A stretch of DNA of 64,000 nt from positions 350,634,932 to 350,698,931 of the forward strand of contig JARYHS010008074.1 in NCBI GenBank assembly GCA_031002005.1, read 5' to 3'. Position 1 is the first letter of the stretch. Each line of letters begins with the position of its first letter. Under the pieces are notes generated by a model. The model saw only the letters and a program-made list of their open reading frames with translations. It made no database searches and was not told the origin of the DNA. The DNA is from Vandiemenella viatica. Its lineage: Eukaryota; Arthropoda; Insecta; Orthoptera; Morabidae. Of the stretch, positions 1 through 64,000 are shown piece by piece. The position numbers and the translations under genes were made by a program.

Positions 1-179
1 CATTATCCTGATGAATGACTGATCATGTACAGTCAGAAGTTAAGCTGTTTGCAAATGACAAAGCTATAATTATAATAAAACCGTAACCACGGAAAAGCCT
101 GCACATCTAAGATATTCATTTTTAAAAGAGTTGGGGCTATCATTAGTAAGCTACAGGGAAGGAATCAACTTATTTTTAA

Positions 180-1560
180 ATTTGTGCCCATGTGTCCATG
201 TTTCAATGAAAAAATACTGATTGGATTTTGACAGGGTTTCATTTAATAAACAGCCCATGGTCTTGCAAGTGAAATGTGGTACTAGTATGTTTCATTTTGA
301 CGTGACAACAAAAAAATGATAAATTTAAAATGTTAACGCCAGTTTTTCACTAAATGTGATTCACTAAAAAACTAATTTAATTTGATTTACAGCTCATGGT
401 CTTGATGGTTAGGTAGGGTAAATATCATTTTAATGCAATTTCGAAAAGATGAGAAGTTTTTTCTTCCATTGAATGCAATTCAGCTAGTAAGATTTTGAAG
501 GATGTTTCGATTAATATATAGTTTGCGGATGTGGGGGCAAGTTAGGAGTATGTTTCATAATGATGTGATATTGAAAAAATGAGAAATTCAGGATAACTTT
601 TCACTGACCACGAATCACACATGTATTCTTGCTTATATATTGATGGAGTTTTGATTAAAATATACAGCTATAGTATGGTAATTTGATGTGACATTGTAAA
701 GTGATAAGTTTATGATGATTCTTCATTGAACGTGATTCGCACAAAGACTACTAGTCGGTTTTCAATTGGATTTCGATCAATTTACAGTCCAAGAAGGCGC
801 ACATAAAATACGGTATGTTTCATAATTGACATGATCTAAGAAAATTGAGAAATTTATCAAATTAGTAACATTTTTTGTAGAACGTGATTCACAAAAAAAT
901 ACTGATTGGATTTTCATGAGATCTTAATTAATGTACGGCCCATCATCACACAAGTGAAGCAGGGTATGTTTAATATTGATTTTAATATGAGAAACTTATG
1001 ATATATTTTAGTTAAAAGAGGTTCATGGTGACTACTGTTAGGCTTTTGATTGGTTTTAAATTAATGCATAAGGTAAAATATGGTGTGTTTCATTTTGATG
1101 TGATGTCAGAAAACTGAGATATTTGTCAAAGTATCATCATTTGAATTCTATTCACACAAAACTTGATGGGGTTTTGCCTAATGTACAGTCTGTGCTCTGG
1201 CAGATGAAATCAGATATGTTTCATTTGGGTTTTAGGTAAAAAATGTGATATTGAGGATGATTTTTTTTTGTTGAATACGAGTGATGGAAAAACTACTAGT
1301 CAAATTTTGACTGAGTTTAAATTAATGTATAGCCTGTGATCCCATGGCTAAAATACTGAATGTTTCATTTTGATGTGATGACTTAATGAGGCAAGGCTGA
1401 TAATATTATTTTTCTGTGAATGCAGGTTACAAAGAAAAACCTTAGTCTGATTTTGGTTGGGTTTTGATTAATATAAAACCAGTGATTCCAGGGCTAAATT
1501 AGAATATGTTTCATTTGGAAGTGTTGCTGAAGAGTTGAGACATTAAAAACAAAATGATCC
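180..1560 (+). repeat. Degenerate tandem repeat, ~136-bp unit, about ten copies
   Basis: A block with the words 'tatgtttcatttt', 'gatgtgat', 'cactgaatgtgattcac', 'ctgattggattttgat' and 'tacagcccatgg' recurs in the same order. The 'tatgtttcat' word or a decayed form starts near 286, 430, 548, 680, 813, 963, 1083, 1215, 1357 and 1505, giving a period of roughly 118-150 bp. Copies differ by many substitutions and small indels, so this is an old minisatellite or satellite relic. The left edge of the window may cut it. No coding potential seen. Confidence 0.75.
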
Positions 1561-1798
1561 ACAAATTAAAATCAATTTAAAAATAAATTACCTGTTGCAG
1601 TCGAAGTTTTTATCAGTATTTCAGCACATGAGTGGCATCTATTTATTTGGAGAAATGAAGGCAACCATGGAAACCATTCATGCAAAAATATTTTGTGTTC
1701 AATGTGCCACAATGAGTACAGATTATGCAATAGTTGACTATGTTGATTCGAGAGTGTACAATAACAGTCAATGTGAATGATATATTGGATAAATGCTA

Positions 1799-1802
<4 letters not shown>

Positions 1803-1843
<41 letters not shown>
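1803..1843. repeat. (TA)n microsatellite
   Basis: About 40 bp of uninterrupted TA dinucleotides. The open frames rich in Ile-Tyr that cross it are translation of the repeat, not genes. Confidence 0.95.
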
Positions 1844-1846
<3 letters not shown>

Positions 1847-1879
1847 ATAGGATCAAAATGGGAGAAGACTGGACATCTG

Positions 1880-2340
1880 CAACGCAACCTGTACAAGATA
1901 TCTAGCTTGGCATGTCGACATAGAATGAAAATAAATATCAAGAAGAGCTTATTAGTACACAGATAAAACTAAAACCTTTTAATGGCCATATAAGTGGGAA
2001 GAAATTGCTTGTTGAATTATAGAAGTGTAAATATCTTGGCATATCCTTTGAAAATAAACTCAACTTGGCAGGACACATTGCGCAGTTGGTAGGAAAGCGT
2101 TTAAAAATTATCTATTAACTAGGGAGGGTGATGAGAGGATATACCAGAGAAGTTGAACCATTTCTATTACCGATTTTTATATACAGCCTTAGAACCAGTG
2201 TTAAGCTATTTAAGATTATTTGCTGATGCTGTAGTTATATATGGAAGTAAGGGTTCTGCTGATTATTTAGGGATTCAGTGTAATCTCAAAATTATTTCAA
2301 GAGAATGCAACAAATGACAGCTTAAATTCACTTGCAATAT
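1880..2340 (+). pseudogene. LINE reverse transcriptase, C-terminal fragment
   Basis: Broken reading frames give KCKYLGISFENKLNLAGHI, the usual 'KYLG...LDxKLxWxxHI' block that follows the RT catalytic core of non-LTR retrotransposons. In another frame they give FYYRFLYTALEPVLSY, the next conserved block. Several frameshifts and stops separate the blocks. It resembles the minus-strand piece at 21600-22150 (KCIYLGITFDNKLNLAVYI), so the two are probably one family. No catalytic residues are present. Confidence 0.6.
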
Positions 2341-3545
2341 GTAATGCGAACAGCAAAAAAGGATATATATATATATATATAAATAGACCTGTGTTTCCCT
2401 ATACTTCACTTTTCAGCCACCACTACCTGGCACAGATCACTGGTGTTTGTGTGTGGAAGTAGCATGAAGTTTCCTATCATGCACCGAATGCCAATAGCTG
2501 TGGGGGTGTGGGAGATATGATGGTTAAAAGTGGTTGATGCAGGGTATTTTCATATTTCGACCAAGAACTTGTGTCTTCTTATACTTCTCTTTCCTTCCAG
2601 AACTACATAGGAAAGTCCATTGGTGTTTGTGTGTAGGAGTAGCATCAAATCTCTCATCGTGCATTATGGTGGTTAGATGTCGGTAGCTATAGAGGTGTGG
2701 GAGATATGGTGGTTGACCTGCAGCACTTTCATATTTCTACCAAAAGATGTATGTGTTGTGGTGTATCACTTTTCAGCCAAAACTATCTAGTGCAGATCAC
2801 TGGTGTTTGTGTGTGGTAGTAGCACAGAGTCACCCATTGATCACCAAATCTTGGTAACTGTAGGAGCGTGGGAGATATGGTGGTTCAAAGTGGCTGATCA
2901 AGGATATTTTCGTATTTGAGACATGTGTCTCCATATATGTCACATTGCTATCACAACAACATAGCATAGTTTGTGTGTGAGAATAGTATAATGTCTCCTA
3001 TAATGCACTATGGTGGTTAGATGTTGGTAGCTATGGAGGTGTGGGAGATATGGTGGTTGACCTGCAGCACTTTCATATTTCTACCAAAGACGTATGTGTC
3101 CCGGTGTATCACTTTTCATCCAAAAACTATCTAGCAGAGATCACTGGTGTTTGTGTCTGGTAGTAGCACAGAGTCACCCATCGATCACAACATTGGCCAA
3201 ATTTTGGTAACTGTGGGAGTATGGGAGATATGGTGGTTGAAATTGGCCGATCAAGGAAATTTTCGTATTTCGACCAAAGACATGTGTTTCTATATATGTC
3301 ACTTTGCTGCCACAACTATATAACATAAACCATTGGTGTTTGTGTGTGGTAGTAGTATCGTGTCTCCTATCATGCACTATGGAGGTTAGATGTTGGTAGC
3401 TATGGGGGTGTGGGAGATATGGTGGTTGAAAGTGGTCGATCTGCGCCACTTTCATGTTTCTAACAAAAACGTATGTGTCCTGGTGTATCACCTTTCAGCC
3501 AATACTATCTAGCGCAGATCACTGGTGTTTTTGTGTGGTAGTAGC

Positions 3546-3551
3546 TAGTGT

Positions 3552-3587
<36 letters not shown>

Positions 3588-4645
3588 CTGACTTAAAAAA
3601 AAAAGAAAAAAAACCTATGAAAAAGAACATTTTTTTCATAACTACTAAATCTCAAATTTTTAAGGCATTTATCGTTTAATATGACTGTTTTATAGTTTAT
3701 ACTACGTACTTATCTTAATTTTTAAATGTACTATAGTTTTATCTGGTTCAGTAGAAAAGAAAATTACGAAAATATTGGCAACATTGACTGAAGTTTGCTT
3801 TTACGAACGGGGACTTCCAAAGAGGTTAGGTTGGGCGAGAAGGAATCCTCATTCCCTGTTGTTTGGATTGATACTTGCTATTTGAACTAGTGCTGCCAAC
3901 CCTGCGAATGTATCTGTAGATCTAAGGATCTTTTCAAAAAATTAGGAATTTTAAATTTATCTACAGCTTTTTGCCTCTTTTTATTACTTATTGTGCTTTA
4001 CTTATATTCAAATACTTGTTATACTCTCAGCGTATTGTGATACTGAGTCATTAAATTGTCAGTAATTATGAATCATTTCCTTGCAACCATTGACGTAAAC
4101 CAATGATTTAAAAAGAAATAAAGCTCCTATTTTGTATGATAATAGATTTAAATTCAAACTTAAAAGATCTTAATACAGAATTATCGGCGCAGTCTTTATG
4201 CACAGTGTGTACTTTGCTCACAATTTAAAATTGCAATCTCAAAATCTTTTGTGTACAATACAAGGACAACCAGTAAAAGAAAATGTAATTATTCCTGAAT
4301 TTATGGATCTAGAGCAGACAGAAGAAGAAACAGAAAATTCCGACACTGACCGAACTAGTGTTGGTAGTGTTGATACTAGTGAATGTGGTACTGACATAGA
4401 GGATGAATAAAATTATGTTACCTATATAGATACATTTATGAATCATTATGTTAGACATTATATGATTAAGTAAGATTTAAAACAAGCATGTAAAATGAAG
4501 TTCCGTAAATAAAACTATAATTTATCAAATATACTGTTTTCTGAAGAAAAAAAATATATAAAAAAACAAAGGTGCTAGGTTTTTTTCCATGTTTTTTTTT
4601 CACATAGCTGAAAAAAAACTTTTTCGTTTTCAGCTTGCAACACTA
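3546..4645 (+). mobile_element. hAT-superfamily element, 1.1 kb, 8-bp TSD
   Basis: It interrupts the minisatellite between 3545 and 4646. Flanking 8-bp direct repeats GTAGTAGC (3538-3545 and 4646-4653) are identical. The ends are inverted: TAGTGTAGCA at the left, TGCAACACTA at the right (TIR TAGTGTTGCA, one mismatch). An 8-bp TSD plus a TAGTG terminus is typical of hAT. The left end is followed by ~37 A residues. An internal 'tagtgctgccaaccctgcg' at ~3889 resembles a second hAT terminus, suggesting nesting or an internally deleted element. It carries only the tail of a transposase. Confidence 0.8.
4198..4410 (+). pseudogene. hAT transposase C-terminal remnant (acidic tail)
   Basis: A 70-residue open frame lying inside the hAT element. 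It begins MHSVYFAHNLKLQSQNLL; 'V(F/Y)xxxNLKL' resembles the end of hAT dimerisation regions. It finishes with an acidic, Ser/Thr-rich tail (EQTEEETENSDTDRTS, then ...CGTDIEDE). The catalytic RNase-H fold and BED finger are absent. The Met is simply the first in frame; the true exon would have extended upstream. The assignment rests mainly on its location; sequence similarity alone would be weak. Confidence 0.4.
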
Positions 4646-4963
4646 GTAGTAGCACAGAATCACCCATCGATCACAATGTTGGCAGAATTTCGGTAGCTGT
4701 GGGGATGTAGGAGATACAGTGTTTGGAAATGGATGATCAAGGATATTTTCATATTTCGACCATAGACATCAGTGTCCCTATATTTCACTTTGTTTCCACA
4801 ACTACGTAGCGCAGACCTCTGGTGATGATTTGTGGTATTGACCTCAAGTCTCCCATCATGCACTTCAGTGGTTCGATGTCGGTAGCTATGGGGTCGTGGG
4901 AGATATGGTGAATGATAGCGGTCGACGTAGGACATTTTCCTGTTTCTATCAAAGACGTATGTC

Positions 4964-5215
4964 CAGGGGCGTAGCTACTATGGGGCTAGGCGGTGCAGTG
5001 CACCGGGGCCCCTACGCTCAGGGGGCCCCTAAGCCTTTTTTTTTTTTTTAGCTCTACAGCCATCTAAGAGCCCCCCTGAGACACAGGAAGTCCCTCACTA
5101 AGAGCCCTCTCACTGCTCAGGGGGGGGGGGCAACCATTGCTCAGGGGGCCTCTAATGACAACTCAAGGGCCCCATCCTCAGCTCAGGGGGCCCTTAGCAG
5201 TAACACAAAGCAGTA
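4964..5215 (+). mobile_element. GC-rich hAT-like MITE fragment (CAGGGGCGTAGC family)
   Basis: Starts CAGGGGCGTAGCTACTATGG, the same terminus as the element at 17564. The interior is very GC-rich against an AT-rich background, with repeated 'gctcagggggccc' blocks and a T13 tract. Termini of type CAGGGGCG are common in hAT elements. I do not find the matching right terminus or a TSD, so it is probably truncated. It lies inside the Helitron-like element, whose tail resumes at about 5221. Confidence 0.5.
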
Positions 5216-5310
5216 ACATCATGCAGTATGGTGGTCAAATGTCGGTAGCTGTCAATCAAAATTCTTTACAATCACGATCGATGTCGTGGGCATCAGCTAG
5301 ATTTGAATAA

Positions 5311-5650
5311 TTATGATGTATCTGTAAAGGTAAGAATGTATAAAACCATTATTCCTCATCTAGAGTATTGTGCTGTATATGTTCATATCACAAGAAGCTG
5401 ATTATTAGTATCAAGAATGTACAGAAAAGAACTATATCAAAGGCCTTTTGAAAGTGTCAAAGACTTGATACTGGGATTCGAAAGGAATTTTCTGCTACAG
5501 AGATTAAGTATCTTCAGCGTAACATGAGAACAACTTCTTCCAATTTTGAATGTAATGAAATATGTGCACCCCATGAAAGACAGGTTGAAAATTTGGTTGG
5601 AAGAGGCTAGTACAGTCTCCTCCAAACCTGCACACTCTCATAGAAAGGAA
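5311..5650 (+). pseudogene. LINE RT C-terminal fragment
   Basis: The frame KVRMYKTIIPHLEYCAVYV corresponds to the 'YKTIIxPHLEYC' block of CR1/jockey-like LINEs, after the RT core. Stops follow quickly. The downstream segment 5575-5650 (gacaggttgaaaatttggtt onward) matches 15540-15610, so that piece belongs to a separate repeated LINE end. The fragment begins directly after the Helitron-like CTAG end. Confidence 0.5.
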
Positions 5651-6079
5651 TAAAGTACACATTATAAAATCAAGAAATATAAGTTAGAACCTGGAATTGG
5701 TATCATTTTTGTTCGTGTGATTATTAAAAATATACATCTTCTTGGAACCAAAATTAGTCTACTTAATTTATGATATTATCTAACATGAAAATGGAAATTT
5801 TTCCATCAATTTTTTTATTAATGATGATAATAGTGTTATTTCACAATAATATATAACTAATTACGGATAGCTCTTTTAACTGAATGACTTTTTTCTTTTC
5901 TATGGCATTGAAAACAGCACAGAAATGTTAATTTGTTTGCAACAATTAACAAATGGACACACATGGTGAGATTTTGTGAATAAGTTTGAGTTCCACTTGT
6001 TCCAACTTAATAGCTGCTGCATTTTCTCCAACAATCTTGTTGCTACTTTGTAATAGTTTTGAGCATCATATTCTAACAA

Positions 6080-6427
6080 AATTATTCTCATTCTGAGACC
6101 TTCTGTTATAATTTTATGGACAGTTTCACAATTAATGTATACTTCTTCTGCAAACACATTTTAACTGATGGCCTTCAATGGGACAATTTAATTTTATGTG
6201 GCTACATTGACCTCTGTCAGAATGGATGAAGTTATTTCACTGTGGTATTCACATTTAACTATTGTTCTGCCTTCAAAAATTATTTTATGGCAATGAAATT
6301 TTTGAGTACTTAATGTAACCTCATTTTCAAAAGCTTTCTGAAGAATACTGTAAATTTTTGTCATATTCTCATTAAGTTTAATACAAAAATAAATGGCTTT
6401 TCATTGCACTATATCATGAGATTCCAT
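6080..6427 (-). pseudogene. Mariner transposase fossil, N-terminal helix-turn-helix region
   Basis: On the minus strand a frame starting MESHDIVQ then a TGA reads on as KAIYFCIKLNENMTKIYSI and LQKAFENE...HKIIFEGR. It aligns by eye with the first HTH of mariner transposases (xIKFCxKLxKxATETxxMLxxAYGDE...WHxRFKEGR). After a frameshift near 6185 it continues FAEEVYINCETVHKIITEGL then RMRI, the second HTH (xIAEExGIxxxTVHxILTExLGMR). At least two stops and one frameshift are present, and the DD34D catalytic half is not recognisable. The nucleotides before it look like a 3' splice site (T-tract then CAG), but the mariner match explains the coding signal better than an exon. Confidence 0.6.
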
Positions 6428-6459
6428 TTCTGAGATGAGATAAAAAAAAAAAAAGTGTC

Positions 6460-7635
6460 TACTCACTCCACCATTACTCTCTACTGAGAGTTTGTGCTGA
6501 AGTGTCACTTGGACTAGCAGGGGTGGGAAGATGGTGTGTTTAGCCATCTGAAGGGTTGCCACAACATGCAATAAAAAATCAGACTTATTATTTAATTACA
6601 TATTTTGTATATCAAGTATTGATGAAAAATTAATTAAACATTACTATCTCCCATTATGGTGACAATCAGCATCCAAGAGATCTGAACATTATTTCCTTTG
6701 ACTACATGTCTGAAGAGGTATATTTATGATCCATACATACCAAAACTGCTTGAATTCTTCTTGCTGATGAGCTAAAATTGGTAATGGTTAACTATTATAT
6801 TTTGTAATTAAAGAACTATGTAACCCAATGACTGGAAGCAAGATGCAATGCAAATATTTGTTGTTCAGTTGTTTTTTGTTCTAAATATCTAATAATTCTC
6901 TTGATGTATAAAATAATACACAGTAATTGTAGAGATAAAGAATTAATTTAAAAGAGAAGTAAAAGTCCTTACCAAATCCATTAATAAATTCCTTATAGAG
7001 CTGTAAGAGAGAGAGAGAAAAAAAACTGATTAAATAACAAAATACCTGCAGATACCAAGGAAATTTTGATTACTTAAGATATTCCAAGAATCATGTAGAA
7101 TGTAAGTAGTAATCTCTTAACCAACATGGAAAAGTACTGAACTGAAGATAAAACTGTTAATGAAAGAGTTGCAAGAATTGAAAGATATGGTATAACTTAC
7201 AATGTTGCTGAGCATTAAATATATGATGCTGCAAAATATGTTTTTAGCTTTATTCAAAACTGATCCCACATGTTAACAGTCTAATGATTACTGAACATCA
7301 TATACCAATACTGTTTTCGTATTTGTTCTGGTAATATAATTAGTAATTGCTGCTTACAGTTTACTTACTTAAAACATTCTAAATCACACACAATATCTAG
7401 TGTTAACTACAAACATGTAAAATTTTATGTTAATTACTGTTCTAGAATGTAATTTCCAGAGACTCTTGTTAATTCCTACATTTTACTCCTTGTAGGAGTA
7501 GGAGTAAGTTATTATGAATAACTTACTCAGCTTTCCTTCAAACACAACATAGCATATATTACTTTCCCAAACTTTTTCTCTTTGCTAAATTCCTAGATAT
7601 AATTCTTTCACAGAGAAAAATAGATTCTGATGTAA
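6460..7635. other. AT-rich stretch without recognisable gene
   Basis: No open frame with a recognisable motif. It contains a short (AG)n near 7007-7018, a T-rich/A-rich composition and a direct echo 'ctccttgtaggagtaggagtaagttattatg' near 7485-7520. Nothing else stands out. Confidence 0.6.
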
Positions 7636-7639
7636 AACC

Positions 7640-7998
7640 TCTTTCAGTTTCGATTTATAGACGACATTATGATGGAGCTAAAGCCTCAGTGACAATTTCC
7701 TTACATAGCTTATTATACTGGTGTAGTGCCAACAAGTTACCTCTTAATTTAGAAAAAACACACCACCTAGATATATCCTTAAAAACCAACATTATTTGTA
7801 ATACTGTGAAATTATTGAAAATAATTATGCAAGCAAATTTAAGATGGCAAAGGCATAATGAACTCATTTCAAACCAAGTCGCTAAGGGAATGATGAGGGG
7901 TACAGTGACCACTGATGTACTGCTGTCTAAATGTCCTCTCATAAATATCTTATGGCATTATACTTTGGGGAAATAGCCCATATTCACAGTATCTCTCT

Positions 7999-8047
<49 letters not shown>

Positions 8048-8266
8048 CAGTTAGTTTGATATGTGGAGCATTATCCAGAACACACTATAAGGAATTATTC
8101 TCATAGTTAGGAATTATGACACTACCTGGGTTATATATATGTCAATGTTTATTACTATTAAGAAATGCAAATCTATTTAACAGTCATGTTGATGTGCATG
8201 ATCACGATACTAGAGATAAACACGATACAAGAACTGAATACTGCTCACTAAACACAACTAAAAATA
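7640..8266 (+). pseudogene. CR1/jockey-like LINE, RT C-terminal part (5' piece, before mariner insertion)
   Basis: Frames give SLLYWCSANKLPLNLEKTHH (the 'W...NxLxLNxxKT' block after the RT YADD), TVKLLKIIMQANLRWQRHNE (KFLGIxxxxNLxW) and, after a long poly-T at ~8000-8042, GIMTLPGLYICQCLLLLRNA (KLGIxTLPxLYIxExLxF) followed by DVHDHDTRDKHD (the HxHxTRxK signature). Frameshifts separate blocks. The same blocks occur at 10010-10470 and 39277-39666. The reading is interrupted exactly at a TA by the mariner at 8267 and its tail resumes at 9599, a clear insertion-into-insertion. Confidence 0.75.
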
Positions 8267-9596
8267 TGAGGGTAATTTGGAAAGTAACCTCCGTACTATT
8301 GTGGTGCTAGCAGTCATGCGCGGAGCGCTGCCATTTTCACATCTGCGTGTTCTCCAATTCAGTAAGCATCCATCTGCGACAGTACTAACCTCGTTATTTT
8401 GTGCATTGTCTTGTTATAACTTTAAAACATGAGCGCTGCAATAGAAAATCCTGCAAAGTGCATGCTGTAATAAGATTTCTTTTGGTGCAAAACGTTTCAG
8501 CACAAACATTCATCATCAATTGTGTACTGTATACGGTGCGAACATTATGAGTAAAGGTCTTGTGCGGCAATGGGTCTGATTTTTTAAAAGTGGTAAACCA
8601 AACATTCATGATGAAGAGAGGAGTGGTAGACCTTCTGTTTTGAGTAATGACCTTGTCAAGAAATTTGACGAAAAAGTTCGTGAAAAACAAAGATTCACAA
8701 TCTCTGAACTTTCTGAACAATTCCCACAAATTTCTCATATGGTTTGGTACAATGTTGTCACCAATAAATTAGGCTACCAGAAGTTCTGTGCTAGGTGGGT
8801 ACCGAAATTGCTTACAGAGGTCCACAAAACCAAACGAATGGGCTCTGCCTTGAACTTCCTTTCACGCTACGACGCGGAAGGAGAAGATTTTTTGAAGAGG
8901 ATTGTGACTGATAACAAAACATGGGTGACATACATAAATGCCTAAATGAAACAACAGTTGATATGCCCTGGGGTAATAACCATTCTCCATGCAAGCCGAA
9001 GAAAGCCCGCCAAACATTTAAAACAAGGAAGGTTATGACTACAGGTTTTGGGATGCCGAGGGAGTTTTTCTGGTTGAATTTATGGAATGTGGCACCAAAA
9101 TCACTTCAGATGTATACTGTGAAACGTTGAGGAAACTTAAGCGAGCCATTCAAAACAAATGTTGCTGTAAGCTGTCATTCGGTGTGTTGTGTCTTTGCAT
9201 TACAATGTTTGTCCTCACAATGCCCATAAGACTCAAGAGCTTCTTAAGCAATTCAAATGGGACATTTTAGATCATCCCCCTGACAGCCCTGACTTGGCGC
9301 CTAGTGATTTTCGTCTCTTCACTCAAATGAAGAAGTGGCTTGCGTCCCAGCACTTCGATGACGACGATGAACTTCAAAATGCCGTGAAAGATTGGCTATG
9401 TGCTCAGGTGGCTAAATTTTATGAAGAAGGTATTTGTAAATTAGTGAAACGCTAAGACAAATGCTTAAATTTAAATGGTGACTATGTTGAAAAATAGTAA
9501 AAAGTTGTAGTTTTAAGATGTATATAATAAAATATTTTTTACTATCCAAGTTTTTTATTTATAGTCAAACAGAGGTTACTTTCCGAATTACCCTCG
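8267..9596 (+). mobile_element. Full-length mariner, 1,330 bp, TA target duplication
   Basis: The left terminus TGAGGGTAATTTGGAAAG and the complement of the right terminus CGAGGGTAATTCGGAAAG match over about 27 bp with two to three differences. TA dinucleotides flank both sides (8265-8266 and 9597-9598). Length and layout fit a mariner. Removing it rejoins the LINE coding remnant on both sides, confirming a precise insertion into an older LINE. Confidence 0.9.
8429..9455 (+). pseudogene. Mariner transposase, inactive
   Basis: Recognisable along its length but in shifting frames: SGRPSVLSNDLVKKFDEKV (linker and second HTH), CARWVPKLLTEVHKTKRMGS, IVTDNKTWVTYINA (first catalytic Asp region, normally TGDETW), KPKKARQTFKTRK, then LHYNVCPHNAHKTQELLK where family members have LHDNxRPHTA, and SPDLAPSDFRLF (third Asp present). 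The second catalytic Asp is changed to Tyr (HDN to HYN) in the frame I can read. With several frameshifts, a stop after 'VTYINA', and this loss, the copy is dead. Family length is about 345 residues, which fits the span. Confidence 0.85.
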
Positions 9597-9598
9597 TA

Positions 9599-9830
9599 GT
9601 TTTAAGTAGATGTGAATCAGATTCATCATCTATCTACCCAAGAATCTGTTAATAATGCCACTAAATAAATTCAAAATTAGCACTTGGGAATTTATCATTT
9701 CAATCTGTCCATATAAAACTAAGAAATTATTTGATATAATCTAAATTTTAGTACTTTATTAACCTTATATAATTAACTGTATTAATTGTATATGTAACAG
9801 GCTATTGGAAAGTTTTGAAAACATCTTACA
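9599..9830 (+). pseudogene. LINE ORF2 C-terminus and 3' end, after the mariner insertion
   Basis: Continues the LINE broken at 8266. The frame YLPKNLLIMPLNKFKISTWE matches the usual terminal block (xLPxxI...xxFKxxLxxFL), followed by 'CPYKTKKLFD'. The end of the element is unclear, near 9800. The block has the same role as IHILNKLPRHIKCLANDKKK at 12785. Confidence 0.6.
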
Positions 9831-10009
9831 AATTGTAGTCATTCACGTAGATTAGTCGCTTTAGGTCGTCATGTGCCTGTTAACGCAGTGGCTGTGAATA
9901 CAGTGTTTCCCATTATCCAACTATTCAACTATTTAGTTGTTTGTTGCTGGTTATTTTTGTTATTAATGGCATTTTGCTTTGAATTGAAACTGGAAAACAA
10001 TTTGTAGAA

Positions 10010-10470
10010 TAGACATAGACATAAAATTTGCAGGCTAGTCCATTCAAGAGGTAGAGTGCATGAAATCCTTAGGTTTGCATATTGATCATAATTTAAATTG
10101 GAAGGTACATATATCTGTTGTACTAAAGTGATTGGGTGCAGCCACATTTGAAATTTGTACAATTTTGGCTTTGGGTGATCTCAATATGATGCAGCTAGTT
10201 CATTTTGCTTATTTTCACTCCTTAATGACATACGGAATAATATTCTGGGGGAATTCTACCCATAGAGACATAATGTTCAGAGCCCAAAAGCGAGTAATAA
10301 GAATTATGTGTGGGGTTAGCAATAGAACTTCATGTAGAGAGCTGTTCAAGAAGTTAGGTATTTTAACATTGGTGGCTGAGTATATATACACATTAATGTC
10401 CTTTGTAGTAACAAATTATACTTTGTTTGAAACAAATAGCAAAATATACAACTATGCCACTAAAAGGAAA
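10010..10470 (+). pseudogene. CR1/jockey-like LINE, RT C-terminal fragment
   Basis: Frames give SLGLHIDHNLNWKVHI, then from 10132 ...MTYGIIFWGNSTHRDIMFRA and QKRVIRIMCGVSNRTSCREL, FKKLGILTL. These are the 'YGIxxWGNS...xQKRxxRIxxGxxxRxSCRELFxxLxILTLP' blocks that define the C-terminal region of this LINE group. One stop separates the first piece. It is cut at about 10470 by the left arm of the foldback element, and I do not see the LINE resuming beyond it. Confidence 0.75.
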
Positions 10471-10985
10471 AATTCTTGTAAAAATAGGCCAAGTCTCGTG
10501 ATCATGTAGTGACAAAAAGTTATGAGACCATCTTCTGAGCGAAGTCTACACTTTACAGTGTGTATTCACTTCACTTTGTGAAATAGAATGGTTTCTCTCG
10601 CTTTCATAGATCGTTTATTTAGGATAAAAAAATCTGATGACTTTGCCATTATGCAGGCCATGTTTTAGTTAACCTATATAAATATCTTAAATGTGTTGCT
10701 TTATCAAACTTATGAATACTTAAAAGGCAAGATTTCCCTAGCTCTTTTTTGAATTTGACAAGTATATATTATTCCCTCAATTTCAGTAAAAATTATGACC
10801 TCCATAATGACCAAGTTATCAGATTTTTTTATCCTAAATAAACAATCTATGACACTGAGAGAAACCATTCTGTTTCACAAAGTGAAGAGAATACACACTG
10901 TAAAGTGTAGACCTGGCTCAGAAGATCATCTCATAACTTTTTGTCACTACATGAACATGAGACTTGGCCTATTTTTACAAGAATT
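10471..10985. repeat. Foldback element: two 191-bp inverted arms, 133-bp spacer
   Basis: The arm 10471-10661 (aattcttgtaaaaataggcc onward) and the reverse complement of 10795-10985 align without gaps over 191 bp with about 17 mismatches by eye (~91%). The spacer 10662-10794 is AT-rich and unrelated. Open frames here are shadows. It interrupts LINE coding at its left edge. TSDs are not evident. It may be a MITE/foldback transposon or an inverted duplication. Confidence 0.85.
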
Positions 10986-11092
10986 GTTTTTGTAGGATCT
11001 TTAATGCTGGTTCTGTATTGCCTCTCAAATGTAATTATTCCATTTGAAAATCAGTGGATAAGAACATTTCAGAATTTAAGACATCAATATAC

Positions 11093-12760
11093 GTTTCCAA
11101 CAATGCCCCACTCCCTGAAAACAGTGAGTATGCACTGTAGCCAAGCAAGTGCCGTTGGTTTCACTACCACCATAAACAAAATTACTAGTAAATTCCAAAC
11201 TAAGCACAGGAACAAATTAAAATTTAAGAGATTAGTTAAACTTACTGATCTAGGCTCGGACGCAATGCCAGGGACCCAAGAAGGAGATATGCTATATGGC
11301 GAAGTTGATCGCTATGGGGCCATGTTTCTGCTCACCAATACATTCGGTGTTCACGTGAAAATACATCCTTGACCAAGCCGTAAAATTATACATCCATCGC
11401 AATGGTGCATACATTTTTTTTTATTCGTACAAAAAGAAAGCGAGTTAGCATTTACACGGAAATGAGTCCTGGACCAAGCTGTAAAATTGTCCATTCATTG
11501 CAATGGTGAACATGCAGTTTCGATTCATACGAAAAGAATGCCAGTTATCTAAGTTGTTTTGTTAGGTTACATTGGCAATCGTATTTTTCAGATTAACAAT
11601 GTGTTACAATAGCTGCAACGTTCAACACACACACACACACACATCTCCGCACCTTTTTTTGTTTTTCTGTTTTTAAATATTTTGGAAATTTATTCTCTTC
11701 ATGAAACAGATTTGATGGTTTGAGCATATAGCTTCATCCAGAACAAAACAATTAACAGCAAAATATGTACCAGAACATTTCACGTTTGGGTTGCTATTCA
11801 ATAAATACAGGAAAAATCAGCAATATCATTGCCAACAATGTCCCACTCTCTGCAAACAATTAATTTGTGTCATAGCCGAGCAATGGACATTGCCGCTGGT
11901 TTAACTACTACCTCAAATAAATAACAAGTAACTTTCAAACTAACCAAAGGAACAAAGTAAAATTTAAGGCTTCGGTTAAACTTGCTTGCCTCTATATAGT
12001 ATAGAAATCTCAGGGTTATAGCTTCATCTGGAGCAAAGCAATTAAGCCACAATTATGTGCCAGAATTTTTCATGTTTGGGATTGTAATTAAATAAATATG
12101 GGGGAAAATCTCCAATATCAGATTTTTATATGATTTAGGAATGAAACCATATATGTGTACCAAATGACTTGTTTCTATGACTGCTGGAAGTACAGTGGAA
12201 TTTTGATGTCAGGGTGTTGTGCCAAAATAAAATTTTGAATTTCAATAACTTCCAATAAGAAAAAGAAAGAAGTAAAATTAGACACACTAGTTAAACATAG
12301 TAAGCTGTCTCTACAGTGCAAATCTGAGGATTATAAAGTAATTAGGGTAGAAAGAGATTTCATGTTATGGGTCGGTAAGGGGGTAGAAATATGGAAATTT
12401 ACGAGTTTCAGACTTTTGTTATAATATTTGGGTAAAATTTTATCTGTGTACCAAATTTCAGCTTTCTACGGCTACGGGAAGTGCCTTAGAAATTTGATGA
12501 TAATCAGTGAGTGAGTGAGTAACATAATCGCTGAAGTTTGCTTCCGAATAACATATGAACTATGGACAGTAAAAAAATAAAATTTAATACATTTTCTAAG
12601 ATTGCTGATTTCAATGTAAAATGCAAATTTGAGACATGTAGCATGAACAAGACCGAAGAAATTGAGGTTCAAAAATGGCCCGAATCGCTTTGAGAAAAGG
12701 GTAGGCAGTGCTGCCGATGACTCAACTGCCGTGCACACATATCTTCACAAGGATTACAAG
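11093..12760 (+). repeat. Degenerate tandem array, ~310-bp unit
   Basis: The phrase 'aacaaagtaaaatttaag...ttaaact' followed by 'ctcagggttatagcttcatctgg' recurs at ~11215, ~11950, ~12265 and ~12575, and 'aacaatgtcccactctctg' recurs at ~11100 and ~11833. Spacing is ~310 bp except the first interval, which is enlarged by an unrelated insertion at ~11262-11695. 'accaaatttcagctttctac' and its older form mark 12160 and 12455. Near 12510 the unit has (GTGA)n. Copies are strongly diverged. Confidence 0.65.
11262..11695. other. Unclassified insertion in the 310-bp array, with a ~100-bp internal duplication
   Basis: The surrounding repeat unit breaks off after 'cttactgatctagg' and resumes near 'catgaaacagatttgatgg'. 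Inside, 'gaccaagccgtaaaattata' (~11372) and 'gaccaagctgtaaaattgtc' (~11472) begin two ~100-bp copies. A (CA)n tract follows at ~11624-11643. I see no TIRs or coding sequence. Confidence 0.45.
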
Positions 12761-12784
12761 TCATTGTAATTTGTTCAAAACAGG

Positions 12785-13145
12785 GTTTGATATTCAGGGA
12801 TACATATCCTCAATAAGCTCCCAAGACATATTAAATGTCTAGCAAATGATAAGAAAAAGTTCAGGAAAAAATTGAAAGAATTTTTAATTGACAACTCCTA
12901 ATCTGTCGAAGAATTTATTTCTAAGATATCTACAAAATAAACTGTCAGTAGTTTGTGTAAATGTAGTTGACATATTTAATGTACCATTTATGATATGACT
13001 GTACATCTTCTGGTGCATGTATTATTGTTTTATGCAATTGTTTTTTCCATAAATTAACAACTTCCCACATCCCACAGATCCAGTCTCTTATATTGGGATC
13101 AATGGAAAATGAATGTATTGTATTGTACTGTAGAAGACTACAGCG
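12785..13145 (+). pseudogene. CR1/jockey-like LINE 3' end (ORF2 C-terminus plus 3' UTR)
   Basis: Frame: IHILNKLPRHIKCLANDKKK then FRKKLKEFLIDNS, stop, SVEEFISKIST. This is the canonical terminus (xxYNxLPxxIKxL...FKxxLKxFLxxxxxYSVxEF) of these LINEs. A short 3' UTR ends with a reiterated 'tgtattgtattgtactg', a plausible simple-sequence tail. The rest of the element is absent upstream. Confidence 0.7.
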
Positions 13146-13257
13146 GAAAAATACCTGAAACATAAGTTTTATTTGTTGGCCTAGCTATAGAAGAAACCTC
13201 TGACTTCTATCCTGCAGAGCTTAAAAATGTAATAACATCAGTTAGAGAATAATCATA

Positions 13258-14140
13258 TCTATACACAAAAATAGATGTGTGTGTCCCTATATTTCACTTT
13301 TCAGCTACCACTACCAACCACAGATCACTGGTGTTTGTGTGTGGTAGTAGCATCAATTCTCCAATCGTGTACTATGGTAGTTGCGTTGCGGTAGCTACGG
13401 GGGAGTTGGCGACTTGGTGGTTGAAAGTGTTCAACCTGGGGCACTTTCATATTTCAACAAAAGACATGTGTGTCCTTATATTTCACTTTTCAGCTGAAAT
13501 TATCTAGCGCAGATAACTGATACTAGTAGCACAGAATCACTGATCATTCACAAAGTTGGCCCAATTTTGGTAGCTATCATGGTTTTGGAGATATTGTGCT
13601 TGAAAGTGGTTGATCAAGGATATTTTCTTATTTCGACCAAAGTCAAATGTGTTTGCATATTTCACGTTGCTGCCCTAACTATATAGCGCAAACCACTGGT
13701 GTTTGTGTGTGGCAGTAGCATCGAGTCTCCCATCGTGCACTATGGTGGTTAGATGTCGGTAGCTATGGGAATGTGGGAGATACGGTGATTGAAAGTGGTC
13801 GTCCTGGGGCACTTTCATATTTTGACCAAAGATGTGTGTGTCCCTATAGTTCACTTTTCAGCGAAAGCTAACTAGCGTTGATCACTGGTGTTTGCGTGTG
13901 GTAGTAGCACACCTTCACTGACTGTGCACAACGTTGGCTGAATGTAGGTAGCTGTGGGACTGTGGTTGTATTTGGTAGATGGAGGGAATTTTCATATTTT
14001 AACGGAAGACACCTGTGTCTCTATATTTCACTTTACAGCCATAAATACGCTGCACAGATCACTGATGCTTGTGTGTGGAATTAGCCTCGAGTCTCCCTTT
14101 GTGCACTATGGTGGTTGCATGTTGGTAAGAACTGTAAAAG
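13258..14140 (+). mobile_element. Second Helitron-like minisatellite element (3' truncated)
   Basis: Begins TCTATACACAAAAATAG at 13258, preceded by A; Helitrons insert between A and T and start with TC, so this is the best 5' end among the copies. The same ~180-bp units follow, with 'tggtgtttgt' near 13330 and 13700, and alternating unit types. It stops at about 14140 without the hairpin-CTAG tail. Open frames within it are repeat shadows. Confidence 0.55.
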
Positions 14141-14211
14141 TAACCCGTATATATTCATTAATAAACCAATTGGTACCAATTACTTTCGAATTGTTATTAG
14201 TTACTTTTGTT

Positions 14212-14424
14212 CAGTACCGGATTAGCCACGTAGCAGAAGGTAGCAAATGCTACGAGCCCCACACCTTCTGGGGTGGCCCCACCTAGGATTTTCGGGAGCC
14301 TCTCTATCAGGCCAGATGGATGATTTTTTTTTTTTTTTAGCTCTACTACTACCCCAGACAGCATAAATCAAGGGCTTCTTCTAGACATTTGCTACAGACC
14401 CCGTGCTGTTTTAATCCGGCCCTG
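14212..14424 (+). mobile_element. hAT MITE, 213 bp, 8-bp TSD (CAGTACCGGATTA family, copy 1)
   Basis: Left terminus CAGTACCGGATTAG; complement of the right terminus CAGGGCCGGATTAA. Flanking 8-mers are cttttgtt (14204-14211) and cttttgat (14425-14432), 7 of 8 identical. The interior includes 'gtagcaaatgctacgagcccc' and a T14 tract. A second copy with its own TSD lies at 45832-46034. An 8-bp TSD and a CAG terminus support hAT. Confidence 0.85.
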
Positions 14425-14439
14425 CTTTTGATACAAACA

Positions 14440-15110
14440 AACCATCGAGTCGTGTCACGTATGGGATAACTTCATCGGCAGTTTTAATATTTACACCTGT
14501 TTTCTTCATTTCTCCAAAATTCTGTTTGATCTTCCTATATGGAACACCTACTTTACCTATGAACATTTCCTTTTCTACTTCTTCACACTTTTCTTGTAGC
14601 TATTTTTCTTTTCATTTTTTGCATTTCCTGTTTATTTGATTTCTAAATTGCCTGTATTGCTCTCTTCCTGCTTCATCCTGAGCATTTTTGTGGCTTCTCC
14701 TCTGATCCATCAGTATAGAAATTTCCTCTGTGATCCAGGGTTTTTGGGCGGCTTGTTCCCTAAAGCCTAATGTTTCTTTACCATATTTCATTATTTCTGT
14801 CTTTAATGAATTCCATTCATCCTCATTTGAGCTCCTTTCAGAATTACTTCTTAGCCCTAAGTCCACAATTTCTGCAAATTTTACTCTCATGCTAGATAGT
14901 TTCAGTTTATTCACTTCCAGTCTGTCCTGCTTGCATTGCCTCCTTATTGGCTTGAATTTCAGCCTGCACTTTATTACTTTCAAATTATGGTCAGAGTCTA
15001 TGTCTGCTCCTGGGTACACTTTACAGTCTAGAACTTGATTCCTGAATCTCTGTTTGACCACGATATAATCTAGCTGATATCTGCCTGTATCCCCTGGACG
15101 TTTCCAGGTG
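14440..15110 (-). pseudogene. RTE-like LINE: end of endonuclease plus linker
   Basis: Minus-strand frame from ~15110 reads YTWKRPGDTGRYQLDYIVVK then RFRNQVLDCKVYPGADIDSD and HNLKVIKCRLK. These are the last endonuclease blocks (xQIDYI..., GADxxSDHxL) of RTE-type LINEs. A lysine-rich linker follows (KPWITEEISILMDQRR, YRQFRNQINRKCKK). Catalytic SDH is present. It is interrupted upstream by a mariner fragment at 15124. The linker matches 30390-30570, so both derive from the same family, and the endonuclease start at 50388-50880 probably does too. Confidence 0.75.
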
Positions 15111-15123
15111 TACATGGTGTATA

Positions 15124-15510
15124 CCAAAAGAATAGTAGGATTGATTTTAAAAAAAATTAATTTTTTTTTTATAAAAGTTGAAGATATGTTTACAATTCCT
15201 GAATCCTCTTCAAAATAGCACCCTTGGGCAGCTACACACTTAGAATTACGCTGCTGCCATTGGCTGTACGCCTTCTGGAAGTCATATTCGAGGACGCTGT
15301 TGAGAGCCCTCGTCGATGCTGCTTGAACATCCTGAATTGAGTCAAACCGCTGTACCTTCAGCTGCCTTTTCATCCGTGTGAGAAAAAAAAGTCAGATGGA
15401 GCCAGATCAGGACTGTTGGCGGGGTGCAGCAACGCGGCAATGTCTTTCGGAGGCCGTTGGCAAGCAGTGGGCGACTCCTTATACCGGGAATCTCTCAGTC
15501 GCCAGAGCCT
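15124..15510 (-). pseudogene. Mariner 3' fragment (CCAAAAG family) inserted in the RTE-like LINE
   Basis: The terminus CCAAAAGAATAGTAGG follows a TA (15122-15123). On the minus strand it encodes NSPDLAPSDFFFLTRMKRQL (third catalytic Asp block) and SIQDVQAASTRALNSVL... with ...KCVAAQGCYFEED, the mariner C-terminus. The left (N-terminal) half is missing. Its C-terminal frame happens to run into the LINE frame, making a 253-residue chimeric open frame that is not a real protein. Same family as the palindromic element at 27351-28218. Confidence 0.8.
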
Positions 15511-15539
15511 CGTCCGTGCAGATAGAGTGCATCATGTGA

Positions 15540-15740
15540 ATGAGAGGTTGAAATTTGGTTGGAAAAGGCTAATATAGTCTCTCTCAAACCCTTACACCCC
15601 AATAAGAGGAAAGTAAGAGGAAAAATGAAGTGCAAGATTACAGACAACATCAGAGAAAACGGCAACCACATAGATATTAAGAGAAGGGCAGAAGACAGAT
15701 GAGTATGGAGAGCAGTCATGTGAAAACCCACCTGATGATG
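15540..15740 (+). pseudogene. LINE 3' terminal fragment with (GAT)n tail
   Basis: Frame KRKMKCKITDNIRENGNHID then IKRRAEDR, stop, VWRAVM resembles the C-terminal 'W(V/I)DNIRxDxxxRxxxxxxAxxLAxDRxxWRxxV' block of several LINE clades. It ends in 'gatgatgatgatgatt', a simple-repeat tail. Its upstream part (15540-15610) matches 5575-5650. Confidence 0.5.
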
Positions 15741-15744
15741 ATGA

Positions 15745-16225
15745 TGATTTAAAAATTTAAAAGTATTTTTTAAAAAAATTAGTCAAATATCCTATGCCTA
15801 TTTCAGTACTGTTTTGACTAATGGTGAATAAAATGGTACGATATATTTATGATATTACTTATATTTACTTTAAAACTCTTCATGGTTTGCGGTATTTGTT
15901 CATTAACTCTTTACATAATCTGTTCCAGATTTAATATAATAAGGCTTTTGAGCTGTCTTTCAAATGATAGAAAGTTTGTTTGGATTCAGTTTGTGGAGTA
16001 TAGATAAATAGGAGTTGCCTTGTATAAATAAGGGTAGTTATAAGAAGTTGAACATAGTTTATCACTGGGAAAAATTTGTAAGTACAGTTACCAAAGAGAA
16101 TTCCTGTGAAACAGCTGGGGAGTAGATAAAAATTCTCTCGGGTAGCTGCTATACGGTATACAATGCCAAGAAAATCTCCATTCTTACATAGCCGGTGTGT
16201 GTTACATAGTGATGATTCAATAGAA
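15745..16225. other. Intergenic AT-rich sequence
   Basis: No recognisable coding blocks, TIRs or tandem structure seen. Confidence 0.5.
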
Positions 16226-16244
16226 GTAAAAAAGGAGTAAGAAC

Positions 16245-16347
16245 TCGATACTTTGTTTCAATACCAAGTACTTTTCATATCGGATCACTATATTCCATGC
16301 TTACTCACTATTGGAAGAAAAGAACTTGTATCGAATATAAAGTATCG
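16245..16347. repeat. Inverted repeat, ~31-bp arms
   Basis: The left arm 16245-16276 (cgatactttgtttcaatacc onward) and the complement of 16317-16347 (cgatactttatattcgatac onward) share the start 'cgatacttt' and the end 'cttttc' with some mismatches. The loop is ~40 bp. It lies ~400 bp upstream of a BED-finger hAT coding remnant and may be a subterminal repeat of that element, or an independent hairpin. Confidence 0.55.
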
Positions 16348-16749
16348 AAACATGCACAGTGTTAAATTTCTTAACGCATTATCCCGCGCCTGCCAAATTA
16401 TTTTCCAGCTTAAGTTATGTTGGTAGCATTGACATTCAAATAAAATCATTCTCAGAATAGGCAACTGCCACTTAAAAATAATCTGAAAGACTTTGTTTTA
16501 TGTCCCTGTTTCATTAGTAAAGTCCCCGCAACAAACTTAGTTTTTGAAACGTAATTTGGCGTACATTTTGCTTTGCCTGGCCTATGGTCACCCATGCACA
16601 GACCCACACCACTCATCGCTCGCAATCGTCGAATGTGCGGCCGTTCACCGTAGTGGTGTTTGTTATTGTTATTTAGCTGTGTAGTGTGTGCTTCTTGTTG
16701 ACTTGTACTGATTTTTCTTATTATTATCTAATCTTTATTAATTTAAAGC

Positions 16750-18097
16750 ATGGATATGAATGATGCCATGGCAAAGTGCAAGCAATGCTTCAAAACTGTA
16801 AAGTTCTGTGGAAACACGTCCAATTTGTTTAATTAAACATGCCATTACTCATTGAACTGTTATAAAAAGAAAGCAACAGAGCACTTTCGATCCTAATAAG
16901 AGGTGTATATGTAAAAATTATCTTTTGATATTCATAAACTGATAACCAACTGGCAGGTAAGAAAATTCTTTATCTGTACTTGGTTATTTTTAGGTTATGA
17001 GTAGTTATTTTTTGGTTTAAAATGTTTTTAGAAATTATATTCACCTTAAAAGGATCTAGATTTGAATTTTACTGTTAATAAAAACTTTGAATAATTAGAT
17101 GAAGCATTAATATATCTCAAAAAGAATTAATATAAACAATAATAGTGGTGGAAGTGTCCTCCTTCAACCAACATTATCGATTTCAATAGGGCACTACGGC
17201 AAATTGTACTAGATAGTTTATTCTTAACTGTTGTTTATGTTTCAGTTCCAAAAGTAAAACACTGTCTGGTAAATCAACAGCTACTGTTAGTGAGAAGCCA
17301 AAGTCCGATCTCTCACAGTGATCAACATCAAAACATTAGGAAGAATTATTTAATACTGATTGCCTTGCCAACAATAGTGAAAATACTGCTATACAGTACT
17401 TTAACTACTTTACAAAAGGCTTTTGCACGAGTTTTGTCTAATAAAGGCAAACACATTACTTTAGTATTTATTAATCATTATATTTATTTGATTTTTGTTT
17501 CAGATGGAGGTGTAAGATATAATAAAATACTTCAAGCTTTTTTTATCTGTAAAGATATGCTGCCAGGGGCGTAGCTACCATAGGGTTAGGGGGTGCAGTG
17601 CTCACGCTGAGGGAACCCCCGAGCATGCAGCTGGGGGAGCCCCCATTGCAACTCAGAGGGCCATCAGGGCAAATAGGCGACTTTTGTCTTATGCTGGATA
17701 TTTGTCAGAAAAAATAAACGGACAAGGTTTACTAGGTGTCACAGCTCATTTTCAACAAAATGGTGAAATGTGTATGTTATACCTAGCCACTACTGTGCTA
17801 AACGAAAACATACTGCTGAATATATATCGGAAACACCTATGAATGTTTTTGACAAATGGAATATACCACTAAGCAAAATATGTGCCATGGTTAGATAATG
17901 CCAGTTCTATCATAGCAGCCGTAAGAACATCTATTGTTGAACACTTAACATATTTTGCGCATACGGTGAACCTAGTAGTTCAATTGGATTTAAAATTACC
18001 TAGTGTAAAGACAGCTATATTAAAAGGTGGAGAAGTAGTGCATTGGATAAAAAATAGTGTTTTGCAGTCTGATAAATTAAGGAAAATTCAAATGTGA
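16750..18097 (+). pseudogene. hAT transposase (BED-finger type), fragmented
   Basis: Starts MDMNDAMAKCKQCFKTVKFC then GNTSNLFN, stop, TCHYSLNCYKK, a BED-type zinc finger (CxxC...HxxH-like). After non-coding or decayed sequence the catalytic half reappears: YLSEKINGQGLLGVTAHFQQ, VPWLDNASSIIAAVRTSIVE (the 'VTDNxxNxxxA' catalytic block), HLTYFAHTVNLVVQLDLKLP (CxAHxLNLxxxD) and IKNSVLQSDKLRKIQM. These resemble ZBED/hAT-Ac transposases. Several stops and a MITE insertion (17564-17689) disrupt it, and the C-terminal dimerisation domain is missing after 18097. Confidence 0.75.
17564..17689 (+). mobile_element. GC-rich MITE fragment (CAGGGGCGTAGC family) inside hAT coding remnant
   Basis: Begins CAGGGGCGTAGCTACCATAG like 4964. 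Flanking 8-mers tatgctgc (17556-17563) and tatgctgg (17690-17697) agree at 7 of 8 positions, consistent with a hAT-type TSD. The right terminus does not pair well with the left, so the right boundary is inferred from the TSD only. It splits the hAT coding relic, so it is younger. Confidence 0.5.
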
Positions 18098-18117
18098 AAC
18101 AATAGGAGAGAACAGGG

Positions 18118-18494
18118 CAATGGTGGTCAGCTGGCAATGTGGTCACTTACATGTCTACAAAACTACACAATTAATTGTTACATTAATCATTGCAACATGT
18201 AGCGGCAATACGTCCGCCATCTTGAAGATTGGCTCCGTCATTGAGCGCCACGCATTTCTGAGTGATAGCTGCGTTTCTGTTTAGGCTTCCTCCAATCTAA
18301 TTTTTCGATCCGACAAGATAGAGGGTAATCGTTAAATTTCTATATGGACAATATAAAAACTCTTATTTATATTAAAGTAGGGATTATATGTTATGATTTC
18401 GAACTCATTTTGCCATTATCTCTTCAACATTTTTATTATGATTATTTTCTTTCGTAAGAATGGTTGCGGGAAATTAGTCACCTGACCACCATTG
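18118..18494. mobile_element. Short TIR element candidate (CAATGGTGGTCAG)
   Basis: CAATGGTGGTCAGCTGG at 18118 and its inverted form CCTGACCACCATTG at 18481 bound 377 bp: 13 bp identical, then one mismatch. The interior is non-coding. No TSD is convincing. It sits between the hAT relic and the pogo-type transposase and could alternatively be a subterminal repeat of either. Confidence 0.4.
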
Positions 18495-18568
18495 ACTGCA
18501 GTGAGATTTCTTACTAAGGTATATACCTACTTAGAATAAAAACCATTTTTATTTTTTAGTTGCAAAAA

Positions 18569-20262
18569 ATGAAACCTAGGAAGAGTAAGAAGAGTGGCAT
18601 GCTGGAAAAAGCTGTACACTTTATATAACAGCAGTGATATTCAATCAGGAAAGCTGCTGAAATAATTGGCTTCCCATTTTCAGAAAAGATATAGTAAGAT
18701 ATCTTATACGGAGCCAATTCTAGGTTGTAAAACTGTATTTACTGCTCAGATGGAGAAAGAGATATCAGATACAATAGAAAATACAGCAGATATTTTCTAT
18801 GATTGTACTGCTAATCAGATAAGGAAAGTGGCATTCGATTATGCCGAAACTTTACAGGTAAAATACGACTTCAACAAATCCTCAAAAATTGCTGGACATG
18901 ATTGGTTAGAAGGATACTTAAGACGAAATAATATTTGAGTAAGAAAGCCGGAAGTGACTAGTATCCACAAAATTACAGCTTGCAACAAAGCATAAGTTTG
19001 TGAAAAATAAAAAAATCCCTACAACTACAATGAACTGACCAAGATCCAGGAAAAATATTAGCTGCTAAAGGCCAGAAAAGAGTGGAATCTATAACAATTT
19101 GGGAAAGAGGGAAAAACATCACCTTGTTATGTACAATGTGCGCAGCTGGTAGATTCATTCCACCAATGTTCATCTTTCCAAGAAAGAGACTGACCCTACT
19201 CCTCGAGTATGATGGTGCTCTGTACAAGGGTTCAGACAATGGGTTGATTAATAAGAGTCTTTTCCTGGAATGACTTCAGCATTTTACTCATTATGATAAA
19301 CTGTCTGCAGATGAACCTGTCCTATCAATACTTGATAATGACAGTAGTCATATCTCATTGGCAGTTCATGAACACGAAAAGAAACCATGTCCATATGCTA
19401 TCTCTACCACCGCTCACGTCCCACAGGATGCAGGCTTTGGACGTTTCATTTTTTGAGTTATAACGTAGAAAAAATAAATCCCTATGATGTGGCGTCCTTG
19501 GTGAGAAAAACATTCTCTAGTGTTGCTTCTATCAGCAAGGAGGAATCTGGTTTTAGGGCAACTGGAATTTTTCCAGTGAATCCCAATTTATTTTCTGAAG
19601 AAGACTTTATATAAACTGAAGTTCCCGAACTCAACCTGTTGTGCAAAATGAGTCAACTGTCCGTGCACCTACTACTGCTAGCGACACGACAGAAGAAATG
19701 TTTGAAAATCCTGATACATCTATAAAAGTCATCCCATCCATTTCTGAATCACTGCCTGCCCCAAAATTTCAAACTGAAACCAAATTAGAAAAGATCCCGA
19801 AATTTCAAGACTTTATTCAAGTGCCTGCGAAATCAACTTCTGTCAATACAAGACAGAGCCAAAAGAAGCAACATATGGCAATTTTGATTTCAACACCATT
19901 CAAACACAGTATGATGGAAAAAGAAAACAAAAAGAAGCAAAGTCTCAAAATAGATTTTAAAAAGGATCACACAAAGAAAAGACCATTATCTCAACAAAAA
20001 AAAAAAGTAAAGGGCAAACGAGAGAAAAAGGCTATCAAGAAAGCAAAGAGACAAGTTTTTCAGGATTCTTCAGTGTCTGATATCAATACTGATGACTTAT
20101 GTCAAGATGATGAGGATAAAGATGCTGGAATCTGATGCCTAATATACGGCGAATTCTGACAAAACAAAGGACTATTGTATGGATGCACTTCATGTGGACT
20201 ATGGGCTCAATCTGAGTGCAATGGATGGGACCCAACCGACGGTTATGTGTCAGATTATTTTT
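18569..20262 (+). pseudogene. Pogo/Tigger (Jerky-like) transposase with C-terminal PHD-like finger
   Basis: Starts MKPRKSKKSGMLEKAVHFI and continues YSIRKAAEIIGFP, a psq-type HTH. AGHDWLEGYLRRNN is the CENP-B-type second DNA-binding block. The DDE region is spread over frames: ERGKNITLLCTMCAAGRFIP, PMFIFPRKR, VLSILDNDSSHISLAV (second Asp present) and LPPLTSHRMQALDVSFF (third Asp present). The first Asp (LDETG) is not readable. A Lys-rich, Ser/Thr-rich tail spans 19641-20135. A Cys-rich end near 20143-20262 reads LLYGCTSCGLWAQSECNGWD then PTDGYVC, which fits the PHD-like finger of insect Tigger proteins. Stops and frameshifts make it non-functional. Confidence 0.75.
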
Positions 20263-20264
20263 GA

Positions 20265-20600
20265 CTCCTTACCTTTACACACCTTCTTTTGCCCTCTACA
20301 AATTTCAACTTTAAATTCTTTCAACGTTTTTGGTAAATTATTAATCATTTCTCTTGGTAACTTGTTCTAATTTCCGACCACCTTATCTATAAAAGAAAAT
20401 TTTCCCATACCCTTGTGCCTGAAATCGAGTGCCAGCTTGTGGTCATGGTCATCTTTTCCATTCCATGCATTGGCCTTAATTCTTACACCAATATCTTTCC
20501 ACACCTCACACCAATATATGCCTTCTACATTCTCAAGGTTCTCTGTACCATCCTCCTGTCTTCCAATGAATCGCATGTGTTTGGTTATGGATCACTTCAT
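20265..20600 (-). pseudogene. LINE ORF2 C-terminal end
   Basis: On the minus strand, HDHKLALDFRHKGMGKFSF, IDKVVGN, stop, NKLPREMINNLPKTLKEFKVE. This matches the usual terminus (FFxxRVVxxWNxLPxxVVxAxSxxxFKxxLD) of CR1/L2-like LINEs. Only this terminal portion is present. Confidence 0.5.
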
Positions 20601-20865
20601 TAATTCTTTTTGTCTTCTGTATACTTCATTGTTCAATAAAGGCATATTGACTTAATTTGTGTTGATTTTTCTTTCCATTTCCAACAGTTTTATCAACTAT
20701 CTCAAGAATATAGTACAAGGATATACACAAATAACACATATTTATATTTTTTTCTTTTTCTTTGACAGTTATTCAACATTAATTTAAATTAATTATAGTT
20801 TAATTATAATCAGCAAAACGACATCAACAACAAGGAGCTTGTGATTAAAAAAAATGTACAGAAAC

Positions 20866-21030
20866 TAGTGGTGGATCTAGGAATTTTCTGAGGTGGGCCA
20901 AAAACTGTAAGATTGCTGCCCTTCAAATATTAATTTTCCACTCCCATTGTCACCACCTCGATTGTTGTCTATTGTTGCCACCATATTGTAGCCACCGGGG
21001 GCAGCAAAGGAACAAAAAAAAAAAAAAAAA
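20866..21030. repeat. hAT-like MITE remnant and poly-A tract
   Basis: 'agtggtggatctaggaattt' resembles the CAGTGGCGGATCCAGG-type termini common in hAT MITEs. A GC-rich interior (ccaccgggggcagcaaagg) and an A23 tract follow. No right terminus or TSD found; weak call. Confidence 0.3.
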
Positions 21031-21249
21031 AAAAAAGTGGCCATGACATAAATTGTTAATTTTGCCACCTGTGTGGTGTCAACATGGATAGCTATCTGGA
21101 TTTTCACCATGCGATTTTCTGCTGAACGGTCAAAACCGTATAGTGTAAAAAGAGACGCAGGCTAGGCAGCGAAGGAGACATATTGGTAGCTAGCCATGTT
21201 CATTTACTGAACAATGTTGTTTTAATTTAATTACACGATATTTTGAAAT

Positions 21250-21540
21250 GGTTGCAAAAAGAATTTATTTCTTCAGAATTTATTAAAGTTAAATTCGGAG
21301 GCTACTTAGGCAGAGATAGAAAGAATATATAGGAGAGCTGTATGATCTGCAACACCTATGGAAGGATTTGGTATTAGAAGAAGAAGAAAGAGTCTGCAAG
21401 GAGGAGATGGGAGGCCATATATTGGAGGTGGAAGTGGTGAAGGCTTTGGCAGAGATGATGAACAAATAAGCCTCTGGGATCGATGATTTACTTATAGAAA
21501 TTCTGAAAATGCGGGTCACATACTACACTACTATATTCAT
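21250..21540 (+). pseudogene. LINE linker region upstream of RT
   Basis: Frame EEEERVCKEEMGGHILEVEV then VKALAEMMNK, stop, ASGIDDLLIEILKM fits 'xEVExAIxxMKxxKAxGxDxIPxELLK', the block just before RT motif 0/1 in RTE-like and other LINEs. The element does not continue into an RT on this strand. Confidence 0.5.
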
Positions 21541-21599
21541 GCATTGATATGACTAACATTTTGTAATGCAATTCCCTTACTTCTCTGGTACATCTCCTC

Positions 21600-22150
21600 A
21601 TCACTCTCTCCTACCTCTCTCAGCTTTTCCTACTACATGTCCAATGTAGACTGCCAAATTGAGTTTGTTATCAAATGTTATGCCAAGGTATATACATTTC
21701 AAGCAATTCTTTCTCCACCTTATAAACATAATCAATCTTTAGTATTTTACCCGTGCACCTAACAAGCTGACTCTTCTTTTGATTTATATTCATCCCATGT
21801 TGACCAACCCAGCTATATACAGATCACCCTGCATCAGCTCACAGTCTACAACCGTATTGATCCTGTTATATAGCATTATGCCATCTGCAAACAACCTGAT
21901 ATCTAATAGATATCCACGAACACAATCATTCATTAGAATGGTCTCAATACTCTACACTGTTGCACTCCCATTTTCACTTCAACTTCCTTTGATACTGCAT
22001 CTCCTACCCAAACGTCTTGCTTTCTATCATTTAAAAATTCTCCTACCCAGTAAATCACTTTTTCATCTACTCAAATGGTTTTTAAATCATTTACCACCAT
22101 TTTATGGCTCACTACATTAAAAGCCTTTGAAACATCTTATCAATTTATTC
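21600..22150 (-). pseudogene. LINE reverse transcriptase fragment
   Basis: Minus-strand frames give FNVVSHKMVVNDLKTI (RT motif 3, FDxVxHxxLxxKL), VIYWVGEFLNDRKQDVWVGD (WxxxxLxxRxQxVxxx), VEVKMGVQQ (xGVPQG), RLFADGIMLYNRINTVVDC (YADD block; second Asp replaced by Gly) and KCIYLGITFDNKLNLAVYI. Frameshifts occur between blocks. The plus-strand 113-residue open frame here is a shadow. Related to 1880-2340. Confidence 0.75.
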
Positions 22151-22154
22151 GAAA

Positions 22155-22685
22155 TATCTTACATATAATGTGAGGAAACCTAAAAATTTTGTGACCGCGT
22201 AGCAAAATTTGTTCTCAGAACCACAAGTTAAATTGAATAGCATTGCATATCATTTTTAAAGTCAGTTATCAAGTTTATTCAAGCTAGAAATCAGATTTTT
22301 ACAGTTTTAAGAAAGTATATGAACAAGGCAGTATTTTCGGTTTCATCAGCCTCAAGTATTCATCTGGAGCGATAGTTCAAAATTTCATAGTAAATCAAAG
22401 AAAATAGGTAGCGATCACACATTTGCTCAGTAATAATTTTGGAATATGTAGAATTGTTTAAAGACACTTTCAGATCAACAACTTTAATAACTTATGAAAT
22501 ATTAATTAGTTAAATTATATTTTGGTTGACGAATTTTATTTCATCCTTTTGAAAATAGTAAACATGCCTTGCTTGAGAGCAACTGAAAAAGCAGTCAATT
22601 AAAAGTTAATTCAGCTTTGTAGTTGCAAAATTATCGAAGTTTTGGGAATCTCAGGAAGAAATCTTTTTACAGGTAAACTATTGAA
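22155..22685. other. AT-rich sequence without recognised feature
   Basis: No TIRs, coding blocks or tandem repeats recognised between the LINE RT fragment and the Penelope-like element. Confidence 0.5.
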
Positions 22686-22689
22686 AAGC

Positions 22690-23277
22690 CTGGCCTGGAA
22701 TCGCTAAACAAAATTCTTCATCTGGGCTATGACTTTCTTAGATCCTTTCCTGAAATGCACCGCATTCTTCCCACTATCCTTCCCACCACACCCCGAGTCA
22801 ACTTCAGCAGACCGCCTAATCTAAAAACATTCCGGTGCTCCTAAACCACTGTTTGGATCCTTCCCTTGTAAGAGACCCCGTTGCAAAACTTGCGGTATGC
22901 ATCCACCTACCACTACCTACAGCAACCCAACTACTGGTGAAATCTACCCCATAATAGGTCATGCAACTTGTACAACCACCCATCTCATTTATCAGCTCAC
23001 CTGCCTCCACTGTCCAAGTTCCTACATTGGCCTGACCTCAAACTCATTAGCCATCAGAATGAATGGTAACAGACAAACAGTTTACTCCAAACACCTTGAC
23101 CTCCATTTTGCTCACCATGCCAGTACTCACAACACCCGCGACCTTAATAACTGCTTCACAGTCAGAGCCATTAGAGTACTTCCAGACACTACCTCCCAAT
23201 CTGAACTCCGCAGGTGGCAATTGGCTTATCAACACATCCTGCAGACTAGACATCCCCCAGGTCTTATTTTCCGTTAA
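22690..23277 (+). pseudogene. PLE C-terminus: zinc motif plus GIY-YIG endonuclease
   Basis: VNFSRPPNLKTFR (the block between RT and EN in PLEs) lies in one frame. After a stop/frameshift near 22840, an open frame to 23277 reads PLFGSFPCKRPRCKTCGMHP, then ...HATCTTTHLIYQLTCLHCPS, SYIGLTSNSLAIRMNGNRQ, and ends SELRRWQLAYQHILQTRHPP plus GLIFR. The CxxxxCxxC cluster precedes the nuclease. The LIY...YIG pair and the Arg in 'LAIRM' match GIY-YIG catalytic positions. The fold cuts DNA for target-primed reverse transcription. The EN part has no stop, but the protein lacks its RT and is non-autonomous. Confidence 0.8.
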
Positions 23278-23765
23278 TTTCTTCCATCGTCACCCCCATA
23301 CATCCATCACTGCACAATAGTTTCATATATTTATTTATTTTTCAAAATTTTTACAATTATAATTTTATTTATTTACATTTTATATATTTTTATTTATTTA
23401 TTTAAATTTTATATATATTTCTATCTGCCTTTATTTTCATCTAAATAAAATTATAACTTTTTGAATTATGCTACACAAAGATTATTTTGTTTCACTTTTA
23501 TCACTGGTCAAGCTTATCCCCCCCCCACCTTCCCGACAATTCTACCACCACCGTGCGTATTCCGCCTGTGCTTCATTCATGTGGCGGGCTGGGATGTGAT
23601 CACATCTTTCCCCCTGCCATATGTCTCGCCTCACATGATTAAGACTAGTGTCGAAATATTGTTTTTTCTTGTTGTGTGTTTTTTTGTGTTGCTGCTGCCT
23701 TCCTCCCTTCAACTTTGGTGAGTGACGGGTGTATTTTCCCTTTCTTTTCCATGTAAATATTGAAT
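22690..23765 (+). mobile_element. Penelope-like element, 5'-truncated copy (copy 1)
   Basis: Contains the GIY-YIG endonuclease end of a PLE and its 3' UTR. The 3' end has the characteristic order: 'cattcatgtggcgggctggg', 'catctttccccctgccatat', 'gtttttttgtgtt', then 'ggtgagtgacgggtgtattttccc'. The equivalent sequence occurs at 43848-44158 (copy 2), in reverse at 42887-43172 and 37934-37999, and decayed at 45140-45420 (copy 3). The RT domain is missing. Confidence 0.8.
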
Positions 23766-23848
23766 TCAAGCATGAGATCTAATATTTGATTAGTTTATCA
23801 GACTACATTGGTGGGTACACAGAAGTCATTGTATTCCCACGGGTGTTT

Positions 23849-23849
<1 letters not shown>

Positions 23850-23887
<38 letters not shown>

Positions 23888-24116
23888 ATAACAATGAAAA
23901 AAAAAGACGCTAAGTAGCGGAAAGGAATCAAATTAGGATAGGGAAATGAGCCACCACTTACCTTTAGATGATGGATGTGGGGCGCGAACACACAGAAAAG
24001 ACACAAACACAAATAATAAAGTAATTTTCGGGAAAAAACCCTTCTTCAACAAGAGAACATTATGAGAGGTGGGTGCACCCGGAGACTCTGTATATATATA
24101 TATATATATATATATA
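23850..24116 (-). mobile_element. Penelope-type 3' end of a second subfamily, bracketed by (TA)n on both sides
   Basis: (TA)n at ~23850-23887 and ~24091-24116 flank a segment whose minus strand reads 'cacccacctctcataatg', 'gaaaattactttattatttg', 'tgtctttt' and 'cgccccacatccatcatc', then '...ctatcctaatttgattcc'. The same run occurs in plus orientation at 43385-43475, also ending in (TA)n. Open frames rich in Ile-Tyr here are microsatellite translation. Confidence 0.6.
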
Positions 24117-24263
24117 GCAGCCCCAATTTTTCCTTGCCCCAATCTGCCAGGTTCAGTTGAAGAGTGACTATGTTGCTTTGAGGTAGCATTTTACGCCATG
24201 TGGTACTGCAGCTTTAACTTTAGGAGCGTGTGATGAAATTTTATCTGTTTCCATGTATCAGTT

Positions 24264-25220
24264 AAACAGGCCATACATGTTACGACAGTCACACGGACTG
24301 TCCCATGTAGGTGACAAATCCGATTGTGAATGGGTTGGTCGTAAACCGGACTGTACAACCAAGGCCATGTCGCAGGTCTGTGGAAATTGCCATCGAACCT
24401 TGCGATACGACATTCTCTGGCCATACATGATCGCACCAGTCATAACATGTATTGATGTTTGAGAAAGTCCGTGCGACCAAGCTATCAGAACTGGGTAGTG
24501 TAAAATGTAAAAAATTGGAATATTTATTTTATGAGTGAAAAATAATCTACAAACTTTCCTGATTACAATGATATACAGTTTACTGTGTGTAATAAATTTC
24601 TTTGGAGTTTTATTGAAAGTTTTAATTAATCTTACACTCAGCAGCCACACCTACATGATTTTTTTTCAAAACTCAAAAATTTCTAAGTTATGTATCTTTT
24701 TTCTCAGGAATGGAATGTTAAATTAACTTGAAATTTTTCACAATTACAGAAGCTTATAAATCACGATCTGTAAAACAAAATTAAAATAACTGAAGCATAG
24801 CAGGAGAGTTGTAATTTAATAAGTATCTGAAATATTTGCTAAAAATAGTTACACAGTCTCAAATTGATAAAATCTAAACCAGTTACTTATCAACAATAAC
24901 TTTGCTTCAATCAAGTTGTATCATTTACATTAGAATATACCATACAAATTTTATTACATTATCTACAGTAAAATAAAAAAAGGTAAGTTACTAGGACTGT
25001 ATTGTTTAATTTTTTGTTTTTCACATGTTAATATTAATGAAAATATACTATATATTTTAATGATATTAAACAGACACTAAAAGAGACAATAGAAGACTGT
25101 GGTGAAATTTTGTAGAACCGTCTATGCAACGAGTCGCAACGTATGTGTGGTAATATGACCGTCGTTGCGACGGTTCGACTGACAGTCTTTGTGACTGTTG
25201 TAACGTGTATGGCCTGATTT
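24264..25220. mobile_element. Unclassified TIR element, ~950 bp, with self-complementary termini
   Basis: CAGGCCATACATGTTACGAC at 24267 pairs with the complement of the right end, CAGGCCATACACGTTACAAC (ends 25216). About 35 bp match with a handful of differences. Each terminus contains its own hairpin: GACAGTC-n5-GACTGTC on the left and ACAGTC-n5-GACTGT on the right. 'agtt' occurs outside both ends (24260-24263 and 25221-25224), a possible short TSD. The interior is AT-rich and non-coding. A third related stretch 'ggccatacatgatcgcacc' lies at 24419. Confidence 0.7.
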
Positions 25221-25221
25221 A

Positions 25222-25740
25222 GTTGTATTTTGAACAATGGGGTTTGGGTTGGCTTGATCGTTTAATCAAAACTGCAATTGTCTGATGTGTTTAGTTTTGT
25301 GACTTTGCTTAAAATTTGAAGAATATAGTGATTGTCTACCAGAATATGCCAATGACTTTTACTATCTGTAACCTTTCCTAGCTTGGGGATTAGATTAAAC
25401 CATGTGGCGACCAAGTTAATGTAGCAAAGCACAAACTAAAGTTATCTAAAGGATGATCACAGTTAAAATTGAGACAGAACGTTTGCCACAACCCCAGCCA
25501 AAGTTTTTGCCTCACAATAGCATACTAACTGAGATTTGCATAAAATCCTGGATCTCATATTCATTAATAATAGATCTCAGTTATTAAAGTTTGTAAGTTT
25601 AAATAAGCAACGTTTAATAAATAAACACATTTAAATAAATTATTTTTCTTTAACTAAAGAGCACCATTTTATACTCTCATTGCATACTGAGTGGATGTGC
25701 CACACTTGTTGCCGCTCAGTATGACTGAGAAATGGTGACT
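25222..25740. other. No recognised feature
   Basis: AT-rich sequence without coding blocks, TIRs or tandem repeats that I recognise. Confidence 0.45.
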
Positions 25741-25769
25741 TACAAGATTTCCACCGAGCTATCACTGTG

Positions 25770-26012
25770 TAGGAGAGTCGCTTGTGATGGAGATATCCTA
25801 ACAGAACGCGATACCCTCTTCTTCTATGCAGAGAGGGGTGGCGACGTTTACGTATTTCGCAACAGGTAGCAGTACCGCGTCACTTTGCAACGCTACTCTA
25901 ACATCGAGTTACATCTCCATTTCGACTGCATGCTCTACTTCTGGCAAGTTCCTATGAACTTTGAAGACTTCAAGGCATCTGTAAGGCACAACCTAGCAAA
26001 AGCCTCCTAGAG
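25770..26012 (+). pseudogene. Coding-like relic of unknown identity, left part
   Basis: A frame with one stop reads CDGDILTERDTLFFYAERGG, DVYVFRNR, stop, QYRVTLQRYSNIELHLHF, DCMLYFWQVPMNFEDFKASV and RHNLAKAS. GC content rises relative to the AT-rich neighbourhood. The mix of aromatic and charged residues looks like a folded protein. I do not recognise the family. It is cut at ~26013 by a SINE; further coding-like sequence lies beyond it (26290-26440), so the SINE may have landed inside a longer relic. Confidence 0.4.
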
Positions 26013-26014
26013 AT

Positions 26015-26250
26015 GCCTTGCATCACGCGAGACATTTACTGCTCTGGACTCACATTCAATAGGATGCGTGTTCAAACCATCCACCGGGCATCCAAGTTGG
26101 GGTTTTCTATGGTTTCTCCAAATATCACTCCAGGTAAATGCTTCCTTCACACATCCATGGTCAAATTCCTTCCAGTTCCTTGCCCCAGTCCTTTCCCGTC
26201 TCTAACGACCTCCATGAGGTGTAAAGCCTTTAGATTAAAAAAAAATTAAG
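26015..26250 (+). mobile_element. tRNA-derived SINE (copy 1)
   Basis: Contains a B-box-like 'gtgttcaaacc' followed by 'gggttttctatggtttctcc', 'atcactccaggtaaatgc', 'cttcc...ccttgccccagtcc', 'cgtctctaacgacctcc' and an A-rich tail at 26237. The same order is found at 53050-53275. A pol III internal promoter, a tRNA-unrelated body and an A tail define a SINE. Confidence 0.7.
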
Positions 26251-26289
26251 TTGGACACTCCTGAGCTGACCACGCCCCCCTGCTCATTC

Positions 26290-27208
26290 TTAGCGATCCA
26301 GAAACAGCACCAAGCTTTGAAGAAGCCCCAGTGTTACCTTTTGAATTGTACTACACTGGAAACACGGCGACATTAGCGGACCTCATTTGGCTCCAAACTG
26401 AGGTGCCGTACTTAGCTGGCCTGAGGGAGAGACTCCCAAATTGAGTATGTCGTTCTCAACCGATTAGTGGCGCCAGGTCATCTGAGGGTACCAGCCAACA
26501 CGCCCAGCAAGGACAACACTGACACACTCGAAACCAGTGGGCACAACGTCAGCGATGTGCAACAGATGATGTTGACCAGAGGTGAAGAGTTGCTGCCTCT
26601 TTTCAGTTTCAAGATGGATGCAACATCAAAGCCGGCAATCAGTAATGTCAATCAGCTGCTGGATCACAAGGAGCGGGTCAAGCCTAAGAAGAGGACCACT
26701 CCTGAAAACCAACAGTACGTCCGGTGCAATAATTATGGGAACAAGGCTCAAAACGCTGCGTGCAGTGTGCAGGGGAGCACCGGATCACAGACTGTACGCG
26801 CTAACAGGAGTTGCCGACGATGCAACTGTGGGGCCAGCCATACAGCATGCTCGTCATAGTGCTCAGCCCGTCTCCTAATATGCAAACACACACAGGAGTT
26901 GGCCCCAACGATGCAGTAACAGAGTGACCAAACACAGCCTGGGCCACTTATGCGTCCTGCGGCGGCCAATCGTACAAGCCGAGGCCAGTCATCATGCACA
27001 CCTGATACAGTACGTGACCTTCTGCCAAGAAGAGCGGGGTAAAGGGACGCATGGCACTCCGACATTCTCGCCTAAGCGGCAACTGCGTCCAGGCAGTGGG
27101 GATGTACGAGCTCATCGCATCCCCCTGTCACTGACGGAACAAGTTGCCGCAAGCACGGTTGTAATTGACCTCTTGCTACAGTCGCAATCAGAACTCTTGA
27201 GGAAATAA
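26290..27208 (+). pseudogene. Gag-like / ORF1-like relic with zinc-knuckle remnants
   Basis: An upstream frame reads ILSDPETAPSFEEAPVLPFE, LYYTGNTATLADLIWLQTEV. From 26467 an open frame runs SKDNTDTLETSGHNVSDVQQ and ends in a Cys-rich part: YVRCNNYGNKAQNAAC, a shifted CRGAPDH/EHRITDCT segment, then CRRCNCGASHTACSS. The spacing suggests three decayed CCHC knuckles as in LINE ORF1 (jockey/I type) or LTR gag. A later frame (26924-27208) continues to a stop. A run after it (27260-27322, rejoined at 28580) reads ...DVKCVFYKSGYPIKRKGDKL across a TIR-element insertion, showing the coding relic was once longer. Family not established. Confidence 0.45.
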
Positions 27209-27322
27209 GTACCTAGTTTACGTGTCTGTATGAGAGGAGAAGTCAGCACTGTTCCAGTCGGCCTCTCTTCTCCTCTTGAACCCGATCGACAACAACCAGA
27301 TGTAAAGTGTGTATTCTATAAG

Positions 27323-28574
27323 GGGGCGTCCATTAATTACAAGGTCAATACCAAAAGTAGTAGGACTTATTTTATAAAAAAAATTTTTTATTGAAGATAT
27401 GTTTACAATTCCTTAATTCTCTTCGAAATAACACCCTTGGGCAGCTACACACTTACAATTACGCTGCTGCCATTGGCCATACGCCTTCTGGAAATCAGAT
27501 TCGAGGACGCTGTTGAGAGCCCTCGTCGATGGTGCTTGAACGTCCTGAATTGAGCCAAACCGCTGTCCCTTCAGCTGCCTTTTCATACGTGGGAATAAAA
27601 AAAAAGTCAGTTGGAGACAGATTGGGACTGTAGGAGGGGTGCAGCAACGTGGCAATGGCAAATCCAGCCAACAGATGCTTACCACGTCCTACCATCCAAC
27701 GAAGGCTCACATGAGCAAATCAAACATCAGGACAGTGCTGATCGTGTTTTTGATGGTTGTGGGGTAATTCATCAGGAGTTCGTTTCCCCTAGGGAAACTG
27801 TCAATTCGAACTTTTAAGTGCAAGTGCTAAACTGCCTGCGAGACCGAATGAATCGCATCCGACAAATCATCACGACACTGCGTCGTGCCATGGCAACTGT
27901 TGGCCCGATTTGGCGTTGCAACATTGCTGCACCCCACCTACAGTCCCGATCTGGCTCCATCTGACACCTTTTACTCCCATGGATGAAAAGGCAGCTGAAG
28001 TGACTGCGGTTTGACTTGATTCAAGACGTTCAAGCAGCATCGACGAGGGCTCTCAGCAGTGTCCTCGAATCTGACTTCCAGAAGGCGTATGGCCAATGGC
28101 AGCAGTGTAATTCTAAGTGTGTAGCTGCCCAAAGGTGCTATTTTGAAGAGGATTAAGGAATTGTAAACATATCTTCAGTAAAAAAAATTTTTTATAAAAT
28201 AAGTCCTACTACTTTTGGTATTGATTTTGTACGTTAGGTGTTTTTTTTGGAGTTCTGGGTCTCCCCCTCTCTGGTGTGATCTGCTCAGATCCCCTCTAAG
28301 ATGACATGAGATTTTTAAAGACCCCTACCCCCACTGATCGACCTTGTATTTTTGGACCTTTTTATTATACCCCCCAATAAAGTAGGTACCCCCTCTAAAG
28401 TCGATATCTGCACCATTTTTGGAACTTTTTTGTAATTTTTTAGCTGTACTGTCCATCAAGAGTTTAGAATGATGATGTGAGATTTCTATCGACCCCCTCC
28501 CCTCCTCCTTGGTAACATTTTGCCAGACTCTCCCCCCCATTTCACCTTATGCAATTAATGGACGCCTGTGCCCC
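27323..28574. mobile_element. TIR element (GGGGGCGTCCATTAATTAC), 5-bp TSD, carrying a nested mariner derivative
   Basis: The left end GGGGGCGTCCATTAATTAC and the complement of the right end ('ggggcacaggcgtccattaa') are inverted. ATAAG flanks both sides (27318-27322 and 28575-28579). The non-mariner interior (28230-28530) is pyrimidine-rich with many 'cccctc' runs. Related termini GAGCGTCCATAAACTAC occur at 35949-36318 and 53855-54986. I do not know the superfamily. Removing it restores continuous coding-like sequence at the target. Confidence 0.65.
27351..28218. mobile_element. Palindromic mariner derivative: two 3' halves joined head-to-head
   Basis: Both ends are the same mariner 3' terminus: CCAAAAGTAGTAGG at 27351 and its complement ending at 28218, each flanked by TA (27349-27350 and 28219-28220). 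The arms are ~300 bp. The left arm on the minus strand and the right arm on the plus strand both encode the transposase C-terminus (MKRQLKGQRFGSIQDVQ... and SIQ/LIQDVQAASTRALSSVL...). The centre (27700-27910, plus strand) keeps a mid-transposase piece, TVLIVFFDGCGVIHQEFVSP. No 5' terminus exists, yet it has two usable TIRs. Confidence 0.85.
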
Positions 28575-28579
28575 ATAAG

Positions 28580-28785
28580 AGTGGATATCCCATAAAACGC
28601 AAAGGTGACAAACTGAGGGCTGCCACAGCAGAACTATCACAATGCACCCTGGATGTTGTGCAGTACCATCGGATAACAACTCAGCCCAACTAGAAAATAT
28701 TTACATGTCAATGAACAGGGGCAATGAAGCTCCAGAAATGGACATCAGTGGAATTGAAATTGATGACAACAACAGTGAAATTAGT
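28580..28785 (+). pseudogene. Coding-like relic next to RTE-like LINE insertion
   Basis: Frame SGYPIKRKGDKLRAATAELS then QCTLDVVQYHRITTQPN, stop. Another frame from 28712 reads MNRGNEAPEMDISGIEIDDN then NSEIS, reminiscent of the start of a jockey-type ORF1. The RTE-like LINE begins directly after it with a T-rich (minus-strand A-rich) end, and the jockey ORF1 continues at ~30600, so the RTE-like copy may have inserted in the jockey ORF1. Confidence 0.35.
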
Positions 28786-30573
28786 TTTGTTTTTTTTTCA
28801 TCAGTCTTTTGACTGTTTTGATGCAATCATCCATCCCTTCCTATCTCGTGCTAACCTTTTCATCTCAACATAGCCTTTATAACCCATCTGCTTCATATAT
28901 TCCAATCTCTGACTTCCCATACAATTTTTCCCTTTGACAGTTCCCTCGACTACAAAATTAAAAAAAAAAACTCTTCTTACGGTAAGTCTCTTCCAAAAAT
29001 TTCTTTTCTCATCCATCATTTCCAAAACTCGCTTATTTTGTACTTTATTTGTTCACCTAATTTTCAGCATCCGTCTATAGCACCACATTTCAAATGCTTC
29101 AATTTTCCCTCTTTCTGGTATTCCTAAAGTCCATGCTTCACTACCATAAAATGCTGTACTCCACACATAAAGTTTTAAAAATTTCTTTCTAAGTCCTAGA
29201 TCAATATTTGAAACTTAAAAATTCCTCTTTTCCATGCTATTCTGCTTTTATCATAATTCCTGCTTCGGCCATCAGCTGTAATTTTACTTCCGAAGTAGCA
29301 AAATTCACTTACTTCTCCTGTTGCATCAGCTCATATTTTTACATTTAATCTACTATTACAACTATCAGTTCTGTTACACTTCACCACTTTTGCCTTGCTT
29401 TGATTTTTATTTAGTCCAAACTCTTCTCTCAATATTTTGTTCATGTCATTATACAACTTCTCAAAATCCTCTGCCCGTTCTGCTAACAAAACAACGTCAT
29501 CAGCAAACTGTAGCATACTGACTTTTTCCCCTTGAACACTTATGCCATATGCAATTTTTTCTTTCACTTCCTTTATTGCTTCTCTACATATAAATTGAAT
29601 ATTAAAAGGAATAGACTACAATATAAACTACAGCATGTCTCTCATGGTTGTCTACTTTTATTATAGTTATTTGATTTTTATATAGTTTATAAAGTATCCT
29701 TCTATCTCGATATTTTATACCTGACTTCTTTAAAATTTTGAATGTCTTGTCCCATCTAACATTATCAAAAGCATTTTCTAAATCAACAAACGCCATAAAA
29801 GTATCTTTGTGTTTCTTGATCCGCCCTTCAAGTATTAATCTTAAAGCCATAATTGCTTCCCCTGTACCATGATTTTTCCTAAACCCAAACTGATCTTCAC
29901 CTACCATCTCTTCTATTACCCTTTCCATTCTTCTGTATATTATTCTGGTCAGTAATTTTGAAGCATGTGATGTTTAACTTATGGTACAATAATTATCACA
30001 TTTATTGGCTTGAGCTTTCTTTGGAGGTGTGAAAACGATACTTTTATTAAAATCGGTTGGAATTTCTCCTGTTGCATTACTTTATGATATAAGGTTGAGT
30101 AATTTCTGGATTTCTTCTTCTCCTAGGGATTTCAGAAGTTCTGTATGAATCTCATCAATTCCAAATGCCTTATTTGATTTCAAGTCATTCAATGCTCTTA
30201 TCAAACTCTGTCCTCAAAACAAGATCACCTAAGTCATCAATGTCAACATTGCCTTCCTTTTCCATTATGCTGCTGTTCAAGACACCTCAATCATTCATTG
30301 TCAATATATTCCTTCCATCGCTTAGCTCTTTATTTTGATCTTAAAAGAGGTTTCCAGTTGCAGCATTAATATTTATACATATTAAGTTGATGTATCGAAA
30401 ATTTTGTTTGATCTTCCTATATGCCACATCTACTTTGCCTACAATTACCTTTTCTACTTCTTCGTATTTTCTTGCAGTCTTTTTGCATTTCCTGTTTATC
30501 TGATTTCTAAATTGTCTGTATTGCTCTCTTCCTGCTTCTTCCTGAGCATTTTTTGTGCCTTCTCTGACCCATA
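28786..30573 (-). pseudogene. RTE-like LINE: linker, RT and C-terminal domain
   Basis: On the minus strand, in order from 30573: AGREQYRQFRNQINRKCKK (linker, as at 14612), a degraded region, then MERVIEEMVGEDQFGFRKNH with GTGEAIMALRLILEGRIKKH (RT motif 2a), FMAFVDLENAFDNVRWDKTF (motif A, catalytic FVDLExAFD), a damaged GVRQG region, ISVQGEKVSMLQFADDVVLL (motif C; FADD intact), and C-terminal GTVKGKNCMGSQRLEYMKQM followed by YVEMKRLARDRKGWMIASKQ. The 3' end is marked by a T-run at ~28790 (A-tail on minus). Several frameshifts occur; 5' end truncated in the linker. Catalytic Asp residues survive but the frame does not. Confidence 0.85.
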
Positions 30574-30579
30574 AGCTTG

Positions 30580-31600
30580 GTGGAATAGCAAATTAAAACT
30601 GCCAAGATGATGACGACGCAAGACAATTTGATCTTGTACATAACAAACGGAAACAGTGGCACCCATTACACATCCACAGTAGAAAACTAGCATGGAAATA
30701 GACTGAGATTCCAATTAAAAATCATTTATAACCTCTTGCGGAACAGAAAAATGAAACTGAACCAATAATGGAACCACAGGAAACAGCTGAAGCGCCAAGA
30801 AATGTGCAACAACTGATTACACCTCTGGTTATCTACAAAGCTGCAGACTTTAATCATGATGAATAAAGTAATTGAAAGCTTGCTACAAGGAACACTAAAA
30901 GCGGTGTTCAGAGGTGATAATTTAAAACACTTTGTGGAATTCAGGGATGACTACTTCACTCTAAGGAGGTTCAAATGACTTCCACCTACAGTTGAAATGG
31001 AGGACATTGAAGAAGCCCTAAAATAAAAAGGATATGACATTGTCGCCATCCATTGGTTTAAGAAACGTAACAAAATAACTATTAAAAACACTGGACCCTA
31101 CACTAAACTCATCTATAATGAGCGATGTATTTTAGATACCAAAGTGCAAAGAGAATGCTATCAAAACCAATCGGATCCCACTCAATGTACTAGAGAAGTC
31201 AACTCCATGGTCATGTAGCCAACTACTGCCACCTTCCTCCATGGTATGTCAATTGTACAGTCTCATACCACAGCAAGGACTGTACAATATCTAACAACAC
31301 AAGGCCAAAATGTGTAAACTGACAAGGCGAGCATGCAGCATCTTGGAGGGGATGCCCAGCCTACCAAGCCATACTAAAGCCACCCAAACTGCAAAAAAGG
31401 AAACATGAGGAAAAGAACAAGGAAACCACTGAAATATGAAGATCAAACTTTCCATCACTCCCAAACACAATACCACAGGTGAACCCATCAAGATCATCTA
31501 CAAGCATAAACAAAGAATCATATGCTGACAAACTGAGAGGAAATCGGCAAAATGAAAAAAAAAAAAAAACGAGAAGCAGGAAACGAATCACTAAAGGGAA
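30580..31600 (+). pseudogene. Jockey-type LINE ORF1 (gag-like, zinc knuckles)
   Basis: The frame begins DDDARQFDLVHNKRKQWHPL with a stop-rich N-terminus, then EPQETAEAPRNVQQLITPLV. The middle reads PPTVEMEDIEEALK, stop, KGYDIVAIHWFKKR (the 'xxxIxxALxxxGFxVxxVxxxxxR' RRM-like block of jockey gag). The C-terminus carries knuckles: HGHVANYCHLPPWYVNCTVS, HSKDCT, RPKCVN, stop, QGEHAASWRGCPAYQA. This protein coats LINE RNA. Multiple stops and frame changes inactivate it. Confidence 0.7.
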
Positions 31601-31779
31601 GAAAACAAAGACAAACTGCTAGACCTGCACTTAATGTTTGCGGTAGATTTCCAAAATATTATCAAAAAATATTTTAACAAGAGTAAAATGTGAAAAAATC
31701 CCTTTGGAATAGATGTTAGCTATTCTGTGAGGCAAAATATCACTCTTCAAATCAATTGTGCAACCTCGAAGAAACCAAC

Positions 31780-32208
31780 AGGACCTAAACGTCATAGTTT
31801 TGAATGCGAATAAACTGAAGAATAAGAGACTAGAGCTATAGGAATTAGAGAAAAGGTACAAGATAGATATTTTTCTCATAAGCAAAACATTTCTAAAACC
31901 AAAGGACAATTTTAGTTTTGGGAATAACGGTATACTGGTATGACAGAATTCATAAACCCAATGGTGGAACAGCTATTATTATCAAGTAGAACCTAACACA
32001 TTAGTGTACGCCAAACCCATACCTTTTGACTGTGGAAGAATCAGCAGTAAAACTCTAGACGGTGAAAGGACACGTTTTTCTGGTAGGACCTTGACAGCCC
32101 CCTAATCAATGGCTCATAGAATTTGATATGGACACCATCTTGGCTTTAGGCCACAAAATAATAAAATTTGCTGATGTAAATACCAAACACTGGGTTTGGA
32201 ATTCACTG
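31780..32208 (+). pseudogene. Jockey-type ORF2 endonuclease, N-terminal half
   Basis: Reads LNVIVLNANKLKNKRLEL, stop, ELEKRYKIDIFLISKTFLK (the 'xxWNxNGLxxKxxEL...DIxLxxETxL' start of apurinic-type endonuclease), then ERTRFSGRTLTAP... and FDMDTILALGHKIIKFADVN followed by TKHWVWNS (the GDxNAKHxxW block with Gly-Asp changed to Ala-Asp). It is cut by a mariner after 'NS' at the TA 32209-32210. Confidence 0.7.
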
Positions 32209-32210
32209 TA

Positions 32211-33528
32211 TGAGATTTGTCCGGAAAATACGTATAAACGTTGAATAATGTCTTTATGTTACAGGTTGCAGTCACCGCCAGGTGGGACTACTGCTGTAAT
32301 CAATCCCATCATGCTCAGTTTGAGTCAGAGCACTCTGCGTGAAGGTGGGAGTGTGTGGCAGCTTGTTGACAGTTACCCTTTTTCACCTGCCGTCGGCATG
32401 GAGCTCTCTCTGATTGAGAAACAGCGCGTCAACATCAAGTTTCTTGCATAGCTAGGCAAGAATGGCCGTGAGATTTTTGAGTGTTTGAAACAGGTTTATG
32501 GAGACAATTCTCTGAAGGAACCAACCATGAACTAGTGGTTAAAAAGGTTCCGGGATGGCCGAGAAGAAGTGAACGATGACCCTCGCGCAGGACGCCCGTC
32601 GACATCAAGTTCCGATGCAAATGTTGAACCAATTCGGGCTTGTGTTCTTAAAGACCGTAGATTGACAGTCAGAATGATTGTTGACGAGCTGTCAATCCCC
32701 AAAACAATCGTTCACGAAATCCTGACACAAAAACTTGAAATGAAGAAATTGTGTGCGAAAATCATACCGAAGCTCTTGACGCCAGAACAGAAAGCAAAGA
32801 GGGTTGAGTGCTGTGAGGATTGGTTGGAAGCAGAGGAACGAGGGGACTTTCTCAACCGACTCATCACTGGAGACAAGTCCTGGTTTTACTAATTCGATGT
32901 GGAGCTCAAATCTCAAAGCAAGGAATGGAAACTAGCAGGAGAACCGAGAACAAATAAGTCGCGAAAATCAAGGTCCAATGTGAAGACAATGTTGATTGTT
33001 TTCTTTGATTCTAGGGGCATTGTTCACAAGGAATTTGTCCCTCCCAGCCAGAGAGTGAACGGAAATTTTTACGTTGAAATTCTGACATGGCTCGGAGCTC
33101 ATGTGGCCCGAGTTCGACCGGAGTTGGCAAAAGGGGTCAGGTGGATCCTTCATCACGACAATGCGCCCGCTCACATGTCACTCATTGTGCACGAGTTTTT
33201 GGCCCGAAGCTCAATCACCGTGACAGACCACCAGACTTATTCACCCGATTTAGCCTCGTGTGACTTCTTCATGTTCCCGAAATGCAAAATGGTGCTTCGG
33301 GGGCGGCACTTGGGAGATGTGGAAGCCATCACGGCGGAAACGAAACGGCAACTGAACAACATCACAACTGAAGACTTTCAGCAATGTTATCAACAGCGGA
33401 AACGGCATTGGTAGAAGTGTATCGCGTCTCAGGGCGAGTACTTTGAAGGAGACCATTTGGTAATACCTGAATAATTGTAAAATAAAGTTATTATTCAACT
33501 TTTATATGTATTTTCTGGACAAACCTGA
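32211..33528 (+). mobile_element. Full-length mariner, 1,318 bp, long TIRs, inserted in jockey ORF2
   Basis: The left end TGAGATTTGTCCGGAAAATA and the complement of the right end TCAGGTTTGTCCAGAAAATA match along ~39 bp (to 'gttgaataat'). TA lies outside both ends (32209-32210 and 33529-33530). The jockey endonuclease resumes immediately after, so this is a clean secondary insertion. Confidence 0.92.
32398..33474 (+). pseudogene. Mariner transposase: one continuous frame with four in-frame stops
   Basis: A single frame from MELSLIEKQRVNIKFLA to GEYFEGDHLVIPE gives ~358 codons, the normal family length, with no frameshift. Domains: first HTH (IFECLKQVYGDNSLKEP), linker (DDPRAGRPSTSSSDANVE), second HTH (TVRMIVDELSIPKTIVHEIL), then the catalytic core with all three Asp: ITGDKSWFY, ILHHDNAPAH and YSPDLASCDFF. 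By count 34 residues separate the second and third Asp (DD34D). Stops: TAG 32449-32451, TAG ~32533, TAA ~32890, TAG 33412-33414; each is one substitution from the likely sense codon (CAG/AAG/GAA). The conserved WxFDVELK and QKCI contexts support this. It is recently dead, or very slightly decayed. Confidence 0.92.
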
Positions 33529-35750
33529 TATACCATCCCAAGTAGTACACACTTATTTCAACTCACAAAAAACAGGAACACTGAAGTGTTGGACCAAACA
33601 GACCCCACACATTTTCCAGCATATCCTCATTGGCACACTGATTTCATCGACATAGTAGCAGCATATCTTTCTGCAAACTATTACTAAATTATTCCCAGGT
33701 CACTTACCCTTACTGGCCAAAATAGAAAAATGTCATCACATCTTAAAACTCCTAAAATAATTTTTTAAAACTGATTGGTTATATTTTAATTGGATCCTAC
33801 ACAATAAAATAAACAATGCTTTTGATGTCTCCTGGCCAACTATTATATTGAACAATATTAGTAGCTGAAAAAATCATGTTTGAACTACATTTATAAAGGA
33901 ATACCCAATGAACTAGAAGAACTGAAGCACCTCACAAACTACCATCTTCGACTCTAGCAACATCACCATGACCCACAAGATAAGCTGGCTTACAACCGTT
34001 ACACCCACCAACTTCACTACGGGCTCCAGGAGTCGGTAAATCGGAGGACTGCTGTTGCAGAACAGGGATGTGGGGCAATTAATATGCACCTGGAAGAAAC
34101 CACTCCAACCTGAAATAGCACTAATAGGGCCCGCAGGATCAGTATTCCTGCCAGCTGCAAAAGCAGAACTACTAGCAGACCAATTCACTGAGCAATACCA
34201 GCCACAAGTAAGTCAACAAATGGACGACTACCAACTGACAGAAGAAATTACAAAGGATATTATGAGACCAGCACACACTGCCCTACTTATAATACCAACA
34301 CCAGGGGAAATTTGGAGCTGTATCAAAAAACTAGTGAACAGGAGATCACCTGGTGCTGAAGGTATTTCAAATTCCCGTTTAAACAACCTTCAGAAAAAGG
34401 GAGTAGTTCTTGTAATCAGAATCATGCTGCAAAGCTACTTTACTGCCATATGTAACACTTCCAAAGGAACAGCTGTTCCAAATAATGGGAAAAAACTTAA
34501 CCAGTGCAGCTAATTACCGTCCATTTAGTCTTCTCAGCTCTACATACAAAATCCTGGAACGAATCATCCTAAAGCATCTCAAGGAAGAAACAACTAGAAA
34601 CCAGACTATCCTTACAGAAAAAATCAACTTCCAACCAAGGGTGTCAGCCACAGGCTATCTAATCTTGCTAACTGAGGATGTCAGCCACGGCCTGAATATC
34701 ATCAGCTCCACTGCAGCAGTTTTTCTAGACGTCAAAAAGGCCTATGACTGAGTTTCGCATGCAAAACTACTACAGAAACTACAACAACAAACAACCATCC
34801 CAGAATGTTATATTAAATTCCTTGGTAGGTACCTGTCAAATGAAAGATTCTTCATGGTGCCTGACGGCTGGAATTCCACAATGCATCCAATACGCCCTGG
34901 AATCCCACAAGGTTCTGTCATTTCTCCGCTCCTATTTAATATTTATGGCAACGATTTCCCAACAACACCCAACGTCATTCTGGCTCAATTTTCGGATGAT
35001 ACAGAAACTGGGAGAGTCCATTCAGCTAATATCAAGAGACTTTCATGAACTATAAAAATGATAGAAAAATGGTTACTGGCAAACAAAATTAGTATCAACC
35101 CAGATAAGAGGCTGTAGTATATTTTAATAAAAAGAGACTGCTCCTAGAAACGAATTTACAAATGTTGGAACACCAAATGCCCTGGCATGTCAAACATTGC
35201 TACTTTGGAGTAATGCTTCACATATGGCTGACCTTTTGCCAACACATACAGGGGAAAAGAAAAAAAGCTATAACCATACTTCTCAACATGTATCCCATAC
35301 CAAATAGCAGAAACTTAATCCTGGAAATGAAACTAAGAATGTACTGTCCAGTGACATTATCAGCACTATTGCATCGATGCCAAATTTGGGGCACTACACC
35401 TAAAAAAAAAAAAAATTGAAATCATACAACAGATACAGGAAAGATGATTAAAAATAATTTGCAACATTCCAAACTATACCCCAAGAGAAGAAATCCATGC
35501 AATAATATCCACAAGAAAAATTGTCAATGAAATCAGAAGATTAACCCCTGACTTCTACAACAGAATTGATACAGACTAAAAGAAAACAGACTCAACAACC
35601 TAGGAACATTACAACCAAAGACATGGCACACTGAAGTAAAAATCTTAAAGTGCAGAAGAACCAAGTTGGGGTTTTAAATAAGGTCAAAGTATTATAGCCA
35701 AATGTGATAATAAAAGTGTCCCCAAACAAAACAAAACCTGATACAGTAAA
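33529..35750 (+). pseudogene. Jockey-type ORF2: endonuclease end, reverse transcriptase and 3' end
   Basis: After the mariner the endonuclease continues HTYFNSQKTGTLKCWTKQTP (PTHFPAHxxxxPDVIDI-like block). From 34055: GPAGSVFLPAAKAELLADQF then TEQYQPQ, IKKLVNRRSPGAEGISNSRL (motif 0), NYRPFSLLSSTYKILERIIL (motif 1), FLDVKKAYD, stop, VSHAKLLQKL (motif A; Asp present), RPGIPQGSVISPLLFNIYGN (motif B) and LAQFSDDTET (motif C; ADD replaced by SDD). Then 'YFGVMLHIWLTFCQHI', LRMYCPVTLSALLHRCQIWG and IIQQIQERWLKIICNIPNYT (C-terminal block). Frames change several times. A terminal A-rich region lies near 35720-35745. Confidence 0.85.
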
Positions 35751-35948
35751 TTAGGCTGCAAATACATGGAATTTTAACATCACAAAAAAGGGGGCATGGT
35801 GGTAACCAATATGCTGTAAATGGCAGTAAAGCATATCCTCACAAAACAAGTTTAAGAACTAATTTTCATTTCCTACTTTGAAACAATTCATTTATTCAGG
35901 ATGAAAAATATCTTGTGGTCTAACCGAAACTACTTCTAACTCTATAGC

Positions 35949-36318
35949 GAGCGTCCATAAACTACATAGCTCCATTTTGGCCTCCTGTGAACCCCCCACC
36001 CCATAGCCTGATGTGACTTTAGCCTCTACCTTCCCCCGCCCCCCTCCCCAAGTGGCACATAACCTTTTCCCCTATTGATTCCAGAAGACATTTTGTACTG
36101 TTTTCTCTTGTTAGACTATCGTAAATTACATATGGAGAGAATTAAAGGGTGGAAATATATATTCACATGCTGGTTTTTGTTCTGTACCTTATTTTATCTG
36201 ACAAATAATATGAATAAAGATCTACGTGGCTTGGCTCGGAACCAGCCCTCCACCCACTTTTCAACTGATCCCTTCCCCCTCCCTCCCAGGCCGAGTCTCA
36301 CAGTTTATGGATGCTCCC
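35949..36318. mobile_element. TIR element (GAGCGTCCATAAACTAC family), 370 bp
   Basis: GAGCGTCCATAAACTACATA at 35949; the complement of the right end is GGGAGCATCCATAAACTGTG. The interior has pyrimidine-rich flanks and 'taaattacatatggagagaa', 'cacatgctggtttttgttct', 'gtaccttattttatctgaca' and 'ggcttggctcgga', which recur in the same order at 54770-54900. No firm TSD. Confidence 0.65.
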
Positions 36319-36319
36319 A

Positions 36320-36885
36320 TACGAATTTCTTTCAGACCTGTTGAGCCAGTGTGGAATATTTGAGTTACAAACATCTAGCCATCTATTCATACTTTCAAAT
36401 TTATAATATCATTAGTATTATGTGTGAATCATGTATCTACAAACATCTATAACAATGTTAGAAAACTGAGGGGAAGAATAGGAATTCAGATAGCTGTAAA
36501 ACTAGTTGCCAAATATCTTAGAATGTGGGAGATCTCAAATAACTAGTTTAATGGGACCAATGGAGAAAATCATTCAGAGATAGTTGGGGGAAAATTGATA
36601 GAGGAGCTTTTCCACATAAATAGAAATGAGCAGCCCTAAAATTTTCAAAAAGAATCCGAGTATATTATGAGGGAACAAAGTTTGCTATAAAAGTATAAGT
36701 AGTGTTTTGTTTCACATACATCCTATTTTCAGTAAACCAGTTCCTTTATCATTTGTGTTACCAATTGTGTTCTGCAGTTATTTCCACAAACAAATCCATC
36801 TGTTCTCCAATGTACTCTCTCTAACTTCTGCATCTCATACTCAAAAACACTTAAGGTTGTCAACAAGAAACTCTTTCTCCAATTT
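36320..36885. other. No recognised feature
   Basis: AT-rich sequence. Small open frames (36707-36889) have no recognisable motif. Confidence 0.45.
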
Positions 36886-36889
36886 GTAA

Positions 36890-37620
36890 TAATAAAAAAT
36901 CTTATCTTTTTATGTGTTAGTAAGCAGACTCTTTCTGAAATTTTTCTTCATTCTTTATTGCCTTACCCACTCAAAAAATTTGTCCATGTTCCCTCTATTT
37001 TTTCACAGTTCTCTATAATTTTAATCCTTTTTATAATGTCACATCATCAATATAAAACAGATTTTTAAGGGTAAACCACAACAACAAAAAAATCATTTAC
37101 TACCCTAATTAGCAACAATGGTGATAACACTAACTTTGGCACTCCTATTTTTACCTCATTTATTTTGCAATTCTAACCCTAACTCTTTGGTTTCTACTTC
37201 TCAACATTTCTTTCACACAGCAGATCAAATTTTTATCCTCTTCAATGGTTTTTCCTTATTTAGCACTATTTTATCAAATTTCTTTGGCCAGTTCCAGAGC
37301 TACGTTATCATCAGCTTACATAGAACAATGATCTCAAATTAATTTTTGAAGGTTTTTTTCATTTTTATGTACCGATATTAGTATAGTATTTTTATAGTCC
37401 TCTGGTAAATCTCTACAAACAACTAAATAATGTTTCAAAGAATGATACAATCCCCTATACACCTATCTCTAAAAAATCTTAGAAATGTTTTCCACTTTGG
37501 ACCCTTTATGCACAGTGATGCCTTTGTTCCAGTCTTCCAGAACCAATTTATTTTTTCAAATTAAAATCAGTGTTGTGTATGATGACTCTATTTCCACAAT
37601 ACCAGTTAGAGTTATTATTG
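36890..37620 (-). pseudogene. Strongly decayed LINE reverse transcriptase
   Basis: Minus-strand pieces: ITVHKGSKVENISKIF (the 'xIPKxGSxxxxxNYRPI' entry to RT), RNQRVRVRIAK, stop, NEVKIGVPK then SVLSPLLLIRVVNDFF (GVPQGSVLSPLLFxxYINDF), and KSVLYIDDVTL (YADD block; Ala to Ile). Stops are frequent. The plus-strand open frames here are shadows. Confidence 0.55.
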
Positions 37621-37933
37621 CGATTGATACTTTATTTTCCCTACTGTCTCAACTACTCTCGATGTCAAATCTTCCATTAAGTGTCCCCATATGTCAACTT
37701 ACTGCCCAAGTTTGCTGTATATACCACATTTAAAAGGACTACAAAAAATTTCTTTTACGTCTTCTTTAGCTTATCCATGTTCTCAACTTTTATTTTTAAC
37801 AATTATATGTAATACTTTCCTATTCCCTTCAATGTGTTTCTTCAATGTTTTTGTCCATTTTCCAACCACTTCTTCTTTTCTTCCTGCACCATTAGTTTGG
37901 ATAGTGGAAACAAAGTAACTGCTGTTGGACACT

Positions 37934-37999
37934 AAAAGTAAGATAGGAAAGGGAAAGATGACCCATCACTTACCACAGATGAAGGCAGGAGGGCGAGAT
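37934..37999 (-). mobile_element. PLE 3'-terminal fragment
   Basis: About 66 bp ('aagtaagataggaaagggaa' onward to 'ggcaggagggcgagat') are nearly identical to the reverse complement of 44070-44130 and to 42907-42975. Only the terminus is present. Confidence 0.6.
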
Positions 38000-38274
38000 T
38001 TGTATTTGATCCATGAAGTCATAATTTATGACATAGGACAAGTCATCAGTAATTACAGTAAGCATTACACTATAAGTTTTTCACACAATTCAGGACTATA
38101 TATTATTACTATAACTATCATAATTAAAACTGCACAGTCAATACAAGCAACATATGAAATACATCTGTTCAACTGAAGTAAAATGAATATTTCGATGTTT
38201 TACAAGTTACAATGCGAAATAATTCAATCTTGTTTGTTCATGTCTCGATGGTTCATATATTCATCTGCGCTATG

Positions 38275-39258
38275 TAGTTCAGGCAGGAAAGTAAAATTTA
38301 CGGAGACACATGTCTTTGGTCGAAATACGAAAATATCCTTGATCGGTCACTTTCAACCACCATATCTCCCACACTCCCTCAGTTACTGAAATTCGGCCAA
38401 TGTTGTGATCGAAAAGTGAATCTGTGTTACTACCACACACAAACGCCAGTGATCTGCGATAGATAGATTTCACTGAAAAGTGATACAAGACACATGCGTC
38501 TTTGGCAGAAATATGAAATTGCCACAGGTCGACCCTTTCAACCCCCATACCTTCCACACCCCCATAGCTACTGACATCTAACAACCATAGTGCATGAAAG
38601 GAGACATGATACTACTACCACACATAAACACCAATGGTCTATGCTATGTAGTTGTGGCAGAAAAGTGACACATGCAGGGACACATGTCTTTCGTCGAAAT
38701 ACGAAAATATCCTTGATCAGCCAATTTCAACCACCATATCTCCCACACTCCCACAGTTACTGAAATTCGGCCAATGTTGTGATCAAAAGGTAACTCTGTG
38801 TTACTACCACACACAAACGCCAGTGATCTGAGATTTTTCGCTGAAGAGTGATACACCAAGCCACATGCGTCTTTGGCAGAAATATGGAATTGCCGCAGGT
38901 CGACCACTTTCAATCCCCATATCTCCCACACCCCTATAGCTACCAACATCTAACAACCAAAGTGCATGACAGGAGACATGATTCTACTGCCACACACAAA
39001 CACCAATGCTCTATGCGATGTAGTTGTGGCAGGAAAGAGAAGTATAAGGAGACACAAATTTTTGGTAGAAATATGAAAACGCCCTGCATGACCATCTTTA
39101 ATCATCATATCTCCCACATCCCCACATATATCGGCATTCAGCCAACGTTGTGGATGACAGGAAACTCCATGCTACTTCCACACACAAACACAAGTGATAT
39201 GTGCTAGGTAGTGGAGGCTGAAAAGTGAAATATAGGAAAACACACGTCTATGTTGATA
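38275..39258 (-). mobile_element. Helitron-like minisatellite element, reverse orientation
   Basis: The reverse complement begins near 39258 with 'atagacgtgtgttttcctat', 'ttcacttttcagcctccac', the same 5' start as 2378 and 51174. It runs through ~180-bp units with the two alternating types. The 3' (low-coordinate) end lacks the hairpin-CTAG tail, stopping near 38275. Open frames are repeat shadows. The unit 38700-38840 closely matches 38320-38460, so some dimers are recent duplicates. Confidence 0.6.
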
Positions 39259-39269
39259 TATATATTTAA

Positions 39270-41470
39270 GATAAGATTATGTAAATTTGATGTTTGTTTT
39301 ATTTATGTCTTCAGGAAAAGAGTTGTACAGAACTTCAGGTTGGTGGAGTACACTATTTTGGTATAGAGCTTTCTTGCGCCACTCTATATGAAAACCGTTC
39401 CTATTCCTTGTTTTATATTTATGAATTTCCGCATTTAGCAATGCATACTCCTGATGTGATTTCAGGAAGCAGATACACTCAAATAAATATATAGATGGTA
39501 GAGTCAATATTTTTAGCTCTTTAAAAATTTCCCTGCAGGATTCTCTACGTTTCATACCTTTCATGATTCTTATAGCTCTCTTTTGAAGTATGAATGCCTG
39601 TTTGCTGAATTTCCCCAGAAAATTATACCATATGTTAATAAGCCATGCATATATGAATAGAAGCACATAATATAGTTTTCAAAGATCAGCACTCATTAAG
39701 CATTCTTAAAATATAACAACATTTCTTAACTTCTCATTCAGTGACTCAATATGTTTATCCCACTTTAAATGTTCATTCAACCACATTCTTAGAAATTTTG
39801 TATCATACATTTGTTTTATATAAGCATCTCCTATCTTCACCAAATTATTACTGTTATTTTTGTTCATTATATGAGTGAAACTAATCCATGCTGTCTTTTC
39901 ATTTTTTACAATCAAGCAATTATCTTGGAACCAATTTTACACTTCTTTTGTTGTTGCTGTAGTTTTCTGTTGTAGGTCAACTTCATCCTGCCTTTTTATA
40001 AAAATATTAGTGTCGTTTGCAATCAATACCTCATCTGCTGTTAATAAATGATTTGGTAAATCATTTATATAAGGAATAGTACGGGCCCTAAGACTGAGCT
40101 TTGTGGTACTCCGTGATCAACTTTCTGATATTCTGAGAAATATTCTTTATCATTATGACATATTTTTACTCTCTGGTATCTGTTGGAGAGATATGATTTA
40201 AACCAATCATATGCTTTGCCACAAATACCATATCTAAAATTTTTTGGTATGTTTGTGTAGTGTTTACTGATAATGTGTGCAAACTTTTTTGGATCCTGAA
40301 TGATTTTTCCTTCACTTTTTATAACATATGAATTAGTTTTTGCTTTAAAATTGCCTGTGTTTTTATTTATAATTGTCCAAATGGATTTTATTTTATTCGA
40401 ACTTTTGGATATATGTGTATCATTTGACTGGTTTGTTCCCCCCCCCCCCCCCACTAATATCACTTTTTTCAAAAATTTTCTATAGCATTTTACATGTAAT
40501 TTTAATTTTTTATCTTGCTTAGCTAATTTATTTAGAATTCTAAGATTTTCTGCAGATTTTTTAATGCCCTGGGTTATCCGTGTGACTGGTTTGCTTATAA
40601 TTCTAACTCTTTTTAATGGGAATGCAACTTCATAACAATATAAGTATTTAGACGTAAAACAATTAAACTTATCATCTATTCTATTATGTATCCCTTGAAA
40701 TATGTAGCTGAAAGTCATAATACTATCATCATTAAAGGACCTCCTCTGCACATACTTTTCACCAGTCCTGTATGTTTTGGTAAATATGTTCTTCACAGAC
40801 AATTTAATAGCCAGATGATCAGAGAAACCCATATCTATTGTTGAGATGTTATAGTTACATATTTCCTTGCTGATAAATATTTGGTCGATTGCAGATTCAC
40901 TCTCGTTCCTGTACCCAGTGAGATCATACACAGTTGCATACATATTGTAAGACATTTCAAGTTTATTAGTAGTTGCTTTCTAACACAATTGCCATTAAAG
41001 TCAACATTAAAGTCTCCAACTAATACTATAAGGTTTGCTTGATTTTTCAGTTCGCTTAGAAGATCTTTCATGTTTTCTAAGAATACTGTAAAGTTGCCAG
41101 ATGGTGATAAATATACACACACAACAGTAATTTTGCATTCTATAAGTACACATGCAGAGAATTCAAAATCTTTTTCAAGACATTTTGCACTTTTCTATCT
41201 TATTTCCTTTTACTTCAAATTAGGCTCAACATATATACATGTACCACCACACTTGTAGGTTTCTCTGCAGAAACTGCTTATCAATTCAAAATGTGAGCTG
41301 AACTTGTTTGAAATTCTTGCAACCAGTGCTCACTTATACTCAAAACTGACACATCATTCAAAGTGCTATTTAACAACACTTCATATTCACTTAGTTTATT
41401 ACTTAAACCTTGCACATTTTGATACAGAACTGTAACTAGTTCATTTGATCATGTTTTATGTGTGCTCCTG
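39270..41470 (-). pseudogene. CR1-like LINE ORF2 (endonuclease plus internally deleted RT)
   Basis: On the minus strand from 41465: VLYQNVQGLSNKLSEYEVLL, VSVLSISEHWLQ (endonuclease start), YLSPSGNFTVFLENMKDLLS, NLIVLVGDFNVDFNGNC (GDFN intact), ESAIDQIFISKEI, MGFSDHLAIKLSV (SDH intact). The 40065-40955 frame passes the linker to KKFAHIISKHYTNIPKNFRY and straight into GICGKAYDWFKSYLSNRYQR, so RT motifs 0 to A are deleted in frame. VDHGVPQSSVLGPVLF (motif B) follows, then VLIANDTNIFIKR (motif C with ADD changed to AND), LRMWLNEHLKWDKHIE and QKRAIRIMKGMKRRESCREI...ILTLPSIYLFECICF. Inactive through deletion and catalytic change. Confidence 0.85.
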
Positions 41471-41473
41471 TTA

Positions 41474-42600
41474 CTATGTTGCATATTGCAGGATGATACT
41501 ATGGGTGTATTGTTTTTGTCTGTCACCACTAAAAATCCTCACTTCTTGGTGGTGGATGTCTCTATTGGGCAGGTTGTTTTCTTCTAAATACACCCATTTC
41601 GCTTTCAGTAGCACTTTCAGGATTTTTGGTAGAAAGTTACTTAGGGGCAGTATGTTGAATAGTAAATACCTGTTTGGATGCTGCTGTTGCTTCAACCACT
41701 GTTGTTGTAACAGATGACTCTGTACTGTCCAGAACAGAATTCTTGTGTTCTGCATACACAGTTGGTATTTGACATATTGCTGGTAGATCACTTCAAATTT
41801 TGAGTGATTTACATTTTCGTTTTTTGTTGCAATATGATGCAATATTTGATTAGCTAATGCTACTTTTTCTTTGTAGTTTCTGTGCATGCTATGTCTTGTA
41901 AATTCGTCTTTGGGATAGTTCACTTTCAAATACTTGACATTTGTAAAAGCTTAGCAGATTTTTTCGTACTTCCGATTTGTAGCCTCGATTTCTTTGTTTA
42001 CACATGAGGCTGGTATTAGGTCATGTCTGTGGGGAATGCTGACAACATAAACATTTATACGGTTAATTTTTCTTAATGTTTCTACTAAGGTTCTTGTTGC
42101 TGCCTTCGATTCATTTTTGCAGACGTTGTCATCGCTGCCTATAATCACGCAGCTGTCTCCAGTGTTAAAGTCCCACATTTTATCAAAATCTTTCACAATT
42201 TCACTCAACGGAGCACTAGGTTTAACTATGCCATTAACACTGAAATTATGATCCTTTTCCACAATAATTTCAGCTAGGCCTTTACCATGGCTAGAAGCAA
42301 GTAAAGAAATACCAGTTTTCTTCATGCGTTGATCATCGATGCATTTCTGAATCTTTAATGACCTGTTAGGAATTCTTTTTCTTACAAGGATTTTCTATAA
42401 CAACTTCAGTGTCATCTTCATTCTCAAAAGTTGCGGATGAAAGCTGATTAAATCAGTTTCTTGTATCTGCTTTAAAGAAATTCTGAACATTCTTAACACA
42501 CATAAACTTTTTAGGCCTAATAGAATTATTTTGGCAGTTGAACTTGCATTTTCGATTGTCATTTTTAGATTCTCCATTTGATGGATAAGCATGCTATCTG
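41474..42600 (-). pseudogene. CR1-like LINE ORF1 with SGNH/esterase-like domain
   Basis: The frame 42325-41951 reads MKKTGISLLASSHGKGLAEI (SxGxxL block I of SGNH hydrolases), then DSCVIIGSDDNVCKNESKAA (block with GxxDN) and INVYVVSIPHRHDLIPASCV. The next frame (41929-41474) gives VNYPKDEFTRHSMHRNYKEK, where family members have a 'xRHGxHLNxxGK' catalytic Asp-x-x-His-like segment. CR1-group LINE ORF1 proteins often carry such an esterase. Upstream (42600-42400) VKNVQNFFKADTRN is in a different frame. A KCVLCEELV segment near 42800 might be a zinc-binding start. Frameshifts split it into at least three pieces. Confidence 0.65.
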
Positions 42601-42886
42601 CATAAATATCGTTTTTAATTGCTTCTATAACTGACTCTTATTTTCACAAGAAAATTTTTTCTGTGGCTTCCATGGTAACATTTGGGATCGCACTCACATT
42701 CCGCACTCACGGTTTCCTACTTATTCATGGAACCACTGTAAACCCATTTTTGAATAACAGAACATAGTCTAATTCCAGTTGTCACCAATTCTTCGCATAA
42801 TACACACTTTATAGACGATAGAAATTTTTTTTCGGTGAGCAGCTAACAACAACTTCTATACCAGCCGCCATGACTCACTGGGGTGA

Positions 42887-43469
42887 ATGGAAGCCAAACT
42901 AATGGTACAAAAAATAAGATAGGAAAGGGAATGATGACCCATCACTTACCACAGATGAAGGCAGGAGGGTGAGATGAACATGTAAAAAACACAAAATTAA
43001 CAAATTGCACAATATTTTGGTAAGAAACCTTACTCATGTGAGAGGTGGGACATATGGCGGGGGGGAAGGTGCTATCACAACCCGACCCGCCACTTCAATG
43101 AAACAAAGGTGGAAACACGGGGTGGGGGTTAGAAGTGGAACAAGATAATTTCTGTGGCGCCTGTTTAGAAATTATATATTGAACATTAGGAAAGGATACA
43201 AAACCACCGTTTACCAAAGAAGGGGATTCCTGCAGCATTGGTACACGAAAAAACACAAACACACAAAGAAAGAATAGAATTTTTGAGCATGGCTCTTCCT
43301 CAGCAGAAGTGAGATGGCTGCACGCAAGCGGCCAGCAGCCATATATATATTGCCTCTGTCTGTGAGGCAGTCTCCAGCTGCGCCCACCTCTCATAATGTT
43401 CTCCCGAAAATTACTTTATTATTTGTGTTTGTGTCTTTTCTGTGTGTTCGCGCCCCACATCCATCATTT

Positions 43470-43504
<35 letters not shown>

Positions 43505-44158
43505 TTGACACTGGATGGTTGAGGTTGCAATTCATGCTAACTCACATTATTCGATCAACCTCAACACCTGTTTCACAGTTAGAGATTTTCCAAACACCAC
43601 CACCCTTTCAGAACTCCGCAGATGGAAACTAGCCTACCAACATATCCTTGACACCAGACACGCCCCTGGCTTAAACCTACATTAAACCTGTCACTTACTA
43701 ACCTTGCATATATATGTATTACTTTTTCTCAAAATTTTTTTTTTTTAATTGTATATATTTCTGCCTTCATTTATTTGCCCCTATAATTGATCCATATCAA
43801 AATGATATTTTAAATATTTTTTAAATAATGTTTCCAATAATAATTTCTAAACAGGTGCCATAGAGATTATCTTGTTCCACTTCTAACCTTATCCCCCCAA
43901 CCCCTGTACTTCCACCCCACCCCATGTTTCCACATTTGTTTCATTCATGTGGCAGGTCGGGTTGTGTTCACATCTTTACCCCTGCCATATGTTTCATCTG
44001 TCTCATGAATAAAGGTTCTCACTGAAATATTGTGCAATTTGTTTGTTTTTGTGTCTTTTACATGTTCATCTCACCCTCCTGCCTTCCTCTGTGGTAAGTG
44101 ACAGGTTATCTTTCCCCTTCCTATCTTATTTTTGTACAATTAGTTTGGTTTCCATTTT
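42887..44158. mobile_element. Penelope-like element copy 2 with inverted 3'-terminal repeats
   Basis: The right part (43848-44158) is a PLE 3' UTR and terminus. The left part (42887-43172) is the same sequence inverted: 'ggaagccaaactaatggtac' and 'aataagataggaaagggaat' mirror 'cccttcctatcttattt...' and 'attagtttggtttcc'. The arms are ~285-310 bp, clearly diverged at some positions. Between them are a second PLE-type end (43195-43475), a (TA)n at 43473-43502 and coding remnant. PLEs are known to carry terminal repeats in direct or inverted order. Confidence 0.7.
43505..43687 (+). pseudogene. PLE C-terminal remnant
   Basis: The frame NLNTCFTVRDFPNTTTLSEL then RRWKLAYQHILDTRHAPGLN, ending LH and a stop, matches the end of copy 1 (NNCFTVRAIRVLP...SELRRWQLAYQHILQTRHPPG). 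The GIY-YIG core itself is not preserved here. It follows directly on a (TA)n tract. Confidence 0.75.
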
Positions 44159-44469
44159 CCTATCCTGATAACATCCATTTCCTGATAACATCAGTTCTAA
44201 CTATAAAACATTCTTCAAAAGCTCAGTTTTTCTTTAAAACTACATATTGCAAGTAAATTTCCAATATGGTGTTTAATCTTGCACCAGCGTCTATTTCAGC
44301 CCCTCATATTCTTCCTGACCATAGTCCAATATTTATCACCCACCTGGAGTCTATTTATCAGCTCCTTCTTTATGGGCATGACTCTTTACATTTCTTCCCC
44401 AAAATGTGCATCAGTATCCCCAAAACCTTCCTGATTGCCCCATGAATATGCTTCAGCAGATAATACAGT

Positions 44470-45420
44470 ATGAAGAACATGTTGTTGTTGTTGTTGTTGT
44501 TTTAGGGCGCGTCGACAGCGGGGTCATTAGCGCATGAAGAACATCTTGGTCCACATGTACTCATCTTCTTTCCACATAGATTTTTCCCATGTAGCAGACC
44601 TCACTGCAAAACTTGAAGCTTGCATCCATCCACCACTACTTATTCCAATCCTATAACAGGATAGCCTATTCTTGGACATGTTACCTGCACTACTACTTAC
44701 TTCATTTTACTATTTCCCTGCCTTCACTGTACAGCTACTGACATCAGCCTCATCACTAGCCAACTGTCCATCAGTCTCAGGTAAACAATTTACATTACAA
44801 ACCTATATCACCCAGTGGCAGCCCATGCTAGCTCACCTGTTTTACAATGAGAACTGTTAAAATTTTTCCTGACATTACTGACCCTTCAGAATTGTTAATA
44901 TGGGAACTGGCCTACCAACATATTCAAGACACCAGGCATACTACACTACTGGTATCACCCTCCATTAACACTTCATCTGTAATTTGCATTATTAGAAATA
45001 TAAATTAATTTGTAATTATTTTTGTTTTTTAAAAAGATCAAAAATATGTTCTTTAAGAAAATTTATTCATTTTATTTTGACTTTTTATTAAAGAGTTCAT
45101 AAATTTCCTCCATTATTGTTGGTCACCTCCCACTTCAATACTGCCCACCATTGCAATACCCACACTTCCCTTCTGGTTCATCTTTGTCTTAGTCATGTGG
45201 TAGATCTGATGTGTACACATCTTTCCACTTGCCATATATCTCAACTCAAATATGATAAAGATTTTTAACTAAATATTGTAATGTGTGTTACTTTATTTCT
45301 TTTTATCCCAGCTATTCTGTCTTTTTTTGTGAGAAGTGTCAGGTTATTAATCCATCCTTATTCTCATTTACTTACACCAGTTTCACTGTCAGTATTATCA
45401 AATTTATTTTATATTAGTCA
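44470..45420 (+). pseudogene. Penelope-like element copy 3, heavily decayed
   Basis: Frames show FPCSRPHCKT, stop, SLHPSTTTYSNPITG (aligns with PCKRPRCKTCGMHPPTTTYSNPTTG), then HVTCTTTYFILLFPCLHC. The terminal 'ctggcctaccaacatattca' corresponds to LAYQHI. The 3' UTR words 'agtcatgtggtagatctgat' and 'catctttccacttgccatat' occur at ~45190-45235. A (GTT)n repeat followed by 'ttttagggcgcgtcgacagc' lies at 44484-44520 in the middle. Confidence 0.6.
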
Positions 45421-45479
45421 GCATTACATATTGCTCCTCTCTGTTCCTCTGAATCCTTTCAGTTAGCTTTTAAATAAGG

Positions 45480-45825
45480 GTTACTGTTGATGAAAATTCT
45501 TTGCTATCTAGTCCCCTAAAATCAGAAGGTTTGAAAATTTACAAAAACACTATATTTGGAGTCAGATATTAGGAATATGAAACAGCTTGTATGGAGTATT
45601 TCTGTAGTGAATTACTTCTAACAATTCTGACCAAGCTTAGCGGGTGGAATGAAATATGAATATGGTTTACTGGTTGCATTAAGAACTGGTTAAGAAAACC
45701 TCAGTTAAGAAAAATCATTCAACTCTGCATTTAGAGATGCACAAAAATGGTAAAAATTTAGGGATTACTGGAGATGGTAAAATTGCTAGAACTACTTTTC
45801 CCAATGTGATGTTATGGCATCATAA
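45480..45825. other. No recognised feature
   Basis: AT-rich sequence between PLE copy 3 and the hAT MITE, without coding blocks. Confidence 0.45.
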
Positions 45826-45831
45826 TACTCC

Positions 45832-46034
45832 CAATACCAGATTAGCCACGTAGCAAGAGGTAGCAAATGCTATGGGCCCCGTAGCTTTCTGGGGTCTCAC
45901 GGTCTTCTGGGGACCCCGCAGCTTTCTGGGGGTTCCCCGCACATAGGATCATTTACAATAGGCTGTTCATCTTATATCAAAGGGCCTATTATTCACATTT
46001 GCTATGAGCCCCATGCTGTTTTCATCCAGCTCTG
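45832..46034 (+). mobile_element. hAT MITE, 203 bp, 8-bp TSD (CAGTACCGGATTA family, copy 2)
   Basis: Left CAATACCAGATTAGCCACGT; complement of right CAGAGCTGGATGAAAACAGC. TSD candidates aatactcc (45824-45831) and aatacttc (46035-46042), 7 of 8 identical. The internal 'ggtagcaaatgctatgggcc' matches copy 1 at 14212, but the middle has a repeated 'ctttctgggg' expansion. Two independent near-TSDs confirm the boundaries of the family. Confidence 0.85.
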
Positions 46035-46295
46035 AATACTTCATTAGTCAATCACAGGACATATCACATTCAATTAGTAACTAGGTTGTAATACACCTGG
46101 GATTAAACATACAACACTAGAATTATTTTACAAAATAGTTCTAATGATGTGATGGTATATTGGAAAGTAGTTCTAGTGGTGTAATGATAGTTCAGGGTGT
46201 TTTATAATGTACTTACTACTTAAAACTAATACATTTTGTTAATGACTACAGCAGTACTATGATTTTATTACTCGTACCTTGTGCTTTGAAAAGTA

Positions 46296-47471
46296 CACAG
46301 TCCAGTCACATAATGTGACCACCACCTACTTTCGACGTCAACGTGAAATAACCAATCACAGAAGGCAGTTGACAGCACATTACAGTGGAGTGTATATAAA
46401 GAATGTCCTAGGGCATCTGAAAGCATTTCAATCATTGGCGTAATGCAGAAACATAGCGATTTATCCGACGACCAAAAGGGCATGATTATTGACTTTGGGG
46501 CCAAGGGTGGAAACATTTCGGAAATGGCTAATTTTGTGAACTGTTCACGTGCCGCCATGGTGAAAGTATACCGTGCATGGCAAAAGGGCACTATTCAAAA
46601 TCAGCGGCGTGGAACATGTGGTGCACCACAGGCTATAGATGACAGAGGCGAACGAAGGCTACGGAGATGCGTTTGGGCAAATAGACGTGCAATTGTTGAG
46701 CAACTGACCACCCAGATGAACCAAGGGGCTACCAAGAGTGTATCCTCAACAACGGTTCAGCGAACGTTGCTGCGCATGGGCCTCCGCAGCAGATGCCTGG
46801 TTAATGCACCTATGCTGACTGCTGTTCATCGGCGACGAAGGCTGGAATTTGCACGCTAGTACCGCAACTGGACATCCACAGAGTGGCGACAGATGGACGT
46901 TGGCACATACAGCGTGAAACGTCTGAAAGCAAACACCATGCAACAATTGCTGGAAGGATCCAGGGTGGAGGAGGAAGCATTATTGTTTGGGGAATGTTTT
47001 CCTGGCATTCACTGGGTGAACTCATCATTGTGGAAGGCATGATGGAGCAGCACAAGTACGTATCTGTCCTTGCGGACCATGTCCACCCCTACATGCGAAT
47101 AATTTTTCCTCAGAATGATGGCATCTACCAGCAGGACATTGTGAGGTGTCATACAGCTCGCAGTGTATGTGCGTGGTTCGAAGAGCACCAGGATGAGTTT
47201 ACCTTGCTCCCCTGGCCAGCAAACTCACCGGATTTAAACCCATTCAAGAATCTGTGGGACTACCTCGATCAGGTTGTTCGCGCCATGGGTCCTCAACCAC
47301 GTAATCTAGCGCAGCTAGCCATGGCATTGGAGTCGGCATGGCTCAACATCACAGTCAACACCTTCAGAAACCTAATTGACTCTCTTCCTGCACGTCTCGC
47401 AGCAGTCCGCTCTGCCAAAGGTGGTTATTCTGGTTTTTGAGAGGTGGTCACATTAATGTGACTGGACTGTG
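46296..47471 (+). mobile_element. Tc1-like transposon, 1,176 bp, TA-flanked
   Basis: Left terminus CACAGTCCAGTCACATAATG; complement of right CACAGTCCAGTCACATTAAT. TA flanks are at 46294-46295 and 47472-47473. ~28-bp TIRs ending '...tgtgaccacc' with one inserted base on the right. A transposase gene fills the interior. Confidence 0.92.
46443..47440 (+). pseudogene. Tc1-like transposase, defective
   Basis: N-terminal frame MQKHSDLSDDQKGMIIDFGA with two HTH regions (ISEMANFVNCSRAAMVKVYR; SSTTVQRTLLRMGLRSRCLV) and the GRPR-like RRGTCGAPQA. It stops at 46857; the next frame (46883) picks up TSESKHHATIAGRIQGGGGS with IIVWGMFSW, then GIYQQDIVRCHTARSVCAWF (second catalytic Asp) and SPDLNPFKNLWDYL. 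Relatives have SPDLNPIENLW, so the catalytic Glu is replaced by Lys. The 'WSDESRF' block with the first Asp is deleted at the frame junction (~46885). By my count 36 residues lie between D2 and the E position. The C-terminus (LPARLAAVRSAKGGYSGF) is intact. Confidence 0.9.
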
Positions 47472-47474
47472 TAG

Positions 47475-48660
47475 TATCACAATATCCAGTAAACACGCTA
47501 AAAGACAAAATATAGTTTTGACCAAAAACATTTGAATAAGAAGAATGAGGTAAATCATGAAATAATTAATTCAGCGCCAAAATGCAAGTCTGCTATATTT
47601 TCTTAAAATAATTCTTATTTTTTTTCTATGTTTACCATAGAATTAACTGTAAATAGTTTTAATATTATTTTGAGATTATAAGGTACTGCTGAAATAATTA
47701 AGTAATGTATTTGTTCCGTATATATAAGCTGAGTGTTAACATAGATGATATTATTTTGCTCCTCAATGTACATTTTGGAGACAGATATGAGGAAATTCCT
47801 AGAGACATTTAGATAAATCCTGAAATCATAATCAATAAATGATAATACATTGGCTTCAGAACTGTTTTAAATTACTTGTCATCTTTACTATGCTGCTGCC
47901 CAATAAACTCAGTAAAATACCCAAGTCAAGGAAATGTCTGTGAAAAAAGAAAGTTAAGAATGATTTATGAATGGAAGGTGAAAATTTTCAGGAACATAAA
48001 AGCTGCAGGCAAATATTATTTGTGGAAGATCAATTAATCTAACAGGCTTGTAAATTTATTATGGACGTTCATTAAATATTATTCTCTTATGTTTTTAAAA
48101 ACCAAACAGCAAAGATTATCTCTGTTACATACAACACAAGTAGGTAATTGGTCAGGATTAATTTATAGTCTACACTTTTTCTGCCCTCTTCACCATTCTG
48201 CAGAAACAATAAAATCATAGCAATTACCATAAAAATACATAATTCAAAGTGAATGAAAGGAATTATTAAGGTTTTCTCGACATTAATATCAGTTTTGATT
48301 TGTTGTAAAATAAGTTTGCAATGTCTTTGCCTTTTTTAGTTATTTTCATGTGTCTAAACAGCTTTCATTTAACTGTATCAAACTAAAAAATAATTTTAAA
48401 AATATTAACAGTCTTTTATTAGTCTGGATTGAAATAAATGTATTCTTAACAAATATTTAGTAAAATTTCTACGTTAAACTAAAATAAAATATTTTAAACA
48501 TACAGTCTCCCTCGACATCTTTACTAGTAATATCAAGAACAATACTCTCTGCAGCAGGAATACTTTCAGGTTCAACAATCACCATGAATACGTTTTAAAA
48601 ACAGTGAGACCAAAGATAACTTAATAGATAAAGTCATCAAGTAAAAAATTATAATAACAG
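47475..48660. other. AT-rich intergenic sequence
   Basis: No ORF with a recognised motif, no TIRs, no tandem repeat seen. One of the longest element-free stretches in the window. Confidence 0.55.
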
Positions 48661-48850
48661 ATATTATAAAAGTAAGTGTACAATGTGCGTGCCGCTAAAA
48701 TTCAGATACGATTATATTGTCTCTGCAGATACGAGTCCTGGTACCATCAAGGGAATTATAAGGTGTGGTAGCCCTCTATCCCTTATCCACGACGAAGCTT
48801 CTTACCTGAAGGACGTGCTTTCGAAGATAGGCTGGACGTTTCGCCCACTA

Positions 48851-49010
48851 GAAATTTCTAAAACAGTCCAGAAATTTCGAGAGTACCGGTATTCGAGAGC
48901 ATGCCACAACATTCCAGAATGTTCTGGGATGTTCGGGAACTACCCATTGGTGGGGGTATATAAAGCAAGATCCGTTGCGGGTTCGAACGTCACTTTCTGA
49001 TCAGTAACGA
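48851..49010 (+). promoter_or_regulatory. Heat-shock-type promoter: HSE arrays, inverted CCAAT, TATA box
   Basis: The proximal HSE has six 5-bp units with exact spacing: TTC 48912, GAA 48917, TTC 48922, GGA 48927, TTC 48932, GAA 48937 (one base off in unit four). A distal cluster has GAA 48851/TTC 48856 and GAA 48871/TTC 48876/GAG 48881. ATTGG (inverted CCAAT) lies at 48945-48949 and TATATAAA at 48957-48964. Possible initiators are TCACTT (48990) and TCAGTA (49001). The transcribed side is purine/A-rich ('caaacaaacaaacaaaaa'), as in hsp70 leaders. HSF trimers bind alternating nGAAn units. No heat-shock protein ORF follows in the window, so the owner is unknown; it could be a captured host promoter or an element's own promoter. 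Confidence 0.75.
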
Positions 49011-49349
49011 AGGGAAGAACCAAAAAAGAAGTGAAAATTCCAAAGTAGTGCAGTGACTGAATAAAACAAACAGTGAAGAAGGTTCCCGTTTTTAGCTGAA
49101 GGGCGTGCTGTTCAGGATGTAAGGGCTCAACAGTGAAGTGTGATTAGTCAAAGTGATCAGTGACTGAATATAAATCGAAAATAAAGTGTGTAAAGTGTAC
49201 TTAGTAAATTTTTTTAATAAAAAGTTGATTTGATTTATACTTATACAATGTGAAAACTTAAAAGAGACAAAGATCTTGCAAGTTCTAAAGCAAAACGGCA
49301 AAACAAACAAACAAACAAAAAAAAAAACCGAAATAATCGAAGAAAGAGA

Positions 49350-49481
49350 ATGGGCACCGTGAGAAGCAGAGAAACCGAAGAACAACGAAATGAACGAATT
49401 AAAGAATCAAGAATTGTGACACAATATTATACTAAACGACTGCGAACGCAAGCCACCCATGAAAATATCACCCTACGATAA
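49350..49481 (+). CDS. Small ORF downstream of the heat-shock promoter, unknown product
   Basis: 43 residues: MGTVRSRETEEQRNERIKES, RIVTQYYTKRLRTQATHENI and TLR, then TAA. It is Arg/Glu-rich; 'RETEEQRNERIKESR' resembles the repeated 'RxxETxEQRxxRLxxxR' found near the start of many Helitron Rep-helicase proteins, but it is short and the similarity is from memory. It starts ~350 bp downstream of the TATA box and is the first ATG I would pick with a coding look. Several possible GT donor sites occur upstream (for example caggatgtaag near 49115), so it could be part of a spliced product. Confidence 0.3.
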   Translation: MGTVRSRETEEQRNERIKESRIVTQYYTKRLRTQATHENITLR

Positions 49482-49484
49482 GCG

Positions 49485-50170
49485 CGGACTTGGACAAGTA
49501 AACAGTAAAACCCTAACAAATGAAACATTCCACTAGGACCCGACAGGGTTGACACCTCAAAGCATTTTTTACCCCTAAAGCTTAAGTAAAAAAAAACCTA
49601 AAATCACCAAAATTAAGGGTTAAACCCTTAAAAAATAAATACTATATTTTGCTTAGTAATTTTAGTTATTTATAAATTATGCAATATTTCGAACATTATT
49701 TCGTTTTGTTCTGATGAAACAGAGTTTTTGAGATCATACATACATTAAACAAACTTAATATTTTTGTAAGAGGATTGAATGTTATGCAACATCCGCCATT
49801 TCGTCGCAATGTGAATCGGACCATTATCACACAGTTGTAGCGTTTCAACACATTACCTAATTACGCAACTTATTTTTAACAATATTATAGATAGAAAAGA
49901 CGCGGTCGAAATTGGAACCGTGATTAATACTAGGCCAAGCTCTGAAATGTTTTCAAAACGTTAAAGCCAGCTGCGTCACAATCATATGAATAAAAATCAG
50001 CTGAGGTGGATGTATTTCATCTAGGGTTGTCAACTTTTCAGATTTCCACGACCGGACAGACGGATATTTGCGAACGGCGTGAGGGAGGATGGTATCTTAA
50101 AAAAGTAAAATTTATAGGGCAATTTTTTTCAAATAATTCCCATTTTCATTTAATGTGTATTTACCTTTAT
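49485..50170. other. No recognised feature
   Basis: AT-rich, with an A-rich patch at 49585-49640. Nothing recognisable. Confidence 0.45.
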
Positions 50171-50174
50171 TCCC

Positions 50175-50387
50175 CATTACCTCTAGCGTTAGGGGGGGGG
50201 GGGTAAGCGGGTCAAAAGTACCCGGGCCCGATGGCTGATGGGGGCCCCGATCACTAACTGTAGGGGCCCTCAGGCCATGCAGCCAAGGATCAGCCCATTG
50301 TCGCCCGGCCAATTTGTAGACCTAAAAAAAAAAGGTCGCCCATTTTACCCCGGGCCCGAAGTTCCTAGCGCCGGCCCTGTACGCGAG
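50175..50387. mobile_element. GC-rich hAT-like MITE in an RTE-like LINE
   Basis: The complement of the right end is CAGGGCCGGCGCTAGGAACT, a typical hAT-MITE terminus, ending at 50387. The interior is GC-rich (cccgggcccgatggctgatg) with a G-run at ~50190. It directly follows (on the minus strand) the LINE residues ...DFNARV, so it cuts the endonuclease. The left terminus is unclear and I find no convincing 8-bp TSD for 'tacgcgag'. Confidence 0.5.
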
Positions 50388-50817
50388 CATTAAAATCGCG
50401 AGCCAGTATTAGGAAATCGTTTTTATTAAGTTTGTCTTCACCACTTGATGCTGTTCATAAAATAGTTCAGATTCTTCTCGTTTATTTTCTTCTGGGGGCA
50501 TATATGACGATCGAGGTTAGGTTGCCTCTCTCTACTTTCAATCATAGAGTCAGTATCCTTTCACTTATTATAGTGTAACTGACAATTTTATTTTTCCATT
50601 TCTTATCCACTAATATTGCCACTCCTGCTGCAACGCTTTTCTCTACTGCCACTCCACTGTAGATCATTGTATATTTATCTATTATTTCTGTTCCCTTCAA
50701 TTTTTTTTTTTTTGCTTCTGTAATTACAGCAACATTGATCCCCTCTCTAGTTAACTCCCTGTCCAGATCATATTCTTTATTATTTATGCCTCTTACATTC
50801 CACGTTCCTATTTTCAA
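50388..50817 (-). pseudogene. RTE-like LINE endonuclease, N-terminal half
   Basis: The minus-strand frame from the Met at 50817 reads MKIGTWNVRGINNKEYDLDR (GTWNVRG start motif), INVAVITEAKKKKLKGTEII (xxExK block), DKYTMIYSGVAVEKSVAAGV and AILVDKKWK. After a stop, VERGNLTSIVIYAP... and then ILARDFNARV, the GDFNARV block with Gly replaced by Arg. It breaks at the MITE. This is the apurinic-type endonuclease that nicks target DNA. 5' of the Met lies a GC-richer segment. Confidence 0.8.
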
Positions 50818-51172
50818 ATTATCTTTGATTCCAAATCGTTTGACCTTGCCTTTGTTGTCCTCATAAGATCCATCTGGCTTTCCTTACTTTGAATTTTATG
50901 AATAATATATATTTTTATGTGGAAGGGTTACCAGCCCTTCTCACAGTCCCCATCCTGGAGGATCAGGGTTTTCCTTCCCTTAGCCAGAGTGCCCCAGTTT
51001 TAAGGCCCGTTAGCTACACTCGAAAGAGTGCATTGCCCAGGGGGCACTCGGCTTTTCCCTTTGTGGACGTGGGAGTAGGGTTTTCTAGCAGAGCTGCCAA
51101 GATATATCGCAGAGGCATTTCTCAGCACATCCGGCATAAGCTCAGATCCTTGAGATCATACCAGCCTTGACC
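50818..51172 (-). other. Probable 5' UTR / upstream region of the RTE-like LINE
   Basis: GC-richer than its surroundings, with 'ggttaccagcccttctcaca', 'catcctggaggatcagggt' and '...gggggcactcggcttttcc'. I remember related text upstream of endonuclease starts in other insect LINEs but cannot confirm here. The 93-residue plus-strand frame (50889-51170) looks like a shadow. Confidence 0.35.
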
Positions 51173-51173
51173 C

Positions 51174-52264
51174 TCATATATAATAGACATGTGTTTTCCT
51201 ATATTTCACTTTTCAGCCACCACTTCCTAGCAGAGATCACTGTTGTTTGTGGTAGTAGAATGGAGTTTCCTATCTTGCACAACGTTGGCCGAATTTTGGC
51301 AGCTGTGGGGGTTTGGGAGATATGGTGATTGAAAGTGGCCGATCTAGGATATCCTAGATCGGCCACTTTCAATCACCTATTTCAACCAAAGACATGTTTG
51401 TCCCTGCATTTCACTTTGTTGCCACTGGTGTTTGTGTGTGGTAGTAGCATCATATCTACCATTATGCACTATGGTGGTTATATGGCGGTATCTATGGGGG
51501 TGTGGGAGATATGGTGGTTGAAAGTGTTCGACCTGGGGTACTTTCAAATTTCATGTCCCTATGTATCACTTTTCAACCAAAACTATATAGCACAAATCAC
51601 TGGTGTTTTTGTGTGGTAGTAGCATAGAGTCACCGAACGCGCACAAAGTTGGCCGAATGTCGATAGCTGTAGGAGTGTGGGAGACATGATGTTTGAATGT
51701 GATCTTTCAGGCACATTTTCTTATTTCGACCAAAGAATTGTGTGTCCGTATATGTTACTTTGCTGCCTCAACTACATAGTGGTGATTATGTGTGGTAGTG
51801 ACTTCGAGTATCCTATCATACACTATGGTGGTTAGATGTCGATAGCTTTGGGGGTGTGGGAGATTTAGTGGTTGCAAGTGGTTGACGTAGGCATTTTCCG
51901 ATTTCTACCAAAAACGAGTGGGTCCCTCTATTTCACATTGCATCCAGAACTATTAAGCGCAGACCACAGGTGGTAGTAGCCTGGAGTCTTCCATCGTGCA
52001 CTATGGTAATTGCATGTCGGTAGCTGCGGGGATGTGGTAGATATGGTGGTTGAAATTGGTCGTCGGAGGGAAATTTCATATTTCGACCAAAGACATGTGG
52101 GTCCCTATACTTCACTTTGCAGCTATAAATACCCTGCGCAGATAACTGATTTTTTTGTATGTTATTAGCCTCGAGCCTCCTATCGTGCACATTTGTGGTA
52201 ACATCTCGGTAGATGTCAATCAAAATTCTTTACAATCACGAACGTAGTTATGGACATCAGCTAG
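51174..52264 (+). mobile_element. Helitron-like minisatellite element with intact 3' tail
   Basis: Starts TCATATATAATAGACATGTG (compare 13258) and ends 'gtcaatcaaaattctttacaa...catcagCTAG' at 52264, followed by T, as expected for Helitron insertion into AT. The 3' hairpin is weaker here (cacgaacgtagttatg). It contains ~180-bp units of both types and a 54-bp perfect palindrome (51324-51377). The base before the start is C, not A, so the 5' boundary may be off. Confidence 0.6.
51324..51377. repeat. 54-bp perfect palindrome
   Basis: ggtgattgaaagtggccgat ctaggat is followed at once by its exact reverse complement (atcctag atcggccactttcaatcacc), 27 bp per arm, no spacer, no mismatch. It duplicates, inverted, a phrase of the surrounding unit; the unit then resumes with 'tatttcaaccaaag'. 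Confidence 0.97.
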
Positions 52265-52309
52265 TAATATGATAAAAAATAATAATTAATAAAAATCTCT
52301 ACATCACAG

Positions 52310-52745
52310 AAAGACTCACACTAAACTCTAAGAGGGACATCGAGAACATCCAGAAAGAAGAATCAGCAGGAAAATTATTGGACCAAAGAGTCCCGCTCAA
52401 ACATAGCCAATGACATCAGAAAACGCAAACTAAAGTTCTATGGTCACATCTACAGGATGTCAGATTACAGATTAATCAAGCAGATATTCGATCTCATGTA
52501 ACCATTCAAAATGCCTAACCGCTGGTTCGATCAAGTAAGACAAAACCTGTAAAAAGCAAATATCAAGAGATCAGAAATCCTAGATCACAAAATCTTCAGA
52601 CAAAAAATACACAACTGGGTAGTCATGAATACCGGCGCAACTTGGACAGAAAAGAGAAAACTTGCTTAGAGTAAACGAATGTGAGAATACTGGAGTGGAA
52701 AAAGAAACTCAGACAGAAAATGATTAAATTTTACGTGATCTTAAT
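52310..52745 (+). pseudogene. LINE ORF2 C-terminal end
   Basis: The frame RSNIANDIRKRKLKFYGHIY then RMSDYRLIKQIFDL is the 'xxxIxxRRLxxxGHxxRM' block after the RT thumb. The end WTEKRKLA, stop, SKRMREYWSGKRN matches 'xxRKxxHSERMRxYWxxKK'. Two stops. It follows directly on the Helitron-like CTAG end. Confidence 0.65.
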
Positions 52746-53049
52746 AGGTCTATTCGCATAAAATAAATAAATTAATTAATAACAAATAATTTAGAGCATA
52801 TTAAAAATGTGGCAGAAATTTTAAATTTATTTGTATTCAGATGAAACCAAAGGTGACGGGCATCAAGTAAAGATAAAATATAAAAAGAGACGGAAACTGC
52901 CACTAACCACAATTGACAGACTGTTGGATAGCATCAACGCACATACAAGATGTTTATTAGTGCTATACGCTCATCAGCAAACCTCTTCGCTAATTAATGT
53001 TATAGCCTACCCTAAAGCAGATAGTCTATGTTTAGTGACCGGTAGATAT

Positions 53050-53275
53050 CAATAGCATTAGGGGAGGACGGCGGTTCGAATCCCCGTCCGGGCTTCCAGA
53101 TTTGGGTTTTCCATGGTTTCCCGAATCACTCCAGGCAAATGCCGGGATGCTTCCTTCAAAAGGCCATGGCCGAATTCCTTCCCATTCCTTGCCCCCATCC
53201 TTGCCCCCCATCCTTTCCCGTCTCTAAAAGACCTCGATGTTAAAAGAGACGTAAAGCAGTTAAAAAAACAAAAAA
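53050..53275 (+). mobile_element. tRNA-derived SINE (copy 2)
   Basis: B box GGTTCGAATCCCCGTCC, then 'gggttttccatggtttcccg', 'aatcactccaggcaaatgcc', 'gggatgcttccttc', 'ggccatggccgaattccttc', 'cctttcccgtctctaaaaga' and an A-rich tail (ttaaaaaaacaaaaaacaaa). More intact than copy 1 at 26015. The A-box side is truncated. Confidence 0.85.
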
Positions 53276-53289
53276 CAAAAGCATTAGTA

Positions 53290-53850
53290 AAAATTAAGTT
53301 AGCACTAGTAGTAATTGATTTGCATTTTAGTGAACGTAATAGTAGTTTAGATTGTAGAACTTTAAGAATGGATGTATTTGTTGAATGATCTTTTTATTGG
53401 AATGAGCGATGGCTAAGATTTGTAAAAGCAGGTGTCCATTTAATAGTTTACAGAAAGCATCCATTATCACAAATGGAATCCACTAGTTTTTATGCACATC
53501 TAAGTTCGATGAGCAATTTTGTTTTGTAAATAGTGGTTTAATTCAGGAATAGATTGCAGAACATATGATTTGCTTCTTATTATTAGCTGTCTAATCCCAA
53601 ATATACATTTAAAATGAAGGGTGGAAGTAAACTTTAGTATACGATGAGTAAGAAATTGTTTAAAATTACAAATATGAAATTTTGAGTAATGAGGACAGAC
53701 GACTATTGTAATAACACAACATGTTTGCAGTTTACTTATATAATATCTCCGTGGACAATTCTGTGTGCAGTGAGGGTGCTTAAAACAAAATGTTTTGTAA
53801 GAAAGAGAAAGAAGCCCTCAGTTTAGCTCGCTTGAATGTGTCTGAATAGC
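53290..53850. other. No recognised feature
   Basis: AT-rich. A 91-residue frame crossing the SINE tail has no motif. Confidence 0.45.
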
Positions 53851-53854
53851 GTTG

Positions 53855-54986
53855 AGGGAGAGTCCATAAACTATTTGGCTCCATTTCGGCCTCCCGTGAA
53901 CACCTCTGCCTCCTACATAGGCTGAAATGACTTTCACCTCGACTCCCCTCATTCCCCTCCGCCCCGTGTATTGTATATACCTTTTTACCTTATTAAATCC
54001 AGACTATCTATAAAATTAAAAAATTATTGCGTATATAATGAATACAACTGATATTTGCGTTAAGCCTGAATACTTTTCCATAATTCCAATATTCTGAATG
54101 AAATGTTTACATTAGGCACTCCCGCAAATAATCAGTTATTTGAAAAAAAAAAAAAAAAAAACTCTTTCTCAGGTATGTTCAGAGATCATTTTCTTCTTCA
54201 GATGTTACTGAGAACATTCTCCTTTTTTCATTCACCATTTTGCATTAATTGATAAAATAGAGCACTAAAAAAAGTTAAGAACTGCATGTTTTGTTTTATT
54301 TTGTTTCAGTTCTGCGACCTTTTTCTATATTCCAAGGGAATGATTCTTTGATCTGCTTAAAATATTTCTACAGCTCACTAGATAACGAAAACTCTTTGAA
54401 AAAACATTTTAAATAAGCCTCGCAAAGCTTATTGTACAATGCACACACTTTGAAATAACATTTCAGCGAGCACTATAATAGAAGTTGCACTGAAATTCAC
54501 TTGACAGAATAAAATTAAAATTATTTTAGTATGGAGTGGTGAAATTAGACGGGACAATCCTAATAGAAACAGCATTATTTCAAACCATGAAAACAACAGA
54601 ACTGTCACTGCCTTCGAAAATCCGGGACTACTTCTCTTAGTCTAGGTACGGCATGTCTAATGTTTCTCAAATGCACCGTCGCGTGTCGGTTAGTCCAAAT
54701 GCGCCAGCCACGTGCAACCCAGTGTTATTAGTTGAAGTCATATGCATACATAGCACTTTCAGTATGCAGGATATATAAATTACATACGGAGATAATTAAA
54801 TGACAGAAATAAATATACACATGCTGTTGTGCGTTCTGTACCTTATATTAACTGCAACAAATAATATGAATTAAAAGCTCAATGGCTTGCCTCGGACCTG
54901 CCCCCCTCCTCCCCACGAAGCCCAGCATAGCTTTCTACCCAACTCCCATCCCCTAGATGGAGCCAAATAGTTTATGAACGCTCCCT
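53855..54986. mobile_element. TIR element (GAGCGTCCATAAACTAC family), 1.1 kb
   Basis: AGGGAGAGTCCATAAACTAT at the left; complement of the right AGGGAGCGTTCATAAACTAT, matching on to 'ttggctccat' (~29 bp, two or three differences). It shares subterminal pyrimidine-rich tracts and 'taaattacatacggagataa', 'cacatgctgttgtgcgttct' with 35949-36318, but has ~750 bp of extra interior (54010-54760) with no recognised coding. Confidence 0.7.
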
Positions 54987-54989
54987 ATA

Positions 54990-56130
54990 CCTGGAAACCT
55001 GTCACTGATTGTCCATTTGCAGATAGAACATAAAAGGTTCTGAAAGTGCTCCGTTGCCAGGCCGACAAGGAGGCATCAAGCAGGGATTTTTCGTCTAAAC
55101 CTGGTACAAGAGGACAGTTTTCGGAATTACTTCATGCAAGGGCTTGAAAGACATGACGTGCAAGATACGTGGCCGTGCTCCATACTATTGGTAATCTAAT
55201 ATACCAAGTGCAGATTGCAAAGGAGAAGTACTTTCTAGGAAGATCGTCCATAAGAATCAAACTTTACAAGTAGCCAATGTTGTACGGAATTTCTTGACGG
55301 GAGACAGTGAGGATTCTCACCGCCAGCGTAAACCAATCAGAATCCTCACCACTGCGTATCATCGCCCGCACAAATCGTAATAACAACAAACTTAATCCTG
55401 ATCAAACGATATGCATATTTTGGCACTAATGAACATCTTTGCCTATTCAATAGAGCGTGAGTTGAAGAAACTTTAAAAACTCATAGCCAGGGAGCATTAA
55501 GTCTTTATTAAATTATTATTTTGCACCCAGGAATTTGAATATGTAATTTACTTTTTTATTTGTTATTCTTTCTTTCTTTGAATTGCAAAGATAAAGTTTT
55601 TTATGTAAGTCTAAAATATATTTAAGGTAACATTCAGAATATTAAATATTTTGTTTTTAATTACAAAACCATCCAAATACAATTCAAATGATAATAATTA
55701 ATTACAAAAGGGTCATTTCAATGTCACATATAACACAGATACATTTCTTTCATTTTATCCTATAATTTAACTACTATAAAAGCACAGAATAAAGCCCATA
55801 ACTTGTTAACCATGTTTCAATAATGTATTCCATTTCATGCCTCCCTTACACATAAGTGAAAAATTTCCCACTCCTTAAGCCTGAAATCAAAATTTTGCTT
55901 ATATTTGCAGTCATCTCTTCCTTTCATGTTGTACTTATTATTGTTCTTCCGATATGCATGTGAACATCATCGCAAATTTATGCCTTATATGCTACAAGCC
56001 TCATTAAGTATTTAATGGCTGTTAGCCTTACTTGCGATACAGCAATTCTTTTACAAAAGTTTCCATTGTTAATAAATAAACTCTTCTCGGGCTTTTAATC
56101 ATTGACATTTGGTTGAAAATGAGGGCTGTT
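54990..56130. other. No recognised element; one weak coding-like run
   Basis: Between 55030 and 55300 a frame reads VLKVLRCQADKEASSRDFSS, KPGTRGQFSELLHARA and YVAVLHTIGNLIYQVQIAKE with stops. I cannot place it. The rest is AT-rich. Confidence 0.3.
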
Positions 56131-56134
56131 ATGG

Positions 56135-56341
56135 ATGCCTTCGAAACGTCCCACAAGTGTGACATTTTTACGCGGCTGTAAGCACGAGAAGTGTTTATTT
56201 ACATACAACGCCGAGAAAAACTTACATCAGTTTCCATTGTTGTGTGTAACAGAATTTTCAATTAATTATTGGACTAATAACATGAATTATAATAGTTCAA
56301 GTAAAACACTAATTATGTCACGTGTTAAAAATGTTCATTAA
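56135..56341 (+). pseudogene. Possible THAP-like zinc-finger start
   Basis: 68-residue open frame: MPSKRPTSVTFLRGCKHEKC, LFTYNAEKNLHQFPLLCVTE, FSINYWTNNM. A short Met-Pro start, a GCxxxxC and '...FHxFPxD...W' spacing recall THAP domains (as in P-like transposases), but the N-terminal CxxC is missing. Weak; could be chance. Confidence 0.2.
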
Positions 56342-57429
56342 AAAATTGAAAAGGATACAATATATATACCTATAGATTATCTAATATTATAATAAGCAAC
56401 TGTGTCAGCTATGACGTGGTATGTCACTGCATGACGTCACTTTATGACATCGGACAATGATATCACGTTTACGCCATTATTATTGGTAAAGCGCGTTATT
56501 TAATAACATTTCCAAGCATAAATTAACTGACAGAACACTAAATAAAAGTCTGTATTGCATTAAAATTGACACATCACTCATTAGATGCTTATATTTACAT
56601 AATAATTTTTTATATATAGAAGTATTCCTTAAATTCTTTGTCCATAGATATGTAAGATAAAAGCTTTGTATTTCGAGCATCAAGGTAGCGAAAGTTTTGA
56701 TTAGATTGTTACTAAGCATGGATCAGAATTACAACTGACATTTGGCGTTACGGCATAGGGCTAGGGATTGCAATCCAGCAAAGCGGGATCCCGCATCATT
56801 AGACAGTCTGGCGGATCCCGCACAAAATTAAGCGGATCCGCAAAATCCGGCAGATACGCGTGTCAGTCTGCTTGACTCGCTGCCCTACTCGATCTCTATC
56901 CGATGCTTTGCGCTGTTTGCCTGTACCCTTCCAGTTGGCATTTGACTCATGTGAACAAGCGTTTGTTTTTGTCAACCTTCGTCATTCGTAAGTAAATAAA
57001 TACACTTTCACGTATTCATAAAAACTTACGTTTGTTTCGAGTACACATTTCTGTAATTTGAGTTATGTTGCGTATTTAGTACGATTTTCTAACTATATAA
57101 TTATTTTTTAAGAGTCGCACACGTTATCTGAACTACACGGTTACAGCTTTTTATTCACAGTTTCATTATTCCCATTTTCTGTATTTGCAGATAAAGTAAT
57201 TTTGACAATTTCCTTATTTGCGGCTGAAAATTTCATTATTCGTTGATATGAAACTAATGTTATCGTAATTTAACGATCACATACCTATTTATTTAACAGT
57301 TATCAAAAGGAAATTGTATATCTTTTGACATTGTTGTTTTGGCCACTGCATCAATGCGTTTCTTTGACGAAAGCCACCTGCTTACATGTGCCGCTCAGGT
57401 TTTCGATTAATCCCTCTTTTCCTTGCTAA

Positions 57430-58900
57430 CCGACTTCACAAAAGGAGGAGGTTCTCAATTCGTCTGACTTTTTTTTTTTTTTTATGTATCTTCAGCGATA
57501 TCTTCGCCAATTTTGAACCGATTTAAATTAAATTTTTATGGTGGATAGAGTATACCGCGAAAGTGGTCCCATATGAATTTCATTGAGAAAACACCCCTTC
57601 TACCCCTTTACACCCCTTAACTTTTTTACAAACCCACACTTTTTATCCGATTTTGATGGAACTTTGGAAATGTATAGTAAAAATTAAGCAAAAAAATATT
57701 GTCAACTTTTGATTTGAAAAAACCGAACCCCTCTCCCCCTAACCACCCCTTAATTTTTGACAATGTTCTTTATACAAAGCTAAAGTCGACACCATTTAAC
57801 TGATCTCCATTAAAGTTGGCATATAGCCTACATGTAATTTTTCATGGAAAAGGTTTCTGACCCAAAAAAATATAAAAAAAACCCTCTCTCCCTTTACACC
57901 CCTTAATTTTTATACAAACCCACATTTTTTATCCGATTTCAATGGAACTATCGACATGTATAGTCAAAAATAAAGAGAAAAATGCTGTCAACATTAGGTT
58001 TGAAAAAACTGAACCCCTCTCAATCTATCCACCTCTTAATTTTTGCTAATGTTATTTATACAAAACTGTAGTCGACATCATTTAACTGATCTTCATTAAA
58101 GTTGACAGTGTAATATTTCATGGACTAGGTTTCTGACCAAAAAATAAAAAAAGCCACCCCATCTCCCCCTCTACACCCTTTAATTTCATAGAAACCTATA
58201 TTTCATATCTGATTTTGATTGAACTTTGTCAATGTAATGGTCTGCCAACGCTCAACCCCTCTCCCTCCTACCAACCCCTTAATTTTTGTCAATTTTTTTT
58301 TTAATATATAAAAAGCTACAGTCGCCACCGTTTGACCTATTACCATCAAAATTGACGCTTATATGTATTTTTTCCACGAGGAAAGTTTCTGACAAAAAAA
58401 TCAAAAAACCACCCCCACTCCCCATTAAACCGTTTAATTTTTATACAAACCCACAGTTTTTATCCAGTTTAGATAGAACTTAGCAAACTTTTACTGTAAA
58501 TCAAAGAGAAAAATAATGTCAGCTTTTGGTTTGCAAAAACTGAACCCTTTTCCCCGTTACCTCCCCTCGACTTTTGTCAATTTTCTTTTTGAAAAGCTAC
58601 AGTTGATACCATTTGACCGATCTGTATGAAAGTTGGGACATATATGTATTTTTTTTATGGAGAAGATTTCTGACCCAAAAATAGAAAAAACCTACCCTAG
58701 CTCCCCTTTTACATCCTTTAATGTTTGTACAAACCCACATTTTATTCCGATTTCGGTGGAACTTCGCATGTGTATACTTTAAAGCAAATAGAAAAAGAAA
58801 CATACTACTAGCATTACATTGACAAAAACACAAACCCTATTCCCCTTTCTTCCCCTTTAATTACTGTCAATGTTCATTATATAAAGTTACCGTTTCTATC
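57430..58900 (+). repeat. Tandem array, ~285-bp unit, about five copies, inside the hAT element
   Basis: 'acaaacccacactttttatc' and variants recur near 57628, 57917, 58190, 58446 and 58731, each followed by 'cgattttgatggaacttt', then 'aaaagagaaaaat..tgtcaa', 'aacccctctccccct', 'ccttaatttttgtcaatgtt' and 'tacagtcgacaccatttaac'. The spacing varies between ~255 and ~290 bp. Copies are diverged. The (T)n at 59241-59297 lies just downstream. Confidence 0.85.
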
Positions 58901-59238
58901 TGATTTTGAAGGAAGTATGCACATTGCAGAATATATATAAAATGTATGTGTCCTAATGTCTCAACATGTCCTTCATATTTCTACCTGGACCCCGAGCTTT
59001 TATGTTGTGAGAACCAATTAAATATCTGTATTTTCTGTTTGATGCCAGAACGAACAGATGTATTCCAGAGACAGATTTGTGTTTGTGGTATGTATTAATG
59101 TCCAGATGTTACATGTTTCGACTATCGAGCAGCAGCTTAAACAGATGTTATGTTTAAATCGAAACACAGCCTGGATCAGAATGTAAACTAACATTCCTTA
59201 ACACAGCATCCAATTGACTACATTGTAGTTGTAACGAT

Positions 59239-59240
<2 letters not shown>

Positions 59241-59297
<57 letters not shown>
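59241..59297. repeat. Poly-T tract
   Basis: About 55 consecutive T within the hAT interior. Confidence 0.95.
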
Positions 59298-59298
<1 letters not shown>

Positions 59299-59859
59299 CG
59301 TATGCTTTAACATCTGCGCTACCAGGAAGTTCGCAAAATGAGAACTGCTGTGGCATATTTAAATACAAATTAACTATAATACCACTAAAAATTTAAAAAT
59401 AAAATAATTGTTTAAGAAACATTAAAACCGCCTTCAAAAAATGGTACTAAAAATTTTAAAATAACTTTATACCTTGGTTAGAAGAAAGTAAATTTAAATG
59501 GACAATATTTTACATACTGTTATTGGAATTTTTATATTAATAAGTTATTAAAATTAGTTTAGATTAAAAAACAAAAATGTAAAACCTCGACATACACTTA
59601 AGATGCGCTAAAAAGTTTTAATGTCAATTTGCCAATCAAAATATTGTTAACTGTTAATTTTATCACTTAACGTTAAAAATTATTTATTAATTTTATTATT
59701 ATTTAATTTATTAACGTTTTAATTAAATATGTTTTAAATATATGCGTTTAAAAAACTGTTTGTACCAATCCCGCACGGATCCCGCGGGATCTCGCGGGAT
59801 TGAAAACACTGCGGAATTGCAATCCTTACATAGGGCACGAATAATTTAGGGTTTTTTTT

Positions 59860-60900
59860 TTTCAAAATGATTTAAACTGTGTCCTATTATTGAAATTATT
59901 AATTCGTTTGAACGGAAATAGTTGCACACTGATTGCGATCTGTGCATCTTACACTACACTTGAAACAAATATACGCAATATAGTGTAAGTTTATAAAATT
60001 TATTTTAATTTCCTTTGCTTTCACTGTGCAATATTACTGAGCCTATTATTTCAGCAACTGTGTTAGCCATTCAAACGTTTTAATATCGGTCTGAATCACG
60101 GATGACAAAAAAGAAAATGTGTAAAAACCCTTGAAGATTTTTTATCAAATTTAAATCGCTATGCATTATTGCCACTAATACGCGCCACAGTTCATTTATT
60201 AATATGCGTGAGATTGAAGTATTGTTCTTCTGGTGGCAAGTTTAACGTAGTGTGTGGTTAGGTTGAAATGCAAGCTAGACCTGGATGGAAACGGAAACCT
60301 TTTGCTTCATTAAATTTTATTTTATAATAATTCTATTTGATTAAGCAATTGCTTAGACATGAATTGTCAGAAAAGTATGTATTTCGTTCAAGTAGGCATA
60401 TTAATTATCAGGTTATTTTTTTACTGAAATCATTACATGGTTTGAATGAAAAATGTTCCAAATTGATCGCGATATATAAATCCTAAACCACAATTAGATA
60501 TTACGTGGCAAGGCGTAAGTTGTTAAGATTTAATTTTTTGCATCCTTCATTTTATCTGGGGTCATTATTTCAGCCGATCGAAGCTGTCTCAGCCGTTAAA
60601 ATATCGATCTTCATCGCAGGTATTACGAAAGAAAAGTATAAGATTTGGGATCATTTTTATATCGCGATGCATGACATGCGATACAGGGAATGTATTAATT
60701 CGCGCGTGATTGAAGCATTGCTTTTCTAGCAGCAATATTAGTGGAGGTTGTGGTTAGGCTGAGATGCGACTTAGACCAAGTTGACAAATGCAGCTTTTTG
60801 CTACAGCACATGGGATGATAAATTACAATCAACTTTATTTTATAAAATTATATTTAGTAAAGCAACTGCAGAGAAATGAACTACCATAACACTCCGTTAA
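59860..60900 (+). repeat. Two-copy direct repeat, ~510 bp
   Basis: 'cattatttcagc' (60046 and 60565), 'gcgtgagattgaagtattg' versus 'gcgcgtgattgaagcattg' (~60205 and ~60700), 'gtgtggttaggttgaaatgc' versus 'ttgtggttaggctgagatgc' (~60251 and ~60751) and 'attttattttataataatt' versus 'actttattttataaaatta' appear in the same order. The copies are old. The 74-residue frame at 60505 has no motif and no counterpart frame in the first copy. Confidence 0.7.
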
Positions 60901-61010
60901 ACCCATCATTTTTGAAGGGCTTTGGGGCTATTATAATATAAAAGAATGCACATATGTAAACAGAGAAAATTTCAAAATGTTTGAAGTTCCAAATTTTATA
61001 ATATACTAGC

Positions 61011-62312
61011 TGATACCAGCGACTTCGTACGCGTGGATTAAGAATTTCTTTGCCAGAATTCAGTATAGAAAGTTGTTGGTAGCGAAGGATTGGTCCCAAA
61101 CAACACCGAGACGGCAAAATATGACCGGATAGCCATCACTATATCATTCTACCATCGAACCTGTCTCTTGAAGAGAATCAATTTCCAACATATTTAAAAA
61201 CAGAAAAACAAACGAACGTGAGGGGATGTGGGGGGTGGGGGGTGTTAACTAAGGGTAGCTTTATTTCAGCTTGGACTTTTCTTCTTGCTTCAGCATGAGC
61301 ATCCAATTCTTGGGTTCTAATAACTTTAGCTGCTCGTGCTCTGTTAGAGCTACAACTTAGGCCAGTTTACGCCCGCAACGCATGTCAAAAAAGAAGGCAA
61401 AATGAACTGGTGCCAGAAACATTCAAGCAGACACAAAGTAAAAGGACAGAAAAAATCGACATCTATACTAAATAATACGTTTTTTCTCTAAACAATTTAT
61501 TAACAAATTATACACTAACTTAATGCACGAGAAGCATAACTTGAGCAAGCTATGGAACATTACAGACTAAAACACACATCCGTATCTCTATCACCATTTG
61601 ATAAATTCTCAAAATTTCGTGACCACAACTGTTAATCATACCAGATAAAAAGAAAATGTCCTGTGCCCTCCCTACAGATTTTCTTGTCAAATTCCGTCCA
61701 TATCGGTATGGGCAATTAGTTATCAAAACGTAACAAAAGACAGAGACTTACTTCCGCATTAATAGTATATTATTACTGCATGTCACACACACACACTGAT
61801 TGCGAACCACCCCTGAGGGATCAATATAACGTAGAAAAATGTACACCTACAGCATTGCAAACCAACCTACGATTTGCCTCGCATTGCACCCCTAACTTTG
61901 TGATATCTACAGTTTAATATTCAATCTGAATAACCGACGGCCCAGGCGTGACTCTCACGATCAAAAACAATTTTTAAAAATCTTAGCTTCCACGGAGATT
62001 TCAACCGGAGACCACGACCCAAGCATTAGTAAGTAAGCGCTTTAACCACTGAACTACCTGACAGCTAGTCACAAGAACAGTACACAGACCTCCATATCTA
62101 ACGCGTCTGTTTATCGCCGTTCAGTATTTTTTCGAAATTATAAGACAACATGTATTATTTATACAGATAATTTTTCAACCGAATGTAAACAGTATTTTTC
62201 TCCTTGTTTCTAAGGATAAGTGTGCAAAGTTTCATCGAGATCGGATGAAAACTGTGGAATTGTATGAAGAACAACCCAACAAATATACATTCATCTTTGA
62301 GTATATAGACTA
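61011..62312. mobile_element. Insect-wide repeat with TAGCTG...GCGACTTCGTACGCGTGGA start, unclassified
   Basis: Begins 'tatactagctgataccagcg' + 'acttcgtacgcgtgga' and ends 'gcaaagtttcatcgagatcg' + 'gatgaaaact' ... 'gagtatatagactag'. I recall both end phrases from many insect genomes as the two ends of one repeat; its class is disputed in my memory. The inside carries a (CA)n near 61785 and, on the minus strand, RARAAKVIRTQELDAHAEAR (61280-61345), an Arg/Glu/Ala-rich piece that might be transposase-derived. Confidence 0.4.
61988..62066 (-). repeat. tRNA-like sequence (SINE head or tRNA pseudogene)
   Basis: Minus strand: 'ggtagttcagtggttaaagc' (A-box-like TAGTTCAGTGG), 'gcttacttactaatgc' at the anticodon position, then 'ggtctccggttgaaatctcc' (B-box GGTTGAAATCT, cf. 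GGTTCGAATCC). The acceptor ends do not pair well, so not a functional tRNA. It lies inside the repeat 61011-62312. Confidence 0.55.
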
Positions 62313-62319
62313 GGTTACC

Positions 62320-62765
62320 CAACAGACGTTGTCCGGTCCAAATTTCAATAAATTTGTTTGTAATAGTTTCGTGAATGTGTGAAAAAACTAATGAGAATGT
62401 GTAAACAAAGTAAAAATGAGAAAAAACGTATTTCTTGAGTGCTCATTGTATTTATTGATGTTTTTGTCCATGGGTATTCAATTTTAGGAAAAGTACTTTA
62501 AAATCAATGCCAATGGGAAATTTTACATTTGAGATGAAGTCCATCGGCAGTACAGTGCTGAGATGCTGGAAACGTGTGATGTGCCCGAATGGGATAATCT
62601 TGGAACCAAGCAGTTTTGTTCTAAAATATAAGTCACAATTGCACTAAGCCAGAATTCTTTGTTAGCTAAATTATTTATTTTCTTCCATTAAATTTGAAAT
62701 TTCAATTATTCTCAAGGCTTTTAATTACATTTCGAATTCGATAATCTCACCACTAAACCGTTCTT
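62320..62765. other. No recognised feature
   Basis: AT-rich sequence; nothing recognised. Confidence 0.4.
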
Positions 62766-62774
62766 GACTGTGTC

Positions 62775-63900
62775 ATCCTATTATATAAAACGCTAACGTG
62801 GCGTCTGCGTGCGTCGTCTATAGCTGCTACACGTATTGGCTACAGAACGGTCACGTGACAGCCGTCACTCGCCAATCAACTGCCATCATATTTCATTCCT
62901 TCCTTCATGTTGCATTTTGTTTATTTACTACAGTTAGATGCAGAAACTCGTGTAAGGAGAATGGTGTTCGATCTTTATGTTATATTATTTGTATGAGTTA
63001 TACGCCAAAATTCATGTAAGGAGAAGGGATTCAATATTTACGCTATTTTATCTGTGTCAGTTATAAGCCCTAGGTTAAAACATAACCTAAGATTTTTTCG
63101 GCAGACGGTAAGAAACTGTGAAGTGTATTTAAAACTCGGAGAAACGTAATGATGTATTGTTCAAATAAATAACAGTTATCCGTTTTCGAAATTATAGTCT
63201 ACGTGATCTTAAGTAAAATGCATTTATTTATGCAAAATCCTAACCAAATACTCTGATAATCTCACCAGAGTAAGGTATTCGTATAACAAAAGATATCATT
63301 AAAAATGACTAATTCGTTTCTCCTTATAAGCTTTCCCAAAATAAATTCTTACTACCATTATATATGATACCATTAGTTTTTGATACATGTGATAACTATT
63401 AAATATGATTTAATATAAACTTTTAATTAGATTTAAACTGTCAAGGATATGACTATTTACAGTATAAGCCATATGACACTCGGAATACAACAACGATATT
63501 ATTGCCGCAAAATAGCAGTGAGCAGAGATATTAGAAATACGGAGAGCAGGGAAAAAAATTAATGCGAGGCAATTATGTGTCACAAAGTTACAATTAGTAC
63601 GTTCGTTTAAATTTTCATATTGCTTTTTATTTATCTACGACAACCAGATGCAAAAATTCATGTAAGGAGAAGGATATTGTATGTGTACGTTATATTACCT
63701 GTATCAATAATGAGTACAAGGTTAAAACACACGATTTTTTTTTTTTGGCTGGAGATAAGAAACGATGAAGTTTATTAAAAACTCAGAGGAAGTTTACACG
63801 AAATGTACGAATCACGAAATATATCATTCAGATAAATGGAAGTTATCCTTTTTTGATATTATACTTCCCGTCATTTAAAGTAAAATAATCTAAATAAATC
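62775..63900 (+). repeat. Repeat region with 5' 'TATTATATAAAACGC' start and ~670-bp-spaced direct copies
   Basis: 'atccTATTATATAAAACGC' at 62775 looks like the start of a Helitron-type or other AT-rich insect element. From ~62900 'ttgttta..tta..agatgcagaaactcgtgtaaggaga' is repeated at once ('caaaattcatgtaaggagaa', ~66 bp later) and again at ~63640 ('agatgcaaaaattcatgtaa'). The following stretches 'ggttaaaacata...gatttttt', 'agaaac...gaagt...aaaactc' and 'gttatcc.ttt' match between 63070-63200 and 63720-63860. It continues to the window edge. Confidence 0.6.
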
Positions 63901-64000
63901 GCTATTACTGGAGATTGCGATTCTGCCAGGTATTGCTGTGGTAAAATGCAAGAATCCTCTAGAAATATTTTCCGTAGTACATTTAACTGTATTATGCCCG

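Follow-up and report, generated by a model that had tools for sequence, protein, structure and literature searches.

What is a near-perfect heat-shock element (HSE), complete with a TATA box, doing in transposon-rich DNA in which no heat-shock gene follows it? The question is raised by a short segment of the window, that is, of the whole 64-kb stretch of DNA analysed here (36% GC). The initial annotation had proposed either a captured hsp promoter or the promoter of a heat-inducible mobile element. We conclude, with a probability of roughly 85%, that positions 48658-49545 are the 5′ part of an old Helitron copy belonging to a repeated family and equipped with an HSF-driven promoter. Judged by its sequence, the Helitron identity of the element is well shown; heat induction of the promoter is predicted from its layout and from precedents in other organisms.

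Layout of the promoter segment

The features of the segment are the following.

48851..48883, + strand: distal HSE cluster (GAA TTC AAA GTC GAA TTC GAG in 5-bp steps; first six units 16/18)
48892..48939, + strand: proximal HSE array (ten units sharing a register, of which the final six, 48912-48939, are near perfect, 17/18)
48946..48950, + strand: inverted CCAAT (ATTGG, in 15 of 21 aligned copies)
48957..48964, + strand: TATA box TATATAAA (from the sequence; seen with other copies)
48990..48996, + strand: probable initiator TCACTTT (TCACTTT or TCAATTT in 16 of 21 aligned copies)
48992..49349, + strand: presumed leader (A-rich before the ATG, with 58% A in 49241-49349)
48658..49545, + strand: 5′ part of a decayed Helitron copy, 3′ part missing (from homology to other copies)
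49350..49545, + strand: broken start of a Helitron transposase (RepHel) frame (stops and a frameshift)

The last six units of the proximal array read TTC/GAA/TTC/GGA/TTC/GAA and begin at 48912, 48917, 48922, 48927, 48932 and 48937. The exact 5-bp steps described for these units were confirmed, and their 17 matching core bases out of 18 were reached in none of 200 simulated windows (first-order Markov, six-unit score), the highest simulated value being 15. Four weaker units in the same register, with 2-3 of 3 bases each, occupy 48892-48909 and bring the array to ten units. A second cluster, said to lie upstream, was indeed found there; its register differs from that of the proximal array, and the score of its first six units is above all 200 simulations. 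The inverted CCAAT and the TATA box proved equally real, the first base of TATATAAA being 18 bp past the last HSE base. Transcription would start near 48992. A short stretch, CTGAAGGACGTGCT / CTGAAGGGCGTGCT, is present both upstream of the HSE (48799-48819) and in the leader (49089-49109), and the piece in the leader has a further match in the upstream region of other copies.

The statement that no hsp reading frame follows stands as well: the three forward frames of 49000-59001 gave no match to any Pfam family at E values up to 0.1. So does the transposon-rich setting, since the window holds Tc1, mariner and LINE remains, which suggest that the animal is probably an arthropod. Decayed Tc1-/mariner-type transposase frames and a LINE-endonuclease-like frame, the latter recognised by eye, lie at 46347-47440, 32893-33414 and 50545-50883 (- strand). 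Searches against Rfam and for tRNAs gave no match. A 122-aa open frame at 48632-48997 was considered as a Penelope-type fragment and dropped when Pfam, a viral-contig scan and a protein search all came back empty. Two minimal upstream frames of the leader, each a start codon followed directly by a stop (ATG-TAA at 49117 and ATG-TGA at 49248), were rejected as regulatory candidates; they seem private to the window copy, ATGTAA occurring in 1 of 21 aligned copies and ATGTGA in 1 of the 18 shown. CpG content is near 1 over 48650-50440, against 0-0.6 to the left and 0.3-0.5 to the right. It was not used as evidence, because the stretch covers several unrelated elements and the value of 48700-49550 is common, being reached by 7.7% of 850-bp windows.

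Genomic copies and their ends

A strong promoter layout with no hsp frame nearby could belong to an ordinary single-copy heat-shock gene, or to a heat-shock RNA gene of the hsr-omega kind, with the gene body located elsewhere. We regard this as extremely improbable, for it is already contradicted by the many copies with Helitron ends and by the Helitron-type frame that follows the leader. The copies came from a search of the window's own genome (3.72 Gb) with positions 48651-49560 (910 bp). Forty of 788 first-look candidates were scored; they gave 82 matched pieces with identities of 67 to 92%, located at 39 places in addition to the window. The promoter segment is thus repetitive in its genome. 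Many of the copies break at the HSE edge, because the stretch from the distal HSE part to the TATA box is longer in them than in the window. Thirty-five copies besides the window were analysed, 20 with their flanks and 15 more as promoter pieces; the set leaves aside the near-duplicates L018 and L019 and two places matched only outside the HSE part.

This genome-wide search had been suggested as a check, and its outcome separates the two readings first proposed. Since copies are many and 33 of the 35 carry the HSE array, the reading as a mobile-element promoter holds; capture of an hsp promoter at a single locus does not, the segment being multi-copy. Two of the copies, L030 and L035, have leaders that are 96.5% alike, an insert of more than 1 kb between HSE and TATA box, and a near-identical left flank. 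Because leader, insert and left flank are nearly shared, the two probably represent a duplicated segment. Three sequences of the assembly (G000 C7, C4537 and C7729) are of near equal length, at 388,957,648, 388,957,591 and 388,957,675 bp, as would result from splitting long chromosomes at a set length.

The window is homologous to the other copies between about 48652 and 49545. The flanks of the other copies diverge left of TCAATATATATTATAAAAG, of which the window has the degenerate form CAGATATTATAAAAG; by eye, divergence begins directly left of TCAATATATATTATAAAAGTAAGTG. The 5′ end was located in 18 of 20 copies, with A as the preceding base in 17 of the 18 and TC in 14, a count to be read knowing that the search pattern itself began with TC; the 5′ end of the window copy is degenerate. 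The 3′ end, near CTCCCTGAGCGAAGCCGGGTACCCCAGCTAG, was located in 14 of the 20 with a pattern that ended in CTAG: seven show exact CTAG and the rest variants of it, and the base that follows is T in 11 of the 14. The truncated window copy lacks this end. From end to end, ten copies measure 1639 to 1919 bp and the other four 2076 to 3065 bp, and between most copies homology fades by about 1.3-1.5 kb after the TATA box. By their sequence, these are ends of the Helitron type, with insertion between A and T. In the one copy that was folded (L022), no strong hairpin precedes the 3′ end (-2.5 kcal/mol for 60 nt).

The real ends of the element came only from these other copies. Around the promoter, LTR- and TIR-type ends were sought and discarded: 14 TG..CA pairs with 5-6-bp repeats and some imperfect inverted pairs appeared to be at chance level by eye. 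A scan of 47500-53000 for Helitron 3′ ends returned one candidate on the + strand at 50958 and two on the - strand near 46600-46760, none of them at the element's end.

The frame behind the leader

The ATG at 49350 is kept in 15 of 21 aligned copies. Used as a query, the 75-aa frame that it opens found one protein, P0001 (106 aa, E 1.2e-8), to which 36 of 44 residues are identical from the Met on; weaker translated homology continues to 49545, interrupted by stops and a frameshift. The C-terminal GKMDNICQFCNAKKFSGETPGFCCMNGRKRN of P0001 can be aligned to the zinc knuckle of Helraiser, a Helitron transposase from a bat (pair E 3e-4), and shuffled controls aligned as well in 3 of 2000 cases for the whole protein and in 1 of 2000 for its last 62 residues. 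P0001 gave no Pfam or NCBIfam family at E values up to 10, and its best PDB match was no better than E 1.3.

Frames in other copies cover further parts of the transposase. That of L028 (328 aa) matches Helraiser residues 51-282 (PDB 7lcc; E 4.4e-14), and that of L039 (163 aa) matches residues 1223-1359 (E 3.6e-7) and contains a Pif1 2B domain according to Pfam (5.8e-11). The L027 frame (181 aa) matches residues 163-231 and, weakly, 1412-1441 (E 1.9e-8 in all); since the match covers both regions, an internal deletion has joined the front of the protein to its helicase end. In all, the N-terminal charged repeats, the zinc knuckle, the domain that follows it and helicase parts can be aligned with Helraiser, whereas the frames found here are broken or internally deleted. 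Neither the Rep (HUH) domain nor Helitron_like_N was matched by Pfam in seven frames and three read-through frames of L027, itself internally deleted, and no complete transposase was seen among the copies examined. These alignments identify the frame opening at 49350 as the N-terminus, now broken, of a Helitron transposase. No transposase can come from the window copy, which could at most give a heat-inducible transcript extending into its 3′ flank.

The motif ETEEQR was rejected as diagnostic of the frame, as it also occurs in the phage-like viral contig L010. Positions 935-1669 of L010 encode a protein of repeated ETxEERxxRL units that resembles the charged N-terminus of Helitron proteins, a likeness due to chance or convergence. 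Viral contigs scanned for relatives of the frame, P0001, the HSE core and the 180-bp repeat described below yielded none.

Conservation, age and origin of the heat-shock arrays

From the 5′ end to the transposase frame the family has one layout: a contiguous HSE array, an inverted CCAAT, a TATA box and an A-rich leader. In 33 of the 35 other copies the array is comparable to or longer than that of the window, with six-unit scores of 15-18 out of 18 and contiguous chains of 4-14 units. The two failures, L028 and L056, lack the 5′ part; for L030 and L035 the score is that of the displaced 5′ part, which the insert separates from the TATA box. The count becomes 33 of 37 if the two places without the HSE part of the match are taken as misses, and the set is biased toward HSE keepers because the query itself contained the HSE. 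Perfect GAA-TTC pairs average 8.4 per copy, against 0.4 in flank pieces. Of 259 flank pieces, each 400 nt long, only 3 score at least 15, and these three may stem from that displaced part in L030 and L035. By a single fixed rule, 17 of the first 20 copies and the window itself exceed in six-unit score all 100 dinucleotide shuffles of each copy's own promoter segment. By longest chain, 13 of the 17 do so, the exceptions being L023, L024, L026 and L029. The three that fail the fixed rule are L030 and L035, with 11- and 9-unit chains in their displaced 5′ parts, and L028, without a 5′ part.

Such regularity might simply reflect a short tandem repeat carried by the Helitron and unused by HSF. By eye, the arrays consist of a unit of about 10 bp such as CCAGAACATT, varying in length between copies, and core and spacer bases differ little in conservation. 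Agreement with the majority is 0.959 for core bases and 0.926 for spacers in the 29 of 36 sequences that have the proximal array (Mann-Whitney p 0.02, with sites that are not independent). The difference is small, therefore giving no clear sign of selection after insertion. A mere repeat nevertheless fits poorly with the position of the array before the TATA box and transposase start in nearly all copies examined, with the alternation of its units, which is the one HSF requires, and with the heat response of HSE-bearing Helitrons elsewhere, as described in two reports (PMC6765114, PMC13286980). On balance we find it improbable.

Nor does the family's promoter have to be of Helitron origin. An ancestral element could have captured a host hsp promoter and multiplied it, in which case the heat response would have been inherited from the host gene. 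The succession of HSE array, TATA box and A-rich leader is like that of an insect hsp promoter, and one study describes uptake of gene fragments by Helitrons (PMC6544945). A parallel is offered by the alpha-gamma element of Drosophila (87C), where an Hsp70 promoter fragment drives transposon sequence to give a heat-induced, chimeric non-coding RNA (PMC1794594). There the fragment sits in a local nest, whereas the present promoter is that of a transposon family with dispersed copies. We consider such an ancestral capture unlikely, though worth keeping in mind.

The Helitron copies examined are old. In the leader region the K2P distance from the majority is 0.097 for the window and 0.064 to 0.145 for 20 others, and mean pairwise identity is 85% with a star-like pattern, which fits an old burst. 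A site diverged by 10% would be expected to keep about 16 of the 18 core bases of a perfect array, so that the near-perfect HSE of the window would need no present-day selection. Under the preferred reading, an HSF-driven Helitron promoter, HSF trimers would bind the array cooperatively upon heat and so start transcription at about 48992. Complete relatives, whose existence we infer, would make a Rep/helicase transposase from such a transcript, and this transposase would also move the internally deleted copies of about 1.6-1.9 kb in trans. Because nearly all examined copies carry the same heat-shock switch, heat may have driven the spread of the family.

The nearest precedents are Helitrons themselves. 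Helitron1_CE and other Caenorhabditis Helitrons carry several HSEs that are bound by HSF-1 in heat, and the transposase RNA of Helitron1_CE rises with heat through HSF-1 (PMC6765114; PMC6927752). The family described here shares with it the possession of several HSEs, a likeness drawn from the description in those sources. It differs in residing in another animal with a 3.72-Gb genome, in that HSF use is here a prediction, and in having contiguous arrays of up to 14 units before the TATA box and transposase start. In wheat, the Feng8 / Xuan-Feng Helitrons have nTTCnnGAAn in the promoter of the transposase-bearing copy, and that promoter is reported to be heat-responsive (PMC13286980). Feng8 is an active plant Helitron with a predicted HSE, whereas the copies studied here are old. 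Thus, family and host are new, and HSE-bearing Helitrons were already known in Caenorhabditis and wheat, the comparison being one of descriptions. DIRS-1 of Dictyostelium is a retrotransposon and to our knowledge unrelated to Helitrons. It is similar in having a heat-shock promoter in the transposon ends, going by a title cited in PMC2685390. Full-text literature searches, of a kind that misses most subscription papers, brought up the Caenorhabditis and wheat cases; the titles and abstract openings listed included no heat-shock Helitron from an insect or other arthropod, and the term heat shock does not occur in the main text of a paper on an insect Helitron family (PMC6544945).

Should heat induction be borne out, nematodes, wheat and a further animal would all have HSF-driven Helitrons, suggesting that a single transposon superfamily has acquired this stress switch more than once. 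Two questions could then be put to the test: do bursts of Helitron copying come after heat stress, and has a large supply of ready-made HSF sites rewired the heat-shock response of a large animal genome?

A Helitron 3′-end-like sequence ending in CTAG and followed by ATCATTGTGG or a near variant occurs inside 10 of 36 promoters (L026, L027, L029, L031, L032, L033, L036, L037, L043 and L046); in L032, L036 and L037 it comes after a first HSE cluster. This looks like a mini-Helitron, or a second 3′ end, nested inside the promoter. From these internal ends one may imagine a mini-Helitron of a few hundred bp (5′ end, HSE array, 3′ end) that scatters heat-shock promoters and rewires the heat response, the arrays being a mobile, length-variable HSF switch gained repeatedly by Helitrons in nematodes, in wheat and here. 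We offer this as a speculation that is rather doubtful at present.

Elsewhere in the window, arrays of a repeat of about 180 bp occupy 2366-5300, 13253-14127, 38263-39268 (- strand) and 51176-52264. Two of them share the end ...CATCAGCTAG, at 5300 and 52264, and since this end looks like a Helitron-type 3′ end, these satellite-like arrays may be carried by another non-autonomous element.
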